Source: Prochlorococcus sp. AG-355-P18
GTDB taxonomy: Bacteria; Cyanobacteriota; Cyanobacteriia; PCC-6307; Cyanobiaceae
NCBI GenBank assembly: GCA_003280515.1
Contig: QCER01000004.1
Location: forward strand, 1 to 64,000
Reading direction: 5' to 3'
Length of the DNA: 64,000 nt
This document shows, one piece after another, positions 1 to 64,000 of this stretch. The notes under the pieces were generated by a model. That model had not been told where the DNA came from. It was given only the letters and a program-made list of their open reading frames with translations, and ran no database searches. The position numbers were made by a program, and so were the translations under genes. Numbering within the stretch: the stretch's first letter is position 1; each line of letters starts with the position of its first letter.

Positions 1-2752
1 CTCATCCTCTCTTCAATCACAATTATTGCTTAATTTAGAGGAATATTTCCCCTTTCCGCTAGATGATTTCCAATTAGAAGCAATACGAGCTATTAATAGC
101 GGAAATTCTGTTGTCTTAACTGCACCAACAGGTTCGGGTAAAACATTGATAGGTGAATTTGCTATATATAGAGGCTTATCTCATGACAGTAGAGTTTTTT
201 ATACAACACCTTTAAAAGCCCTTTCAAACCAAAAGTACAGAGATTTTGCTAATCAATATGGTGAGAATAAAGTTGGTCTTTTAACTGGGGATATAAGTAT
301 AAATAGAGAAGCACCAATCTTAGTCATGACGACTGAGATTTTTAGGAACATGCTTTATGGCGAATTTGATGAATTTGAGGATCCTTTAGACAATTTAGAA
401 TCTGTGATTCTTGATGAATGTCATTATATGAATGACCCCCAAAGAGGCACAGTTTGGGAAGAAACTATAATCCATTGCCCTACTAGAACTCAAATAATAG
501 CTTTATCAGCAACAATAGCTAACGCAGATCAACTACAGAATTGGATAGAAAAAGTTCATGGGCCCACAGTACTAATTAATAGTGATAAGAGACCAGTCCC
601 CCTTGATTTTATTTTTTGTAGTGTTAAAGGCCTCCATCCACTTTTAAATAATAAGGGTAATGGAATTCATCCAAACTGTAAGATTTGGAGAGCGCCTAAA
701 GGTCAGAAAATAAGAGGAAAAGTGGGCAGGATAATGCAACCAAAGTCTCCCTCAATTGGTTTTGTTATATCGAAACTAGCTGAACGAAACATGCTGCCAG
801 CTATTTATTTTATTTTTAGTAGAAGAGGATGTGACAAGGCTATTGAGAATATAAAAGATTTAACTTTAGTAAGTTATTCAGAAGCAAGTATGATATCCCA
901 AAAATTAGATGTTTATCTTAAAAATAATCAGGAAGCAATTAAAGATAAATCTCAATGCGAGGCATTAAAACGTGGTATTGCATCTCATCATGCTGGATTA
1001 TTGCCTGCATGGAAAGAATTGGTTGAGGAATTATTTCAGCAAGGTTTAATAAAAGTTGTTTTTGCAACTGAAACTCTTGCTGCTGGAATAAATATGCCCG
1101 CAAGAACAACTGTTATTTCTTCTTTATCAAAAAGGACAGAAGATGGACATAGATTATTATTTAGCAGTGAATTTTTGCAAATGTCAGGAAGAGCTGGAAG
1201 AAGAGGAAAAGATAACCAGGGATATGTTGTTACATTACAAACAAGATTCGAAGGTGCCAAAGAAGCAAGTGCACTAGCTATTAGTAAACCAAATTCTTTA
1301 GAAAGTCAATTCACTCCTAGCTATGGAATGGTACTTAATCTCTTACAAAGTTATTCTCTAGAGAAGTCTAAAGAATTAATTAAAAGAAGTTTTGGTAGTT
1401 TTTTATATTTAGGTCAATCATCAGGTGAGAATATAATTCTTGAAAATTTAGATAAGGATTTAATTGAATTAAAAAAAATTACATCTAACGTTTCATGGAA
1501 AGATTTTGATGCATACGAAAAGTTAAAAAATCGTCTTAAAGAAGAGAGAAGACTCTTGAAAATTTTAGAAAAACAAGCAGCAGAAAAATTATCAGAAGAG
1601 ATAACTAATGCACTCCCATATATTAAAGATGGAAGTTTAATTTCAATCAAGGCTCCTCAAATTAAAAGAAAAATTGTTCCAGGATTAATTTGTAAGAAAA
1701 TATATGAATCCAAAAAAATTAAGAGTTTATTATGTTTGACAATTGATAATTTATTTATTCTTATAAAACCCTCATACATAGTAAGTATTTTTAATGATTT
1801 GGATGCAATTGATGTCTTAGGACTTGAAGTGCCAAAAATGTATTTTTCTGGAGAGGTATTTAGGGGAGATGATATGTCGCAGTGTTATTCGGATCGAATT
1901 TTAGAAGTTTCAAAAAAAAATGATTTACAAACTCCTCAATATGATTTGACAACGGAAGTTTTGGCACAACGGCAACAAATCAATAATTTAGAAGAAACAG
2001 TTACTGATCATCCCGCACATAGATTTGGAGACTCCAAGAAATTAAAGAAATATAGAAAAAGAATTATTGATGTTGAACAAGAAATAAATATTAGAAAAAA
2101 ACTTCTTGAGGATAAAGAAAATCATAATTGGAGAACTTTTACCGATTTGATTAAAATTTTGAATCATTTTGGTTGTTTAAATGATTTGGAATTGACTGAA
2201 GTTGGACAAACAGTTGGTGCAATAAGAAGTGAAAATGAATTATGGATTGGTCTCGTTTTAGTTAGTGGTTATTTAGACGATTTAGATCCTCCTGAATTGG
2301 CTGCAATTATTCAAGCTATATGTGTTGATGTAAGGAGGCCTAATCTTTGGTGTAATTTCAAGCCTTCTTCAAAGGTAATAGATGTTTTTAATGAATTAGA
2401 TGGTTTAAGAAAATTAGTGTCTTTTCAACAAAATAAGTTTCATATTGAAATTCCTATCTATTTAGAAACAGATTTGACTGGGATTATTTCTGAATGGGCA
2501 AGAGGAAAAAAATGGAAAGATTTGGTTTTTAATACTTCATTAGACGAAGGTGATGTAGTGCGTATTATTAGAAGATCAATTGATGTACTTTCTCAAGTGC
2601 AATACTGTATTGGTGTTAGTAATAAATTGAAAAGCAAAGCAAAGCTTGCATTAAAAGCTATTAATCGTTTTCCTGTTTCTGAATCTAATGATCTTATAAA
2701 AGTCTCTGAAGATATTAATCCTGCAACAAAAAGAATTGACAATAATTCTTAA
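1..2752 (+). CDS. Ski2-like DEAD/DEAH-box RNA helicase with DSHCT C-terminus (5' end outside window)
   Basis: Superfamily 2 helicase of the Ski2/Mtr4 type, expected to unwind RNA with ATP in RNA processing or decay. Counting from the first possible internal start (TTG at 26), Walker A APTGSGKT lies at residues 33-40, the DECH box at 130-133, the SAT motif at 161-163 and motif VI QMSGRAGRRG near 390. The last ~170 residues resemble the DSHCT domain that closes Ski2-type helicases. The frame stays open to the left edge with no stop, so the true start probably lies before the window and the gene is 5'-partial. It converges with fumC, 10 bases away. Confidence 0.9.
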   Translation, partial: SSSLQSQLLLNLEEYFPFPLDDFQLEAIRAINSGNSVVLTAPTGSGKTLIGEFAIYRGLSHDSRVFYTTPLKALSNQKYRDFANQYGENKVGLLTGDISINREAPILVMTTEIFRNMLYGEFDEFEDPLDNLESVILDECHYMNDPQRGTVWEETIIHCPTRTQIIALSATIANADQLQNWIEKVHGPTVLINSDKRPVPLDFIFCSVKGLHPLLNNKGNGIHPNCKIWRAPKGQKIRGKVGRIMQPKSPSIGFVISKLAERNMLPAIYFIFSRRGCDKAIENIKDLTLVSYSEASMISQKLDVYLKNNQEAIKDKSQCEALKRGIASHHAGLLPAWKELVEELFQQGLIKVVFATETLAAGINMPARTTVISSLSKRTEDGHRLLFSSEFLQMSGRAGRRGKDNQGYVVTLQTRFEGAKEASALAISKPNSLESQFTPSYGMVLNLLQSYSLEKSKELIKRSFGSFLYLGQSSGENIILENLDKDLIELKKITSNVSWKDFDAYEKLKNRLKEERRLLKILEKQAAEKLSEEITNALPYIKDGSLISIKAPQIKRKIVPGLICKKIYESKKIKSLLCLTIDNLFILIKPSYIVSIFNDLDAIDVLGLEVPKMYFSGEVFRGDDMSQCYSDRILEVSKKNDLQTPQYDLTTEVLAQRQQINNLEETVTDHPAHRFGDSKKLKKYRKRIIDVEQEINIRKKLLEDKENHNWRTFTDLIKILNHFGCLNDLELTEVGQTVGAIRSENELWIGLVLVSGYLDDLDPPELAAIIQAICVDVRRPNLWCNFKPSSKVIDVFNELDGLRKLVSFQQNKFHIEIPIYLETDLTGIISEWARGKKWKDLVFNTSLDEGDVVRIIRRSIDVLSQVQYCIGVSNKLKSKAKLALKAINRFPVSESNDLIKVSEDINPATKRIDNNS

Positions 2753-2762
2753 ATTTTTTTAA

Positions 2763-4148
2763 TTAAATCATTGAATTGATATTCATTGCTTCATTAAATT
2801 CATCTTCTTTTAAATAACCTAATTTAAGTGTTGCCTCTTTTAAATTTAATGATTCTTTGAAGGCAAGGTTTGCAATTTCAGCTGCTTTTTCATAGCCAAC
2901 TTTTGGTACTATGGCTGTAATCAACATTAGTGAATTTTCTAAATTTAACTTCATTTTCTTTTGATTAGGTTCCATCCCATCAACTAGTTTCATTCTGAAG
3001 TTTTCTATTACATTTTTAAGTAATTTTAAACTTGTGAGAATATTAAATCCAATAAGAGGCTTATATTCATTCATCTGTAAAGTGCCGCTAGAATTTGCCA
3101 TTGAAACTGCATATTCAAGACCCATTATCTGAGTGCAAACCATTGATAAGGCTTCGCATTGAGTTGGATTAACTTTACCCGGCATGATAGAACTTCCAGG
3201 TTCATTTTGAGGAATAATTAGTTCATATATTCCTGATCTTGGACCAGAAGATAGAATTTTTATATCATTTGAAATTTTAAATAATGCACCTGCTAATATT
3301 TTTATCTGACTCATTACTTGAGCTAGACGATCATGCGAGGCCATGATAGAAAAATTATTTTTTGATTTATAGAACATTAGATTAGTATCCTTGGAAATTG
3401 ATTTTATAGACTCTTCACAAAATCCTTTTGGACAATTAATCCCTGTACCAACTGCAGTTCCTCCCAGAGGTAAGAAATATAATTCATTCAGACTCATAAT
3501 AATTGCATTCTCAGCATCTTTAAGTTGCTCTGACCATCCTGATATTTCTTGCCCAAAAGTAAGGGGAACTGCATCTTGAAAATGGGTTCTTCCTATCTTT
3601 ATAAGGTCTTTCCATTGTTCACTTTTTTTATCAAGGATCTTAGTAAGTTCTCTTATCGTTGGAACTAAATTTTTGATTATTTCATTAACAACTGATATTT
3701 GAATAGCAGCAGGAAAAGTATCATTAGTTGACTGAGATTTATTTACATCATCATTCGGATGAATTGGTTGATGACTACCAAGCTCTGAATTTGTTTTTAA
3801 TGCTGCAATATTTGAAATTACCTCATTAACATTCATATTTGTTTGCGTACCACTACCTGTTTGCCAAACTTTTAAGGGAAACTGTGAATCATGAATCCCA
3901 TCAAGTATTTCTGAACATGCCTCCACAATCAAATCTTTTTTTCTTTTGTCTATTAACCCTAAATTGAAATTTGCAATTGAAGCGGCTTTTTTTATGAGGG
4001 TGAGTGAATAAATTAACTCAATTGGAATTAATTCTTCTCCAATAGAAAAATTTATTATCGATCTTTGTGTTTGAGCACCCCACAATGCTTCGATGGGAAC
4101 CTCTATTGTTCCCATACTATCTTTTTCAATCCTAAAGTTTTTGGTCAT
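2763..4148 (-). CDS. fumC: Fumarate hydratase class II
   Basis: Interconverts fumarate and malate in the cytosol. At 461 residues it has the normal length of the oxygen-stable class II enzyme. The superfamily signature GSSIMPGKVNP is at residues 317-327, the catalytic His region GRTHFQD at 186-191 and GSGTQTNMN at 97-105. It is followed on the same strand by no further gene and preceded 49 bases upstream by purB, another member of the same aspartase/fumarase superfamily. Fumarate made by PurB is the substrate here, so the pairing is metabolically sensible. Confidence 0.97.
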   Translation of the reverse strand: MTKNFRIEKDSMGTIEVPIEALWGAQTQRSIINFSIGEELIPIELIYSLTLIKKAASIANFNLGLIDKRKKDLIVEACSEILDGIHDSQFPLKVWQTGSGTQTNMNVNEVISNIAALKTNSELGSHQPIHPNDDVNKSQSTNDTFPAAIQISVVNEIIKNLVPTIRELTKILDKKSEQWKDLIKIGRTHFQDAVPLTFGQEISGWSEQLKDAENAIIMSLNELYFLPLGGTAVGTGINCPKGFCEESIKSISKDTNLMFYKSKNNFSIMASHDRLAQVMSQIKILAGALFKISNDIKILSSGPRSGIYELIIPQNEPGSSIMPGKVNPTQCEALSMVCTQIMGLEYAVSMANSSGTLQMNEYKPLIGFNILTSLKLLKNVIENFRMKLVDGMEPNQKKMKLNLENSLMLITAIVPKVGYEKAAEIANLAFKESLNLKEATLKLGYLKEDEFNEAMNINSMI

Positions 4149-4197
4149 TATTCCTCTGAAAACACTGGGTTTAACTTAGATAAGGTTTTCAGTAATC

Positions 4198-5493
4198 CTA
4201 GATACCTAACTTCTCCCATATTACACTTAAATTATTGAGATGAATTGAAGGATTAAAACATTCTTCTAATTCACTTTGATCAATAAAATCCATTATTTCA
4301 TTATCTCTCTCTACATTTTGTCTGAAATTCCCATTCTGAGTATTCCAGGCCTGATGCGCATTTTTTTGTACTAAGCTATAAGCCTTTTCTCTAGACAGGC
4401 CCTTATCAACAAGCAAAAGTAAAACTTTCTGACTAAAGATTACACCACCATATATATTCAAATTTTTGAGCATATTTTTTGGATAAACTTCCAAATTGCT
4501 TACTATATCTTTCATTTCTCTGAGCATAAAATGCAAGCAGATTGATACGTCAGGTAACATGATACGTTCATTTGAACTATGGCTTATATCTCTTTCGTGC
4601 CAAAGTGGAACATTTTCCAGTGCTGTTAAGACGTAACTCCTCAAAATTCTTGCTAAACCGCTTACTCTTTCACTTCGAATAGGATTTCTTTTGTGAGGCA
4701 TGGCAGAACTTCCTTTTTGCCCTTTTGTAAAGCCCTCCTCAACTTCTAAAACATCAGTTCTTTGTAAATTTCTTATTTCAGTTGCAAATCTATCTAAAGA
4801 AGCGCCAACTAGTGCAATGGTTTGCACATATTCTGCATGTCTGTCTCTCGATATAACCTGCGTACTTGCTGTATCTGGTTTTAAGCCTAGTAAATCACAA
4901 GTTATCTGTTCTACTTTGGGATTCGTATTAGCGTAAGTTCCCATTGCACCACTTATTTGTCCAATTGCTACAGATTCTTTAAGTGTTAACAATCTTTTTT
5001 TGTTCCTTATAATTTCTGCTAACCATCCAGCAAGTTTAAAACCGAAGGAGATTGGCTCCCCATGAATTGCATGCGATCTGCCAATCATTAATGTATTTTT
5101 ATGATTCCTTGCTAATGATCTGACTTCATTTTCTAGGTTCTCAATTTCTTCTAATAACAATTCGCAAGAGTCTTTTAATTGAAGAGATAAGCCAGTATCA
5201 AGTACATCACTACTGGTCATACCAACATGTATGTATCTTCCAGAATCTCCTACAAATTCATTAACACTTGTAAGAAATGCTATGACATCATGTTTAACTT
5301 CTTTTTCAATTTCTGTAATTCTAGATTCATTAAACTTTGCATTTGAACGTATCTCTTTTATGGCATTCTCAGGAATTTTCCCTAGGGAAAAATTTGCTTC
5401 GCATGCAGCTATTTCAACCTTAAGCCAACTCTGGAATTTTGCGCTATCAGTCCAGATTTTCCCCATTTCAGGTAATGTGTAACGCTCGATCAC
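4198..5493 (-). CDS. purB: Adenylosuccinate lyase
   Basis: Catalyses two fumarate-releasing steps of purine synthesis: SAICAR to AICAR and adenylosuccinate to AMP. It has 431 residues, close to the Bacillus-type enzyme. The superfamily signature GSSAMPHKRNP is at residues 261-271, TSSD at 93-96 and the catalytic His motif SHAIHGEP at 140-147. The ATG gives the usual MIERYTLPEM N-terminus. It lies directly upstream of fumC on the same strand. Confidence 0.97.
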   Translation of the reverse strand: MIERYTLPEMGKIWTDSAKFQSWLKVEIAACEANFSLGKIPENAIKEIRSNAKFNESRITEIEKEVKHDVIAFLTSVNEFVGDSGRYIHVGMTSSDVLDTGLSLQLKDSCELLLEEIENLENEVRSLARNHKNTLMIGRSHAIHGEPISFGFKLAGWLAEIIRNKKRLLTLKESVAIGQISGAMGTYANTNPKVEQITCDLLGLKPDTASTQVISRDRHAEYVQTIALVGASLDRFATEIRNLQRTDVLEVEEGFTKGQKGSSAMPHKRNPIRSERVSGLARILRSYVLTALENVPLWHERDISHSSNERIMLPDVSICLHFMLREMKDIVSNLEVYPKNMLKNLNIYGGVIFSQKVLLLLVDKGLSREKAYSLVQKNAHQAWNTQNGNFRQNVERDNEIMDFIDQSELEECFNPSIHLNNLSVIWEKLGI

Positions 5494-5558
5494 AATTTTT
5501 ATTTATTATCAATTTAAACTTTATAACCAAAATTGAATTATTGCTCTATACCTTAGAG

Positions 5559-5636
5559 ATGTACTTGCCATTGAACATATTTGTCTGGCTATTATTTTCT
5601 TATGTAACATTTTTCTGGCTAATTCAGAAAGCTTAA
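5559..5636 (+). CDS. Possible 25-residue single-helix membrane peptide
   Basis: A short frame in the purB-tlyA spacer. ATG is followed by an almost wholly hydrophobic segment (LNIFVWLLFSYVTFFWLI) and a QKA tail. This is the size and shape of the small subunits of cyanobacterial thylakoid complexes, but I do not recognise the sequence and cannot assign a complex. The upstream bases include a weak AGAG. The frame continues 5' of this ATG antisense to purB, so a chance open frame is possible. Confidence 0.3.
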   Translation: MYLPLNIFVWLLFSYVTFFWLIQKA

Positions 5637-5775
5637 AAATAAAAATGTTTGCATTTATCCCTCTCGTTAATAATGGGTAATTTTTTAGTTCTTATTTAAA
5701 ATTGGTAGGTATTAAAGAATTTGGATCTTAATCCTGTAGAAGTTCATTATTAAGTCTTTTTTTATTGATTAATAG

Positions 5776-6588
5776 ATGATTAAAAAAAGTAGATTAGACC
5801 TTTATCTTCTAAAAAGTGGTTTATGTGAAACTCGTCAAAAAGCCCAAGGCTTAATTCTTGCGGGCAAGGTTAGAGATATCAATGGAAAAGTATGGGATAA
5901 ACCTGGACAACAAGTATTAATTGGATCTGAATTTTTTGTTGATTCCGAACCTATGTTTGTATCAAGGGGTGGTGAAAAATTAATGGAGGCATTTAATAAG
6001 CTTGAAATTAAAGTAAAAGATAAAATATGCATTGACGCAGGAATCTCTACTGGGGGATTTACTGATTGCTTATTGCAACAAGGAGCAAAGTTAGTGTATG
6101 GGATAGATGTTGGTTATGGACAGACTGCATGGAAGATTAGAAATAACCCCAAAGTCATACTTTTTGAACGAACTAATATTCGAAATTTAAAACCTGATGA
6201 TCTTTTATCTAGAAGTAATGAATTGCCAAATTTTGTGGTTGCTGATTTGTCATTTATTTCATTAAAGTTAGTTTTTAAATCTATTGGTAATTTATTAGAA
6301 GGTGATTGTATTGAGGGAATATTTTTAATTAAACCCCAATTTGAGGTGGGTAAAAATAAAGTCAGTAAAGGCGGTGTTGTTCGTAATCCTAAATTCCATG
6401 CTGAGGCTATAGAGTCTGTTATTTATGCTGCTAAGAATTTCCAATGGAATATAAAGAATTTGATAGCTTCTCCTCTAGTAGGTCCTGCTGGAAATCATGA
6501 ATATTTAGCTTGGATGACCCTAGGAAGTCAATCAAATGCACTGATTAATAGTGAGTATATACAAAATTTAGTAAAAAAAACTCTTTGA
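5776..6588 (+). CDS. TlyA-family rRNA methyltransferase (S4 domain plus FtsJ-like)
   Basis: The 270-residue protein has an S4 RNA-binding domain over residues 1-60 and a Rossmann methyltransferase domain after it. The family hallmark SRGGEKL is at 63-69 and the SAM-binding loop DAGISTGGF at 87-95. The family methylates ribose 2'-OH of rRNA in other bacteria and is often annotated as hemolysin A, a label I would not keep. It converges on glnB with a one-base gap and no visible terminator. Confidence 0.92.
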   Translation: MIKKSRLDLYLLKSGLCETRQKAQGLILAGKVRDINGKVWDKPGQQVLIGSEFFVDSEPMFVSRGGEKLMEAFNKLEIKVKDKICIDAGISTGGFTDCLLQQGAKLVYGIDVGYGQTAWKIRNNPKVILFERTNIRNLKPDDLLSRSNELPNFVVADLSFISLKLVFKSIGNLLEGDCIEGIFLIKPQFEVGKNKVSKGGVVRNPKFHAEAIESVIYAAKNFQWNIKNLIASPLVGPAGNHEYLAWMTLGSQSNALINSEYIQNLVKKTL

Positions 6589-6589
6589 A

Positions 6590-6952
<363 letters not shown>

Positions 6953-7198
6953 TTAATTGTTTTTTGGGAAAACATCCAACATTGAAATATCAGAAAAACA
7001 TTCAATATTAAGGCCTGCATTCTTGGCGTCTTCAATTAATAGTTTAGAATTTTCTTCAGAAATTATTACTGTACTATTTGACAACGCTTCCCACTTATCA
7101 TTCTCAAAGTGTGTTTGAAGCCATAACATTCCAATTGCTGTTTTTGGTTGAAGGGATTTATTTAAGTTGTTATCGATAGTTATCAAACAGATGTCCAT
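6953..7198 (-). CDS. Conserved hypothetical protein upstream of glnB
   Basis: An 81-residue soluble protein that I do not recognise. It has no membrane segment or signal peptide. It contains an acidic lysine-poor middle and a C-terminal DVFPKNN tail. Its stop is only 24 bases before the glnB ATG, so a shared transcript is likely. A GTT-N8-TAC sequence, one base from the NtcA consensus, lies about 54 bases upstream of its start. Confidence 0.7.
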   Translation of the reverse strand: MDICLITIDNNLNKSLQPKTAIGMLWLQTHFENDKWEALSNSTVIISEENSKLLIEDAKNAGLNIECFSDISMLDVFPKNN

Positions 7199-7251
7199 TA
7201 ATTTTTTAATTTAATTAAACACATATAAACCTTTTGGCAGACATTATGAAT

Positions 7252-7265
7252 GTTACTGTTGCTAC
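7252..7265 (-). promoter_or_regulatory. Near-consensus NtcA box upstream of the glnB pair
   Basis: Read on the minus strand the site is GTAGCAACAGTAAC, that is GTA-N8-AAC against the consensus GTA-N8-TAC. A TTTATATG sequence lies about 22 bases downstream, close to the spacing of an NtcA-activated -10 box. glnB is NtcA-controlled in several cyanobacteria. One mismatch in so AT-rich a genome makes this a weak call. Confidence 0.3.
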
Positions 7266-7364
7266 AAAAATAAGATTTAACAGCTTTTGTCTTAGTCAAT
7301 TGTAATACTTAGATTTGTTGATACTTTTGCGAATTTTTATCTTTATATATAGTTTTTATATAGG

Positions 7365-7387
7365 TTTAGTAAAAAAGTTCTACTAAA
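7365..7387 (+). promoter_or_regulatory. Hairpin abutting the queF start codon
   Basis: TTTAGTA and TACTAAA form a perfect 7-bp stem with a 9-base A-rich loop, ending one base before the queF ATG. It could mask the initiation region. It does not match the preQ1-I riboswitch consensus I know, so it is reported only as a structure. Confidence 0.35.
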
Positions 7388-7388
7388 A

Positions 7389-7799
7389 ATGAGTACAGCT
7401 AAATTAGAAGATTCAACTCAAAGACCGCTATATGGTGAAAGAATTATTGAAGAATCAAAAATAATTTGTTTCGATAATCCAAACAAGAAAAGAATTTATG
7501 AAATTTCTATTCAGTTGCCTGAATTTACATGTAAGTGCCCCTTTTCTGGTTATCCAGATTTTGCAAAGCTAAATATTATTTATCAACCTAATTTGAGAGT
7601 CTATGAGTTGAAATCTTTAAAGCTTTATATCAATAATTTTAGAGATATAAAAATATCACATGAGGAAGTTGTGAATCGAATTATGGATGATTTGGTGAAT
7701 GAAGGTTCACCTCACTGGATACATTTAAACGCTGCATTTAACCCCAGAGGGAATGTTTCTATGCAGTTAGATATTTTTAGTGGGCAGAAAAGAAATTAA
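7389..7799 (+). CDS. queF: NADPH-dependent 7-cyano-7-deazaguanine reductase
   Basis: Reduces preQ0 to preQ1 in queuosine biosynthesis. At 136 residues it is the short, unimodular (Bacillus-type) form. The active-site Cys50 and Asp57 lie in CPFSGYPD, and the ELKSLKLY substrate/NADPH motif follows near residue 75. It converges with ccs1, their ends overlapping by 4 bases. Confidence 0.95.
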
Positions 7800-9082
7800 A
7801 TCTTTTTTATTGCTTCTGATAATTTAAAAAATTCTTTTTTAAAACCAACTAAATTTTTGTTACTAAGGCCTCCAATAGATAATTTTTGAGATTCTTGATT
7901 TACCAGAATCCATAATTGGTTAGTTGGTATAAGACTTATTAAAGTTCCAAAAATTATTAAAATAAAAGAAAAGTAAATAAATGGTATAGACGGATCATTT
8001 TTAATTATTAAACCACTGCTGGGGATTATTTTTTTCAGAGATAATTTTGAAGAATTAACTTCTAAAGGATTGCCATTAATATAGAGATTATTCTCGGAAA
8101 AATTTTCTATATTCGAAATTTTAAGTGGACCATTTTCATTATCTATTGTTAAAAGGAAATTTTTTTTAGTCTTCGATCCTAATTCAACTAAAACTCCCCA
8201 AACTTGATTGCCGATTTCGGGAATCTCTTTTAATTGTAATTGATAAAGGATATTATCTATTTCTAAAACAACATTAGATATTGCCCAATCTGCTTGATAA
8301 ATAGTTAATCCTTTAAACCTGATTGGGTGATTAACTTTGGTTGTTTTTATTTCATTCAAATTTAAATCTTCAGAAGAAAAGTTTAATTTTGAAATAAACT
8401 GTTTGGGTATACCATCACTTTCTCGTTCTATAGAAAAATCGACTAATTTTACATTTGCTTTTGAGTTTGTGCTCTCATTAACAAGATCCAAAGTTTCTCC
8501 AGGCAGTAAATATTGTTCTTTTGATTGACTTGTAAAACTTCCATATGCTGAACCTATAAGTAAAACTATTAATCCTATATGTACAACTAAAGGACCGATT
8601 TTTCCAATTAAACCCTTTCTTGCAGAAATATGACTTTTAAATTTGCATGTTTTCCATCCTCTTTTTTTAAGTAATAAATCTACTTTTGATATATGTTCTC
8701 CATCTTGATTGATTGGATGACTTGTAGTTAGTTGCAGTTTGCTAAATTTTTTTTCGCTGTTGTATTCAATCCATTTTAATGAAGCTTTTAATGAAGGTAT
8801 TTGCCTCCTGAAACTACAAGCTGCTAGAGAAATGCAAAGAAGAATTAATGCAAATAAAAACCAAAAGCTCGTATATATATGATCCAATTGAAGTTTTAAG
8901 ACTTTTTCTCCATCTAAAAATCCAAAAATGGGAGCACTATCGAAATTATCAATATAAAATTTATTACTACTACCTTGAGGTATAAAAGTCCCTATGCCGC
9001 TTGTAATAGCTATGAAGATTATCAGTGATATGGCGAATCTTAAACTTGATATTTTTAATATTAGATTCTTAAAAATAATCAT
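7796..9082 (-). CDS. ccs1: Cytochrome c biogenesis protein Ccs1 (ResB family)
   Basis: A 428-residue ResB-like membrane protein of the system II cytochrome c maturation pathway, which delivers and attaches haem to apocytochromes on the lumen side. Three hydrophobic segments sit in the first ~170 residues and a fourth near 375-395, with a large lumenal domain between them, as in the family. It follows ccdA with a zero-base gap, so the two form an operon. Confidence 0.93.
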
Positions 9083-9739
9083 TCAAATCCAATTTGATAA
9101 TAAATTTAATAATCCTAGGGAAACTAAAAATATCCCACTTAAAGTAGGAATTATTTGACTAAATTTTCTAAGGGCTAAAAATTGTTTTAAGTTTTCTGCA
9201 GTGGCTCCTGCAACGATTAATGGGATTACTTGGCCTATCCCAAAGAAAAATAAAAAAATAATAGATATTGTTGGATTTTTAGCCTGCGATACCCAAGCTA
9301 GAAGAGTTGCTAAAACTGGAGTAATGCAAGGTGAGGAAGCTAGTCCAAAAGTAGTCCCTATGGCAAAAGGTGCTATAAATGTTGGTATTTTATCTTCAAT
9401 TATTTTTATATCAGGTCCACTTGGAAACTGAAACTTTAGAATACCTAGTAAATTTAAACCCATTATTATTGCTATCAAGGCAACGATTGAAGTGTAAAAA
9501 GATGGGATTTGACCATATATCCTACCTAAGAATCCACTGGCGGCACCAAGCGCAACGAGTGAAAAAACGACTCCTCCTGAAAAACTAATAAGTTTAAATT
9601 TATTTTTCTCTGTTCCTCCTATATAAGCAATAGTGATTGGTAGTAATGATAATGAGCATGGGCCAAGACTTGTTAAAAGTCCTGCGCTGAAAACCAAAAA
9701 TATAGTAAATGGTCCAGGATTATTAAGGCCATTCTGCAT
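9083..9739 (-). CDS. ccdA: Cytochrome c biogenesis thiol transporter CcdA
   Basis: A 218-residue membrane protein with about six hydrophobic helices. Two conserved Cys residues stand in GPCSLSLLP (near residue 28) and SSPCITPV (near 137), the redox pair of the DsbD/CcdA family that moves reducing power across the thylakoid membrane to keep apocytochrome cysteines reduced. It is directly followed by ccs1 in the same pathway. Confidence 0.95.
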   Translation of the reverse strand: MQNGLNNPGPFTIFLVFSAGLLTSLGPCSLSLLPITIAYIGGTEKNKFKLISFSGGVVFSLVALGAASGFLGRIYGQIPSFYTSIVALIAIIMGLNLLGILKFQFPSGPDIKIIEDKIPTFIAPFAIGTTFGLASSPCITPVLATLLAWVSQAKNPTISIIFLFFFGIGQVIPLIVAGATAENLKQFLALRKFSQIIPTLSGIFLVSLGLLNLLSNWI

Positions 9740-9821
9740 AAGCAGATTACCCTTTTGAGATAATTCTGAAATAACTAAATTAAATGATTCGATAGCTTGT
9801 CCTAATGCTTATAAATTCTAA

Positions 9822-11057
9822 CTAATTAAGAGTCTTTCGTGTACTAATCATGCCTATGAAGCCTGTAGATTCTAATGAACATCTCAGTAACATCCCTGCA
9901 ATAAAAAATGATGCGATTAGTGAATTCCCGCCATAACTAATGAAAGGTAGTGGTAAGCCAGTAGTAGGCATAGAGCCTGTTGTCACAGCAATATGCATTA
10001 TTGATTGTCCTATCAACAATACACCACATCCAATAGATACTAATTTTGTATAGTTGTTCCTGCACTTTAGAGCAATTCTTACAGTTATATATGAGAAAAC
10101 TGCTAGAAAACCTAGGAATAAAGTACACCCTAACAAACCAAATTCTTCAGCAAAAATGGCAAAAATAAAATCTGTGTACATAAAAGGTAGGTACTGTAAT
10201 TTTTGTATAGACAAGCCAAAACCTTGACCAAATAGACCTCCTGAACCTATAGCTAATAAACTTTGAACCAATTGAAATCCATTTTCCTGTTGATCTTTCC
10301 AAGGATTAATAAATGAAGTAACTCTAAGTTTCTGATATTCGTTATTGAGAATACTTATACATCCAGTGATAAATCCTAATGAAGCAAATGAGCAAAGAGA
10401 ACTTAGTTTTACGCCTCCACATAAACCCATTACCCAAAAAAGAATTCCAGTTAATGATGCAGTACTTAAATTAGGCTGCTTTAGTATTAATAAAATTAAT
10501 AATCCAAAAGAGAATATTGAAATTAATTTTTTATCATTCTTAATCAAATTCCAATGAGCGAAAAGGTTAGAAGCTTCCAGAATTAGAAAAGGCTTAATTA
10601 ATTCAGATGGTTGTAGACGTAAATTTCCAAGTACTAGCCATCTTGAAGATCCGTTAACTGTAATTCCAGTAATATTGGTTAGTAATATTAGAAAAAATAA
10701 AACAAAAAAGATAATTCTTGAAAACTTTAAAAGATTTCTAATGTTTGTATTCAGAACAAAAGAAAATAGACCAATTCCCGGAATTGTCCAAATAATTTGT
10801 TTTTTTAAGAAGTAAGCCCAATTTCCCATTTCCTTACTAGCCACCCACCAACTTGATGATCCAAGAATGCATATTCCTAATATTGACCAAATCCCAATGA
10901 GAACAACGAGGATTTTTGCCTCATAAGGCCATATAGTCCAAGGTAAGGGAAATATAGGCTCTATTAAATTGCTTAGATTTTTTTTGTAATTAGAACTAAA
11001 GGTTTTTTTTCTTTTAGAAATTCTTCTGTATTTTATTTTTTCTTGACTTATCTCCAA
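9822..11057 (-). CDS. ftsW: SEDS-family peptidoglycan glycosyltransferase, FtsW type
   Basis: A polytopic 411-residue SEDS protein that polymerises lipid II during division or elongation. The family signatures RWLVLGNLRLQPSELIKP (near 137-155) and GLPLPFISYGGNSLI (near 367-381) are clear. The N-terminus is a long basic cytosolic stretch of about 45 residues. FtsW is the more usual choice for the single closest cyanobacterial copy, but RodA cannot be excluded by eye. It is divergent from the atp operon. Confidence 0.85.
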   Translation of the reverse strand: MEISQEKIKYRRISKRKKTFSSNYKKNLSNLIEPIFPLPWTIWPYEAKILVVLIGIWSILGICILGSSSWWVASKEMGNWAYFLKKQIIWTIPGIGLFSFVLNTNIRNLLKFSRIIFFVLFFLILLTNITGITVNGSSRWLVLGNLRLQPSELIKPFLILEASNLFAHWNLIKNDKKLISIFSFGLLILLILKQPNLSTASLTGILFWVMGLCGGVKLSSLCSFASLGFITGCISILNNEYQKLRVTSFINPWKDQQENGFQLVQSLLAIGSGGLFGQGFGLSIQKLQYLPFMYTDFIFAIFAEEFGLLGCTLFLGFLAVFSYITVRIALKCRNNYTKLVSIGCGVLLIGQSIMHIAVTTGSMPTTGLPLPFISYGGNSLIASFFIAGMLLRCSLESTGFIGMISTRKTLN

Positions 11058-11322
11058 TTTTTTAGATGCATATGTACTATTGAGACGTTTAATTGAGTTT
11101 TTGCCAAGTCTTTTATTAACGTTTTAAAGTGTTAAAGCAATAAAAAAGATTACTTTTCATAAATTTTATGTTGAAGAATAAATTAAAAAAAGTACTACAA
11201 ATTCATCATAAATCTTAAGAATTAATTTTTTATAAAAAAAAACTAGCTAAAAGGTACCTCTCCGTGATAGATTCCGTGAGTTTATATACTTACTTCAAAC
11301 CATTTAGAGAGGGTTCTAAACT

Positions 11323-11799
11323 ATGTTCACATCAGTGGACTCAAATAGAAAAAAACTTGAGCATCCCTCTAATGAGAATGCTCAATTTCCTCGATCCCTG
11401 AATAATTCGATCATCAAAGAAAGTAAATCTGGCATTGCCAATCAAATAGATAATTTGCTTTCTCAAAATGATGAATACACAAAATTGCAATTAACAATTT
11501 TTGGAATTACTTTTATTGTTTCTATTTTATTAGCTTCAATAACTGGAATTTTTCTAGGATTTACTTTTGGTTTCAGTATTTTTATAGGTGCAATAGCCGG
11601 TATTTTTTACCTACGTTTGCTTGCCAAAAGTATAGGGAAGCTTGGTAAAGAATCATCAGGTGTATCAAAATTGCAACTATTAGTTCCAGTTTGCCTCTTT
11701 ATTTTTGCGAGCAAGCTAGGATCTTTGGATATTTTTCCTGCAATGATGGGTTTTTTCATTTATAAGCCTTCACTCATTCTTTATTTTTCACGTTCTTAA
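11323..11799 (+). CDS. atpI: ATP synthase operon protein I
   Basis: The 158-residue first gene of the atp operon. Four hydrophobic segments lie from residue 50 onward, after a polar N-terminus. AtpI proteins help c-ring assembly but are not part of the finished enzyme. The gene is 22 bases before atpB. The divergent spacer to ftsW must carry the operon promoter. Confidence 0.88.
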   Translation: MFTSVDSNRKKLEHPSNENAQFPRSLNNSIIKESKSGIANQIDNLLSQNDEYTKLQLTIFGITFIVSILLASITGIFLGFTFGFSIFIGAIAGIFYLRLLAKSIGKLGKESSGVSKLQLLVPVCLFIFASKLGSLDIFPAMMGFFIYKPSLILYFSRS

Positions 11800-11821
11800 G
11801 TAAATTTTTTATTCAAAACAA

Positions 11822-12547
11822 ATGTTTTTTAATTCCTTGCTAACAAATTTTGCAGCATTAGAAGTTGGTCAACATCTTTATTGGCAAATTGGAAATATTA
11901 GACTACATGGGCAGGTTTTTTTAACATCTTGGATTTTATTAGGAGCGTTATTAGTTTTTATTTCTTTAGGAACTAAAAAGATGGAAAATGATCCTAAAGG
12001 TCTTCAAAACTTACTTGAGTTCCTCTGGGATTACATAAGAGATCTTGCTAGGACGCAAATAGGTGAAAAAGTTTATAGAGATTGGATGCCATTTATAGGT
12101 ACTTTATTTTTATTCGTCTTTGTCAGTAATTGGGGAGGAGCTTTAATTCCTTGGAGATTGATTAAGTTACCAAGTGGGGAATTAGGAGCACCTACTGCTG
12201 ATATCAATACAACTATAGCCTTGGCTTTATTGGTTTCACTTTCTTATTTCTATGCAGGTTTAAGCAATAAGGGTTGGAGATACTTCGAATACTATGTTCA
12301 CCCAACTCCGATTATGCTTCCTTTCAAAATTCTAGAGGATTTTACGAAACCTTTATCACTCTCTTTCAGGCTATTTGGAAATATTTTGGCTGATGAACTT
12401 GTTGTTGGTGTTTTAGTCTTTTTAGTCCCGCTAATTCTCCCAATACCTGTTATGTTCCTAGGATTGTTCACTAGTGCAATTCAGGCATTGATTTTCGCAA
12501 CTTTGGCCGCCTATTACATAGGAGAAGCTGTTGAAGAACATCATTAG
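11822..12547 (+). CDS. atpB: ATP synthase subunit a
   Basis: Forms the two proton half-channels of the FO motor. The 241-residue polytopic protein carries the essential Arg183 in [15 protein letters not shown], which faces the c-ring glutamate, and the family's C-terminal [17 protein letters not shown] helix. It lies between atpI and atpE. Confidence 0.97.
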
Positions 12548-12608
12548 CTTTCTTTTAACAGACGCTTTTACAAAGAGTCTATAATCTGGCAAAATATCTA
12601 ATCGCGTA

Positions 12609-12627
12609 GGTCTGAATATATCAGACC
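12609..12627 (+). promoter_or_regulatory. Perfect hairpin between atpB and atpE
   Basis: GGTCTGA and TCAGACC form a 7-bp stem with an ATATA loop in the 158-base atpB-atpE spacer. There is no following T run, so it is not an intrinsic terminator. A processing or stabilising element is plausible, because the c subunit is needed in many copies per enzyme. Confidence 0.45.
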
Positions 12628-12687
12628 CATTCTTAAAACAAAGGATGTCCAAGCGTGTATGACAACAAAGATTATCACAAGTATTAA

Positions 12688-12951
<264 letters not shown>

Positions 12952-12956
12952 AAGTT

Positions 12957-12987
12957 AATATTGCTTCTAATCCTTATTAGCAATATT
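12957..12987 (+). promoter_or_regulatory. Long hairpin after atpE
   Basis: AATATTG/CAATATT (7 bp) continues after a 3-base bulge into CTAAT/ATTAG (5 bp) around a CCTT loop, 5 bases after the atpE stop. A T-rich but interrupted tail follows. It could partly terminate or stabilise the upstream message, raising atpE output relative to the downstream subunits. Confidence 0.5.
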
Positions 12988-13019
12988 TAAATTTAATTTT
13001 TTCACTTCAACTGAATCAT

Positions 13020-13481
13020 ATGTTGGCCTTTAATTTTTTTGGTGCTACAGAAGGTGGATTATTTGACATAAATGCCACTTTGCCACTTATGGCGATACAA
13101 GTAGTTGCGCTTACTTACATATTAAATTCTCTCTTTTTTAAGCCTGTTGGCAAAGTTGTAGAAAAAAGAGAAAAGTTTGTAAGTAATAATATTATTGAGG
13201 CCAAAAATAAACTTTCTGAGGTTAAAAAATTAGAAGCTGATTTATTAACTCAGCTTCAAAGCGCTCGTACAGAAGCTCAAAGAATTGTAAGCGAAGCTGA
13301 GAATGAGTCTGACAAGCTTTATAAAGAAGCACTAGAACTTGCCAACAATGAAGCAAATGCTTCAAAAGAAAAAGCAAGACTAGAAATTGAAAGTCAGACG
13401 TCTTCTGCTCGTGATCAACTTTCTAAACAGGCTGACGATCTAAGCGAACTTATTGTTAATAGATTGATTCTAGAAAAATGA
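13020..13481 (+). CDS. atpF2: ATP synthase subunit b'
   Basis: The second, b-like stator subunit found in photosynthetic bacteria and plastids (also called atpG). One hydrophobic segment near residues 20-40 is followed by a long charged coiled coil. It has 153 residues. Its stop overlaps the atpF start by 4 bases (ATGA), indicating coupled translation with its partner. Confidence 0.95.
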
Positions 13482-13990
13482 ATTTAACTCTTTTAGCTAC
13501 AGAAGGTTTTGGATTGAACTTCAATTTATTCGAAACCAATATCCTTAATTGGGCTGTAGTAGTTTTCGGTCTTTATAAATTTTTGCCTGGTTTCCTAGGT
13601 AAAATGCTTCAAAAAAGAAGAGAAGGTATCCTTCTTGAACTAAAAGATGCTGAAGATCGACTCCTAAATGCAACTCAAGCTTTAGAAAAGGCGAAGAAAG
13701 ATTTATCTTTAGCAGAAGAAAAAGCTTCTCAAATAAAAGCAGATTCCCTCAAAAGATCTGAATCAATCAGAATGGAAAGTGAGAAAAAAGCGATAGAGGA
13801 GATGGCACGAATTAAACAAAGTGCAATCTCTGATGAGAGCTCTGAAGCATCCAGAGCAATTTCTCAACTTCGAAAAGAAGCTGTAGAACTAGCAATTAAG
13901 AAAGCTTTAGATTCTCTCCCAAATAGACTTGATAAAACAACACAAGAAAATTTGGTAACTCAATCAATTAACAATATTGAGGTGAACTAA
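13478..13990 (+). CDS. atpF: ATP synthase subunit b
   Basis: A stator subunit of 170 residues. An N-terminal membrane helix (about 20-45) precedes a long Lys/Glu/Ala-rich coiled coil that pairs with b'. It overlaps b' upstream by 4 bases and atpH downstream by 1 base. Confidence 0.95.
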
Positions 13991-14532
13991 TGCCACTTTT
14001 AAATTCAGTTACTACACCATACGCAGAGGCATTACTTCAAGTTGTGAATGAAAATTCGCAAACTGAAGAGATGGTTTCTGAAGTTAAACAACTCTTGGAA
14101 TTAATAAATGATTCCCCTGAACTGGAGAAGGCACTATCCTCTCCCATTTTAGAGACAGATGCTAAGAAGAAAATCATTAATGAAATTTTTTCAAAAAAGG
14201 TTAATTCTTCTTTATTGAATTTCTTAAAATTATTGGCCGATAGGCAAAGAATTGGAATCATTACTTCAATTCTGAATAGGTTTTTAGAGATTTACCGAGA
14301 AAATAGTAATATTGCTTTGGCAACTGTTACTTCTGCAGTTGAGCTTACTGATGAACAGAAAGGTTTAATTACCAAAAAGATCATCAATATTGCTGGAACT
14401 GAAAAATTAGAACTTGTAACTAAAATCGACCCATCTCTTATTGGTGGTTTCGTCGCCAGTGTAGGATCAAAAGTAATTGATGCTTCTCTCGCTTCACAAA
14501 TTAGAAAACTTGGCTTATCCCTTTCCAAGTAA
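13990..14532 (+). CDS. atpH: ATP synthase subunit delta
   Basis: A 180-residue soluble stator subunit that ties F1 to the b/b' stalk. It has the family's helical N-terminal domain and a C-terminal segment with IDPSLIGGFVASVGSKVID, a conserved OSCP/delta motif. It shares one base with the atpF stop. Confidence 0.95.
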   Translation: MPLLNSVTTPYAEALLQVVNENSQTEEMVSEVKQLLELINDSPELEKALSSPILETDAKKKIINEIFSKKVNSSLLNFLKLLADRQRIGIITSILNRFLEIYRENSNIALATVTSAVELTDEQKGLITKKIINIAGTEKLELVTKIDPSLIGGFVASVGSKVIDASLASQIRKLGLSLSK

Positions 14533-14550
14533 CTTTTAAATCAACCTTAA

Positions 14551-16080
<1,530 letters not shown>

Positions 16081-16098
16081 ATTTATTTAGGAGATACC

Positions 16099-17049
16099 AT
16101 GGCAAATCTTAAAGAGATTAGAGATCGAATCGTTTCCGTTAAAAATACAAGAAAAATAACGGAGGCCATGAGACTTGTTGCAGCTGCAAAAGTTAGAAGA
16201 GCTCAAGATCAAGTTCTTAAGAGTAGACCTTTTGCAGATAAACTTGCACGAGTCTTAGAAAATATTCAATCTAGAGTACAATTTGAGGCTGTTGACTCTC
16301 CTCTATTATCCAAGAGAGAAGTAAAGAGTATCTCCTTGGTTTGCATAACTGCGGATAGAGGTTTATGCGGTGGATACAATACAAACATTATAAAAAAGGT
16401 AGAAATAAGATACGCAGAATTAGTCAAACAAGGGTACCAGCCAAATTTAATTTTGGTAGGGAAGAAAGCTATTGGATATTTTCAAAATAGAAAGGATAAA
16501 TATGTAATTAAAAGTACTTTCAAAGAACTAGAACAAGTACCTACAGTCAAGGATTCTGAAGGAGTTACAAATGAGATTTTAGCCGAATTTCTTTCAGAAA
16601 ATTCTGATAGGGTGGAAATTATTTACACGAAATTCATCACTTTAGTTAGCTGTGCCCCTGTCGTTCAAACACTATTGCCACTTGACCCTCAAGGAATAGC
16701 TGAGGAAAACGATGAAATTTTTAGGTTGACTACAAAAGATAGTAAGTTACTTGTTGAAAAATCAAATATTGAAAAAAGTGATTCAGAGAAGTTACCTTCA
16801 GATATTGTTTTTGAACAAAGTCCTGATCAACTATTAGATTCCTTGTTACCATTATATTTACAGAATCAGGTACTAAGAGCTCTTCAAGAGTCGGCAGCTT
16901 CAGAACTCGCTTGCAGGATGACTGCTATGAATAATGCAAGTGATAATGCTAAAGAATTAGCAAGTACTTTGAATCTAACCTATAACAAAGCCAGACAAGC
17001 AGCTATTACACAAGAAATATTAGAAGTTGTAGGAGGTTCAGCAGTTTAG
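16099..17049 (+). CDS. atpG: ATP synthase subunit gamma
   Basis: Rotor shaft of F1, 316 residues. The N- and C-terminal helices ([35 protein letters not shown]) are conserved. It is longer than bacterial gamma (about 287) because of the cyanobacterial insert near residues 200-235. That insert lacks the two cysteines used for thioredoxin control in chloroplasts. It is the last atp gene of this operon (called atpC in plastid nomenclature). Confidence 0.98.
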
Positions 17050-17065
17050 CAATAAGTTTTGGGAT

Positions 17066-17392
17066 ATGCCTGAATACAATATCAAAGTTCAATTTGAGCA
17101 AAAGATTTTTAGTTTTTTATGTTCTGAGGATCAAGATATTATTACAGCGGCAAAAATGAATGGAATAGATTTACCAAGTAGTTGTTGTTCAGGAGTTTGT
17201 ACAGATTGTGCATCCATGATATTGGAAGGATCCGTAGATCAGGAAGATGCTATGGGATTAAATGATGATTTACGGGAAAAGGGCTTTGCACTTTTGTGTG
17301 TAGCATACCCCAAGTCAGATTTGAATATTGTTATTGGTAAAGAAGTCGAAGATGATTTATATAATGACCAATTTGGTAAATATCAAAAATGA
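17066..17392 (+). CDS. Plant-type [2Fe-2S] ferredoxin
   Basis: A 108-residue electron carrier. Cys40, Cys45, Cys48 and Cys78 follow the CX4CX2C...C spacing of plant-type ferredoxins. An acidic C-terminal tail (VEDDLYNDQF) extends about 10 residues beyond PetF. It lies 16 bases after atpG and may be read through from the atp operon. It looks like a divergent ferredoxin rather than the main photosynthetic PetF. Confidence 0.9.
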   Translation: MPEYNIKVQFEQKIFSFLCSEDQDIITAAKMNGIDLPSSCCSGVCTDCASMILEGSVDQEDAMGLNDDLREKGFALLCVAYPKSDLNIVIGKEVEDDLYNDQFGKYQK

Positions 17393-17580
17393 AATTAAGC
17401 TCTGTTGATTATTATTTAGATTGGCCAGTTTCAATAAAATTAAAAAATTTAAGGGGATTCATTATTACAAATTTAGAAAAAAAAGGAGATTTAATTCGAT
17501 GGTCAATTGTTGATATACAAAATTCTGTTGACTCTTTTGGAACAAAAAAACTTAAGATTAAAGCTGTCATAGCTAATTAA
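17389..17580 (+). CDS. Small conserved hypothetical protein
   Basis: A 63-residue protein that I do not recognise. Its ATG overlaps the ferredoxin stop by 4 bases (ATGA), so the two are translationally coupled. It is soluble, basic and rich in Lys and Ile, with alternating hydrophobic residues suggesting a beta-strand fold. Coupling hints at a function with the ferredoxin. Confidence 0.65.
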   Translation: MKLSSVDYYLDWPVSIKLKNLRGFIITNLEKKGDLIRWSIVDIQNSVDSFGTKKLKIKAVIAN

Positions 17581-17607
17581 AAAATATAAATTGGAATATT
17601 TTTAAAA

Positions 17608-18666
17608 ATGGAAAATTCACCAACAATATTCATTGTTCCAACTGGTATCGGTTGTGAGGTGGGAGGTTTTGCTGGGGATGCACTTCCTACCGCTAAATTA
17701 TTAGCATCCGCAAGTGGATGTTTAATTACTCATCCAAATGTTATGAATGGCGGTACTCTTTCTGAAAAAGATAAAAATATTTTTTATGTTGAGGGTTATA
17801 GTTTAGACCGACTTGCTAAAGGAGAAATCGCTTTAAAAAGTGTAAAGCAACAGAAAATTGGAATAATTTTTGATTCAGCCATTGAAAAAGAAATATTAGT
17901 AAGACATTTACAAGTTGCTGATGCATGTGTTTCTACTTTAGGAATTAATGTTCATTCTTATGTGATTACAAAAAAGCCATTAAACATAGTTATTAGTTCT
18001 GATTCATCAAAAATCAGTGGTGGCACAATTGAAAATCCTGATACTCTAATTGATGCTGGAAAATGTTTAATAGAAAAAGGAGTTACGGCCATAGCAATTG
18101 TGGCAAAATTTCCAGATGATCCAGATTCTTTAGAAACTAATATCTATCGAGAGGGGAAAGGTGTTGATCCTATTGCTGGAGTCGAAGCAGTTATAAGTCA
18201 TTTAATAAGCAAATTTTTAAAAGTCCCCTGTGCTCACGCACCTGCTTTAAATCCAATTGAATTGAATGAAAATTTAGATCCTCGTGCAGCTGCAGAAGAA
18301 ATAGGATACACCTTTTTACCATCAGTACTGATTGGGTTAAGCAATGCACCTGACGTTGTTGAATTGCCGGCTAAAAATGAATCAATCTCACTACACCCTG
18401 ATCAAATTGAATCTATTGTTGTTCCTAATGGTGCATTAGGTGGAGAAGCAGTACTAGCAGGGATTGAAAAAGGTTTAAATATTATCTCTGTAAAAAATCA
18501 AAATATATTAAAAGTGACAAATGAGTTTTATAATTATCCCAATCTTTTTGAAGTTGATAATTATTTAGAAGCTGCAGGCATAATTCTTGCTATCAAAAAA
18601 GGTATCAACCTTGATTCAGTTAAACGGCCTTTAAAAAAAATCCAACAGTATTCTTATAGTGATTAA
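17608..18666 (+). CDS. DUF3326-family protein
   Basis: The 352-residue protein matches a cyanobacterial family of unknown function (DUF3326). It contains Gly-rich stretches such as IVPTGIGCEVGGFAGDALPTA near the N-terminus and VVPNGALGGEAVLAGIEKG near 270-290, suggesting a ligand-binding fold. It has no membrane segments. It converges with nadE, overlapping by 4 bases. Confidence 0.7.
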   Translation: MENSPTIFIVPTGIGCEVGGFAGDALPTAKLLASASGCLITHPNVMNGGTLSEKDKNIFYVEGYSLDRLAKGEIALKSVKQQKIGIIFDSAIEKEILVRHLQVADACVSTLGINVHSYVITKKPLNIVISSDSSKISGGTIENPDTLIDAGKCLIEKGVTAIAIVAKFPDDPDSLETNIYREGKGVDPIAGVEAVISHLISKFLKVPCAHAPALNPIELNENLDPRAAAEEIGYTFLPSVLIGLSNAPDVVELPAKNESISLHPDQIESIVVPNGALGGEAVLAGIEKGLNIISVKNQNILKVTNEFYNYPNLFEVDNYLEAAGIILAIKKGINLDSVKRPLKKIQQYSYSD

Positions 18667-20360
18667 TAAGATATTGCTATGGGAACTCTCCAGTCACTTC
18701 CTAATGATTGACTGCTTAGTTTTAGGATTGGAGGAGCCTGCTTTCTTTTGAATTCCGCTTTTTTTATGAGTGAGATAATTTTTAAAATTAAATCTTTTTT
18801 ATAACCTTCTTCTTCTAGTTGTTGTAAATCTTTTTTCTCTTCAATAATCCCTTTAAGAATATTATCTAAAATAGAATAAGGTGGGAGAGAATCAGTATCT
18901 AATTGATCAGGACCTAATTCGGCACTTGGAGCTTTCGTACGTATATTTTCTCCAATTATATCTACATTAGTATTTAACATATAAAACTTCCTACGATTAA
19001 TTGAATCTTCACTATCAAGCCAATTGCATAATTTAAAAACATTAGTTTTATATAAATCCCCAATTACAGATAATCCCCCATTCATATCACCATAAAGTGT
19101 GCAATATCCCACGGCCAGTTCTGATTTATTGCCTGTTGAGAGTAACAAATGCTTTTCTTGATTTGCTAAAGCCATAAGAAGTGTACCTCTTATCCTTGAC
19201 TGAATATTTTGATTTGTTATTTCAGCCATCTCGAAAGATATGGATTTTATAAATGATTCTTCAAAAGAGGTCATCAAGTTTTCAATTGGAATGCTTTTGA
19301 AACTTATCTTTAATCTTCTTGCTAAATCTTTTGCATCACTCTTCGAATGAGATGAACTCCACTTAGAGGGCATTGAAACGCAATAAACATTATCACTTCC
19401 CAGAGCCGCTGTAGCAATTGCTGAGACAAGCGCTGAATCTATACCACCACTTAATCCAACTAGAGCTGTTTTAAACCCACATTTTTTTGCATAATCTTTA
19501 ACACCAAGGACTAATGCATCAAAAATTGATGACATTTCAGAGTTTTCAAATTCATTTTTTTCAGGTTTTGTTTGCTCAATTTCCCAACTGGAGAGATCTT
19601 CCGAAAAAGATTTTAGTTGCTTAATTTTAGATCCATTCTTATCAAGAATAAAACTATTTCCATCAAAAATTAAATTATCATTAGCTCCTATCTGGTTGAC
19701 ATAAATAAGCGGTACTTGAAGATATTGTGCAGCAAAACTGGAGACCTTAGATCTTAGCTCTAACTTTTTTAGAGTGTATGGGGAGGCTGATAAATTTACT
19801 AAAATATCAACTTTTTTTTTCTTTAAATCAATAATGGGATTTTTTCTATGGATTCCTCTACCTTCTATATCTTTATTGACCCATAAATCCTCACATATAG
19901 TAAAGCCAAGTCGCCAAGTTTTATTTTTAATTTGTTTAATCAATATGGAAACTTTTTCTTCTGATCTAAAGTATCTTTTCTCATCAAATACTTCATACGT
20001 GGGAAGAATAATTTTCCGAGCAATTATTTTCCATTCACCGCCCTCAACTAACGCAATAGAATTATAAAGATTAGGAAAAAAAGAATCATTTATTATCTCA
20101 GCTATTCCGATTGAGATGCTTAAGTTTCCATATTTTTTATTAATATCTAAAGCTAATTGATCAAGAATTTGGTATTGATTGTTTATTAAATTTTTTTTAA
20201 AAAGTAAGTCATTTGCAGGATATCCCCATAATGATAATTCTGGAGTAAGAACAAAATCAGCAGAAATTGAGCTAGCTTTCGAAGCAATATTTAGTATTTT
20301 TTTTGCATTGCCCTTTAAATCTCCAACAACTGGATTTATTTGGGCAAGTAAAAATTTCAT
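18663..20360 (-). CDS. nadE: Glutamine-dependent NAD+ synthetase
   Basis: Converts nicotinate adenine dinucleotide to NAD+ using ATP and glutamine amide nitrogen. The N-terminal nitrilase-type glutaminase has the catalytic triad Glu41, Lys116 and Cys156 (in ICEDLW). The C-terminal synthetase domain has the PP-loop SGGIDS at 304-309. It has 565 residues, normal for the two-domain form. It overlaps nadD by 4 bases, so the last two steps of NAD synthesis share an operon. Confidence 0.96.
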   Translation of the reverse strand: MKFLLAQINPVVGDLKGNAKKILNIASKASSISADFVLTPELSLWGYPANDLLFKKNLINNQYQILDQLALDINKKYGNLSISIGIAEIINDSFFPNLYNSIALVEGGEWKIIARKIILPTYEVFDEKRYFRSEEKVSILIKQIKNKTWRLGFTICEDLWVNKDIEGRGIHRKNPIIDLKKKKVDILVNLSASPYTLKKLELRSKVSSFAAQYLQVPLIYVNQIGANDNLIFDGNSFILDKNGSKIKQLKSFSEDLSSWEIEQTKPEKNEFENSEMSSIFDALVLGVKDYAKKCGFKTALVGLSGGIDSALVSAIATAALGSDNVYCVSMPSKWSSSHSKSDAKDLARRLKISFKSIPIENLMTSFEESFIKSISFEMAEITNQNIQSRIRGTLLMALANQEKHLLLSTGNKSELAVGYCTLYGDMNGGLSVIGDLYKTNVFKLCNWLDSEDSINRRKFYMLNTNVDIIGENIRTKAPSAELGPDQLDTDSLPPYSILDNILKGIIEEKKDLQQLEEEGYKKDLILKIISLIKKAEFKRKQAPPILKLSSQSLGSDWRVPIAISY

Positions 20361-20935
20361 TCAACTAATTTGATGGATTCATATAAATTATTCTTCTTAA
20401 CTATATCTATTAACGACGACGGTAAATTAGAACAATTAAAATTTAATCTAAACTTAGAACTTGAAATGTTTGGGGTTTTGATAGTTGAAATCTTAAATTT
20501 CACTCTATAAGTTTCTAACATTTTAAGAGTATTTGATGAAACGGGATATCCCTCTCTTAAAATTATAAAAAAACTTACTTCTAAAATAATTTTGTCGAAA
20601 TCTTTCCAGTAGAAAATATCTTTAATTAAATCACTCCCAATAACAAAATCTAAATTATTAAATTTATAAATTTCTTTACATTTTTTGATTGACTCTACTG
20701 CCCATTGGCTACTTATTTTTTGATTAAATAAAATTTTTGGATTATCTAAATCATCAATAAGAGTTTTTAATAAATGGCTACGAATTGAGATATCCTCTAT
20801 GTGCTTTTTTTTGGGGTTGTTGCTTACATAGCTAATGGTAAAAGCATAAATTTTGGATAAATCTTCAAGAATTTTTTTGTGACCAATTGTAGGTGGATCA
20901 GCGCTCGTACCAAATAAAGCAATGCTTTTTTCCAT
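20357..20935 (-). CDS. nadD: Nicotinate-nucleotide adenylyltransferase
   Basis: Adenylates nicotinate mononucleotide; its product feeds the NadE encoded directly downstream. It has 192 residues. The nucleotidyltransferase motif appears as GTSADPPTIGH at residues 9-19, in which Ala-Asp-Pro replaces the common Phe-Asp-Pro. The substrate-side SSKFR motif near 169 is present as expected. Confidence 0.9.
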   Translation of the reverse strand: MEKSIALFGTSADPPTIGHKKILEDLSKIYAFTISYVSNNPKKKHIEDISIRSHLLKTLIDDLDNPKILFNQKISSQWAVESIKKCKEIYKFNNLDFVIGSDLIKDIFYWKDFDKIILEVSFFIILREGYPVSSNTLKMLETYRVKFKISTIKTPNISSSKFRLNFNCSNLPSSLIDIVKKNNLYESIKLVE

Positions 20936-20944
20936 TTCTATGTT

Positions 20945-22186
20945 TTAAGGTAGAAAACTAACAAAATTATTATTTAAATTTCTATTTGAAAAATAAATAT
21001 TTATGTAGTTAAAAATCTCTGGGTCATTAAAATTCATATTTTGGATCAAAATAGCAGGCTCTATAAAAGAAGCTTTGCTTCTTATAAATATCTCTTTTAC
21101 TGCTAATTTACCTAGAATTTTTGTAGAATAGATTGCTATTGCTGCTTGAATAATTGCTATGGGTCCATAGGGTAATAATGAAAGCCCGTTAGTAAAAGGT
21201 GCTGTTATAAGAATTAGTTTCTTGATAAGGTTGAAAGAGTTATTAACGCCGACTTGAGTTATTCCCAAGCATAAATTATTAATGGATATTTTTTTAAATA
21301 TTTTTCTTGTAGATTCGCCTTTCAACTTTAATCCGTAAATCTTGCTTAATTCGTTAATCAATGCAGTATCTAGTGCAAAACTACCAGCAACATCAAATAA
21401 AATAAAAGGATTAAGAGCTACTGCGGATGCCTTTATAGTCGAAAATTTACCAATAGTTGATTGAGCTATTTTCTGCCTCTTTTTCAATCTTTGCTCTTTT
21501 ATTTTTAGAAACAATCTGTCAGCTAATTGAATAGAATTCAGTATTAATAGTATCTCACCATATTGATTAATTAATTGTGCTATGTAATTTTTAAGATTGT
21601 TTTCATTATTAATGATTATTGGAATATTTAAATCTTTTGGAAGCTTAAACTTTATATTTTCAATTATTTCTTTTAATTCATTTTTATTAAATAGATCGAT
21701 TTTGTTTAAAATTAAAATCACTTTTTTCCCATCTTTTATAAAAGAGCTGATTTCGTTTAACTCATTTCTATTTAAATCTCCCGAAACTATAAAAAGAATA
21801 AGATCTGAATGATTTATATAAGAGTAAACTTTATCTGGGAATTTAATATTGCAGAAATCAAACCCTGGAGAATCTAGCAGCTCTAAACTATTGAGTGTTT
21901 GATCTTTAAGAGTCCACGTTTCCGATTGTATTTCTTTTGTAGTCCCATTAATGATATCTGTTTTGAATATGTCTTTTTTTAATAAAGAATTTAAAACAGA
22001 AGATTTTCCTACACCTGATTTACCATATGCGCCAATTCTTAATTTTTTTTCTTTGAGTCTTAAAAGTTGTTGATTAAAAGAAATTATTTCTCTATTAAGA
22101 AAACTTTTTTCATAATTGGTAAGATCAATAGTCTCCCACCATTTTTTTAACAGTAAATAATTTTCTTTAATTCTTAAATGTTTCAT
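20945..22186 (-). CDS. GTP-binding protein with C-terminal DUF697-like membrane region
   Basis: A 413-residue GTPase. G1 GKSGVGKS is at residues 55-62, G3 DSPGFD near 104 and G4 NKID near 162. The C-terminal third (about 255-370) is hydrophobic and resembles the DUF697 region of cyanobacterial and plastid GTPases. The target is unknown. It sits 9 bases upstream of nadD and shares one base with the upstream CNNM gene, so a four-gene operon is likely. Confidence 0.82.
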   Translation of the reverse strand: MKHLRIKENYLLLKKWWETIDLTNYEKSFLNREIISFNQQLLRLKEKKLRIGAYGKSGVGKSSVLNSLLKKDIFKTDIINGTTKEIQSETWTLKDQTLNSLELLDSPGFDFCNIKFPDKVYSYINHSDLILFIVSGDLNRNELNEISSFIKDGKKVILILNKIDLFNKNELKEIIENIKFKLPKDLNIPIIINNENNLKNYIAQLINQYGEILLILNSIQLADRLFLKIKEQRLKKRQKIAQSTIGKFSTIKASAVALNPFILFDVAGSFALDTALINELSKIYGLKLKGESTRKIFKKISINNLCLGITQVGVNNSFNLIKKLILITAPFTNGLSLLPYGPIAIIQAAIAIYSTKILGKLAVKEIFIRSKASFIEPAILIQNMNFNDPEIFNYINIYFSNRNLNNNFVSFLP

Positions 22187-23166
22187 TATTTATTTTTCCA
22201 CCAACCGGCTAATACGGATAACACAGCTTCTGCACCAATAATTCCCACGAATCCCCCGAATTCATCTACTACTACTTTCACTCCTTTATGATTCTTGTCA
22301 AATTTAGTTAATAATTGATCTGCTTTAATCATTTCGGGAATGTAGTCCACAGGTTCGCAAATTTCTGATAATAATTTTTTATTTTCGCCATTAATTAATT
22401 CTGCCAACATTTTCTCACGCTTTACTACCCCTTGTATTTTGTCAACTTTATCTCCCAAAATAACCCACCATGGAGAGCTATCAGACATAATCAGTTTTGA
22501 AATTTCATCAAGATTTGATGACCCATCAAGACAAGGTGCCGATACCCTAGGGGTCATTAAGTCTTTTGCTTTTAAGTCATTTAATTGAAAAACCTTAAAT
22601 ATCATTGCTGCCTCATCAGCCTCTATCAAACCTTTCTGACTTCCAATTTTTGCCATCTGTCTAATTTCTTCTTCATCAGTTGAAATTTCGTTTTCTGCTG
22701 TAATAACTGGAAATATCTGTTCAATTAATATTATGAATGGTCTCATTAAAATATTTAATATTCGCAAGATAGGAACAGATAATAGTGCTATTTGAACTGA
22801 AAATCTTGTGCCAAGAGCTTTTGGTAGTACTTCTCCTACTAAAACAACAAGTATGTAAAAAGCTACTGAAAAGAGGGTTAAACCAAAACTGCTATTAATT
22901 ACCAATGCTCCGTATACGCCTAAAATAAGACTGCCAATTATATTAAATCCATTATTAGTAATTGTAATTACAGTTAGTGTCCGTCCAAGATGTTTTCTAA
23001 GTTTTAGAAGTTGATTTGCAGAACTTTTTGGTTTTTGCTTAGAGGCTATCTCTAGAATTCGAATTGAATTTACAGCTAAAAAAGCAGCTTCTACTCCCGA
23101 ACAACATGCTGACCCAATTAAAATTATAATTATGAGAACAACTAAACCGTAAACACTAGGTTCCAT
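22186..23166 (-). CDS. CNNM/DUF21 membrane protein with CBS pair
   Basis: The 326-residue protein has a DUF21 (CNNM) transmembrane domain over about residues 1-180 with four hydrophobic segments, then a CBS-type pair (LMTPRVSAP near 205 onward). The C-terminal CorC/HlyC domain of longer family members is absent. The family is linked to divalent cation, mainly Mg2+, transport. It heads the operon running into the GTPase, nadD and nadE. Confidence 0.82.
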   Translation of the reverse strand: MEPSVYGLVVLIIIILIGSACCSGVEAAFLAVNSIRILEIASKQKPKSSANQLLKLRKHLGRTLTVITITNNGFNIIGSLILGVYGALVINSSFGLTLFSVAFYILVVLVGEVLPKALGTRFSVQIALLSVPILRILNILMRPFIILIEQIFPVITAENEISTDEEEIRQMAKIGSQKGLIEADEAAMIFKVFQLNDLKAKDLMTPRVSAPCLDGSSNLDEISKLIMSDSSPWWVILGDKVDKIQGVVKREKMLAELINGENKKLLSEICEPVDYIPEMIKADQLLTKFDKNHKGVKVVVDEFGGFVGIIGAEAVLSVLAGWWKNK

Positions 23167-23240
23167 TAAAATAGATTAGGTATCAAATCTGTATTAATTC
23201 ATTCTTCCATTTTTTTTTAAAACACGCCAATACACAATCT

Positions 23241-24566
23241 ATGTTTAAACCTGAAAATAAAGTTTTTGAAGAAAGAAGAGAAATTTTCCTCAATAAACTA
23301 AATGGAAAAGCTGCTATTATCCCCGGTGCTAATCTTGTAAAGCATCATGCTGATTGTGAATATCCTTTTAGACAAGATAGTAATTTTTGGTATTTAACCG
23401 GTTTTGATGAGCCAGATGCAATCGCTCTTTTCTTATCACATAAGCCAAAGGGAGAAAGATTTATTATGTTTGTTGCTCCCAAAGATGTAATAAGCGAAGT
23501 CTGGCATGGCTTTAGATGGGGTTTAGAAGGCGCTGAAAAAGAGTTTAATGCTGATAAGGCTCACTCAATAAACCAATTAAGAGATTTACTCCCAGCCTAT
23601 ATAAATGGTTCTGATGAACTTGTTTTTTCTATTGGTAAGCATCCATCAGTTGAGAAAATAATACTGGAAATTTTTTCACAACAACTTGAAAATCGATCAA
23701 GATCAGGCATTGGTGCAAATTCTATAAAATCTCCAGAAATTTATTTAAATGAGATGAGATTAATTAAAAGTGAATTTGAAATTAATAGAATGAGAGAAGC
23801 TATACAAATTTCAGCAGAAGCTCATGAACTAGTTAGAGAATCTATCTCATCAAAGAAAAATGAAAGGCAAATTCAGGGGCTGCTAGAGGGATTCTTTTTG
23901 GAAAAAGGAGCTAGAGGACCTGCATATAATTCTATTGTTGCTTCAGGAGATAATGCTTGTATTTTGCATTACACTTCTAACAACTCACCATTGAAGAAGG
24001 AAGATTTATTGTTGGTAGATGCTGGTTGCTCATTAACTGATTATTATAATGGAGACATAACAAGAACCATTCCAATAGGCGGAAAATTTTCTAATGAGCA
24101 AAGAGTTATTTACGAAATTGTATTAAGTGCTCAGAAAAGTGCAATTAAAAGTGCCGTGACTGGATCAAATTCAAGTACTGTGCATAATGTAGCTTTAACA
24201 ATTTTGATAGAAGGATTAAAGGAAATTGGTTTATTATCGGGAAGTACTGAGGAGATAATAGAGAATCAATCATATAAACATTTTTACATGCATAGAACTG
24301 GGCATTGGCTAGGCTTAGATGTCCATGATGTTGGAGCATATAGAATGGGAGATTATGAAGTGCCATTACAGGATGGAATGATTCTTACTGTAGAACCTGG
24401 AATATACATAAGTGACAGGATCCCAGTACCTGAGGGACAACCTAAGATTGATGAAAAATGGAAAGGCATTGGTATAAGAATAGAAGATGATGTTCTGGTC
24501 AAAGAGGCAAACCCAGAAGTTTTAAGTAATGCTGCACTCAAAGAAATTTCTGATTTAGAATTTTAA
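23241..24566 (+). CDS. pepP: Xaa-Pro aminopeptidase
   Basis: M24B metallopeptidase that removes an N-terminal residue before proline. The five dinuclear-metal ligands are Asp260, Asp272, His355, Glu386 and Glu415, in the expected order. The N-terminal aminopeptidase-P domain with YPFRQDSNFWYLTGF is at 41-55. It has 441 residues, normal length. Confidence 0.95.
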   Translation: MFKPENKVFEERREIFLNKLNGKAAIIPGANLVKHHADCEYPFRQDSNFWYLTGFDEPDAIALFLSHKPKGERFIMFVAPKDVISEVWHGFRWGLEGAEKEFNADKAHSINQLRDLLPAYINGSDELVFSIGKHPSVEKIILEIFSQQLENRSRSGIGANSIKSPEIYLNEMRLIKSEFEINRMREAIQISAEAHELVRESISSKKNERQIQGLLEGFFLEKGARGPAYNSIVASGDNACILHYTSNNSPLKKEDLLLVDAGCSLTDYYNGDITRTIPIGGKFSNEQRVIYEIVLSAQKSAIKSAVTGSNSSTVHNVALTILIEGLKEIGLLSGSTEEIIENQSYKHFYMHRTGHWLGLDVHDVGAYRMGDYEVPLQDGMILTVEPGIYISDRIPVPEGQPKIDEKWKGIGIRIEDDVLVKEANPEVLSNAALKEISDLEF

Positions 24567-24618
24567 AATTTGACTAATTTACTTAATAGATTTATTTTTA
24601 TAAAGTTTAAGGTTTAAG

Positions 24619-24777
24619 ATGATTAAGTCAGAATCATATGATTCGAAACTCTCTCAAGCAAGAAGCTTAACTAGTCAGCTCGGCATGTTTGCAGAAGAAA
24701 ACGATATTCCTAAAGATCTTTGGGATTCATTGGAAGCTGCAATTTATGACTTTTATGAAGTATCTCATGATAGATAA
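24619..24777 (+). CDS. 52-residue conserved hypothetical protein
   Basis: A small acidic, soluble protein ending in AIYDFYEVSHDR. I do not recognise a function. The AAGGTTTAAG just upstream of ATG is a possible ribosome-binding site, and codon use looks like that of its neighbours. It lies 52 bases downstream of pepP. Confidence 0.6.
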   Translation: MIKSESYDSKLSQARSLTSQLGMFAEENDIPKDLWDSLEAAIYDFYEVSHDR

Positions 24778-24881
24778 AATCCTTTTAGAAGGTATCAATA
24801 ACTAAAATCAAGAAATTTTGCATAAATCAATCAAAATGTGACCATAAACTGATAAATTATTTATTAAACATAAATAAGTGA

Positions 24882-25358
24882 ATGACTTCATCAGATAAGT
24901 TAAATCAAAATTCAACAGAAAAAAAGGAAAAAAACAGTGTTGCCCCAAGGTCTAAAAATTCTTCTCCTAATTCAGGAATGATGGGAGCCACAGCAGTATT
25001 AGCAGCCGCCACAATTGATGAAGATGGAGTACCTACTGGTTATACTCCTAAACCAGACGAGGGACGTTTCATAATTAAAGTATTGTGGTTACCCGATAAT
25101 GTTGCTTTAGCAGTTGATCAAATAGTAGGTGGAGGCCCAAGCCCTCTGACTGCATATTATTTTTGGCCAAGGGATGATGCTTGGGAAAAATTAAAAAGTG
25201 AACTAGAGAATAAAGGTTGGATTACAGATAACGAAAGAGTAGAAATATTGAATAAAGCTACTGAAGTGATTAATTATTGGCAAGAAGAAGGTAAAACAAA
25301 AAAATTAGAAGAAGCCAAATTAAAGTTTCCCGAAGTAACTTTTTGTGGAACTGCTTAA
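24882..25358 (+). CDS. Ribosomal protein PSRP-3 (Ycf65 family)
   Basis: Small-subunit ribosomal protein specific to cyanobacteria and plastids. The core with [30 protein letters not shown] and [11 protein letters not shown] (about residues 68-140) is a clear match to the family. The N-terminal ~60 residues are a Ser/Asn/Lys-rich extension, probably disordered. It has 158 residues. It converges with atpC. Confidence 0.88.
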
Positions 25359-25361
25359 ATA

Positions 25362-25766
25362 TTAGTTTTTTGCAGCTTGAATCCTAGCTTCAGCCTTCGA
25401 AATTTCTTTCAAGGCTTTAATTTTTTCTGGATTTTTTTCATTCTCAGAGAATTTACTAATTGCTAATTTTGCCTCCTTAAGATCTTGTTCTGCACTTTGA
25501 ACATTAATCTCAGAACCAATTTCAGCATTATTTACTAAAACTATAACTTCATCTGATTCAATTTCAGCGAAGCCTCCCATTAGCGCTATCGATTTCCACT
25601 GGGAATTCATTCTTAGCCTTAAAACGCCAATATCTATAGCAGTCACTAAAGAGATGTGTCCTGGTAGAACACCAAGTTGACCAGTAGTACTAGGAAGTAT
25701 TACTTCTTCAGCTTCGCCTTGATAAACATTTTTATTAGGAGCTAAAACTTTTAGAGAAATTGCCAT
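25362..25766 (-). CDS. atpC: ATP synthase subunit epsilon
   Basis: The 134-residue rotor subunit that can inhibit ATP hydrolysis. An N-terminal beta-sandwich with [20 protein letters not shown] (residues 24-43) is followed by a C-terminal helical pair. It lies 43 bases after atpD in the separate beta-epsilon operon usual for cyanobacteria. Confidence 0.97.
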
Positions 25767-25809
25767 TAATTTAAAATTATTGAAGGTTAAATGTATTTAT
25801 ATGCAATAT

Positions 25810-27273
<1,464 letters not shown>

Positions 27274-27489
27274 TTATTGATTGGTGATGAATAGCTGAAT
27301 TTAAACAGCTAATAATCCGAAAATACTACCACCTAATGGGTAGATTCGTTAAATGGGTTCGGCCACCCGCACAGTTTAAGTATGGTTTAATTGCCACTTT
27401 GCAGATTATGTTGTTGATGATACGGAAGGACAATCTCTCTTTCCATTTTTATGGCGCACAGCGTCTCAATCATGATCCTCCATTAATCT

Positions 27490-27801
27490 ATGGCAGCTGT
27501 TTCACTTACAGTCTCTACAGTAAAACCACTGGGAGATAGAATATTTATTAAAGTTTCCGCATCTGAGGAAAAAACTGCTGGGGGCATTCTTTTGCCTGAT
27601 TCAGCTAAAGAAAAACCACAGGTTGGAGAAGTTGCTCAGGTTGGTCCTGGCAAACTTAATGACGATGGTTCTCGACAAACTCCAGAAGTGAGTATTGGCG
27701 ACAAAGTTTTGTACAGCAAATATGCTGGTACAGATATTAAATTGGGAGGAGATGAATATGTCTTGCTCTCAGAAAAGGATATTTTAGCTGTAGTAAGCTA
27801 A
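27490..27801 (+). CDS. groS: Co-chaperonin GroES
   Basis: The 103-residue lid of the GroEL folding chamber. The mobile loop [22 protein letters not shown] spans about residues 23-44. A weakly purine-rich leader precedes the ATG. I looked for a CIRCE inverted repeat (TTAGCACTC-N9-GAGTGCTAA) upstream and did not see one, so HrcA control is not supported by the sequence. It is followed by groEL after 51 bases. Confidence 0.98.
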
Positions 27802-27825
27802 AATATTTGTTTCAAAAATTATTAA

Positions 27826-29518
<1,693 letters not shown>

Positions 29519-29550
29519 AAAGGGACCATTTTGAATGGTCCCTTTTTTTA
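29519..29550 (+). terminator. Strong intrinsic terminator after groEL
   Basis: AGGGACCATT and AATGGTCCCT form a 10-bp stem around a TTG loop, followed by T7. The opposite strand also carries an A/T-rich flank, so it may also stop transcripts of the convergent secG. Confidence 0.9.
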
Positions 29551-29558
29551 TTCAAAGT

Positions 29559-29786
29559 TTATGAAATCCAACCAGCGCTAAGAATAATTGCGAGAGATAA
29601 AAAAATCACTAAAAAAGTCCATGTTATTTTGTTAAGAGAGGCTTCTGCACTACTTGCACTGTTGAACATAGAGCTTCCACTAGCAGCTATTCCTCCCATT
29701 CCATCACCTTTGGGACTATGAAGTAAAACTAAGAGAATGAGAAGAACTCCAGAAAATACCCAAATCCAACTAATAATTTGAATCAT
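29559..29786 (-). CDS. secG: Protein translocase subunit SecG
   Basis: The 75-residue accessory subunit of the SecYEG channel. Two hydrophobic helices (about 4-22 and 52-72) flank the family loop HSPKGDGMGG(I) at 23-33. It lies 22 bases downstream of gpmI on the same strand. Confidence 0.93.
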   Translation of the reverse strand: MIQIISWIWVFSGVLLILLVLLHSPKGDGMGGIAASGSSMFNSASSAEASLNKITWTFLVIFLSLAIILSAGWIS

Positions 29787-29808
29787 TGCTTAAAAAACTT
29801 TTATAACT

Positions 29809-31431
29809 TTAAACGTGTTGAACCACCTTATTATAGCCTTTTAATTCAATTTCTTGAATAAGAGATTTGCCTGTCATTTCTCTTGGTATAGGTAGATTTA
29901 ATAATTGCAATAAAGTGGGAGCAATATCTGCTAATCCAGCGTTTTCTCTTAAATTAATTTCATTTCCCATATTTGGTATTTTTCTTTTTTCACCTTCAAT
30001 CAAAATTAATGGAACTTTATTTATTGTGTGTGCTGTCCATGGTTCTCCTTCAGATCCTTTCATTACCTCTGCGTTACCATGATCGGCTGTAATAACTATG
30101 CTCCCGCCCATTTCTCCAGTAGCATTAACTATTTGACCTACACATTTATCTACTTTTTCTATTGCTTTAATTGTCGCATCCATGTTGCCTGTATGACCAA
30201 CCATATCAGGATTAGCAAAATTGATTACAACAAAAGCATAATTCCCGCTTTTAATTGCTTTAGAGCAACTAATAGTTAATTCCTCCGCAGACATTTCGGG
30301 TTCCATATCATAAGTTGCGACCCTTGGAGATGGAATCAAATGTCTCTCTTCTCCAGGTAAAGGAATTTCAACTCCTCCATTGAAAAAGTATGTTACATGA
30401 GGATATTTTTCAGTTTCTGCGGTTCTGTATTGTTTTAGTCCGTTTTCTGAAACTATTTGGCCAATAAAATTATTGAGTGATTCCGGAGGAAATGCAACTT
30501 TAACGGGAAAGTTTGGATCATATTGAGTAAAAGTAAGCAAATCTAAAGTTGGATAATTTTTTCTTTCAAAGTCTGAGAATTCATTTACCGAAAGGGATTT
30601 GACTATTTGTCTTGCTCTGTCTGGACGAAAGTTAAAACATATCAAACTATCCCCATCTTTAAGATAGTTTTCAGACATTCTTATGGGCTCTATAAATTCA
30701 TCGGTTATGTTTTTGGAATAACTTTTTTCTATGTAATCCTTGGGAGAAATATTTGTTATTTGAATATCTGGATCAGTCAAATTAGAATATGCTTTTTCTG
30801 TTCTATCCCATAAAAGATTTCTATCCATTATCCAGTATCTTCCGCATATGGAAGCTATTTCGCCGACATTAAATTTGTTTATACATGATTCTATTTGATT
30901 TAGATATTTCGAGGCACTTTTTGCAGGAGTGTCTCTTCCATCAGTAATAATATGGATTGCAACTTTTTTAATTTTATTATCAGATGCCCATTTTATTAAA
31001 CCTAATAAATGATCTATATGACTATGAACTCCTCCATCGGAACATAATCCTGTGATATGCAAAGTAGAATTATTTTTCTTTAACGAATCAGCCATCTCTT
31101 CTAACTCGTTAACCAAGCCTAATTGATTATTTTTTACAACATTTGAAATCCTTACAAGTTCTTGTTGTATTATTCTTCCTGAACCAATGGTAAGGTGCCC
31201 TACCTCTGAATTACCCATTTGACCATCTGGGAGGCCTACATCAGATCCACTAGCACTTATGAGGGTGTGTGGGTAAGCATGCCACAATGAGTCCATGATT
31301 GGTGTACTGGCACTTTTTATAGCATTATCTGATTTTTCTTTGCGATATCCCCATCCATCTAATATTGCAAGAACTACAGGGCTCTGAGGAACACTTAATC
31401 TTTTTATATTTTTGCTGCTAATCTTTGACAT
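29809..31431 (-). CDS. gpmI: 2,3-bisphosphoglycerate-independent phosphoglycerate mutase
   Basis: Interconverts 3- and 2-phosphoglycerate using Mn. The 540-residue enzyme carries the phosphorylated serine Ser75 in [14 protein letters not shown] and metal-ligand motifs LDGWG (24-28) and [10 protein letters not shown] (near 463). It is cotranscribed with secG. Confidence 0.97.
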
Positions 31432-31568
31432 ATTTAGATCAAATTCATTGTTAACTGATCCACCCTTAAATTTAGCTTCAAACGTTACTCTTTAACAATT
31501 TATATTTAACATAGTTAGCTTTTGCTAATTTATGAAAATATTAGATTAATTTTATTTCTTGATAAATC

Positions 31569-32105
31569 ATGTCCAAGAAGACAAAAAAGATAGTAATACT
31601 TACTGAAGTTGAGCTTAGAAAAACTATTTCGCGTTTAACTTGCGAAATAATTGAAAAAGTAAAAAAACTAGATAACCTTGTATTGGTTGGCATCCCGACT
31701 AGAGGAATTGAGCTGACCGAAGTGCTAGAAAAGGAATTATTCTCCAGAACAAGTTTAAGAGTTAGAAAAGGAACAATTGATCCAACTTTTTATAGAGATG
31801 ATCAAAATAGAGTTGGAACTCGCTTAATACAAGCTGCAGATATTCCAACTCCTATTGAGAAACAAGAAATTCTTTTAATAGATGATGTAATTTACACAGG
31901 AAGAACAATTAGAGCTGCAATGGATGCGTTATATTCATGGGGAAGACCTCAAAGAGTGATGTTATTAGTAATGGTAGATAGAGGTCATAGAGAATTACCT
32001 ATTCAACCAGATTTTTGTGGTAAAAAAGTGCCAACTAGTAAAACTGAAAGTATTAGTTTACGCTTAAATAATGTTGATAATGAAGAAGGAGTTTTTCTTG
32101 AATAG
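31569..32105 (+). CDS. pyrR: PyrR bifunctional regulator / uracil phosphoribosyltransferase
   Basis: A 178-residue type I phosphoribosyltransferase. The PRPP loop LLIDDVIYTGRT is at residues 102-113. In Bacillus PyrR attenuates pyr mRNA; here no pyr genes or pyr leader are adjacent, so the enzymatic role may dominate. It converges with the Hsp70-like gene. Confidence 0.92.
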   Translation: MSKKTKKIVILTEVELRKTISRLTCEIIEKVKKLDNLVLVGIPTRGIELTEVLEKELFSRTSLRVRKGTIDPTFYRDDQNRVGTRLIQAADIPTPIEKQEILLIDDVIYTGRTIRAAMDALYSWGRPQRVMLLVMVDRGHRELPIQPDFCGKKVPTSKTESISLRLNNVDNEEGVFLE

Positions 32106-32112
32106 CTTTCTT

Positions 32113-33687
32113 TCAGAAGATATTTCCTAAATTATATTCCCCAATAAATTCATCTTTAATATCAAAACACTTAACTAATAAATCAGCATTTTTCGAAATT
32201 TTAAAAAAAAGTTTTAAGGTGTCTTCTCCAATATTAGATTTATTTTTTAATACTATTTTGAGTGGTTTTTTGTCCCATTTTATAATTTCTTCTTCATTTT
32301 GAATTTCTGATAACTTTGGTAATCCATTTTCAAAAATAACATCATATGCTCTTTCTTTTTGTGTCTCTCCAATTATTATTTCGAATACTTCCTGATAATT
32401 TTTACTGGCTTGAAGGATAAGTTTAAAAGGTGTTTCTGTGGGCCAAGTTTGGCCTTTACAAAAAATAGGATGCCAAAAGTGTTTTTGCTCTCTTTTATTA
32501 AATAATCTTATGGATAATCCTTTGTTTAATATGTCTTTAATTTTTACCCCCGGGGTCATTTCTAAAGCTCCCAAAGCTATAGATTCAATAGGGGGTGGGG
32601 ACTTTATTTGAATTTTTGGAATTTTTTTTGTTATCCATTCTTTAATTAATGGTATTTGAGTTCCTCCACCAACCAAAACAATTGCATTCAAGTCGTCAAC
32701 TGTGCAAAATTTACCTCTTGCTTGATTCAATAAATCTTTGAGTAAAGAGTTAAGGTGATTAAGAAGATTATTGTCAAATAGTATGTTCTCAAATATTTCT
32801 TTACTTAGGTAAAATTCTTCTTCTTTATTTTGTCCAGTAAATAATTTTATTGGATATTTATTTTCATATTTGATTAAAGATGAGCTGAGTTTACATTTTA
32901 TTTTTTCTGCCTTTGATAGATTTTTAATATAATTATTACCTGGGATAAAATAATCAACTATCCATTGATCAATATCTTTCCCTCCAATTTTTGAGCCTGT
33001 TTTTCCAATTATTTCAGCGCACCTTATTTTTTGTTTCGAAATTGAGCTTACATCTTTACCTTTAAATTTTAATAGTTCAGCTATTGGACCAGATTTTCCT
33101 TCTCCTCCATCTATTTTGACTATATTCATATCGACTGTACTTCCTCCAATATCTAATGTCATAATTTTTGAGCCAAATGGTACATTTATTCCTAAACTTG
33201 CTGCAGTAGGCTCATCAACAAGGGCTATTTCATCTACTGATATTTCCTCGCAAAGGTTAACTAGCCATTCTCTGTACCCCTTATATGTATCAATAGGAGC
33301 AGTTAAAACAAGTCTTTTGATCGCATACTTTTGCGGAATATTTGCCCACAAAATTTGAAAAAATTTTTCGCCACATTCATTAGGTGTTAAGATATTTTTT
33401 TGGTTAATTTTTTCAATAGAATTTCCAATTAATCTTTTAAAGTTTGAATGAAGAAATAAATCAGAATTTGAGTTATCCCTCATTTTAAGAGCACTAATAC
33501 CAATCTTAGCAATCTTTGAAGGTTCCTCGAACCAAACTGCTGAAGGAATAACTCCTGGGGATGAAGTAATATTCGGTATTTCAACTAAAACAGAATTTGC
33601 ATCTTTTTGATCTTGAAAAGCTACAACAGTATTAGTGTTCCCTAAATCAATAGCAAGTGTTCCAGATAAACTTTCTTCCATATTCAA
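32113..33687 (-). CDS. Hsp70/DnaK-like protein lacking a typical substrate domain
   Basis: The actin-like ATPase domain is recognisable: phosphate-1 motif GTLAIDLGNTNTVVAF (9-24), VDEPTAASLG (near 158) and LVGGGTQIPLI (near 338). After residue ~390 the beta-sandwich region is divergent and the helical lid and EEVD-type tail of DnaK are missing (524 residues against about 635). This is a cyanobacterial short Hsp70 homologue of unknown client. It is divergent from rpoZ. Confidence 0.85.
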   Translation of the reverse strand: MNMEESLSGTLAIDLGNTNTVVAFQDQKDANSVLVEIPNITSSPGVIPSAVWFEEPSKIAKIGISALKMRDNSNSDLFLHSNFKRLIGNSIEKINQKNILTPNECGEKFFQILWANIPQKYAIKRLVLTAPIDTYKGYREWLVNLCEEISVDEIALVDEPTAASLGINVPFGSKIMTLDIGGSTVDMNIVKIDGGEGKSGPIAELLKFKGKDVSSISKQKIRCAEIIGKTGSKIGGKDIDQWIVDYFIPGNNYIKNLSKAEKIKCKLSSSLIKYENKYPIKLFTGQNKEEEFYLSKEIFENILFDNNLLNHLNSLLKDLLNQARGKFCTVDDLNAIVLVGGGTQIPLIKEWITKKIPKIQIKSPPPIESIALGALEMTPGVKIKDILNKGLSIRLFNKREQKHFWHPIFCKGQTWPTETPFKLILQASKNYQEVFEIIIGETQKERAYDVIFENGLPKLSEIQNEEEIIKWDKKPLKIVLKNKSNIGEDTLKLFFKISKNADLLVKCFDIKDEFIGEYNLGNIF

Positions 33688-33777
33688 TTATTTAAATCAA
33701 TTAAGTTCTTTTTGTAATTTATGTTTTGAAACGGTCGAATAAACTGTAAAATACATTTTATAGTAAAAATCTTTTTT

Positions 33778-34014
33778 ATGAACATATCTAATAATGCAAG
33801 AATTGATTCTAATGATCTTGCTAAGAGAGGTGAGAGCTTGATAAGAAAATCAACTAATAGATATTTAACTACAGTGAAAATTGCTTTCAGAGCTAAACAA
33901 AGACGTTTTGATGATTTTGATGGACTTTTAGAAGAGTCAACTATTAAACCCGTTCAAAGGTCAATTATTGAACTAAGCGATGAACAAGATCAACCAGATT
34001 TACTTCCAGGCTAA
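33778..34014 (+). CDS. rpoZ: RNA polymerase omega subunit
   Basis: A 78-residue protein with the cyanobacterial omega core [18 protein letters not shown] (residues 12-29) and [13 protein letters not shown] (36-48). Omega supports RNA polymerase assembly. It is followed 2 bases later by the TTG start of the DUF1818 gene, so the two are cotranscribed. Confidence 0.92.
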
Positions 34015-34016
34015 CT

Positions 34017-34388
34017 TTGGTAAAAGACCAAAAAAGATGGAGATTACTTAGAGATTTTAAAAAAGGCAAATTTTGCTTTTTGATTGGTGTTGATAATTGG
34101 TCAATCGAGTTACAAAAAAGTGAATTTTATTCACTTTACCTTTTACTCTTAAGAATTAATGAACAATTATTAGTTATCAAGGATCAACTAATGGACGAAG
34201 AACATATAACTTTAGAATTAGAAAATCTTCCTTGGTATATTCAGTTAGAAGGGAATAAGAATGAATGGAGTTTAAGATTTGTTTTTGAAAGCCAAGACCA
34301 AACTAGATCCTTCGAAATGTATTGGCCGATACCTATTGCACAAAATTTATTTTATGAAATAAAAAACATGTGGGAATCAACGGATTAA
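34017..34388 (+). CDS. DUF1818-family protein
   Basis: The 123-residue soluble protein matches the cyanobacterial DUF1818 family: WRLLRDFKKGKFCFLIGVDNW near the N-terminus and ELWW-like aromatic strands later (LENLPWYIQL, FEMYWPIP). Function is unknown. It starts with TTG, 2 bases after the rpoZ stop, so it is translationally close-coupled to it. Confidence 0.8.
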   Translation: MVKDQKRWRLLRDFKKGKFCFLIGVDNWSIELQKSEFYSLYLLLLRINEQLLVIKDQLMDEEHITLELENLPWYIQLEGNKNEWSLRFVFESQDQTRSFEMYWPIPIAQNLFYEIKNMWESTD

Positions 34389-34700
34389 AAGATAAATAAA
34401 ATTGGAAATTTTAGAAAATATTTCCCCTTCTCAAAAAAAATTTTTCACAACTTTTCCACAGTTTTATTTTAAAAAATATCTGATGATCTAAAGCATGTGG
34501 AAAACTTCTGATTTTATATAAATCTTTATATTTAAGTAAGATTAAAATTTACAAAATTGATTTCGATGACTCCCCAATTTATGACTGAATTCTCATTAAT
34601 CTATTATCTGAGACTGTATCTTAATAATGCTTGTTGACGATTTAGTGATTTTGGAGAAAACTAAATCTTGTGTATTTAAATTTCAATAAATTTTTTTAAG
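34389..34700. other. 312-base intergenic region with DnaA-box-like sites
   Basis: TTTTCCACA, the cyanobacterial DnaA-box sequence, occurs at 34452-34460, and inverted (TGTGGAAAA) at 34496-34504. A one-mismatch copy, TTTTTCACA, is at 34441-34449. The rest is A/T-rich with only frames of 20-23 codons (for example ATG at 34567), which I do not call. Confidence 0.4.
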
Positions 34701-34952
34701 ATGCAAGAGTTAAATTACGACAAAAATTCAAGAGTATTAAATAATAATGATGAAGTAATAAGTTTCAAATGTGAACTTCAAGAAAATCTTCAGAAGGCTA
34801 TGAAAGAATTCGTTGAGGACCATCCTAATTGGGATCAATACAGGATACTTCAAGCAGCTATTGCAGGATTTTTGATGCAAAAAGGATTTCAAAATAGGGA
34901 TTTAACAAGACTCTATATTGGAAATATGTTTTCAATGAATTTCAAGGATTAA
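34701..34952 (+). CDS. DUF2811-family small protein
   Basis: The 83-residue protein carries the DUF2811 core from residue 22: FKCELQENLQKAMKEFVEDHPNWDQ is typical, followed by RILQAAIAGFLMQKG and a C-terminal VYLxxxF-like RLYIGNMF. This fold resembles small ribbon-helix or helical DNA-binding-like proteins, but no function is established. It converges with the EVE-domain gene. Confidence 0.8.
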   Translation: MQELNYDKNSRVLNNNDEVISFKCELQENLQKAMKEFVEDHPNWDQYRILQAAIAGFLMQKGFQNRDLTRLYIGNMFSMNFKD

Positions 34953-34959
34953 AAATTTT

Positions 34960-35436
34960 TTATATTTTTTCTAATAGTATTTTTGCAATATCACTTCTGA
35001 CAGGTAATATGGATAACCTATTTCCTTTTTTTACGACTAATAACTCATCCTCATTAAATAAAATTTTTAATTCAGGTAAACTTAGAATCTTATCAGATTT
35101 AAATTTATATTCTACTTTTACACAATCCCACCTCGGATTATCAGGTTTCGATTTTGGATCAAAATATTTTGAATCTTGATCAAATTGAGTAGGATCAACA
35201 ATATTTAGATCTATTACCTCCATAAGTCCCACAATACCTGGGGGTTTACAATTCGAATGATAGAAAAAAACTTTATCTCCTTTATTCATTTTTCTCATAA
35301 AGTTTCGAGCCTGATAATTTCTTATTCCGTCCCATAAAGTTACACCATCATTTTTTAAAGTATCTATGCTGTAAGCATCTGGCTCACTTTTCATTAGCCA
35401 AAACTTTTCTTCAGTCATATCAAGGGATTTGGGCAA
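34960..35436 (-). CDS. EVE-domain protein
   Basis: A PUA-like EVE domain, thought to recognise modified bases in nucleic acids. The diagnostic KFWLMKSEPDAYSID (11-25), LWDGIRNYQARNFMR (34-48) and KVFFYHSN (55-62) are all present. An internal ATG at residue 7 (position 35418) may be the true start, giving 152 residues, which is nearer the family norm. Confidence 0.9.
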   Translation of the reverse strand: MPKSLDMTEEKFWLMKSEPDAYSIDTLKNDGVTLWDGIRNYQARNFMRKMNKGDKVFFYHSNCKPPGIVGLMEVIDLNIVDPTQFDQDSKYFDPKSKPDNPRWDCVKVEYKFKSDKILSLPELKILFNEDELLVVKKGNRLSILPVRSDIAKILLEKI

Positions 35437-35537
35437 TTTTTTGGGCTTCCATTAGGCATTACCCAAACTTTTTTTGTATAAATTTATTATCCATCAAAGT
35501 CACTAATTAGGGAAGTCGGGAAAAATCATTTAGCCTT

Positions 35538-35933
35538 TTATTTTTTCCTTTTAACTAATCCATAAGTACATAATATGGGGTTTACTATTAAAACAACCCA
35601 AAAAGGAGGTGGAGGACCTCCATCAACAATTGTTCCAGCATTAAAAGTATTGAATAAAGCTACTGCTAACAAACAAGCCATTAAAGCTAGTTCACCTGAT
35701 AAAACTTTTTTTAAAGATTTCTTATCTTTGATAGAGCTGCAAATAATCAATAGGAAACCTATCCCTAAATTACTAGCTGCTACAACATCTGCAGTCCCTC
35801 TTACAAGAAGCAATGTTTCACTTGAAGCGTTGCCTGCGATAGTTTCCACAGAAAAAATTAGTAGGAAAATAATTAATAATCCCAATAGGATATGAAGACT
35901 CCCAGTAGTTTTTAAAATATTTTTTAACTTCAT
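35538..35933 (-). CDS. Four-helix membrane protein of unknown function
   Basis: 131 residues with hydrophobic segments near 12-30, 50-66, 80-96 and 108-125, and a PPPP run before the last. I do not recognise the family. A weak terminator hairpin separates it from the ABM-like gene upstream on the same strand. Confidence 0.6.
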   Translation of the reverse strand: MKLKNILKTTGSLHILLGLLIIFLLIFSVETIAGNASSETLLLVRGTADVVAASNLGIGFLLIICSSIKDKKSLKKVLSGELALMACLLAVALFNTFNAGTIVDGGPPPPFWVVLIVNPILCTYGLVKRKK

Positions 35934-35935
35934 AC

Positions 35936-35960
35936 TAGAAAAAAGAGCTAATTGCCTCTT
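35936..35960 (-). terminator. Weak terminator after the ABM-like gene
   Basis: On the minus strand AAGAG and CTCTT form a 5-bp stem with an 8-base loop, followed by T6, just 15 bases after the stop of the gene at 35976-36284 and just before the next ATG. Confidence 0.5.
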
Positions 35961-35975
35961 ACTTTAGATCGACTG

Positions 35976-36284
35976 TCAATCATGATAACCAACTTTAGAA
36001 ACAATATTTCCTGAAACGGGATCGGTAACTCCAAGTTCAGGAGACAACTCTTCCATAAATCCTCTAACCTCATCAAGATGAGCAATCATAGCTGGTCTTT
36101 GAGCTGCAATAGATTCTGCATTTTTCCAGATCCCAACAAAACAGTAATCATAATCTCCAGTTTTAGCGATATATCTTTGAGTCATCCCCTCAAAACTTGT
36201 TTTATCTATTACTTCGAAATACTTATCTACACAATCAGACTTTAATTTAAATCGAACAACATTCATAAAATTTTGAGCAGTCAT
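35976..36284 (-). CDS. Small ABM-like dimeric alpha/beta-barrel protein
   Basis: 102 residues with the alternating pattern NVVRFKLK...YDYCFVGIWKNAES...MIAHLDEVRGFMEEL expected of the antibiotic-biosynthesis-monooxygenase fold. No cofactor site can be assigned. It lies downstream of a small secreted cupin and is bracketed by terminators, so it is probably transcribed alone. Confidence 0.6.
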   Translation of the reverse strand: MTAQNFMNVVRFKLKSDCVDKYFEVIDKTSFEGMTQRYIAKTGDYDYCFVGIWKNAESIAAQRPAMIAHLDEVRGFMEELSPELGVTDPVSGNIVSKVGYHD

Positions 36285-36309
36285 AAAAAAAAGGAGCTAA
36301 CTGCTCCTT
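36284..36309 (-). terminator. Intrinsic terminator after the cupin gene
   Basis: On the minus strand AAGGAGC and GCTCCTT form a perfect 7-bp stem with a 5-base loop, then T7. It lies between the cupin stop (36355) and the next ATG (36284), and the T run ends at that start codon. Confidence 0.85.
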
Positions 36310-36354
36310 ATTTTAGTTTGAATTTAAATCAAAAAATTGATTTAAAATTAAAAT

Positions 36355-36783
36355 TTATCCTTCAGCGGGAATTAAAATTGGAACATCTTTTGCTCCAATT
36401 GCTGCGAACCAAACTATTGCGTTATCAGTTTTTGCATTACCCATTGTATGTTTTGGTGTCTTTGGGCCAACTATAAAAGTATCCCCTGCTGTATAGGTAA
36501 GATCTTCCATCCCCTCTCTTTTGACAACAATCGTACCTTGCTCAACATTGCCTAATAATGGAATTGGATGAGAGTGGAGTGGAACTATTCCTCCTTCAGC
36601 CAACTCGACTCTTTGTAATCTTATTTCTGCTTTTCCTTTTGGGTATTTAAGAGCATCTCCATCCATAGTCTCAGAACCTACAAAGACTTCTTGTACATCA
36701 ACGGGAGATTCTGCAGCTATAGAAATAATAGGGTTGATAAGCATTAATGCAAAAGCAAATGCTATGAATAAATTTTTCATCAT
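36355..36783 (-). CDS. Exported cupin-domain protein
   Basis: 142 residues. A signal peptide (KNLFIAFAFALMLINPIISIAAE, cleavage near residue 24) precedes a single cupin barrel with the metal-type motif GGIVPLHSHPIPLLGNVEQG near 65-84 and GDTFIVGPKTPKHTMGN near 103-119. The His residues suggest a bound metal. Likely periplasmic; substrate unknown. Confidence 0.8.
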   Translation of the reverse strand: MMKNLFIAFAFALMLINPIISIAAESPVDVQEVFVGSETMDGDALKYPKGKAEIRLQRVELAEGGIVPLHSHPIPLLGNVEQGTIVVKREGMEDLTYTAGDTFIVGPKTPKHTMGNAKTDNAIVWFAAIGAKDVPILIPAEG

Positions 36784-36965
36784 GAATTTGAATTTCTAAA
36801 AAATTATTTAGACTCATAGTATTTATTTTTTTCATTTTTGGCAGTAATTGATTTGACTTTTAAAGTTATTTAATCTGAAGCCATTTTTTAAAAGTTTTTT
36901 CATAAAGATATTGAATTTTAATAAATTATTAGTGCAGACACTAATCAAAATTATTCTCAAGAATT

Positions 36966-37685
36966 TTAATAATTTAATTCTTTCATCAATAAATTCCAAC
37001 CAATTAATGATGCATCCTTGTGGAAAGATTCTCTTTCCTCACACATAAAGCCATGATCAGCCTCTTTAACTTCGACATAAATAAATCTTTCTTCTAACGG
37101 ATCTATTTTTTTAAATCTTTTTTTAATTTCTAATCTATCTTGTACGGGAATTAAATCATCTGAAGAACCACATATGAAGTTTAATTTTCCAGAAACTTTT
37201 TCTAGTAAATCAATAGGTGCAAAATTAGTATCCTTTCTTGGCGCAGTTACCCCTGCTCCATAAAAACAAAATGTACTATCTATTCCTTTTAAAGAAGAAG
37301 CTATAAATGCTGCATGACCCCCAAAACAAAATCCAATAATTGAGATTTTCTTTTTTGGATATTTTTCTTTAACCCAATTCAGAGCTGCAGAAATATCTTT
37401 AATAATATTTTTTGAAGTGGTTAAATTTTTATGATGCCTGCCTAATTTTAAGTCTGCTTCGCTGTATGATAAATTTAATTTTGGAGCTGTTCTACCGTAA
37501 AGAGGTAAGGCTAATACAGTTACATTTTGTTTGGCTAATTTTTCAGAAAAACTTCTTATCCAGTGATTTATCCCAAACACCTCTGGTAAAACTATAGATA
37601 TATATTTACAGTCACTACCTGAATCTACCCACCAAGATCTAAGAGGTAAATCACCACTATAAACTTTTGTCCATTGACCTTTCAT
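36966..37685 (-). CDS. Dienelactone hydrolase family protein
   Basis: An alpha/beta hydrolase of 239 residues. The nucleophile elbow GFCFGG near residue 122 carries Cys as nucleophile, with Asp in SSDDLIP near 175 and His in ADHGFM near 209 completing the triad of this family. Substrate unknown. Confidence 0.85.
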   Translation of the reverse strand: MKGQWTKVYSGDLPLRSWWVDSGSDCKYISIVLPEVFGINHWIRSFSEKLAKQNVTVLALPLYGRTAPKLNLSYSEADLKLGRHHKNLTTSKNIIKDISAALNWVKEKYPKKKISIIGFCFGGHAAFIASSLKGIDSTFCFYGAGVTAPRKDTNFAPIDLLEKVSGKLNFICGSSDDLIPVQDRLEIKKRFKKIDPLEERFIYVEVKEADHGFMCEERESFHKDASLIGWNLLMKELNY

Positions 37686-37999
37686 TAGTGATTAAATAAA
37701 AAGTTTTTGCCAGAAAAAAAAGAGGGTTATGTGCCTCTTAGTTTACCTTGATTGTAAATGTAAAATTTCCTTATTCGATTTTATAAATTAAATCTTAAAT
37801 TAAGTAGAGAAACTTATATGGAACTCATTTTTATATAAGTTATATAAATCAAATTAAGTAGTCTTTTTTACCAAATAATTGTACCTGTTGCTAAATACAT
37901 ATATTTGTCCTTGAAAAGCCTCTAAAAAATACTTTTTCTTGAAATAAAGATTGACAAGACATTCATAAAAAAAACTTTTATAAATCATTAACTTCTTTT
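37686..37999. other. Intergenic region with orphan hairpin
   Basis: On the minus strand AAGAGG (37739-37734) and CCTCTT (37725-37720) enclose an 8-base loop and are followed by T7. It lies 28 bases upstream of the hydrolase gene with no called gene above it, so it could be a leader attenuator or the end of an unrecognised short transcript. A TTGACA at about 37952 may belong to the promoter of the next plus-strand gene. I see nothing else. Confidence 0.45.
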
Positions 38000-38314
38000 A
38001 TGAATATGTTTCTAACCAACAAGACTCGTTTAAAAATTAAGGATATTGTAAAGAGGATTTCATTAGATGAACCTGTAGCATTGGAAGAAAGAATTTATGT
38101 AGAAAAGCTTGCAAAACATAATTCAACTATATGGACATGGCTTAAGAAAGCTAATAGCTTGAGGAGATATGGTAAGCAAAAATCAGATGGAATAAATGGA
38201 CTCATCCAGAATCTAGGCCTTGATGGCTTAGAAACTGAAAATCATTTTGATCCCAAAAATGATGATCTTGCTGATTGGTTTAGTGGATCTCCTGATTGGG
38301 TGAGGAGGAGCTAA
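38000..38314 (+). CDS. 104-residue conserved hypothetical protein
   Basis: A soluble, basic N-terminal half (TRLKIKDIVKRISLDEPV, WTWLKKANSLRRYGK) and an acidic C-terminal half ending DWFSGSPDWVRRS. I do not recognise a domain. It marks the beginning of the small-gene region on the right of the window. Confidence 0.65.
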   Translation: MNMFLTNKTRLKIKDIVKRISLDEPVALEERIYVEKLAKHNSTIWTWLKKANSLRRYGKQKSDGINGLIQNLGLDGLETENHFDPKNDDLADWFSGSPDWVRRS

Positions 38315-38342
38315 TTACCCTTACTTTAAAAATAGATTCAAA

Positions 38343-38513
38343 TTAATAATGAAAAAAGGGAACATCCTCAACTTGTCTTGGAGAATAATCGCAAATACCG
38401 AATTGCATACATTCCATTTGAGCATCAGTTAGTTTTCTCTCAATTGATAACGAATCAAACAAACTACCAAATACATGTTGAATTTTATTTTTAATTAGAT
38501 TTCCATAAGTCAT
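38343..38513 (-). CDS. 56-residue small protein with two Cys
   Basis: Begins MTYGNLIKNK and ends CDYSPRQVEDVPFFHY. AGAAGGTG 6 bases before the ATG is a good ribosome-binding site. It has a helical middle (SLSIERKLTDAQMECMQFG). Function unknown; the clear ribosome-binding site and protein-like composition argue that it is real. Confidence 0.6.
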   Translation of the reverse strand: MTYGNLIKNKIQHVFGSLFDSLSIERKLTDAQMECMQFGICDYSPRQVEDVPFFHY

Positions 38514-38700
38514 AATTCACCTTCTTTTTAGAAATTATTTAGTATGAATTACACACAAGAATCAAGAGTTGTAATACCTAAAATATAAACTATAAATTAA
38601 TCAGTTTTAAATATTTCACTATATTCACAATCAGTATTTTTGCTCTAGGAAATTTCAATAAGCATTTCTATGTTGGACCAACTGATTGAGGGATAATTAC

Positions 38701-38808
38701 ATGAGTACGTTCAAAACGAAATACTTTAAAGACACAAAAAAGATCAACAACACTCTTTGGTTGGATAAATTAATTAATCAACTTGAAAAAAAATCAAAGG
38801 GAGTTTGA
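38701..38808 (+). CDS. 35-residue small protein (MST/WLDxLIN family, copy 1)
   Basis: The ATG follows GAGGG at a suitable distance. The C-terminal half NNTLWLDKLINQLEKK is closely similar to NNTEWLDELINKIENM in the frame at 39611, and both begin MST. The resemblance between two independent frames supports both. It is followed 2 bases later by the twin-CX3C gene. Confidence 0.5.
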   Translation: MSTFKTKYFKDTKKINNTLWLDKLINQLEKKSKGV

Positions 38809-38810
38809 TC

Positions 38811-38975
38811 ATGAATACATTTAGAAATAAACAATTCAAAAATGAATTAGATCCAAAGTATGCCTTTTATGATTGTCATCGTAGTTGCGAAATTAAGAGT
38901 AATACTGAAAAGTCTCTAGAAGAATGCGTCGAAAATTGTGAACCTAGATTATTACCAGAGAATCTCGATTGCTAA
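38811..38975 (+). CDS. 54-residue twin-CX3C protein
   Basis: Cys22-x3-Cys26 and Cys39-x3-Cys43 flank a short Lys/Ser/Glu segment, the pattern of a disulphide-linked helical hairpin. The start is 2 bases after the preceding stop, and its GGGAG ribosome-binding site lies inside the previous gene. A second twin-CX3C protein is encoded at 62780-62938. No function can be assigned. Confidence 0.6.
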   Translation: MNTFRNKQFKNELDPKYAFYDCHRSCEIKSNTEKSLEECVENCEPRLLPENLDC

Positions 38976-39052
38976 AAATAGGAATTTAAACTTTATTCCA
39001 TAACTATTTTGATCTTATAGAGTTTTTATATAGATTTAAGGAGGGTAATCTA

Positions 39053-39211
39053 ATGACCAAACTCGCAATTGAGCTACTTCTTCTAATTATAATTTTAGTT
39101 AATTTTGGAGTGATCCTTACCGCTAAAATTTATTCACAATCACTAAAAGAAATTCAACGTAAGGGAATATTTTGTAGAGAATCTATAAGTAACCCATATT
39201 GTGTTTTTTGA
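39053..39211 (+). CDS. 52-residue single-helix membrane protein
   Basis: A strong AAGGAGGG ribosome-binding site precedes the ATG. One hydrophobic helix (ELLLLIIILVNFGVILTA, residues 7-24) is followed by a polar tail with Cys41 and Cys50. Function unknown. Confidence 0.6.
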   Translation: MTKLAIELLLLIIILVNFGVILTAKIYSQSLKEIQRKGIFCRESISNPYCVF

Positions 39212-39230
39212 TAAATTAATTCCAAACTAA

Positions 39231-39254
39231 TAGATCTCAAACTAGAGATCTAAT
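39231..39254. terminator. Perfect palindromic hairpin between convergent small genes
   Basis: TAGATCTC and GAGATCTA form an 8-bp stem with a 6-base loop, between the stops at 39211 (+) and 39279 (-). There is no long T run on either side, so terminator function is only likely by position. Confidence 0.4.
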
Positions 39255-39278
39255 ATTAAAAGTTAAAGTCCGCCAAAA

Positions 39279-39386
39279 CTAAAAATAAGGTGTATATGGT
39301 ACTTCTGTTTTTAATGAATCTCCGTAGTAACTTTCAGCTGACTTTACCAAGATCCAATAAATGAAATTTAGAAATGATTTTTCCAT
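39279..39386 (-). CDS. 35-residue small protein (MEKxxxNFxYxxL family, copy 1)
   Basis: The sequence begins MEKSFLNFIYWILVKSAESY and continues YGDSLKTEVP. It aligns without gaps to the frame at 50350-50469 (MEKALVNFFYLLLIRSAASH then YGESFITVEIP), with about half the positions identical. A short hydrophobic helix is likely. The upstream ribosome-binding site is weak; the paralogy is the main support. Confidence 0.5.
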   Translation of the reverse strand: MEKSFLNFIYWILVKSAESYYGDSLKTEVPYTPYF

Positions 39387-39610
39387 AGGAATATCTATAC
39401 CCTTTCCTTATTCAAATCAGAATTTAAAATAAAAACATCGTAGAAAATACTTAACTGAAGAGATTTAGATTTTCTTAGTTAATTTGTGTTGTTTAGGTTT
39501 GTATGAAATGCTACTAAAGCTTGTCTTATCAACCGATTTGGTAATATTGCTTATTGATTCCTGTAATTTCAAAAGATATATTAAATGGATAATCTAAATA
39601 TAAGAAATTT

Positions 39611-39727
39611 ATGAGTACTCAAAAAAGTCAAAGCCATAAAAGACAAGAGCAAAATAATACAGAATGGTTAGATGAATTAATCAATAAAATTGAAAATATG
39701 AAAAATAAAATATCTAATACTTTTTAA
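39611..39727 (+). CDS. 38-residue small protein (MST/WLDxLIN family, copy 2)
   Basis: Paralogue of the protein at 38701-38808: the shared segment reads NNT-WLD-LIN with a basic coiled-coil-like tail. It is followed by the terminator at 39785. Confidence 0.45.
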   Translation: MSTQKSQSHKRQEQNNTEWLDELINKIENMKNKISNTF

Positions 39728-39786
39728 CTAATTATTTCTTCTATCATTTATTCCGTTATTAAATATTTTAAATACTTTTGTAATTA

Positions 39787-39806
39787 AGCCGGCTGGCTTT
39801 TTTAAT
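39787..39806 (+). terminator. Intrinsic terminator upstream of the guanidine operon
   Basis: AAGCC and GGCTT form a GC-rich 5-bp stem with a GGCT loop, followed by T6. It separates the small-gene cluster from the next operon and helps isolate that operon's promoter. Confidence 0.7.
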
Positions 39807-39933
39807 AAAGTTATTTTATTTTTGCGAAAAGTTATTTAACAATGTTTAAATGAGAATCTTTTAAAGCAAGTTTATGGTTCATTTTTATTTTTATTGACAA
39901 TATTGAAATAAGTGTAAAAAGAATTTTAAATTT

Positions 39934-41124
39934 GTGACTACTGAATCATCTAAAAATCAAGACTTTATTAGGAAGCATCCCAGTGAAGGCATGGATGCTT
40001 TAGAAAAAGAATCAAAATTACCTTTGAAAGGATGGGAAACTGAGGTTGCCCGAGCAAAGGAATATGGTTTAGAAGGAGCAAAAAGTATTGTCGATAGAAA
40101 TATATCTACATTTTCAAGAGGAGAATTACCCCATTTTGCAGGTATCAATACTTTCATGAAAGCTCCATATGTTGAAAATGTAAATGAAGTGGGAAATTAT
40201 GATGTTGCGATCGTTGGTGTTCCTCATGATTCTGGAACTACTTATAGACCAGGGACAAGATTCGGACCTCAAGGAATAAGAAAAATTTCTGCTCTTTATA
40301 CTCCTTACAATTACGAAATGGGAGTGGATCTGAGAGAGCAGATATCTATTTGTGATGTAGGAGATATTTTTACAATTCCAGCTAATAATGAAAAAAGTTT
40401 TGATCAAATTTCAAAGGGGGTTGCTCATATTTTTGCTAGCGGTGCATTTCCAATTATTTTAGGTGGAGATCATTCAATAGGTTTTCCTACAGTTAGAGGA
40501 GTTTGTCGCCACTTAGGAGATAAAAAAGTAGGGATAATTCATTTTGATAGACATGTAGATACTCAAGAAACAGATTTAGATGAAAGAATGCATACCTGTC
40601 CATGGTTTCATGCAACTAATATGAAAAATGCACCTGCAAAAAATCTTGTTCAATTAGGAATTGGAGGTTGGCAAGTACCAAGAGAAGGAGTGAAAATTTG
40701 CAGGGAAAGAAGTACAAATGTTTTAACAGTTACTGATATTTGTGAAATGGGATTAAAAGAGGCCGCTGATTTTGCGATTGAAAAAGCTACGGATGGAACT
40801 GACTGTGTATATATTTCTTTTGATATTGATTGTATTGATGCTGGATTTGTCCCTGGAACTGGTTGGCCTGAACCTGGGGGTTTATTACCTCGAGAGGCAT
40901 TAAAACTTTTGGAGTACATTATCAGAAAAGTTAATGTATGTGGAATTGAGCTTGTTGAGGTTTCGCCTCCATATGATGTAAGCGATATGACAGCTTTATT
41001 AGCTACTAGAGTTATTTGTGATTCAATTGCACATCTCGTAGTAAGTGGTCAGCTTCCAAGAAAATCTAATCCAGAATGGATTTCAGATAAATGCAATATG
41101 TCAGTTGATCAAAAATGGAGATAG
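39934..41124 (+). CDS. gdmH: Ureohydrolase, probable Ni-dependent guanidine hydrolase
   Basis: A 396-residue member of the arginase/agmatinase family with all six dinuclear-metal ligands: His180 (GGDHS), Asp205, His207 and Asp209 (FDRHVD) and Asp297/Asp299 (SFDIDCID). It is about 90 residues longer than enteric agmatinase, mainly at the N-terminus, and has DRHVD where agmatinases have DAHxD. The genes that follow encode HypA- and HypB-like nickel chaperones, as beside Synechocystis Sll1077, the Ni-dependent guanidine hydrolase. The family is seen; guanidine specificity is inferred from residues and context. Start is GTG. Confidence 0.8.
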   Translation: MTTESSKNQDFIRKHPSEGMDALEKESKLPLKGWETEVARAKEYGLEGAKSIVDRNISTFSRGELPHFAGINTFMKAPYVENVNEVGNYDVAIVGVPHDSGTTYRPGTRFGPQGIRKISALYTPYNYEMGVDLREQISICDVGDIFTIPANNEKSFDQISKGVAHIFASGAFPIILGGDHSIGFPTVRGVCRHLGDKKVGIIHFDRHVDTQETDLDERMHTCPWFHATNMKNAPAKNLVQLGIGGWQVPREGVKICRERSTNVLTVTDICEMGLKEAADFAIEKATDGTDCVYISFDIDCIDAGFVPGTGWPEPGGLLPREALKLLEYIIRKVNVCGIELVEVSPPYDVSDMTALLATRVICDSIAHLVVSGQLPRKSNPEWISDKCNMSVDQKWR

Positions 41125-41130
41125 ATTTTT

Positions 41131-41487
41131 GTGCATGAAGTAGATATGACAAAATGCCTTATTCTTTCCATGGAAGAGTGGGCAGAGAAAAAAAATAAAA
41201 AAAAAATAGTTGTTGAAAAGATTAATCTTAAGATTGGGGAATTTACTTGCGTAGAACCAATATCATTAATTAATACTTTTAATGCTGCAGTATTGGGTTC
41301 TTGGTTAGATTCCTCTGAGATTACAATTGAGACAATACCTTTTGAAGGGAAATGCTCTAAATGCAATAGATTATATTTTCCAAAGAAAGAGAATGGATAT
41401 AAATCTCCATGTTGCAATTTTAATTTAGAGGAAATTATTAGTGGGAGGGAATTAAAAATCGCATCTATTGATTTTAAAGAAAAGTAG
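41131..41487 (+). CDS. hypA: HypA-like nickel chaperone for the hydrolase
   Basis: 118 residues. Reading from GTG gives the N-terminal Met-His-Glu that binds nickel in HypA, which fixes this start 6 bases after the hydrolase stop. The zinc region has Cys75-x2-Cys78, but the second pair is adjacent, Cys94-Cys95, in SPCCNF where HypA normally has CPxC. No hydrogenase gene is visible, so nickel delivery to the upstream ureohydrolase is the likely job. Confidence 0.85.
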   Translation: MHEVDMTKCLILSMEEWAEKKNKKKIVVEKINLKIGEFTCVEPISLINTFNAAVLGSWLDSSEITIETIPFEGKCSKCNRLYFPKKENGYKSPCCNFNLEEIISGRELKIASIDFKEK

Positions 41488-41527
41488 AAATTTAGTATCT
41501 AGAATAAAGACGTATTTTCAAATATAA

Positions 41528-42202
41528 ATGCATTTACCAATTTCAGACAAAATTGAATTAAATATTCTTCATCAAAATAGTCATCAAGCTGAGAAAAATA
41601 AAATCAAGTTTAATAATTATAATTTGCTTTGCTTGAACATAATGAGTAGTCCTGGTGCAGGAAAAACGAGATTACTTGAAATAACTTTAGAAGATCTTTC
41701 AAAAAAATTTCACAGTGCTGTTTTAGAGGGTGATATGACCACTAATCTTGATGCGGCAAGATTAGAAAAATTAAATATTCCAGTAGTACCAATTACAACT
41801 GGAAGAGCATGTCATCTCGATGCAAATATGGTTAGTGGAGGTTTGAAATTATTAGAAAAAAAAATAAATCCTAATTTACTAGATATTTTGTTAGTGGAAA
41901 ATGTAGGAAATTTAGTTTGTCCTGCAGAATTTGAGATTGGAGAACATTTTAAAGTTGCTCTTTTAAGTATTACCGAAGGTGAGGATAAACCTTTAAAATA
42001 TCCAATAATGTTTAGAGAAGCAGATTTAATTTTGATAACTAAAGTTGATTTATTACCCCATTTGAATTTTGATATTAACGAATTAAAATCGAACATAGCT
42101 TCAACTAACCCTAAGGCAGATGTGATAGAAATTTCTTCGATAACCAAGTCTGGATTTGATTTATGGCAAGATTGGATTAGTAAAAAGATTTTGAAATTTT
42201 AA
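41528..42202 (+). CDS. hypB: HypB-like nickel-insertion GTPase
   Basis: 224 residues. P-loop SPGAGKT is at 41-47, the metal/switch motif CHLDA begins at Cys95-His96, CPAEFEIGE begins at Cys131, and the guanine-recognition motif appears as TKVD at 171-174. The N-terminal CXXCGC and His-rich stretches of some HypB proteins are absent. It works with the HypA-like protein encoded 40 bases upstream. Confidence 0.88.
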   Translation: MHLPISDKIELNILHQNSHQAEKNKIKFNNYNLLCLNIMSSPGAGKTRLLEITLEDLSKKFHSAVLEGDMTTNLDAARLEKLNIPVVPITTGRACHLDANMVSGGLKLLEKKINPNLLDILLVENVGNLVCPAEFEIGEHFKVALLSITEGEDKPLKYPIMFREADLILITKVDLLPHLNFDINELKSNIASTNPKADVIEISSITKSGFDLWQDWISKKILKF

Positions 42203-42311
42203 AAAAATTAATATTGATTAAGTAAGAGTAATCTCTTAAAAGTATCAGTCATTACAACTTTAGATTTGCTTTTTCTTGAGTATTGATAGTACGTAATATT
42301 TTTTTTCAAAA

Positions 42312-43310
42312 ATGTTTAAAAAATTAAGAGTTTTCTTTGTCTCTTTGCTGGCTCTAATATTAGCGATTTCATTAAGTACACTATCAAGTCCTGCAGCTCC
42401 AAAAGGTGATCCAATCACTTTGGGATACAGTAACTGGGCAGGATGGTGGCCCTGGGCGATAGCTGTTGATCAAAAAATGTTTGAAAAAAATGGAGTTAAT
42501 GTTCAGATGAAATGGTTTGATGGGTATGTTCAATCCATGGAAACTTTTGCTGCTGGTAAAATTGATGGAAATTCGCAGACACTTAATGATACTATTTCGT
42601 TCTTGCCAGGAGAAAATGGAGGGGAAGTAGTTGTTTTAGTTAATGATAATTCTGCAGGGAATGACCAAATAATTGCAGATAAATCAATTAAAAGTGTTGC
42701 TGATTTAAAGGGTAAAACAGTAGCAGTAGAAGAAGGTGTTGTGGATGATTTTTTACTTGTTTTAGCTCTGAATGATGTTGGATTAACTCGAGATGATGTA
42801 ATTATTAAAGGCCTTCCAACTGATCAGGCTGCAACTGCTTTCGCTGCAGGAAAAGTTGATGCAGTTGGTGCATTCCCTCCATTTACAGGAACTGCGATGA
42901 AGAGGCCTGGAGCAAGAGTTATTGCTAGTTCAAAAGATTACCCAGGTGCAATCCCTGATTTATTAGCAGTAAGCGGAGATTTGATTTCTGAAAGACCAGA
43001 TGATGTTCAAAAAATTGTTAAAACATGGTGGGATGTAAGAGAATTCATGGAAAAAAATCCAAGAAAATCTGAAAAGATCATGGCAAAGCGAGCTGGGATC
43101 CCAACACGCGAATACAAACAATATAAAGGTGGAACTAGGTTCTTTTCCTTGGAAGAAAATTTAGAAGCTTTTAGTGATGGGTTCGGTATGAAATATATGC
43201 CTTATGCAGCGAAACAAATGGCAGACTTTATGGTGAAGGTAGGATTTATTCCTGAAAAACCAGATATGAGTAAATTATTTGACTCTTCGTTTGTTAAAAA
43301 CATCAGTTAA
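42312..43310 (+). CDS. ABC transporter substrate-binding protein, NMT1-type
   Basis: 332 residues. A signal peptide (about 1-29) precedes an NMT1/THI5-like solute-binding fold: ITLGYSNWAGWWPWAIA at 35-51 and an aromatic binding region with WFDGYVQS. The family includes nitrate, taurine and cyanate binders. Position after the guanidine hydrolase genes suggests guanidine or a guanidino compound as ligand. A stem-loop follows in the start of the next gene and could favour synthesis of this subunit. Confidence 0.88.
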   Translation: MFKKLRVFFVSLLALILAISLSTLSSPAAPKGDPITLGYSNWAGWWPWAIAVDQKMFEKNGVNVQMKWFDGYVQSMETFAAGKIDGNSQTLNDTISFLPGENGGEVVVLVNDNSAGNDQIIADKSIKSVADLKGKTVAVEEGVVDDFLLVLALNDVGLTRDDVIIKGLPTDQAATAFAAGKVDAVGAFPPFTGTAMKRPGARVIASSKDYPGAIPDLLAVSGDLISERPDDVQKIVKTWWDVREFMEKNPRKSEKIMAKRAGIPTREYKQYKGGTRFFSLEENLEAFSDGFGMKYMPYAAKQMADFMVKVGFIPEKPDMSKLFDSSFVKNIS

Positions 43311-43326
43311 TTAATACAAAATTAAA

Positions 43327-44145
43327 ATGGTTAGTTCGAAATTAATCAAGAGGGATAAATATTTTTTATCCCTCTTTTCATTTGGTAGTGAACCGAAAAA
43401 ATTAAATAAAATATTTCTTCAAATAGCCTCACTTTTGCTTCCACTTTTAATTTGGACATTAGTTTGTCAATTAAAACTTGTAAGTGAAATGTTTTTACCA
43501 TCACCTTTAGCGGTCTTTTATTCTCTTTTGGATATGGCTGAAAGTGGAATATTATTTGAAGATATTTTTGCAAGTACTGGTAGGGTATTTGCTGGTTTTA
43601 TAATTGCAACAATTTTTTCAATTCCTTTAGGAATCTTAATGGGTTCTTTCCCTTCTTTTTGTGCTTTATGTGAACCATTAATTGCGATGCTTAGATATAT
43701 GCCTGCCGCTGCTTTTTCTCCTTTACTTATTATTTATTTAGGAATTGAAGAGGCTCCAAAAATTGCATTAATTTTCATTGGTACTGTTTACTTTAATGTT
43801 TTGATGGTTATGGATTCAGTAAAATTTGTACCCAAAGAACTCATTGAAACAACGCTTACTTTAGGAGGTAATACAAAAGATTTATTGATCAGAGTTATAG
43901 CCAGATATTCATTACCAAGTATTATTGATACTTTAAGAATTAATATTGCAACTTCATGGAATTTAGTAATCGTTGCCGAGTTAATTGCAGCAGAAGTTGG
44001 TTTAGGTAAAAGGATTCAACTCGCTCAAAGATTTTTTCGCACAGATCAAATATTTGCAGAATTAATAGTTCTTGGATTAATAGGATTTGCTTTGGATATG
44101 AGTTTTAGATTGCTACTTAGACGTACATGTAAATGGGCTGTTTAA
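43327..44145 (+). CDS. ABC transporter permease
   Basis: 272 residues, about six membrane helices, of the nitrate/sulphonate (SsuC/NrtB) permease type. The EAA-loop region (LTLGGNTKDLLIRVIARYSLPSI) lies near 180-202. It lies between the binding protein and the ATPase, one base from the latter's start. Its codons 8-17 overlap a perfect stem-loop. Confidence 0.92.
   Translation: MVSSKLIKRDKYFLSLFSFGSEPKKLNKIFLQIASLLLPLLIWTLVCQLKLVSEMFLPSPLAVFYSLLDMAESGILFEDIFASTGRVFAGFIIATIFSIPLGILMGSFPSFCALCEPLIAMLRYMPAAAFSPLLIIYLGIEEAPKIALIFIGTVYFNVLMVMDSVKFVPKELIETTLTLGGNTKDLLIRVIARYSLPSIIDTLRINIATSWNLVIVAELIAAEVGLGKRIQLAQRFFRTDQIFAELIVLGLIGFALDMSFRLLLRRTCKWAV
43348..43379 (+). terminator. 12-bp hairpin inside the 5' end of the permease gene
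   Basis: AAGAGGGATAAA (43348-43359) pairs perfectly with TTTATCCCTCTT (43365-43376) around a 5-base loop and ends in TTTT. It lies 38 bases after the binding-protein stop but within the permease reading frame. It would act as a partial terminator or 3' stabiliser, giving more binding protein than membrane subunits. Confidence 0.6.
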
Positions 44146-44907
44146 ATGAAATTAGATGTTAATAATATTTCAAAATATTTTGGGGAAGGTTCAAATAGAA
44201 AAAAGGCGATTGAGGGAATAAGCTTTTCAATAAGTTCTGGCGAATTTAAAACTCTTGTTGGGAGTTCTGGATCAGGTAAAAGTACTATATTGAGGATTAT
44301 TGCTGGGCTTGAGAGTCCATCTAAAGGGAACGTAAAAGTAGATGGAAAAATAGTTAGTGGACCAGGATTGGATAGAGGAATGGTTTTTCAGAAATATAGT
44401 CTTTTCCCTTGGCTCACAGCATCTGAGAATATTGCCTTTGGAATGAATTTAAATTCTTATAAGTTGAAAGAAATAAAATATAGGACATCTTATTTATTAG
44501 AAGTAGTAGGTCTTCAGGATTCGGGAAATAAGTATCCAAAAGAATTATCTGGAGGAATGCAACAAAGGGTTGCAATAGCAAGAGCTCTAGCGACTAACCC
44601 TAAAATTCTACTTTTAGATGAACCTTTTGGAGCCTTAGATTTACAGATAAGAGAATCTTTGCAGAAATTTCTCTATGAATTATGGAAAAAAACTTCATTG
44701 ACAGTTTTACTTATAACCCATGATATTGAAGAAGCATTAGCTCTCTCTCAGCAAATATGTATTTTGGCACCTAATCCTGGAAGAATCATAAAAGAAGTTA
44801 AGGTAGATCTACAAAAAGGAGATTTAGATAAATTGAAACTTGATTCGGATTTTGCAAAATTAAGATATGAGTTATCTGATTTTTTAAGAGGCCTCCAAAA
44901 AAAATAA
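44146..44907 (+). CDS. ABC transporter ATP-binding protein
   Basis: 253 residues. Walker A GSSGSGKST is at 39-47, signature LSGGMQQ at 134-140, Walker B LLLDEP at 155-160 and switch His in LITHD near 190. It is of the NrtD/SsuB/TauB type. Its ATG follows the permease stop immediately. Confidence 0.95.
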   Translation: MKLDVNNISKYFGEGSNRKKAIEGISFSISSGEFKTLVGSSGSGKSTILRIIAGLESPSKGNVKVDGKIVSGPGLDRGMVFQKYSLFPWLTASENIAFGMNLNSYKLKEIKYRTSYLLEVVGLQDSGNKYPKELSGGMQQRVAIARALATNPKILLLDEPFGALDLQIRESLQKFLYELWKKTSLTVLLITHDIEEALALSQQICILAPNPGRIIKEVKVDLQKGDLDKLKLDSDFAKLRYELSDFLRGLQKK

Positions 44908-44910
44908 ATA

Positions 44911-45933
44911 ATGCCAACTAGTTTTTTGCCTACTTGGCTTTATAGCGAACAAAAAATTTTTGAACTTGAATTAGAAAGCTATTCAAAAAATTATTGGCAC
45001 CCATTGATTTTCATAGGAGAAATTAAACCTGGCGAAATATTGGAAAAAAAATTCTTTAATCAATCATTATTAATCTCTTGTTCAGAAAAAAACTTAATAA
45101 CTGTTTTCATAAATAGATGCCCTCATCGTGGGTCAAAATTGTGTTTGCCAAAAACAAAATTAAATCCTTCTAAAAATATTTTTTGTCCTTACCATGGCTG
45201 GACTTTTGATAGTTTTGGCAAACTTAAAACCTTGCCATTAAAGTACAATTTTGAAACAAAAATAGAAACAGAGGATTATTTTTTAGAAAAAGTTAACTCT
45301 TTAATAAATGGACCTTTAATTTGGATTAATTTCACCAACAAACCAATATCTATAGATGATCAAATTGAGCTTGTTGGGAGAAAATGTAATGATCAATGGA
45401 ATATGAATTACAGCATTTTTTCTGAATTTTCTGATACCTTAAATTGCAATTGGAAAATTGCCCATGACAATACACTGGACGATTACCATGTAGCAATAGC
45501 TCATAAAGATACCCTACATAAAGAACAAGGTCCAATTAAAAACTACAGGTATTTCTTCAGTGAATTTTGTAATGTACTTGTTACTCCTCTTAGTAGTGAA
45601 GGAAATCTATATACCTTTGGATTACTCCCATGGACCCATCTAATAATCTGGCCTGGTAAAGGGATTGTTTTAATAAATTATCTTCCTAAAAATATTGGTC
45701 AGTGTATTATTGAAATTAAATTAGCCTCTGCTTCTTTATGTAAAAATGATTTAGAAAATTGGAAAAAAAGTATATTAGAATTTCTTGGAGAAGATAAAGT
45801 TATTGTCGAATCAGTTCATAAGTCTTATCTCAAAAATTTTAAACTTGGTCCGCCTAATAGACTTGAACAAAGGATTATACACTGGCAAAATATTTATAAA
45901 GATTTTCTAAATGCATCGGGCATTTCTCTCTAA
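44911..45933 (+). CDS. Rieske non-haem iron oxygenase, last gene of the operon
   Basis: 340 residues. The Rieske [2Fe-2S] ligands are Cys70-x-His72 and Cys92-x2-His95. The mononuclear iron site follows the N-x2-D-x2-H-x4-H pattern with Asp190, His193 and His198. It starts 3 bases after the ATPase stop, so it is part of the transporter operon. Such enzymes hydroxylate or N-dealkylate small molecules; release of guanidine from a substituted guanidine is a reasonable guess, not shown. Confidence 0.85.
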   Translation: MPTSFLPTWLYSEQKIFELELESYSKNYWHPLIFIGEIKPGEILEKKFFNQSLLISCSEKNLITVFINRCPHRGSKLCLPKTKLNPSKNIFCPYHGWTFDSFGKLKTLPLKYNFETKIETEDYFLEKVNSLINGPLIWINFTNKPISIDDQIELVGRKCNDQWNMNYSIFSEFSDTLNCNWKIAHDNTLDDYHVAIAHKDTLHKEQGPIKNYRYFFSEFCNVLVTPLSSEGNLYTFGLLPWTHLIIWPGKGIVLINYLPKNIGQCIIEIKLASASLCKNDLENWKKSILEFLGEDKVIVESVHKSYLKNFKLGPPNRLEQRIIHWQNIYKDFLNASGISL

Positions 45934-46048
45934 AATAATTTCTATTGAGTTCACAAATATTATTAATTAAATTTTTAATTTTGTAGGGATTTGACTATAT
46001 ATTTAATATGCTTTATTGATAATGTAGTTAAATACAAAAAAGTTGATT

Positions 46049-46366
46049 GTGAAAAATTTTATACTAATAATAGTCTCTTTATCTTTCTTATCTTCTTGCA
46101 GTAATGACAAAGATTTTTTTCTCACTGAGGGAAACGCTTTGTTAAGTTGCGGAGGTAAATCTCGTATTATCGAAAATGATAAAGAAGAGATAATTAATAC
46201 TGAAGTTAAGGATTTAAGAGATAGAATTGGTAAATACGTTGAATTTACAGTTGTTGAGACTGATAAAAAAGGAGGCAAATATAGAATTATTAATTGTTTC
46301 CCCAGTGAAGAACCACAAGATTCAATAATAAAAACTGTTAAAACAAATTATAAATTAAGTAATTAA
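46049..46366 (+). CDS. Small predicted lipoprotein
   Basis: From GTG at 46049 the 105-residue product begins MKNFILIIVSLSFLSSCSND, a lipoprotein signal with lipobox LSSC. An upstream in-frame TTG at 46043 would add two residues. The mature part is charged, with a conserved-looking VEFTVVETDKKGGKYRI segment. Function unknown. Confidence 0.55.
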   Translation: MKNFILIIVSLSFLSSCSNDKDFFLTEGNALLSCGGKSRIIENDKEEIINTEVKDLRDRIGKYVEFTVVETDKKGGKYRIINCFPSEEPQDSIIKTVKTNYKLSN

Positions 46367-46394
46367 AAGTTATTTAAAAATAATTAGCTTACTT

Positions 46395-47249
46395 TTAAGC
46401 TGAGATTTTTGATGATTTGATAATTTCCCATGCTTCTGGTGCGGTATCTGCATATTGGAAAAGATTTAAGTTTTCATCTGAAATTAATCCAAGATCAGCT
46501 AGATATTCGAAGTTAATTATCTTATTCCAATAATCTCTACCAAAAAGTATGATTGGGATTTTAGTTTTCATTCCTGTTTGACAAAGTGTCAATAGTTCAA
46601 ATAATTCATCTAGTGTTCCAAAACCTCCAGGGAAAAATACAGCAGCTATTGATCGCATGACAAAATGGATCTTTCTTAATGCAAAATAATTAAACTTAAA
46701 GCAAAGACCGGGAGTTATAAAAGCATTTGGGATTTGTTCATTAGGCAGACTGATATTTAACCCTATAGATTTACAATTTGCTTCAAATGCACCTCTATTA
46801 GCAGCTTCCATAATTCCTGGCCCCCCACCTGTCACAATCACATGAGAATTACAGTTTTTATTTTGATTACTAATTGAAGCAAGTTTAGAAAACTCCCTTG
46901 CGGATTGATAGTAATGACTCATAAGAAGTAAATTTTCTAATCTATTTAAATTTCGTTTTAAAAGTATCGATTTAGGATTTTTTTTAAGCAACTCTTCTAT
47001 ATCTTCAAGTCTCTTTTTTATATTTGCTTCTTCTGTAATGCTTGCGCCTCCAAAAATAATTATTGTTGAAAGAATTTTATTTTCTTCAAGGATTAAATCT
47101 GGTTTGGTAATTTCAAGAAGCATTCTGACTCCACGCATTTCATTTCGGCTAAGTAAACCAATATCTTCGTGAGCCAATTTATAAGTATCAGAATTAATAA
47201 TTAAATTCAGGTTTTTTAAATTATTACTTGGGGATATATGTTTTTTCAT
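46395..47249 (-). CDS. LOG/TIGR00730-family Rossmann protein
   Basis: A lysine-decarboxylase-like (LOG) protein, a family of nucleotide 5'-monophosphate phosphoribohydrolases. VTGGGPGIMEAANRG and the diagnostic PGGFGTLDE are present. It is longer than LOG (about 284 against 190 residues) owing to an N-terminal helical extension. The ATG at 47249 is preferred over a TTG three codons earlier; it starts one base after the upstream stop. Confidence 0.85.
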   Translation of the reverse strand: MKKHISPSNNLKNLNLIINSDTYKLAHEDIGLLSRNEMRGVRMLLEITKPDLILEENKILSTIIIFGGASITEEANIKKRLEDIEELLKKNPKSILLKRNLNRLENLLLMSHYYQSAREFSKLASISNQNKNCNSHVIVTGGGPGIMEAANRGAFEANCKSIGLNISLPNEQIPNAFITPGLCFKFNYFALRKIHFVMRSIAAVFFPGGFGTLDELFELLTLCQTGMKTKIPIILFGRDYWNKIINFEYLADLGLISDENLNLFQYADTAPEAWEIIKSSKISA

Positions 47250-47250
47250 T

Positions 47251-47769
47251 TTAAACAAGAGTTTTAACTTTTCTCTCTAGAGGATTAAAGTAAACTCTTT
47301 TGATTTTTTTATTTTCGTAAATCCAATAAACAGGCGGACTTTTTCTTGCCTTAATTAAATTTATTTTGTCTAACTTTTGAGGGGTAAATTCTTTAGAAGG
47401 ATCAAAAAATTTATCTCTTTTGGGTTGGTTTAAAACAATACTACCTTCTTTCCCTGAAATAGATCTGTGATAAGTTCCTACAGGAATTTCTAATGCTCCC
47501 ATAGATCTACTTAAATAAATTACATGATGAGGTTCATCCCAGGAAGGATTTATTAAAACAAATGTCCTTTCTCCAGTGATAACTAAATTGTGGTCAATTT
47601 GATGATTGTGAACGTAATATTGCTCATCTTTTAAATCATCTGGAGGAGATATAGCTTCTCCAGAATGGATCACAACATCAGAACCATTAGAACTATCTAT
47701 GCCTGCATCGAAGAATGTGACTTTTGGAGTCTCTCTAAAAATATTTATTGGGAAGAATCTTAATTCCAT
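47251..47769 (-). CDS. 172-residue protein, possible cupin-like fold
   Basis: I do not recognise the family with certainty. The segment YYVHNHQIDHNLVITGE (about 47-63), followed by repeated beta strands and HHVIYLSRSMGALEIPVG, resembles a cupin barrel or nucleotide-sugar epimerase-type fold. The C-terminus is basic. It lies one base upstream of the LOG-family gene, so the two are cotranscribed and may act together. Confidence 0.55.
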   Translation of the reverse strand: MELRFFPINIFRETPKVTFFDAGIDSSNGSDVVIHSGEAISPPDDLKDEQYYVHNHQIDHNLVITGERTFVLINPSWDEPHHVIYLSRSMGALEIPVGTYHRSISGKEGSIVLNQPKRDKFFDPSKEFTPQKLDKINLIKARKSPPVYWIYENKKIKRVYFNPLERKVKTLV

Positions 47770-47848
47770 TGTGCTAACTCCCTTTTAGAAAATTTATAAA
47801 TACTTATAAAAATTTATTTACTTTTAAAAAACAGCTATTTTTTGATTT

Positions 47849-47995
47849 TTAATTGCAACAAACCAGGCAATCTTCTTGATTTGGATAATCTATACATTCT
47901 TTATTTAAAATTTCTTCTAAAAAATCTACTTTTTTAACATAATCAAGATCTTTTAATTTTTTGTTTGGAACCGTGAACTGAGTTTGTAGTTTCAT
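47849..47995 (-). CDS. 48-residue small protein with CP12-tail-like Cys motif
   Basis: TAGGAGAA upstream of ATG is a good ribosome-binding site. The C-terminus ECIDYPNQEDCLVCCN has C-x3-P-x4-C spacing, as in the GAPDH-binding tail of CP12, and aligns position by position with the tail of the protein at 48199-48351. The N-terminal part is charged and helical. Confidence 0.55.
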   Translation of the reverse strand: MKLQTQFTVPNKKLKDLDYVKKVDFLEEILNKECIDYPNQEDCLVCCN

Positions 47996-48010
47996 TTTCT
48001 ATTCTCCTAA

Positions 48011-48112
48011 TTAATACTGTTTTTTGAATCCATTCCAAGTCTGAGAAAACCTTAATCCCAGATAAGAAATTAAAATTGTCCAAAATAAAATTTCTATACC
48101 TAAATTAGTCAT
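48011..48112 (-). CDS. 33-residue single-helix membrane peptide
   Basis: AAAGGAGGC 7 bases before the ATG is one of the strongest ribosome-binding sites in the region. One helix (IEILFWTILISYLGLRF) is followed by a basic tail. Function unknown. Confidence 0.55.
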   Translation of the reverse strand: MTNLGIEILFWTILISYLGLRFSQTWNGFKKQY

Positions 48113-48198
48113 TTGCTTTGCCTCCTTTCTTTCTGATTATTCTTTAGTACGGGTATTATGTAAAAATCAAGCGTAAGAATACCTAAAAGTTAAAGTTT

Positions 48199-48351
48199 TT
48201 AATCACAAAAAATCTTGCAATGGTTGTTACTCGGATGTTCTGTACATTCATTATTCCAATAAGCTTCAATTTTTTTGAGCTTATTATCAAATGAAAGGTC
48301 TTTTTTATCCAAATTAATTTCTTGGATAGTAAATGTGTCATTAAGTGCCAT
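48199..48351 (-). CDS. 50-residue small protein with CP12-tail-like Cys motif
   Basis: The frame is open further upstream, but the internal ATG at 48351, preceded by AGGGGT, is the likely start. The C-terminus ECTEHPSNNHCKIFCD has E-C-x3-P-x4-C-x3-C, the same spacing as the protein at 47849-47995. A charged helix precedes it (NKLKKIEAYWNN). The motif resembles the CP12 C-terminal loop with one extra Cys. Confidence 0.55.
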   Translation of the reverse strand: MALNDTFTIQEINLDKKDLSFDNKLKKIEAYWNNECTEHPSNNHCKIFCD

Positions 48352-48589
48352 AAGACTTACCCCTTTACTACAACTATGTTCTAATTCATTTGAATAGTAA
48401 ATTTCAAGTTTTATTTGTGCGGTTAGAGGAACAAAATTGTACGGATTAAGGATCAAAAAAAAATCTCAAATTTTGAATAATTGCAAGGAAAATATTTTCA
48501 AAAAAGATATTCCAAATTTAAAAAAATTTGTATAAATTTTGCTTAGAAATTATATTTTCTTAATACGTTCTTATGTCTGCAAGTAGCTA

Positions 48590-48715
48590 TTATTCATCTA
48601 ACCTATCTGCATATTCTCTTAAAATCTCAGCCATCTTCTGAGGTGGAATTTCTTGTTGATATTCTCTACATAAATCAAAAAATTTATCTAAGAAATCTTT
48701 CATTGAAGATGACAT
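48590..48715 (-). CDS. 41-residue helical small protein
   Basis: The sequence is strongly helical and charged (KDFLDKFFDLCREYQQE, then PPQKMAEILREYADRLDE). A second ATG lies at residue 5. It lacks membrane segments. Function unknown; the protein-like composition supports it. Confidence 0.5.
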   Translation of the reverse strand: MSSSMKDFLDKFFDLCREYQQEIPPQKMAEILREYADRLDE

Positions 48716-48812
48716 AAAAATTAGTATTTCATTTTAAAAGTAAAGTATGCAAACCTAACAAGCAATAAAAGACTCACAACCCCATAAGTAATAGCTATGC
48801 CTTACCTATACG

Positions 48813-48953
48813 TTATTTATTTATAAAGATATAAGCAGAATATAAATATACTAAGAAAACTCCAATAGCAATGGAACTTCCATAAATAAGTAAGTTCCAA
48901 AATCTATATAATTTAGGTTTTTTAAATTCTTTTTCTTCTTTTTTAGTAATCAT
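48813..48953 (-). CDS. 46-residue membrane peptide
   Basis: A Lys/Glu-rich N-terminus and one hydrophobic helix (LLIYGSSIAIGVFLVYLYSAYIF). Its ATG overlaps the stop of the upstream 38-residue gene (ATGA), which supports both as a coupled pair. Confidence 0.5.
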   Translation of the reverse strand: MITKKEEKEFKKPKLYRFWNLLIYGSSIAIGVFLVYLYSAYIFINK

Positions 48954-49066
48954 TTATTTTCTTTTTCTTTTCTGGCAGCATTACCTTTTGCTCTTAATAC
49001 CAAAGTTATCGTAAGGGCAGCGCTCAATATCACAGCATCAATTAATAGGTGCGGGGAAATATTCAT
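48950..49066 (-). CDS. 38-residue membrane peptide coupled to the next gene
   Basis: A hydrophobic helix (LLIDAVILSAALTITLVL) is followed by a basic tail RAKGNAARKEKENK. The stop TGA overlaps the start of the 46-residue membrane peptide by 4 bases, so the two are probably made together and may interact. Confidence 0.5.
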   Translation of the reverse strand: MNISPHLLIDAVILSAALTITLVLRAKGNAARKEKENK

Positions 49067-49215
49067 CAGCTGAAAAGAGAAATAAGAAGAGTCATTATCT
49101 TTTCAGCAATAAATCTATTAAACATTAAAATAGGGGTTTATCCCTCCAAGTTTAGATCGACTCTCAATCACTGACTATTTTAGCTTTTTAGTTTTCTTAA
49201 AAAACAGTATTTTGT

Positions 49216-49371
49216 TTAGCCAGAGCAAGAGAAGGCACCTGCAAGAATATTTTTAAAAATTGGTGCTTGACCCAATGCATACAAAAAGAAAGTTGATGAT
49301 GCGAGAGTAATAGCTATTTTGGAAAGTCTATTAAGTTTTAAATTTGATACTTTTGAAAATGTAGAGTTCAT
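49216..49371 (-). CDS. 51-residue small membrane-like protein
   Basis: A basic N-terminus (KVSNLKLNRLSK) precedes a moderately hydrophobic helix and ends ILAGAFSCSG. Function unknown. A short GC hairpin at 49132-49145 lies downstream and may end its transcript. Confidence 0.45.
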   Translation of the reverse strand: MNSTFSKVSNLKLNRLSKIAITLASSTFFLYALGQAPIFKNILAGAFSCSG

Positions 49372-49447
49372 TTGTTCTTTAATTTAATGACTTTATATTA
49401 GCTGCAAAAATTAAATATTCAGCATTAATATTTACCAACGAATAATT

Positions 49448-49651
49448 TTATTGCTCCTTTTTCTCAGCTTGCATTTTTAGTAGTTCAAATTCTTTTTTAG
49501 AAACTATTCTGATTTTGTATGATGGATATCTTTTCTTCCACCATTTATTGATTGAAATAGCTACTCCTTCTAAATTTTGGGTACAAATATTGACCCATAG
49601 AATCTTAGTTTCAATTTCTTTATAGAATTCCCAACTTGTAGGTGAAGCCAT
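49448..49651 (-). CDS. 67-residue basic hypothetical protein
   Basis: The ATG at 49651 is preferred over an in-frame TTG four codons upstream. The product begins MASPTSWEFYKEIE and is Lys-rich toward the C-terminus (KKEFELLKMQAEKKEQ). It has a compact alpha/beta look with INKWWKKRYPSYKIRIV. Not recognised. Confidence 0.5.
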   Translation of the reverse strand: MASPTSWEFYKEIETKILWVNICTQNLEGVAISINKWWKKRYPSYKIRIVSKKEFELLKMQAEKKEQ

Positions 49652-49853
49652 TAAAAATCGCAAATGAAAAAAATTTATAATTGTTGAAAAGATTCTATAA
49701 ATTTAGGTATATGGTACAAAAGATAAAACTTTTGGTTTTTAATAAGAGGATTTAGTTGGTGATATAGAGTTTTCATTAAGTGGTAATAAAAAACTTTAAA
49801 CAAAAGATTTACATCACTTTCGGCGTTTAGGAAAGTATTACTTTAATTTTATA

Positions 49854-49922
49854 AAGAGTTTCAATTAAAAAATATCTCCGCAAAGAAGGGGCCAAAAATT
49901 GACCCCTCTTGGTGAAACTCTT
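49854..49922. ncRNA. Nested perfect hairpin, candidate structured RNA
   Basis: An outer 10-bp perfect stem, AAGAGTTTCA (49854-49863) with TGAAACTCTT (49913-49922), encloses a GC-rich inner hairpin: AAGA, GGGG and CAA (49883-49895) pair with TTG, CCCC and TCTT (49899-49910). It lies in a 345-base gene-free stretch. Orientation is unclear because neither side has a T run. Confidence 0.45.
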
Positions 49923-49996
49923 CCAAAGAAACACCATTAAAATCTTACTCTGATAGTTGCAAATTTAAACAAATTAACAAAATAAAGATTAACAAT

Positions 49997-50206
49997 TTAT
50001 GCGGCCTTTTTAAAAGGGTTTATATTCCTTAAAAAGTTATTACTTTTGCGGGTACTCATTTTTCTATATCTTTGATTTATATCCAAAATATATTTCCTAG
50101 CTTTCTTATCACTTTCAATTTTCTTTCTTTGAAGACGTAAAGCCTTTAAATCTTCTATTGACATTAGGCTATCATCTTCGTTGAAATTCATATGATCAAA
50201 TTGCAT
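49997..50206 (-). CDS. 69-residue basic hypothetical protein
   Basis: Highly charged and Arg/Lys-rich (LKALRLQRKKIESDKKARKY; YRKMSTRKSNNFLRN), without hydrophobic segments. It could bind nucleic acid or ribosomes, but no domain is recognised. Later in-frame ATGs at residues 6 and 15 are alternative starts. Confidence 0.5.
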   Translation of the reverse strand: MQFDHMNFNEDDSLMSIEDLKALRLQRKKIESDKKARKYILDINQRYRKMSTRKSNNFLRNINPFKKAA

Positions 50207-50349
50207 CAGTTTAAGAAATTAAGTTTCTCCTTTAAGTGAAAGATTAACAACCTTATCTTTATTTGCAATAGAGATAATTAACCAATTTAACTCAAATTAG
50301 TTTCAGTCTTCAGATAGCTATAAATTTAAGTATTAAAAACTTTCTAAAA

Positions 50350-50469
50350 TCAAGAAAAACTTTTTATTGAATTAGATGGAATTTCTACAGTTATAAATGA
50401 TTCTCCATAATGAGATGCGGCTGATCTTATTAGTAATAAGTAAAAGAAATTAACTAAAGCTTTCTCCAC
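50350..50469 (-). CDS. 39-residue small protein (MEKxxxNFxYxxL family, copy 2)
   Basis: Reading from GTG gives MEKALVNFFYLLLIRSAASH and then YGESFITVEIP. It aligns without gaps to the 35-residue frame at 39279-39386. Two independent frames sharing MEK, NF, SA and YG[DE]S positions are unlikely by chance. Confidence 0.5.
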   Translation of the reverse strand: MEKALVNFFYLLLIRSAASHYGESFITVEIPSNSIKSFS

Positions 50470-50831
50470 TAGGGTTAAGTAACTAATTTAAATAACCTCA
50501 TATTTTTTGTTACAGTAATATACAAAATAAATTTATCAAGCAATCAATATATTTATCTTTTAAAAAACAGTTGCATATTATTAATTTAAAAATTTGCACT
50601 ATCAGGCTTTAAGAAGCGGTCTAAATCCTCTTGGAGTATTGGACTTTAGCCCGATCTATTTTTTGCAAGAGAAAAATAGCACTGCAAGGTAACTAGATGA
50701 CTAAATTATTATATTTGATTCTGATTAAGACTTTATTGGTTAATTAATTAAGATTATCTGAGTGTATGTTGGCATTATTTATTGTATAATTTTGCTACAA
50801 AACTATAGTTATATCAATAGACTCAGTATTT
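50470..50831. other. Intergenic stretch with two adjacent hairpins
   Basis: CTAAATCC (50621-50628) pairs with GGACTTTAG (50641-50649) with a single bulged C. CTATTTTT (50656-50663) pairs perfectly with AAAAATAG (50672-50679) around an 8-base loop. The block is richer in GC than its surroundings. I see no protein-like frame. A short non-coding RNA is possible. Confidence 0.35.
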
Positions 50832-50990
50832 TTGCTCATTGATATATTAATTCTTGGAATAATATTATTATTGATGCCTAAAGAAGGTTTAATTTTGAAA
50901 AAAATAACTAAATTTTTTAAACTACTGAAGAGAAGAATTGATATTCTCAATGCAGAGGCTGAATTAAAATTTATATTAGAAAATGAATAA
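50832..50990 (+). CDS. 52-residue membrane-anchored small protein
   Basis: Starting from TTG at 50832 there is a hydrophobic helix (LIDILILGIILLLMP) followed by a basic helical tail (KKITKFFKLLKRRIDILN). An ATG at 50874-50876 is an alternative start that would remove the helix. Its stop TAA shares one base with the ATG of the next gene (TAATG), which supports translation of both. Confidence 0.4.
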   Translation: MLIDILILGIILLLMPKEGLILKKITKFFKLLKRRIDILNAEAELKFILENE

Positions 50991-51136
50991 TGGGATTCCC
51001 ACATTGTCCTATTTGTGTGGTTCTAGCATTTGTTTCATTTTTGATAGGAGTTACTCGTAGTTATATGTTCTATATTCTTTTAAGGGAGTTTGTTAGAGCA
51101 GAATCTAATTTTAAATTGAAGTTTAGTTCCTATTAA
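50990..51136 (+). CDS. 48-residue small membrane protein with CPIC motif
   Basis: It starts inside the stop codon of the preceding frame (TAATG). The product has CPIC at residues 6-9, a hydrophobic helix (VVLAFVSFLIGV) and a basic tail. The stop is 4 bases before the -35 box of the following promoter. Confidence 0.45.
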   Translation: MGFPHCPICVVLAFVSFLIGVTRSYMFYILLREFVRAESNFKLKFSSY

Positions 51137-51139
51137 TTG

Positions 51140-51168
51140 TTGACATCTAAGTATAAATACTTTATAAA
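51140..51168 (+). promoter_or_regulatory. Consensus sigma70 promoter
   Basis: TTGACA (51140-51145), a 17-base spacer and TATAAA (51163-51168). This is the best promoter match I found in the window. The predicted start of transcription, about 7 bases after the -10 box, falls at 51175. Confidence 0.7.
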
Positions 51169-51174
51169 TGAATT

Positions 51175-51188
51175 GTAGTAAATACTAC
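51175..51188 (+). promoter_or_regulatory. Perfect NtcA box over the transcription start
   Basis: GTAGTAAATACTAC fits GTA-N8-TAC exactly and is nearly palindromic. Its location from about +1 to +14 predicts repression by NtcA, as for the glutamine-synthetase inactivating-factor genes, rather than activation, which uses sites near -41. Confidence 0.65.
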
Positions 51189-51190
51189 TA

Positions 51191-51260
51191 AATCGTCCGA
51201 TCTACCATCTGATAGACCGCAGTACGACTCAAGCCATAGGACGGGGACTTGAGCAAGTTC
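51191..51260 (+). ncRNA. Candidate glutamine riboswitch (Downstream-peptide type)
   Basis: CGTCC (51194-51198) pairs with GGACG (51239-51243) as P1, enclosing a small TCTA/TAGA hairpin (51201-51216) and GACCGCAGTACG, close to the conserved GACGGAAGTAGG segment as I remember it. CTCAAG (51228-51233), inside P1, pairs with CTTGAG (51248-51253) outside it, giving the pseudoknot expected of this class. It leads directly into an AGGAG ribosome-binding site (51261-51265). The assignment rests on remembered consensus and needs a covariance search. Confidence 0.55.
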
Positions 51261-51272
51261 AGGAGCTGCATC

Positions 51273-51374
51273 ATGGTAAACATGTATTTCAATGGAAAGT
51301 CATTCGTATATTGTAGAAAACAAGAAGATAAGTTAATAAAGCTTACTTATAGAGGATCTATTTACTTGAAATAA
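51273..51374 (+). CDS. 33-residue DUF4278-like peptide under riboswitch control
   Basis: Begins MVNMYFNGKSFVY and ends with IKLTYRGSIYLK. The LTYRG-x2-Y tail is the hallmark of DUF4278 proteins, which include the PII-interacting regulator PirA and the short peptides that follow the Downstream-peptide RNA. An AGGAG site is 7 bases upstream of the ATG; a second ATG is three codons in. I infer a role in reporting nitrogen excess. Confidence 0.65.
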   Translation: MVNMYFNGKSFVYCRKQEDKLIKLTYRGSIYLK

Positions 51375-51567
51375 GTTTTCTAATTTCTTTTTTTTAACAA
51401 CTTTAGACATTTATTGAAGCTTTGGGATTAAGTATTTATTAATACCTTATAAGAAAAACTTATTATGAAGATATTTTTTGCCTATTTAAAAATTCATATA
51501 TTCGTATATTTAGTAACTAGAAATTAATTGTAAAGTAACTAATTTGATATTAGATTTCTAAAGGGTT
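51375..51567. other. A/T-rich spacer
   Basis: I see no convincing gene here. A frame of 20 codons (ATG near 51464) is too short and unsupported. Confidence 0.4.
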
Positions 51568-51624
51568 ATGCAACCTATTTCCGAAGAACTTTACAAAAAA
51601 ATAGTTGAGAGTTCTAAAAAATGA
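51568..51624 (+). CDS. Possible 18-residue peptide
   Basis: MQPISEELYKKIVESSKK is a well-formed amphipathic helix preceded by AAGGG. Its stop overlaps the start of the next short frame (ATGA). Very short, so a tentative call. Confidence 0.25.
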   Translation: MQPISEELYKKIVESSKK

Positions 51625-51695
51625 GTAAGTTATTGATTGCTTTATTAGCTTTAGATATAGGCGTTAGTCTGTCTAAAGTTTTTATTTTTACCTGA
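51621..51695 (+). CDS. Possible 24-residue hydrophobic peptide
   Basis: A single hydrophobic helix (LLIALLALDIGVSLSKVFIF) starting in the ATGA overlap with the preceding 18-residue frame. Tentative. Confidence 0.25.
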   Translation: MSKLLIALLALDIGVSLSKVFIFT

Positions 51696-51847
51696 AAATC
51701 AAATTACTTAATAATAGAAGCAATTGTTTTCTAAAAAGAAATAGTAATGAGATATTTTTTGATATATTTATTTTAAAAAATAAAAAATTAAACCAATAAA
51801 AGAACTACCTAAAAGAAGTAGCACCATTAAAAAAGATATTAACTTTG

Positions 51848-52231
51848 CTAATCCCATAAAGATAAATCAGAATTTCCTGTTGATCTTTGTATCCAGTGAA
51901 TTTTACAGACATTATTTACTTTTTTAAAATTGACGTAACTGTTGGTAAGTCATCATTAGCGGTCCCTTTATAAGTAAATTTTGAACCTAGTGTAAAAATG
52001 CACATTACTATATTTTCGCTTAGAAATTCGAATCGGTGTTTTAGTTATTTCTGCCTTTTCTTGAACTATATCACCAGTCATCATTTGTGCGAACCCTTTT
52101 GCATCTATAGGATTACCACTTGGTCTTATGAATAAAAAATCTGGAGTCGCATTGTCAACAAAAAATGAAGCCATTTTTTTTGGATTGGCAAACTCATTTA
52201 ATAATGAAATTATTGTTTCTTTATCATTTAT
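51848..52231 (-). pseudogene. Decayed NTF2/SnoaL-like protein gene
   Basis: Conceptual translation on the minus strand gives INDKETIISLLNEFANPKK then MASFFVDNATPDFLFIRPSG up to EITK, then after a frameshift FLSENIVMCIFTLGSKF up to SILKK, then after a second shift in an A6 run KVNNVCKIHWIQRSTG to LSLWD-stop. The codon before IND is TTT, so the start codon is also lost. The three pieces join into one NTF2-like domain of about 127 residues. The longest intact piece would be only 68 residues. Confidence 0.75.
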
Positions 52232-52377
52232 AAAAAAAGGGGTTTACACTTCTAGTTTAGATCTATTATTTAAAATGTACAAATCAAAATAGTATTTAAA
52301 ATGTACAAATCAAAATGGAATAATCCTAAAAATAATTCGTTAGGATGATCGAAATATTTGTATTCTTAATGTAAATC

Positions 52378-52500
52378 ATGATCAATTCATTAAACAAATT
52401 ATTGCCCGTTGGCAAAAAGGTCAAAAAATACTTGCCTTTCTTTATTGGATTTAAATTACTTACATTTACTGGCTTTCTTACTTATTTAATGAATCGCTAA
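52378..52500 (+). CDS. 40-residue small membrane-like protein
   Basis: Begins MINSLNKLLPVGKKVKKYLP and continues into a hydrophobic helix (FFIGFKLLTFTGFLTYL). Function unknown. It lies 42 bases before the GTG of the next gene. Confidence 0.45.
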   Translation: MINSLNKLLPVGKKVKKYLPFFIGFKLLTFTGFLTYLMNR

Positions 52501-52542
52501 TTGATATAACCTTAACAATAAATTTTCTTAAATTAAAATCTA

Positions 52543-52737
52543 GTGAATAAAGAAAAACGAACTAAAGGATTTAAGTCTATGTCAAGTATGCAAAGACAAG
52601 AACTGATATTAAAGAAGATGAAAGAGAGAGGCATAGAGGTGGGAAGCGGAGTTCCGAATAAAAAATACGATAGCAAAGAGGTTTATGAATTAATTCATAT
52701 TGCAAATTGCTTCCCAGAATTAAGAGATAAAAAATAA
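52543..52737 (+). CDS. 64-residue basic hypothetical protein
   Basis: It starts with GTG. The product is charged and helical, with a Met/Gln/Arg-rich N-terminus (MSSMQRQELILKKMKERGIEV) and KEVYELIHIANCFPEL near the end. Not recognised. Confidence 0.5.
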   Translation: MNKEKRTKGFKSMSSMQRQELILKKMKERGIEVGSGVPNKKYDSKEVYELIHIANCFPELRDKK

Positions 52738-52769
52738 AAAAAATATTTAGGTTTCTTTAATTGAGTAAT

Positions 52770-53150
52770 TTATTTTGGTTCCCTTATTGCAGTAATAATT
52801 AATCCACCTATCAATGCGAGATTCATAAATACTGCTCTTTGATGAAAAGGAAATACATGAAAAATTATTGTTGTTGGAATAATAAATAGTAATAAAAAGA
52901 CTGAACCGATTCTTTGATTTTCCCCAAATATAAAAAATCCAGAACCCAAGATAAGACATATAATTGCTCCCACTAGAAAAATAGATGAAATTGGTTCAGG
53001 AATACCTTTTGAAGAAATATATTCAACTGTTCTCTCAAAATCATTTATTTTGCCTGGTATTGACGAGATAAATATTGCTGAAATTGATAATCTTGAAAAA
53101 AAATCTAAAAAAGATTTGATACTTTTATTTTTCAAAAAAGAATTTTTCAT
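52770..53150 (-). CDS. DoxX-family membrane protein
   Basis: 126 residues with four hydrophobic helices. The pattern RLSISAIFISSIPGKINDFERT followed by GIPEPISSIFLVGAIICLILGSGFF and FHQRAVFMNLALIGGLI is typical of small DoxX/DoxD-like proteins. The specific role in cyanobacteria is unknown. Confidence 0.75.
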   Translation of the reverse strand: MKNSFLKNKSIKSFLDFFSRLSISAIFISSIPGKINDFERTVEYISSKGIPEPISSIFLVGAIICLILGSGFFIFGENQRIGSVFLLLFIIPTTIIFHVFPFHQRAVFMNLALIGGLIITAIREPK

Positions 53151-53348
53151 AATCTTATTATAAGAAAAAAATTTTATGCGTTTGATAAATACTTTATTAG
53201 TCCGAAATAATTTTAAATTTTTCTCAAAGAGGTTTTGCTCAATTAATAGAAATCTTTTTAATTAATGTGAATCTTTTTAAGGTAATTAATAGTAATTTAT
53301 GAATTGTCTTTTTATATTTATGAAATGATAAATTTAATTAAAATAAAA

Positions 53349-53825
53349 ATGTTTAAAAAATTCATTTTAACTTCTTTTTTACTTTTTAGTTCTCTAATAA
53401 CTATATATCCTTCAAAAAAAGAAAATACTAATTTTTTCGATTATTGTTATTCCCTGGAAAAAATAATTTCTAGAAATAAATTAGAAAAAAGTAAGAATCT
53501 ATCGAAGAATTTTAAGTCTTTAGCAAATGATATTACTCTATTTGGGACTAACAAAACTAAAGGTAATTTTGCTAATAAGATAATTAATCAATATAAAAAT
53601 TCCAAAAAGTCATTTATTATAACTGTTTTTCCAAATCAAATTTATTGTTTAGCAGGATATTGGATTGAGGAGATAATTCCAGGAAAATTTGAATCCATTT
53701 TCTATGAGAAAACCAATCAAAAAATAAATGAATATAAGAATACTAAAAAAGAAGTAGATAAATTTATTAAAGAAATTAATTTAGAATATAAATCTATAAA
53801 AAAAGAAATTAATGATTTCTTTTAG
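53349..53825 (+). CDS. Secreted lysine-rich protein of unknown function
   Basis: The ATG at 53349 is preferred over the longer frame from 53304, since it places the signal peptide KKFILTSFLLFSSLITIYPS at the N-terminus. The mature part has three Cys (in YCYSLEK and IYCLAGYW) and ends in a Lys/Glu coiled coil. Base composition is even more A-rich than the surroundings. It converges with the gene at 53830. Confidence 0.55.
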   Translation: MFKKFILTSFLLFSSLITIYPSKKENTNFFDYCYSLEKIISRNKLEKSKNLSKNFKSLANDITLFGTNKTKGNFANKIINQYKNSKKSFIITVFPNQIYCLAGYWIEEIIPGKFESIFYEKTNQKINEYKNTKKEVDKFIKEINLEYKSIKKEINDFF

Positions 53826-53829
53826 AAAA

Positions 53830-54279
53830 TCAGAACCTTTTTTCTAATAAAATTGATTTATTTATTATGGTCGATTCATTTTTTTTAGATTGCGAAATAA
53901 AAAATAGCAGTAATGCCAAAATAATTACAAATCCAAAAATTGATAAACTATAAATTATTTTATTTTTGATATTAAAGTTAAGTTTGTTTTTGGTAATTTT
54001 TCCAAAAAACAGAAATTTTTTATTTGATAATGAATCATATTTTTCAGAATTTTTTTCAAAATAATAATTATTAAATAGTTCTTCCCTATTTTCATTAATA
54101 TCTTTCTGTAAATTATTTTCAGAGGCCCCAACTTTGTAATTCGATTGCTCATAAAAAAATTCATGTATGTTTGAAATATTTGTTATTTTTTTATTTTTAA
54201 TATTTGATTTAGTTTTTATTAAATCATTATCAAACCATTCGTCATAAACTATAAAGTTTGGTTTAGCAAAATAAGACAA
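53830..54279 (-). CDS. C-terminally anchored membrane protein of unknown function
   Basis: 149 residues. A long Asn/Lys-rich polar domain is followed by one helix (IIYSLSIFGFVIILALLLFFI) near 110-130 and a short tail. Low-complexity Asn/Lys content makes homology hard to judge. Confidence 0.5.
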   Translation of the reverse strand: MSYFAKPNFIVYDEWFDNDLIKTKSNIKNKKITNISNIHEFFYEQSNYKVGASENNLQKDINENREELFNNYYFEKNSEKYDSLSNKKFLFFGKITKNKLNFNIKNKIIYSLSIFGFVIILALLLFFISQSKKNESTIINKSILLEKRF

Positions 54280-54474
54280 TACCCTATCTCAAAAAAAAGT
54301 ACATTAAAAAGATAAATCAAAGAAAAAAAAGAAAGTTATTTTTGTTGGTAAATTTCATAAATCATGTTTATAAATCATCATTAATTGTCAACTTTTCATT
54401 TAAAGTAATTTCTTAAATTTCTAAACTTTTAATTATTTGATTGTTTTTCGCGAGTTAATTTGCTGGTAAATTAA

Positions 54475-54630
54475 TTATTTTGACTTTCTAGTTCCACCGT
54501 AGGCATAATTTTTATGAGTAGAAACTTGATTCCAACATTCTTTACAACAAAAAATCCAGTCTTTATGAATTGTGGATCTTATTCTGTAATGAATTTTATC
54601 CGGCTCATGACATAAGTCGCATTTTCTCAT
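54475..54630 (-). CDS. 51-residue putative zinc-binding protein
   Basis: Cys4-x2-Cys7-His8 and Cys28-Cys29-x2-Cys32 could hold one zinc ion in a treble-clef-like or HNH-like ribbon: MRKCDLCHEPDKIHYR, then DWIFCCKECW. The tail is basic (HKNYAYGGTRKSK). Its composition strongly favours a real protein. Confidence 0.6.
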   Translation of the reverse strand: MRKCDLCHEPDKIHYRIRSTIHKDWIFCCKECWNQVSTHKNYAYGGTRKSK

Positions 54631-54710
54631 TAATTTATTAATTTTAAATTTATTTTATATATTCAAAAGTTTGATTTAAAAAGATTCACGAAAAAAATTT
54701 TATCGTGTCA

Positions 54711-54803
54711 TTATAAAAAAGCATTCCACATATCCTGAAGCAAAGCATTGGTATTGTTGACTGCAAATATTTTTACTTGATTAATAACATTTCTAATTTC
54801 CAT
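54711..54803 (-). CDS. Possible 30-residue peptide
   Basis: MEIRNVINQVKIFAVNNTNA then LLQDMWNAFL; amphipathic, no Cys. No strong ribosome-binding site. The rest of the spacer from 54631 to 54969 is A/T-rich with nothing else visible. Confidence 0.25.
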   Translation of the reverse strand: MEIRNVINQVKIFAVNNTNALLQDMWNAFL

Positions 54804-54969
54804 TATTTTATATCTGAGCTGTAATAAATTTTTAATGGAATTTATGAAGCATTTATTTAGCTTTTATTAAATATTAAACTCTTTATTATACATCTCAATT
54901 AGTACTTTAAAAAGAAACTCACGAATATTAATTGATTAATTTTAGTATGGATTTAATCATTTTAATTCT

Positions 54970-55113
54970 ATGAACATTTACTTATTTTGGATATTATTTC
55001 TCGCTCTATGGGCAACTGTACCTTTAATGATAATTAAAGGTAGAGTAGATGAAGTCCCTAAAATTCAGACTTCACCAAAAGTTAAAGCAAAGAAAAAAGG
55101 TTGGTTTAATTAA
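54970..55113 (+). CDS. 47-residue membrane peptide
   Basis: One hydrophobic helix at the N-terminus (IYLFWILFLALWATVPLMII) with a basic C-terminal tail ending KAKKKGWFN. It lies 85 bases before the DUF1543 gene. Function unknown. Confidence 0.5.
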   Translation: MNIYLFWILFLALWATVPLMIIKGRVDEVPKIQTSPKVKAKKKGWFN

Positions 55114-55198
55114 CAGAATCTCTGACTTAATAAATAATAATCTGTAAGATAAATATTGATAATTTAAATTAAAGTTTAAGTAAATCTTATTAATAAAC

Positions 55199-55789
55199 GT
55201 GAAAAAATTAGAAAATAATTTTCTTTATTTGGTTGTTCTTGGGGGTAGAGCAGAAAAAGCTAATATTGAACTACATGATGTTAGATGGGTTGTTGGATCT
55301 AGAATTGAGGATACTTATGATACTTTAAGAAATGATTGGTTCGGATCTTCAAAAGGTTTGCATATCGATAGCTATAAAAAAATACAATATGTAGATGGTT
55401 ATAAGATTAATTTAATAAATTTCGAAAAGGATGAACTAGAAAAAAGGCAATTAGTAAACAACAATAATCCAAAAAAATATTTATGGTTTGTCAATATTGG
55501 AGGCTATTATTCAACTTCTATGCAGGAACAACATGAGTTTGGATTAGTTATAGCTTCAAGTAAATTAGAGGCAAAAAATATAGCTAAATCTAAATGGCTG
55601 ATTGGGAGTAAAAAAAAGCATATAGATGATATTGCTTCTTTAGAAATGATAATTAGTTGCGGTGATTGTGAACTTATAAAAAGAATAGGTGATTGGGAAA
55701 TAGAATTAACTCTTGAAAATAATGTTAAAGTTATTGAAGAAAAAAATTATCCTGATTGGTATGGATATCAAAAAATAAATGAGAAATAA
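55199..55789 (+). CDS. DUF1543-family tandem-domain protein
   Basis: 196 residues from a GTG start. The two halves each resemble DUF1543: LYLVVLGGRAEKANIELHDVRWV at the N-terminus and LWFVNIGGYYSTSMQEQHEFGLV near residue 94. The repeat is visible by eye, including the VGSRIEDTYD and IGSKKKHIDD segments after each. Function unknown. A short hairpin (AAAGAT/ATCTTT) follows the stop. Confidence 0.75.
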   Translation: MKKLENNFLYLVVLGGRAEKANIELHDVRWVVGSRIEDTYDTLRNDWFGSSKGLHIDSYKKIQYVDGYKINLINFEKDELEKRQLVNNNNPKKYLWFVNIGGYYSTSMQEQHEFGLVIASSKLEAKNIAKSKWLIGSKKKHIDDIASLEMIISCGDCELIKRIGDWEIELTLENNVKVIEEKNYPDWYGYQKINEK

Positions 55790-55822
55790 AGATCCAAGAA
55801 TCTTTTCTTGCGAAAAATTTTG

Positions 55823-55844
55823 TAAATAATCATATGATTATTTA
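55823..55844. terminator. 22-base perfect palindrome between convergent genes
   Basis: TAAATAATCAT is followed immediately by its exact reverse complement. It lies between the stops at 55789 (+) and 55858 (-). It could act as a weak bidirectional terminator or protein-binding palindrome; its A/T content makes either tentative. Confidence 0.35.
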
Positions 55845-55857
55845 TGTCCTAAAGATA

Positions 55858-57063
55858 TTAAAAAGAGCTTGATTTTCTTAGTAAATAAATTCCACCTCCC
55901 ATAGAAATTAAGACAGGTAACCAAGCAGCAAAAATAGGAGGTAGAATACCTTTTACCCCAAAAGAACTAAATATAAATGACATAACATAATAAATTAATA
56001 TAAGAATTACGCTTAACCCAAATCCCTGACTTTTTGAAGATCTTAAATTAGATTTAGATCCAAGGCTACTTCCTATTAAACCAAAGACTAAGCATGCAAA
56101 AGGAAGGGTGAATTTTTCTTGAATACGGACTTTAATTCTTCTAATCTCCTTCAAGTTTCCAGTCTTTTTATAAATCTTTTCTGCTTGTATAGCCTGCTTT
56201 AAAGTCATTTCAGTCGCATCCTTGGGCACTTTTGCAAGCTCCATTGGCCCTTCTACAAATGGATAGGTATATTCTTTAAATTGAATATTGCCAGTTTGCC
56301 CATTCCGATCAATAGATACAATACTTCCATTTAAAAAAGTCCAAGAAGAATTTCTTTTATCAAATGTTGCACTTTCTGCTTTTAAGATTTGTTGTATATC
56401 CGCCCTTGAGAAATCTAAAACAGTAACTCCCTGCATAATATTATTCTCAAACCATGATGCATAAAATATATGAGTTAGGTGTTTATTATGTTTTGTTGGC
56501 TTATTAGTTTTAGGATCTATTCTAGAACCATATCTAGAAAACATAATGTTACCTTTTCCTCTTTCACTACTAAATGAACTTCCAATCCCTGATCTTAATG
56601 TTGCCTCTGCCAACTTATTACTCGTAGGAACTAAATTATCATTGAAATAAAAGGTTAATCCTGTCATTAATATCGAAAGAGCAATAGCAGGAGAAATAAT
56701 TCTTGTAGTTTTTATCCCTAAAGATTTCAAAGCTATTAATTCTGAATTGCTTGATAATTTTCCATAGGCTAATAATGTTGAAAGTAAAACTGCCATCGGG
56801 AATGATAAGACTAAAAAACTGGGTAAACTAAAAAAAAGAACTTTTAAAGCTAAAAATACAGGTAAGCCAAATTCAACTATTTTTCTTATAAGATCAAACA
56901 TTACCCCAACAGATAATGAAATAACAGTAAAAGCTGAAATTGCAAATATCATAGGAGGTATTAATTGTCCAAATAACCATCTATCTATTAAAGGCAGTAA
57001 ATACCAAGGAGTAATTATTTTGTGAATAGTTTTTTTAATTAGTGATTGATTGGAAATTGTCAA
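55858..57063 (-). CDS. LptF/LptG-family permease
   Basis: A 401-residue YjgP/YjgQ-type protein of the lipopolysaccharide export complex, which moves LPS from the inner membrane with ATPase LptB. Three helices near the N-terminus (FAISAFTVISLSVGVMFDLI; ALKVLFFSLPSFLVLSFPMA) and three at the C-terminus flank a periplasmic domain (about 130-310). Cyanobacteria often have one such protein, so LptF versus LptG cannot be resolved here. Confidence 0.88.
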   Translation of the reverse strand: MTISNQSLIKKTIHKIITPWYLLPLIDRWLFGQLIPPMIFAISAFTVISLSVGVMFDLIRKIVEFGLPVFLALKVLFFSLPSFLVLSFPMAVLLSTLLAYGKLSSNSELIALKSLGIKTTRIISPAIALSILMTGLTFYFNDNLVPTSNKLAEATLRSGIGSSFSSERGKGNIMFSRYGSRIDPKTNKPTKHNKHLTHIFYASWFENNIMQGVTVLDFSRADIQQILKAESATFDKRNSSWTFLNGSIVSIDRNGQTGNIQFKEYTYPFVEGPMELAKVPKDATEMTLKQAIQAEKIYKKTGNLKEIRRIKVRIQEKFTLPFACLVFGLIGSSLGSKSNLRSSKSQGFGLSVILILIYYVMSFIFSSFGVKGILPPIFAAWLPVLISMGGGIYLLRKSSSF

Positions 57064-57250
57064 AGAAATTTATTTGATTTTTACTGTCTTTTGTTACATT
57101 ATAAAATATCAATGATTTAGAAAACAATATAATTTTGACACTTAAGAAAATTTTTTTACTCTCTAAATTTAAGTAATAGATCAGAAAAATAATTTTTTAA
57201 AACTTGCAACAAAACAAAAAATTTGGTTTCTTTAAAAAAAGAGTTAAAGC

Positions 57251-57370
57251 ATGAAAAATCAAACTTTAATATACGAATGCCATTGTTTACACTGCCAACA
57301 AAAATTAGATCAAATTAAGAATTCAAAATTATATTGGGAAAAATTAATTTTTAGAAAAAAGTTGGTATAG
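57251..57370 (+). CDS. 39-residue protein with CHCLHC motif
   Basis: MKNQTLIYECHCLHCQQKLD contains three Cys and two His within six residues, a likely metal site, and a Lys-rich tail. No strong ribosome-binding site. Function unknown. Confidence 0.4.
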   Translation: MKNQTLIYECHCLHCQQKLDQIKNSKLYWEKLIFRKKLV

Positions 57371-57488
57371 TACTTCAACTTAATACTCTAAGATTTAAAA
57401 ATTTTAGAATATTTGTTTTTTTATTGTATTAATTAAAGAAAAAAAAATTGTCCGATCTTCTGTTTTGCAATTTTTTAGACTAATGGAT

Positions 57489-57590
57489 TTACTTAACTTT
57501 TTGGTTTTTTTTGTAAATAATATTTTCTCGATTTAAAAGAAAAAGGATAATAAAAATACACAAAGGAATAAGAAAAAAATCTAAAGACAT
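57489..57590 (-). CDS. Possible 33-residue membrane peptide
   Basis: MSLDFFLIPLCIFIILFLLN followed by a basic tail. An in-frame ATG three codons upstream (57599) is an alternative start. It resembles in shape the other single-helix peptides of this region. Confidence 0.35.
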   Translation of the reverse strand: MSLDFFLIPLCIFIILFLLNRENIIYKKNQKVK

Positions 57591-57599
57591 ACATTTCAT

Positions 57600-58048
57600 T
57601 CAGTCTATTTCCTATTTAGCACATAAATAAATTTTAGACATTAGTAAAGGTCTTTTTGGTTATATTCAATCGGTGAAAAAATATTATTTACTGTTTAGTT
57701 TATTTATTTGCTTTTAAATTGAGAGAGCCTGCAAGTATCCCACTGGCAAGCTCATGACGACCTAGTTAATTCAGATTTTTTGATTTAACCAGCCAAGCAC
57801 TTCCTAAATGCTATAAATATTCTACTAAGTAAAATTACTTACTGTGGGTATAAATGCTTATTTTTAATGATTAATCTGCGAAGTTGATAATAAAAATTGA
57901 TTTGATTAAAAAATGCGCCCTTCTAATTTGTTGAACAGATATGTCACATATTGACCAATAACATAAATAGTTAGAGAAAATTACATATGAGCATGGTTTA
58001 CATAAGTTAATATTTGTGTTACTTTAGTTAACAATTAACAACTTTCTA
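57600..58048. other. 449-base region upstream of hli with a GC-richer block
   Basis: Bases 57721-57765 are markedly richer in GC than the flanks and contain GCC/GGC and GAG/CTC complementary segments, suggesting a fold. The remainder is A/T-rich and should contain the hli promoter; a TTGACC at about 57952 is one candidate -35 box. No protein-like frame is seen. Confidence 0.3.
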
Positions 58049-58255
58049 ATGACAAAATCAGGTGTAACTACAGAATCAGGTGGAAGACAGAATATGTTCC
58101 CATCAGAAACAAGGCCTTATATTGATGAAACTGTGTCTTATGATGGATACCCTCAAAATGCAGAAAAAGTAAATGGTAGATGGGCTATGGTTGGTTTCGT
58201 TGCACTAATAGGCGCCTATGTAACAACAGGTCAGATAATTCCAGGAATCTTTTAG
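58049..58255 (+). CDS. hli: High-light-inducible protein
   Basis: A 68-residue single-helix member of the LHC superfamily that protects photosystem assembly under stress. The chlorophyll-binding motif EKVNGRWAMVGF is at residues 38-49 and the tail GAYVTTGQIIPG follows at 55-66. The N-terminus is a 35-residue polar extension. It is one of three hli genes within 1.1 kb. Confidence 0.95.
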   Translation: MTKSGVTTESGGRQNMFPSETRPYIDETVSYDGYPQNAEKVNGRWAMVGFVALIGAYVTTGQIIPGIF

Positions 58256-58327
58256 TTCCTAAATATTCTTTTTTATAAACTATTGTTTAAGCTATATTAT
58301 TCAATTATTTCAAACGAAAATTTAGAT

Positions 58328-58456
58328 TTATTTTAAATTTGAAAATAAGAAAAACCAAGCAAAAGTTATTGCATTTAGGCTAAATATAATTCCTAAAAAT
58401 ATATAGGCAAACTTTTTACCAATAAAAGCAGTTTCTGGTTCAAGCTTTACTCTCAT
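58328..58456 (-). CDS. 42-residue membrane peptide between hli genes
   Basis: MRVKLEPETAFIGKKFAYIF, then a hydrophobic helix (LGIIFSLNAITFAWFFLF). It lacks the ExxNGR motif, so it is not an Hli. Small membrane proteins near hli genes may be co-regulated, but nothing here shows it. Confidence 0.5.
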   Translation of the reverse strand: MRVKLEPETAFIGKKFAYIFLGIIFSLNAITFAWFFLFSNLK

Positions 58457-58779
58457 TTAATCCTATTTCTATCATTAATAAGATAACACCATACAACAAA
58501 TAAATATATGTTCTAAAGAAGAAGAAAAATTAAATTAATATTGCTTTTTTAAGTTGTTGTTTAGTATTATCATTTTTCCTTAGCCAAGTTTCTTCTAGTC
58601 AATATAGATTATTAAATTAGAGAAAGAACTTCTTCAGACCAGTTTCCAACTTGTGAAATAATTTAAATCAAAATTTTTAACCTATTTTAAAAAAAACGAG
58701 TTAGTGACCTTATAGTAGTTTTTATTATATTTTTTTAATAACATCACTTAAATCTCAATTCATAAGTAATATTAATTTC
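58457..58779. other. Gene-free A/T-rich spacer
   Basis: I see no convincing frame, hairpin or promoter that stands out in this 323-base stretch. Confidence 0.4.
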
Positions 58780-58813
58780 CAAAAAAAAAGACCTAATTTA
58801 ATTTAAAATTAGG
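58780..58813 (-). terminator. Terminator of the hli pair
   Basis: On the minus strand CCTAATTT and AAATTAGG form an 8-bp stem with a 6-base loop, then TC and T9. It lies 25 bases after the stop of the gene at 58838-58978. Confidence 0.8.
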
Positions 58814-58837
58814 CGTTTAAGAAAATAAGAATTTATA

Positions 58838-58978
58838 TTAAATGAAACCAGGTATGATTTGACCTGTAGTTAGATAAGCTCCAACTAGAGCAATAAATCC
58901 TAGCATTGCAAATCTGCCGTTGAGCTTTTCAGCAATGATTTTTTCTTTCTCTACTATTTTTGGTGAGTTATTTTTCAT
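58838..58978 (-). CDS. hli: High-light-inducible protein, second gene of the pair
   Basis: 46 residues. EKLNGRFAMLGF (residues 17-28) carries the full ExxNGRxAM chlorophyll-binding motif, followed by GAYLTTGQIIPGF. Its ATG shares one base with the stop of the upstream 35-residue hli (TAATG), so the two are translationally coupled. Confidence 0.93.
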   Translation of the reverse strand: MKNNSPKIVEKEKIIAEKLNGRFAMLGFIALVGAYLTTGQIIPGFI

Positions 58979-59085
58979 TAGAACCAGCCTGGAATGATTT
59001 GGCCTGTTGTTACATAGGCACCTACTGCTGCAACGAATCCTAACATCGCTGCCCAACCGTTAAAACGTTCTGCTTCTGGAGTCAT
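58978..59085 (-). CDS. hli: Minimal high-light-inducible protein, first gene of the pair
   Basis: Only 35 residues: MTPEAERFNGWAAMLGF, then VAAVGAYVTTGQIIPGWF. The chlorophyll-binding motif reads ERFNGWAAM, with Trp in place of the conserved Arg after NG. In the LHC family that Arg pairs with the Glu of the partner helix. The helix and the TTGQIIPG tail are otherwise typical. Confidence 0.88.
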   Translation of the reverse strand: MTPEAERFNGWAAMLGFVAAVGAYVTTGQIIPGWF

Positions 59086-59281
59086 TTTTTTAATATAATT
59101 TGTTAACCAATATAACATATTTATTTAATAATGTAAAGAAAATGAGGAAAATACTCATTTTTTATCAGGAAAATTTGAATACTGCTACATATATGTGTCG
59201 AAATATACCTTATCGGCGTTTTTGTTTTTGTTCTGATTTTTATAAATTTTAATTAAAAAAATCATAAATTAATACTTTTTT
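59086..59281. other. hli promoter region
   Basis: A/T-rich, with no frame of interest. It should contain the minus-strand promoter of the hli pair; I could not single out convincing -10/-35 boxes. Confidence 0.3.
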
Positions 59282-59368
59282 GTTTTTCAGGTAAATCCTC
59301 ATTTAGAGGTATTTTAAATTAATATGATATCAGAGTCAGCTAGTAGGGATACAGGCTGACTCTTTTTA
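59282..59368 (+). ncRNA. Candidate small RNA with its own terminator
   Basis: AGAGTCAGC (59332-59340) and GCTGACTCT (59355-59363) form a perfect 9-bp stem with a 14-base loop, then TTTT, a good intrinsic terminator on the plus strand. A second small hairpin (CCTC/GAGG near 59297-59309) precedes it. No plus-strand gene lies upstream within 1 kb, so the terminator probably ends a short RNA. Confidence 0.45.
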
Positions 59369-59452
59369 TAGAAATTTTTAGTTTTTGAATAAAAGTAGTT
59401 TTTAGAATTTAAATTATTGCTATTAATAAATTAGATATACATACAGTGATTT

Positions 59453-59617
59453 ATGTCAATTACTACGTTTTACATGCATTTAATTTTTGGAAGAATTCCT
59501 TCTCTTATGAGTTCTGACTTGATACTTTATATCTTGCCTGCTATTACAATTTCAATACTATTCTTTAGCGTTAAAATAATGTTTTTTAAGACGCCTAAAT
59601 TAAGAAAGGTCAAATAA
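59453..59617 (+). CDS. 54-residue membrane peptide
   Basis: MSITTFYMHLIFGRIPSLMS, then a hydrophobic helix (LILYILPAITISILFFSV) and a basic tail (KTPKLRKVK). Function unknown. Confidence 0.45.
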   Translation: MSITTFYMHLIFGRIPSLMSSDLILYILPAITISILFFSVKIMFFKTPKLRKVK

Positions 59618-59671
59618 TAAAGGATTTAGAATTATTTTTTTAAAGTAATTCCCAATCTTTTTTTGGATATT

Positions 59672-60295
59672 AGACTTTTTTTCGGCAGCTCAAAGAAATA
59701 GATAATGCATAGATGATGTAATTGATGTTCAATCAAGAATTATAAAAAAGGTTCAGTATTGGAAATTGGTAGTGGTAGCGGTGAACATGCTGTGGTTTTT
59801 TAAAAACGTTTTCCAATAATAATTTGGCAAACAAGTGATCCCGAGTTAATAAATAGAAAAATTATAAGTTCTTGGATTGAGTATGAAGACTTAACTAAGA
59901 CAATGCCCCATCCTATTTTGATTGATGTAGAAAAAATTCCGTGGAAAATCCCATTGAGATTAGCTCATTCTTTGCAAGGAATAGTCTCTATCATTATGAT
60001 TCGTGTTGCACATTGTCTTGTAAGCTAGCTCTCTTTAGAGAGTCAGGAAAAATACTTAAAAAAGGGACAATTTTTAATATTGTATGGGCCATTTTAAATT
60101 TGTAATAAGTACATAAGTGAGAGTAATTATTTTTTCGATAATTCATTGAAAATGCAAAATGATATTTGGGTTATTAAAAATCTTGAGGAAGTTTGTTATT
60201 AGAGTAAGAAAAATGTTTTTTATGAAGAATATTTTATTAGTATGACTGCAAATAAATTTTTCAATAATTTACAGAAAAGTTTCTTGATAAGTTAA
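59672..60295 (+). pseudogene. Decayed DUF938 SAM-dependent methyltransferase gene
   Basis: The remains read SAAQRNR-stop, then KKGSVLEIGSGSGEHAVVF-stop, KRFPIIIWQTSDPELINRK, SWIEYEDLTKTMPHP and KIPWKIPLRLAHSLQGIVSI; after frameshifts ALFRESGKILKKG and NYFFDNSLKMQNDIW follow. The SAM motif EIGSGSGEH and the fragment order match the DUF938 family. At least three in-frame stops, two of them at likely former Gln codons, and several frameshifts rule out an intact product. Confidence 0.8.
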
Positions 60296-60335
60296 ATAAT
60301 ATAAATAAGTTATTTCAATGCATCAAATTAGATAA

Positions 60336-60497
60336 TCAGCCTGATAGTTTTTTGCTCCATTCTTTATGCTTTTGATCTAAATCTGAAATTTTTTCGCCTA
60401 AACTTAACTGCCTTTCTAATAATTCAACTTTTGTAAGTGTTATTTTTTCCGAATAAAATTTAATAGGTTGATTACCATGCAAGTTGTCACCACTCAT
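60336..60497 (-). CDS. 53-residue charged helical protein
   Basis: MSGDNLHGNQPIKFYSEKIT followed by a long charged helix (KVELLERQLSLGEKISDLDQ, then KHKEWSKKLSG). It has heptad-like leucines, so a coiled coil is possible. It lies on the strand opposite the neighbouring pseudogene. Function unknown. Confidence 0.5.
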   Translation of the reverse strand: MSGDNLHGNQPIKFYSEKITLTKVELLERQLSLGEKISDLDQKHKEWSKKLSG

Positions 60498-60614
60498 ACG
60501 AATAATATAGTTAATAATCTTTTTAGGACGAAAATTTTATGATTGCTAATTCTTTTATATTCTTTTCAGATTTGCGTAAATTAATGTGATAAAAAAATTG
60601 TAATTATTATGTTT

Positions 60615-61781
60615 TTAATCCACTATTTTGTATGAAGATTGCCATATATATCTTTTTCGCTTGATGTCTGGCTGAACAGCAACGCAATTGCAAGCAATAT
60701 TCCAGAGAGCTTTGTGTATTGGATCAGGGTTAAAAAGATATGCTTTTTTAAATGCTTTTTTAATTAAGACAGTTGCCTTCTTCGCATGATAATGGGGGAT
60801 GGTTGGACAAACATGGTGAACGACATGACTAGAACCTATATTATGATGAAGAAAATTCAGAACTTTACCGTAAGGCCTGTCAATAGATAGAAATGCTCCT
60901 CTCATAAAGGAAAATTCCGTATTTGAAAGATGAGGTACATCCGATTCTGTATGATGAAGCCATGTATAAACAACTAACCAACAATTAACCACTAATAAAG
61001 GACCAAAATATAGAGCAACTACTGGAAATAATCCATACTTAAAAACTAAATAAAAAATGCCCAATAATGTTAAACCTACTCCAATATCTGATAGCCAAAC
61101 TTTCTTGGTCCATATTGATGGCCATAATGCTTTAGAAAATGGTTTGATTGGCCAAAAATGATTTGAAGTTCCATATTTAACTCCTCCGGTACTTCCTGTA
61201 AGTAAATAAGCAGGCCAGCCAAATATTAGATGTAACACGAGTTGTAGAATTCCGTAATTTTTCTTACCTAGGGAATTTGAAAAATGTAATTCTTTTTCTC
61301 CACCAACTTTTTCTGTAACTCCATTTCCTTTAATGACTAGAGGTACGTGAGTTTCTCCATTGGTTATATTATTTGTGAATCGATGATGAATAGCATGAGA
61401 ACGCTGCCAAGAAAAATAAGGCACTAGAAGTAATGAGTGTATTAAATAACCTGTTGTAGATTCCAATATCTTGTTTTTAGAGAATGCTCCATGCCCACAT
61501 TCATGGGCAATTACCCAGAATCCCATTGCTGTGGTACCTGATAGCAATGCGTAAATAATCCAAATTGGGATCATTTTAGATGTAAATGGAATAGACAAAC
61601 CTATCGCAACCATTAATGATTGGATTAAAGCAGATTGTAAAAGATACCTCAAAGAAGTTTTAGTATTGCACTTAAAATAGTGATCTGGGATGGCATCCCG
61701 AAATTCTTTTATGCTTGGAATATCAGTTTCCTCTATTACAAGCGCTTGGCCTTTAAGACCAGAAAATTTTATTTTACTCAA
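60615..61781 (-). CDS. desA: Acyl-lipid fatty acid desaturase (DesA type)
   Basis: 388 residues. Three His boxes: HECGH at 93-97, HAIHH at 129-133 and HVVHH at 319-323. Four or more hydrophobic helices surround them. This layout matches membrane delta-12 acyl-lipid desaturases, which use ferredoxin to desaturate thylakoid lipids. Regiospecificity is inferred from resemblance only. Confidence 0.88.
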   Translation of the reverse strand: MSKIKFSGLKGQALVIEETDIPSIKEFRDAIPDHYFKCNTKTSLRYLLQSALIQSLMVAIGLSIPFTSKMIPIWIIYALLSGTTAMGFWVIAHECGHGAFSKNKILESTTGYLIHSLLLVPYFSWQRSHAIHHRFTNNITNGETHVPLVIKGNGVTEKVGGEKELHFSNSLGKKNYGILQLVLHLIFGWPAYLLTGSTGGVKYGTSNHFWPIKPFSKALWPSIWTKKVWLSDIGVGLTLLGIFYLVFKYGLFPVVALYFGPLLVVNCWLVVYTWLHHTESDVPHLSNTEFSFMRGAFLSIDRPYGKVLNFLHHNIGSSHVVHHVCPTIPHYHAKKATVLIKKAFKKAYLFNPDPIHKALWNIACNCVAVQPDIKRKRYIWQSSYKIVD

Positions 61782-62018
61782 ATTATTTTTTGGTTAAGAA
61801 CTGTATTCAATAAAAGTGAATTTATATATTCTATTATCCATCACAGGATCTCATAATGAAAAGAATTTATAATTTTTTTCGATAAAGTTTTTTATGATTT
61901 TAATTTGATTTTCGAATAAAATTTTTTATCAAACATCTATTATCGCAATCTTTTTTTTGATCTATTTAATTGTTTTTTTATGCTGAATGTGTCTCCTCTT
62001 CTTAAAAGATAAATTAAT

Positions 62019-62150
62019 TTAAAGACCACGTATATATCTCTTAGGTAACCCAGATTGTTTACGTGGCTTTACTAGAATAGGTAAAACTATAACTCCTACA
62101 GTAAAAAGACAGATTGGAGCAACTACCATCAATATAGATTCTAGAGACAT
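62019..62150 (-). CDS. 43-residue membrane peptide
   Basis: MSLESILMVVAPICLFTVGV, IVLPILV, then a basic tail KPRKQSGLPKRYIRGL. One helix. Function unknown. Confidence 0.5.
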   Translation of the reverse strand: MSLESILMVVAPICLFTVGVIVLPILVKPRKQSGLPKRYIRGL

Positions 62151-62336
62151 AAAAAATTTTGAATTTATTTATAAATAGCAGGATTTTTTTTATAAGTCAT
62201 GCGTATTTATATCTATTAAGCTAGGAAAGACTCAAAATTTTTATAAATTATTAAGTAATTAAAAAAAAAAGATTAAAAAACATCAACTTTGTAATAATTC
62301 GTCCTATTTATTTATGACTGTTTAGGAAAGTTTCTT

Positions 62337-62477
62337 ATGGATGAAGAAAAAAAATGGATGCTTATGACTTATTATTGTCCAACTCATGGCGATTCAGGTT
62401 TAGTAAAACCGATTCAACTAACAAAAAAAGAAATTAGTAAAACATTCTTAAAAAAAAGTAGGAGTTCTAAAAATTAA
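62337..62477 (+). CDS. 46-residue basic protein
   Basis: MDEEKKWMLMTYYCPTHGDS, GLVKPIQLTKKEI and a Lys/Ser tail. A single CPTH segment could be half of a metal site. The TAGGAAAG before the ATG is a fair ribosome-binding site. Not recognised. Confidence 0.45.
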   Translation: MDEEKKWMLMTYYCPTHGDSGLVKPIQLTKKEISKTFLKKSRSSKN

Positions 62478-62634
62478 TTTTTAAAATAAAATTTAAAATA
62501 TAGTTAAAATGCTCTAATTTCTAATAGAAATATTTTTAATATTAAGAGTAAGTGCTAAAAATGTTTTTATTTTGAAATTAGTATAAATTTATTTGCGTAG
62601 TTAATAATTTGAAAAATTCTGAAAATAATAATTA

Positions 62635-62787
62635 TTAAACCTGATCAGAATCGCACGTTAATTCGCATTGATTAAGATCATTAGTTGATATCTTTTCTAA
62701 AATCCTTAACATGTCAATTTCCGAAAGCTCTCCATTGGAGTTCCATTTTAAAGTTGTTTTCCTTTGAGGTGAATTTTTTTTATTCAT
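62635..62787 (-). CDS. 50-residue protein with a single CX3C, coupled to the twin-CX3C gene
   Basis: Basic N-terminus (MNKKNSPQRKTTLKWNSNGE), acidic middle, and Cys41-x3-Cys45 (CELTC) near the end. AAGGGGGGTG before the ATG is a very strong ribosome-binding site. Its first codons overlap the last 8 bases of the upstream twin-CX3C gene, so the two are made together. Confidence 0.6.
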   Translation of the reverse strand: MNKKNSPQRKTTLKWNSNGELSEIDMLRILEKISTNDLNQCELTCDSDQV

Positions 62788-62938
62788 TTTGATCACCCCC
62801 CTTTAAATGAACTTCTAAACAACGAGTGATACACTCTTGATGACCATCAACAATACTGCATTCAGTAATACACTCGAAATATGAATTAATAGAATCTATT
62901 TCTGTATTCTGGTTGGTAGAAACAAATGAATCATTCAT
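62780..62938 (-). CDS. 52-residue twin-CX3C protein
   Basis: Cys23-x3-Cys27 and Cys36-x3-Cys40 (FECITECSIV, then QECITRCLEV) predict a disulphide-linked helical hairpin. The ATG at 62938 is preferred to an in-frame TTG at 62989. It is the second twin-CX3C protein in the window (first at 38811-38975) and overlaps the next gene by 8 bases. Confidence 0.6.
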   Translation of the reverse strand: MNDSFVSTNQNTEIDSINSYFECITECSIVDGHQECITRCLEVHLKGGDQNE

Positions 62939-63227
62939 AATATTGTTGGATTTATTTGGAATAGAGATATAGCACGAATTTATGTTCAATAATTTAATTT
63001 ATTAAGTGAATTGGAAAAAATAAGTATTATTTACTAAATTCATTTTAGACCTGTTTTACCTCCTAAAAAGGTAGTAAAATTTATCATTTAAAAGAGCAAA
63101 ATAAACATTAATTTTTATTATTTAAGATTAAATTTAAAAGCCAATCTTCTTAAAAATCAGCATAAAGACTGATTTACTTTTCAGTAATTTAGTTAGATTA
63201 TTAAAAAGTACACTTTTAGATTTTCAA

Positions 63228-63380
63228 ATGAAATCAGTAATTAATTGGCTTGCGAAAATGTTAGAGAGTATGGCAAATGCTTTTATGCATCCTTTAAAGA
63301 ATGACTTACCTCCTTCTATAGGTACTCATGCATATAGCAGTATTCCTATAAAAAGAAAATTGCGAAGAAGGTTGAATTAG
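63228..63380 (+). CDS. 50-residue basic protein
   Basis: MKSVINWLAKMLESMANAFM forms an amphipathic N-terminal helix, followed by HPLKNDLPPSIGTHAYSSIP and an Arg/Lys tail. It may bind the membrane surface. Not recognised. Confidence 0.5.
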   Translation: MKSVINWLAKMLESMANAFMHPLKNDLPPSIGTHAYSSIPIKRKLRRRLN

Positions 63381-63383
63381 GTA

Positions 63384-64000
63384 TTAACTTATGGGAATTA
63401 ATTTTTCATTTTTATTATCCCAAATAATATATTTGAAGCATTTTGAAAAATCGCTTAATTTTAAGAACTTTGATTGTTGGAGCAAATGAATGTTTTCTTT
63501 ATGGCAAGCTCTTAAGTTGTAATTTGGTATTCTCTCAGAGAGATGATGAATGCTGTGGAAGGATATGTCTGCTAAAAACCAATTTAGCCAATTAGGGATA
63601 TCTAAATTGCTACTACCTAAAATCGCTCCATCGATGAGATCCCAATTTTTTGTATTTTTAGCATATGCATTCTCATAGTTATGTTGCACAAAAAAAACAC
63701 ATATTAAAATTGCTGCTGATAAGGTTAATACAATGGAATAAAATGATAAGAAAAAAACTAACCCTAACCATTTACACATAAAAATCCACCCTATTATTAC
63801 AACTATGTTATTGATTATTAATTCACATAATTCACTGAAATTATCTCCATAATCAGAAAAAGGTGGTTTAACTCTTGAATTAATAGTTAGAAGTTGCGAA
63901 ATTTCTCTTTCTTCTATTTTGATAAAAGTCTCTTCAAATATATCTTTAATGAAATTAAAAATAATAATTACAAGTCCTAATCTAGGTTTTAAAACTAAGT
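63384..64000 (-). CDS. Fatty acid desaturase, Bacillus Des-like (5' end outside window)
   Basis: The C-terminal His box HSIHH, followed by LSERIPNYNL, and the preceding QHNYENAYA with GSSNLDIPNWLNWFLADI match Des-type membrane desaturases. The frame is open through the window edge without a stop (LVLKPRLGLVIIIFNFIKD and so on), so the gene continues beyond 64000. A shorter product from an internal ATG at 63779 would lack the first His boxes. Confidence 0.8.
   Translation of the reverse strand, partial: LVLKPRLGLVIIIFNFIKDIFEETFIKIEEREISQLLTINSRVKPPFSDYGDNFSELCELIINNIVVIIGWIFMCKWLGLVFFLSFYSIVLTLSAAILICVFFVQHNYENAYAKNTKNWDLIDGAILGSSNLDIPNWLNWFLADISFHSIHHLSERIPNYNLRACHKENIHLLQQSKFLKLSDFSKCFKYIIWDNKNEKLIPIS

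Follow-up and report, generated by a model that had tools for sequence, protein, structure and literature searches.

Here, we describe a 235-base unit (positions 51140-51374, plus strand) that constitutes, with a probability of roughly 85% in our estimate, a compact nitrogen-excess gene in which NtcA repression and a glutamine ON riboswitch together gate the synthesis of a 33-residue peptide. All positions refer to the window, i.e., the whole stretch of 64 kb of DNA that was analysed. The order and the coordinates of the elements were verified base by base in the sequence, and the bounds of the conserved unit match those observed in a preliminary description of this DNA almost exactly, so that this observation is confirmed. 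Promoter, box, aptamer and their spacing, as well as covariation, coding selection and distribution, were observed directly. A chance or artefactual origin is ruled out by the aptamer match, the box statistics, the covariation and the coding selection.

According to the proposed mechanism, RNA polymerase would initiate at G51175. Under nitrogen starvation, NtcA together with 2-oxoglutarate would bind GTA-N8-TAC at +1 to +14 and block initiation. When nitrogen is sufficient, NtcA would leave, and a short mRNA of about 240 nt, judged by analogy with yfr6, would be produced. L-glutamine in the pseudoknot groove of the type 2 leader would then turn on the translation of the basic peptide. The NtcA and the glutamine inputs point the same way (AND logic), and thus the peptide would be made only when nitrogen is ample. 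The dual-input nitrogen-excess switch that had been suggested for this unit is supported as an anatomy, comprising a promoter, a box over the start projected from published yfr6 data, a glutamine riboswitch and a small conserved peptide.

Promoter, spacer palindrome and NtcA-type box

The unit begins with the -35 hexamer TTGACA (51140-51145, plus strand), which is found in 106 of 110 anchored distinct leaders of the subfamily. It is followed by a spacer of 17 bases (between 51145 and 51163) and the -10 hexamer TATAAA (51163-51168; 93/110 leaders). These and all further leader counts exclude two of 112 leaders without a regular-expression anchor, both of which carry box and palindrome as judged by eye. 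The elements had been described as a consensus promoter; hexamers and spacing hold, and the full consensus does not, as 11 of 12 bases match. A generic promoter scan does not list this promoter because it demands T at the last -10 base.

The spacer contains the palindromic 12-mer AGTATAAATACT (51150-51161), a candidate operator that 94 of the 110 anchored leaders carry without any change. Both TTGACA and AGTATAAATACT are characteristic of this subfamily, whereas 62 paralog DUF4278 units, many of them close relatives of one another, have neither (0/62 for TTGACA and 0/62 for the pattern AGTAT-N0..3-ATACT). Orthologs of other genera, e.g., L391 and L395, retain the palindrome. In orthologs of this type it is moved by 2 bp and overlaps the -10 hexamer by one base, with the spacer still at 17 bp, and L393 and L398 carry variants that differ by one base. 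Conservation in spite of a shift within a spacer of constant length speaks for an element in its own right, which may serve a dimeric regulator as operator. With so little variation in the 12-mer core, covariation offers no proof of a function as a dyad; the two bases that immediately flank the 12-mer are complementary (A-T or G-C) in some copies and mismatched in others. We also considered a wider regulon for the palindrome and rejected it, since the 14-mer RAGTATAAATACTY has two copies in its own genome, too few to argue from: the one in this unit and one at G000:C4:79393, roughly 80 bases ahead of an ORF judged DoxX-like by eye. The reversed 14-mer pattern has no occurrence in this genome.

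Downstream of the -10 hexamer lies a perfect NtcA-type box GTA-N8-TAC (GTAGTAAATACTAC, 51175-51188). Its relation to the transcription start was derived from yfr6. Genome G015, which we take to be that of MED4, holds a match to the Downstream-peptide (DP) model RF01704 at 627894-627956 on the minus strand. This match lies within the coordinates of MED4 yfr6, complement(627729..627972), whose mapped first base is a G (Axmann 2005, PMC1242208). Position 627972 is located 16 bases 5' of the RF01704 match and 19 bases 5' of CGTTC, and it is the G of the GTA box (L381). The start of yfr6 transcription has also been placed some 20 nt upstream of the DP motif (PMC2864571). Applied to the window, the same projection predicts G51175, the first base of the box and seven bases after the -10 hexamer, as the start, with the box covering +1 to +14 and the ATG at +99 (nucleotide 97 in yfr6). 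An NtcA box over the start had been proposed, with the start expected within 51170-51180, and the start projected from the paralog falls inside this range.

Promoters activated by NtcA have their box near -41.5; a box over +1 is in a repressor position. Both marks of a putative NtcA-repressed promoter, namely GTA-N8-TAC over the projected start and the presence of ntcA in this genome (364.6 bits; cut-off 244.95), were found, and repression by NtcA at this locus is probable by analogy with yfr6, gifB and other DP units. Two more matches to the NtcA model stay below the cut-off (G000:C17:1985-2269 and G000:C1:61691-61864; 32.3 and 29 bits). They are possible CRP-type regulators, and one of them is located about 0.8 kb from the riboswitch unit of locus L004.

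The box is a regular companion of the aptamer. Our unit finder, which ignored the box, yielded 128 units (115 distinct) from 133 loci, with none from L229 and L274-L277. In 112 of the 115 distinct units, a perfect GTA-N8-TAC starts 17-21 nt upstream of the base that opens the pseudoknot; this sample is biased, as the 133 loci are mostly top-scoring matches. Units without a proper box are the L004 unit and two subfamily members with damaged boxes (L223, L266). After mononucleotide shuffling, a box starting within an 8-position stretch is seen in approximately 0.25% of the upstream sequences. When all 14 RF01704 matches (E <= 0.01) of three complete genomes are considered, the box lies at -18 to -20 in nine and at -28 in one, and it is missing from four; for units that are not of the L004 type, this amounts to 9 out of 11. 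Within the subfamily, 104 of 110 anchored distinct leaders carry it.

Conservation of the box could also reflect a hairpin that stabilises the 5' end of the RNA, instead of or besides an NtcA operator. If transcription starts at the first box base, the arms could form a 5-bp hairpin at this end. Box positions 5/10 are complementary in 101 of 125 units, the 125 boxes having C-G in 63 cases, T-A in 38, T-G in 19, C-A in four and A-G in one, and in the 19 T-G cases the DNA dyad is broken while RNA pairing (G-U) is still possible. The NtcA consensus, however, is defined by the GTA/TAC arms alone, and T-G at positions 5/10 is therefore compatible with NtcA. Moreover, the invariant letters of the box are those of the NtcA consensus, ntcA is present in the genome, and yfr6, which has the same box, is reported to be reduced on nitrogen depletion (PMC1242208, where a figure legend describes the Yfr6 signal as inconstant, nitrogen depletion included). 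We therefore regard the hairpin as improbable and retain the NtcA operator as the probable function of the box.

The Glutamine-II riboswitch leader

The leader contains a Glutamine-II (type 2 or Downstream-peptide) aptamer of 63 bases (51191-51253, plus strand) that matches RF01704 with 58.4 bits and an E-value of 1.5e-11, computed over the whole 64-kb window. The score lies above the gathering score of 33, which makes the leader a member of this Rfam family. Both the glnA and the Downstream-peptide models had been named for an Infernal search, and the significant covariance match is to the latter, so that the leader belongs to type 2 instead of the glnA (type 1) class. Between 50900 and 51600, the sole other Rfam match is far under its gathering score.

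All parts of the published structure (Weinberg 2010, PMC2864571; Huang 2019, PMC6698751) are present, including the full pseudoknot. The pseudoknot CGTCC/GGACG (51194-51198 with 51239-51243) is paired in 55 out of 55 aptamers. The P1 hairpin (51201-51216) pairs 51201-51204 with 51213-51216, and double-sided changes affect all four of these pairs; an additional outer P1 pair fails to form in 33 of the 55 aptamers, among them that of the window. The linking strand CGCAGT (51218-51223) provides C51220, which forms an invariant C-G pair with G51244. P2 (51228-51253; 51228-51235 with 51245-51246 and 51248-51253) encloses the pseudoknot loop and has double-sided changes at four pairs. Pairing amounts to 100% for the pseudoknot and the long-range C-G pair (C33-G57), 98% of cells for P2 and 88% for P1.

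The alignment used for covariation comprises 55 of the 70 distinct aptamers listed, with the L004 kind left out. The structure is paired in 96.0% of cells vs 84.6% in shuffles, double-sided changes number 149 vs 45.9, a count inflated by the relatedness of the sequences, and the covariation score is 0.386 vs 0.182. None of 500 shuffles attains any of these three values. The number of pairs with a double change and the number of further pair types show no excess over shuffles (100 and 108 of 500). If the partners are slid against each other, pairing falls to 23-50%, and to 48-50% for a slide by one base. At columns 7/53, a pseudoknot pair, U-A occurs in 34 and C-G in 21 of 55 rows. Here C-G marks our subfamily, which distinguishes it from RF01704 members with U-A, and U-A to C-G is a compensatory change inside the pseudoknot. 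The fold with P1, an internal hairpin and a pseudoknot, as sketched in the preliminary description, is thereby borne out by the RF01704 structure, and compensatory changes across the 55 aptamers are found in P1, P2 and the pseudoknot alike.

DP aptamers bind L-glutamine, and type 2 acts as an ON switch, likely at the level of translation (Huang 2019, PMC6698751); the same is described for a Prochlorococcus type 2 element (PMC6698751, PMC6316151). By analogy, this copy would bind glutamine and respond in the ON direction. There is no terminator-like site on the plus strand of 50900-51700, and thus translation control is the simplest reading. The Shine-Dalgarno (SD) sequence AGGAG (51261-51265, exact in 95/110 leaders) is followed by ATG at 51273, seven bases 3' of it, and the stop codon ends at 51374. 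As a hypothesis, GCAGU (51219-51223) in the linking strand could pair with GCUGC (51265-51269) beside the SD, and the ligand would break this pairing.

Support for this candidate platform is mixed. Over 73 units, the complementarity of linking strand and SD region has a mean of -6.15 kcal/mol vs -4.24 for shuffled SD regions (best of 100 shuffles -4.74), and 45 paralog units taken alone give -5.06 vs -3.8 kcal/mol (best shuffle -4.54). Swapped SD partners pair equally well (-6.35 for the 73 units and -4.96 for the 45 paralogs). Both pairing segments are kept in 101 of 110 leaders; in orthologs of other genera, the pairing is lost (L391, L392, L394, L396) or weaker (L397, L400). Single-strand folding reveals no switch: the mean SD accessibility of the window unit is 0.73, regardless of whether the pseudoknot strands are blocked, and over 126 units it is 0.48 vs 0.47 when folding with and without pseudoknot blocking is compared.

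The 33-residue peptide and its relatives

The ORF MVNMYFNGKSFVYCRKQEDKLIKLTYRGSIYLK (51273-51374, plus strand) is under purifying selection, with a pN/pS of 0.163 that is descriptive only, as the genome pairs are related and not independent. Among 85 distinct ORF sequences, 82 encode 33 residues and the others 21 (frameshifted), 34 and 36. In the 82 ORFs of 33 residues, variable sites by codon position number 11, 16 and 31 of 32, and there is almost no variation at residues 1-14 (MVNMYFNGKSFVYC). With seven K/R vs two D/E, the short peptide is basic. AGGAG and a 33-residue peptide are both present as anticipated, but the peptide does not end in LTYRG; its actual C-terminus is ...LTYRGSIYLK.

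These data bear on the possibility that the transcript is mainly a regulatory RNA or part of an antisense or toxin-like pair, with the ORF being secondary. Such a role is conceivable as an antisense RNA, Yfr14, lies opposite Yfr6, is induced in phage infection and was suggested to form a toxin-antitoxin pair with it (Steglich, PMC2518516). It is hard to reconcile with an ORF that is strongly constrained while its third positions vary, with a spacing of aptamer, SD and ORF that is preserved across genera, and with type 2 aptamers being reported as ON switches (PMC6698751). We consider this explanation quite improbable and a translated peptide the better account. That the unit is a degenerate relic, i.e., a DP copy undergoing decay within a variable region and functionless in this strain, is extremely improbable and largely refuted by the ORF comparison: the peptide is divergent and has no Pfam match, two homologous copies in distant genomes (L220 and L400) are frameshifted, both after residue 10, and three weak protein matches are interrupted by a stop codon, but the unit is intact in the window and 84 of the 85 distinct homologous ORFs have 33, 34 or 36 residues, with the near-invariant N-terminus in 82.

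The peptide had been called DUF4278-like, which is right for the YRG motif and wrong for family membership, as the gathering score is not reached. Compared with DUF4278 (PF14105), the window peptide gives no match up to an E-value of 10, and just one of 14 homologs gives a match (E = 0.065). Five paralog peptides match the model with 32.6-42.9 bits at a cut-off of 25.3, those of the same length as our peptide (e.g., MTLIYRGQKYVQNKEAAKKQHNELTYRGKAYTS) with 32.6-33.1 bits. An hhalign comparison with a profile of 13 paralogs yields a probability of 80.9 and an E-value of 1.3e-5 over 10 columns only (KLTYRGSIYL), and the profiles of the subfamily and the DUF4278 peptides have the motif YRG-x-x-Y in common. 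The DUF4278 paralogs compared here have two or three YR(G/R) repeats, whereas in our peptide FNGKSF replaces the first one, being located by eye at the N-terminal position of the first YRGQKY repeat. From these sequence similarities, we take the peptide to have diverged within this peptide family; the curated test places it outside DUF4278.

A search of the PDB with the profile of the DUF4278 paralogs gave a single match, a glycosyl transferase with an E-value of 0.6, which we take as chance. A review considers it possible that picocyanobacterial DUF4278 proteins are inhibitors of glutamine synthetase that resemble inactivating factors (PMC6316151). Judged by its regulation, our peptide would belong to the nitrogen-excess response. 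By analogy with IF17, which binds glutamine synthetase, it might conceivably damp nitrogen assimilation through binding, e.g., glutamine synthetase or PII.

Relatives of these peptides also occur in phages. The pattern of a first viral scan, GCCATNGNACGGGGAC, was too loose; among the matches listed, only L046, L056, L065 and L089 showed the remaining motif. When viral contigs were scanned with our subfamily, none of 71 pattern matches was confirmed as a relative, and a scan with the DUF4278 paralogs gave nine loci. Further searches of phages, plasmids and solved structures returned nothing useful. We examined 11 viral (IMG/VR) loci, namely eight of the nine from the paralog scan (L408-L415) and L046, L056 and L089. 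All 11 carry RF01704. The GTA-N8-TAC box is absent from nine (L046, L089, L409-L415) and present in L056 and L408; the nine loci without a box form three groups of similar sequence and thus represent about three lineages. A scan for hallmark genes covered six of the 11 loci (L409, L413, L415, L046, L056 and L408). Both L409 and L415 encode thymidylate synthase and, like L413, a terminase large subunit; L046 encodes a phage-type DNA polymerase, L056 has genes for portal and head proteins, and L408 an integrase with a phage-type RNA polymerase. The last locus, with a tRNA beside it and a host unit as its neighbour, looks like the border of a prophage. When three phage peptides were compared with DUF4278, two scored above the cut-off (34.7 and 27.5 bits) and that of L046 scored below it (17.3 bits). 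Phage contigs carry units of riboswitch and DUF4278-like micro-protein. Glutamine riboswitches have already been published for T4-like cyanophages (PMC9964418, PMC9602691) and for an OM43 phage (PMC9004378).

Known systems, distribution and genomic context

The type 2 glutamine riboswitch, the NtcA motif in the PMM1846 promoter and the yfr6 transcript are already known, and our unit is a yfr6 paralog of a known class. It resembles yfr6 of MED4 and SS120 (PMC1242208, PMC2518516) in its short transcript (244 nt in yfr6), its type 2 aptamer, its 33-residue ORF and an NtcA-type box whose first G is the start, mapped in yfr6 and projected here. In contrast to our unit, the yfr6 peptide begins with MTLIYRGQKY instead of MVNMYFNGKSFVYC, and in G015 the two occupy different loci, at 627.9 kb (yfr6) and 350.4 kb. 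Identity with yfr6 was considered for the 33-residue ORF and rejected because G015 holds both as separate matches.

Type 2 switches are described as multi-copy elements tied to DUF4278 genes, and PMM1846 as having an NtcA motif (PMC6316151). Units of the PMM1846 type share NtcA motif, glutamine riboswitch and small protein with ours, but encode a DUF4278 protein, a model that our peptide does not reach. Of the two parallels drawn in the preliminary description, gifB is, together with yfr6, the right one. As in our unit by analogy, gifB (IF17) of Synechocystis combines NtcA repression with a glutamine riboswitch over a small protein; it differs in having a type 1 aptamer and in encoding a proven glutamine synthetase inhibitor (PMC6316151), whereas the role of our peptide is assigned by analogy. 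The second, pirA, also encodes a small nitrogen-excess protein under NtcA control, but the parallel fails, since PirA is reported to be absent from marine picocyanobacteria, and the pertinent sections of that paper do not mention a riboswitch (PMC8092223). Our literature search, which covered Klahn 2018 (PMC6212724) via citing papers and other sources in part, returned no earlier account of the FNGKSFVYC subfamily, phage DUF4278 peptides or the palindrome in the spacer, nor of the nearly constant distance between box and aptamer that many units share.

Taken jointly, these features allow a tentative and somewhat doubtful reading as a nitrogen switch with three inputs, i.e., NtcA, glutamine and a candidate dimeric regulator on AGTATAAATACT. 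It would control a new subfamily of micro-proteins (MVNMYFNGKSFVYC...LTYRGS.Y) that would have branched off from the DUF4278 peptides and acquired a partner of its own. Relatives of the paralogs would also have moved into phages, where most lineages dropped the NtcA box and kept the glutamine gate and the peptide. Marine picocyanobacteria lost many protein regulators, and the restraint of their glutamine synthetase has been described as unclear (PMC6316151). DP units combine a nitrogen-limitation signal (NtcA) with a product signal (glutamine), at a nearly constant distance from each other, ahead of tiny peptides. The subfamily offers a clean test object of 235 bases, complete and with a promoter element and a peptide foreign to the paralogs examined. 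The partner of the peptide would reveal what such peptides do in a very abundant phototroph and why some phages carry relatives.

Within the genus, 188 of 266 genomes carry the unit as DNA (E <= 1e-8) and 106 of 151 the peptide (E <= 0.001), absences being soft as many genomes are incomplete. In a sample of the family, 19 of 201 genomes and three of 59 genera have the peptide (E <= 0.01). Stretches encoding relatives of it number 183, and the best 80 of these 183 are all from Prochlorococcus or uncultured Synechococcaceae. At least one RF01704 match (E <= 1e-4) is present in 148 of 151 genus genomes, with one to seven per genome, and matches at this threshold occur in 126 of 201 family genomes and in none of 14 control genomes. 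The own assembly of 1.45 Mb has four matches over the cut-off: the unit described here, two units with DUF4278 peptides and one with an ORF lacking a DUF4278 match.

This fourth unit resembles the wild-type RNA of the crystal structure, whose sequence is given in PMC6698751. It is of a second kind of DP unit, seen in L004 (1094-1151, G000:C17), L387, L385 and L390, which lacks a box in the customary position, that of L385 lying at -28, and is followed by related ORFs, MNELSQIREK.. and MNNLVLIREK...

An accessory region had been assumed for the unit. This holds for its position and for its frequently shuffled flanks, and less so for the unit itself, which is common, as seen above. The copy of G015 (350446-350508, apart from the yfr6 match at 627894) lies among the ncRNAs of genomic island 1, which have been placed at 339-358 kb in MED4 (Steglich 2008, PMC2518516). 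The flanks are partly syntenic in relatives (e.g., L266, L267, L269, L270). In three of nine compared loci (L265, L268, L273), similarity is limited to the unit, from 51133, 51140 or 51139 through 51374. A mobile cassette with exact ends was considered and is not claimed, since selection on the unit with drifting flanks would look alike. ARAGORN detected no tRNA in the nine compared loci or the window.

Within the window, the stretch from 47800 to 55200 is dominated by short ORFs and is partly shuffled among relatives. Three proteins of the window were tested, and DoxX (52770-53150) and DUF1543 (55199-55789) lie in or at the edge of this stretch. Besides the aptamer, which is one of three Rfam family matches in the window, positions 12567-12657 represent an ATPC RNA motif (95.2 bits) and positions 57726-57813 the sRNA Yfr20 (82.8 bits).
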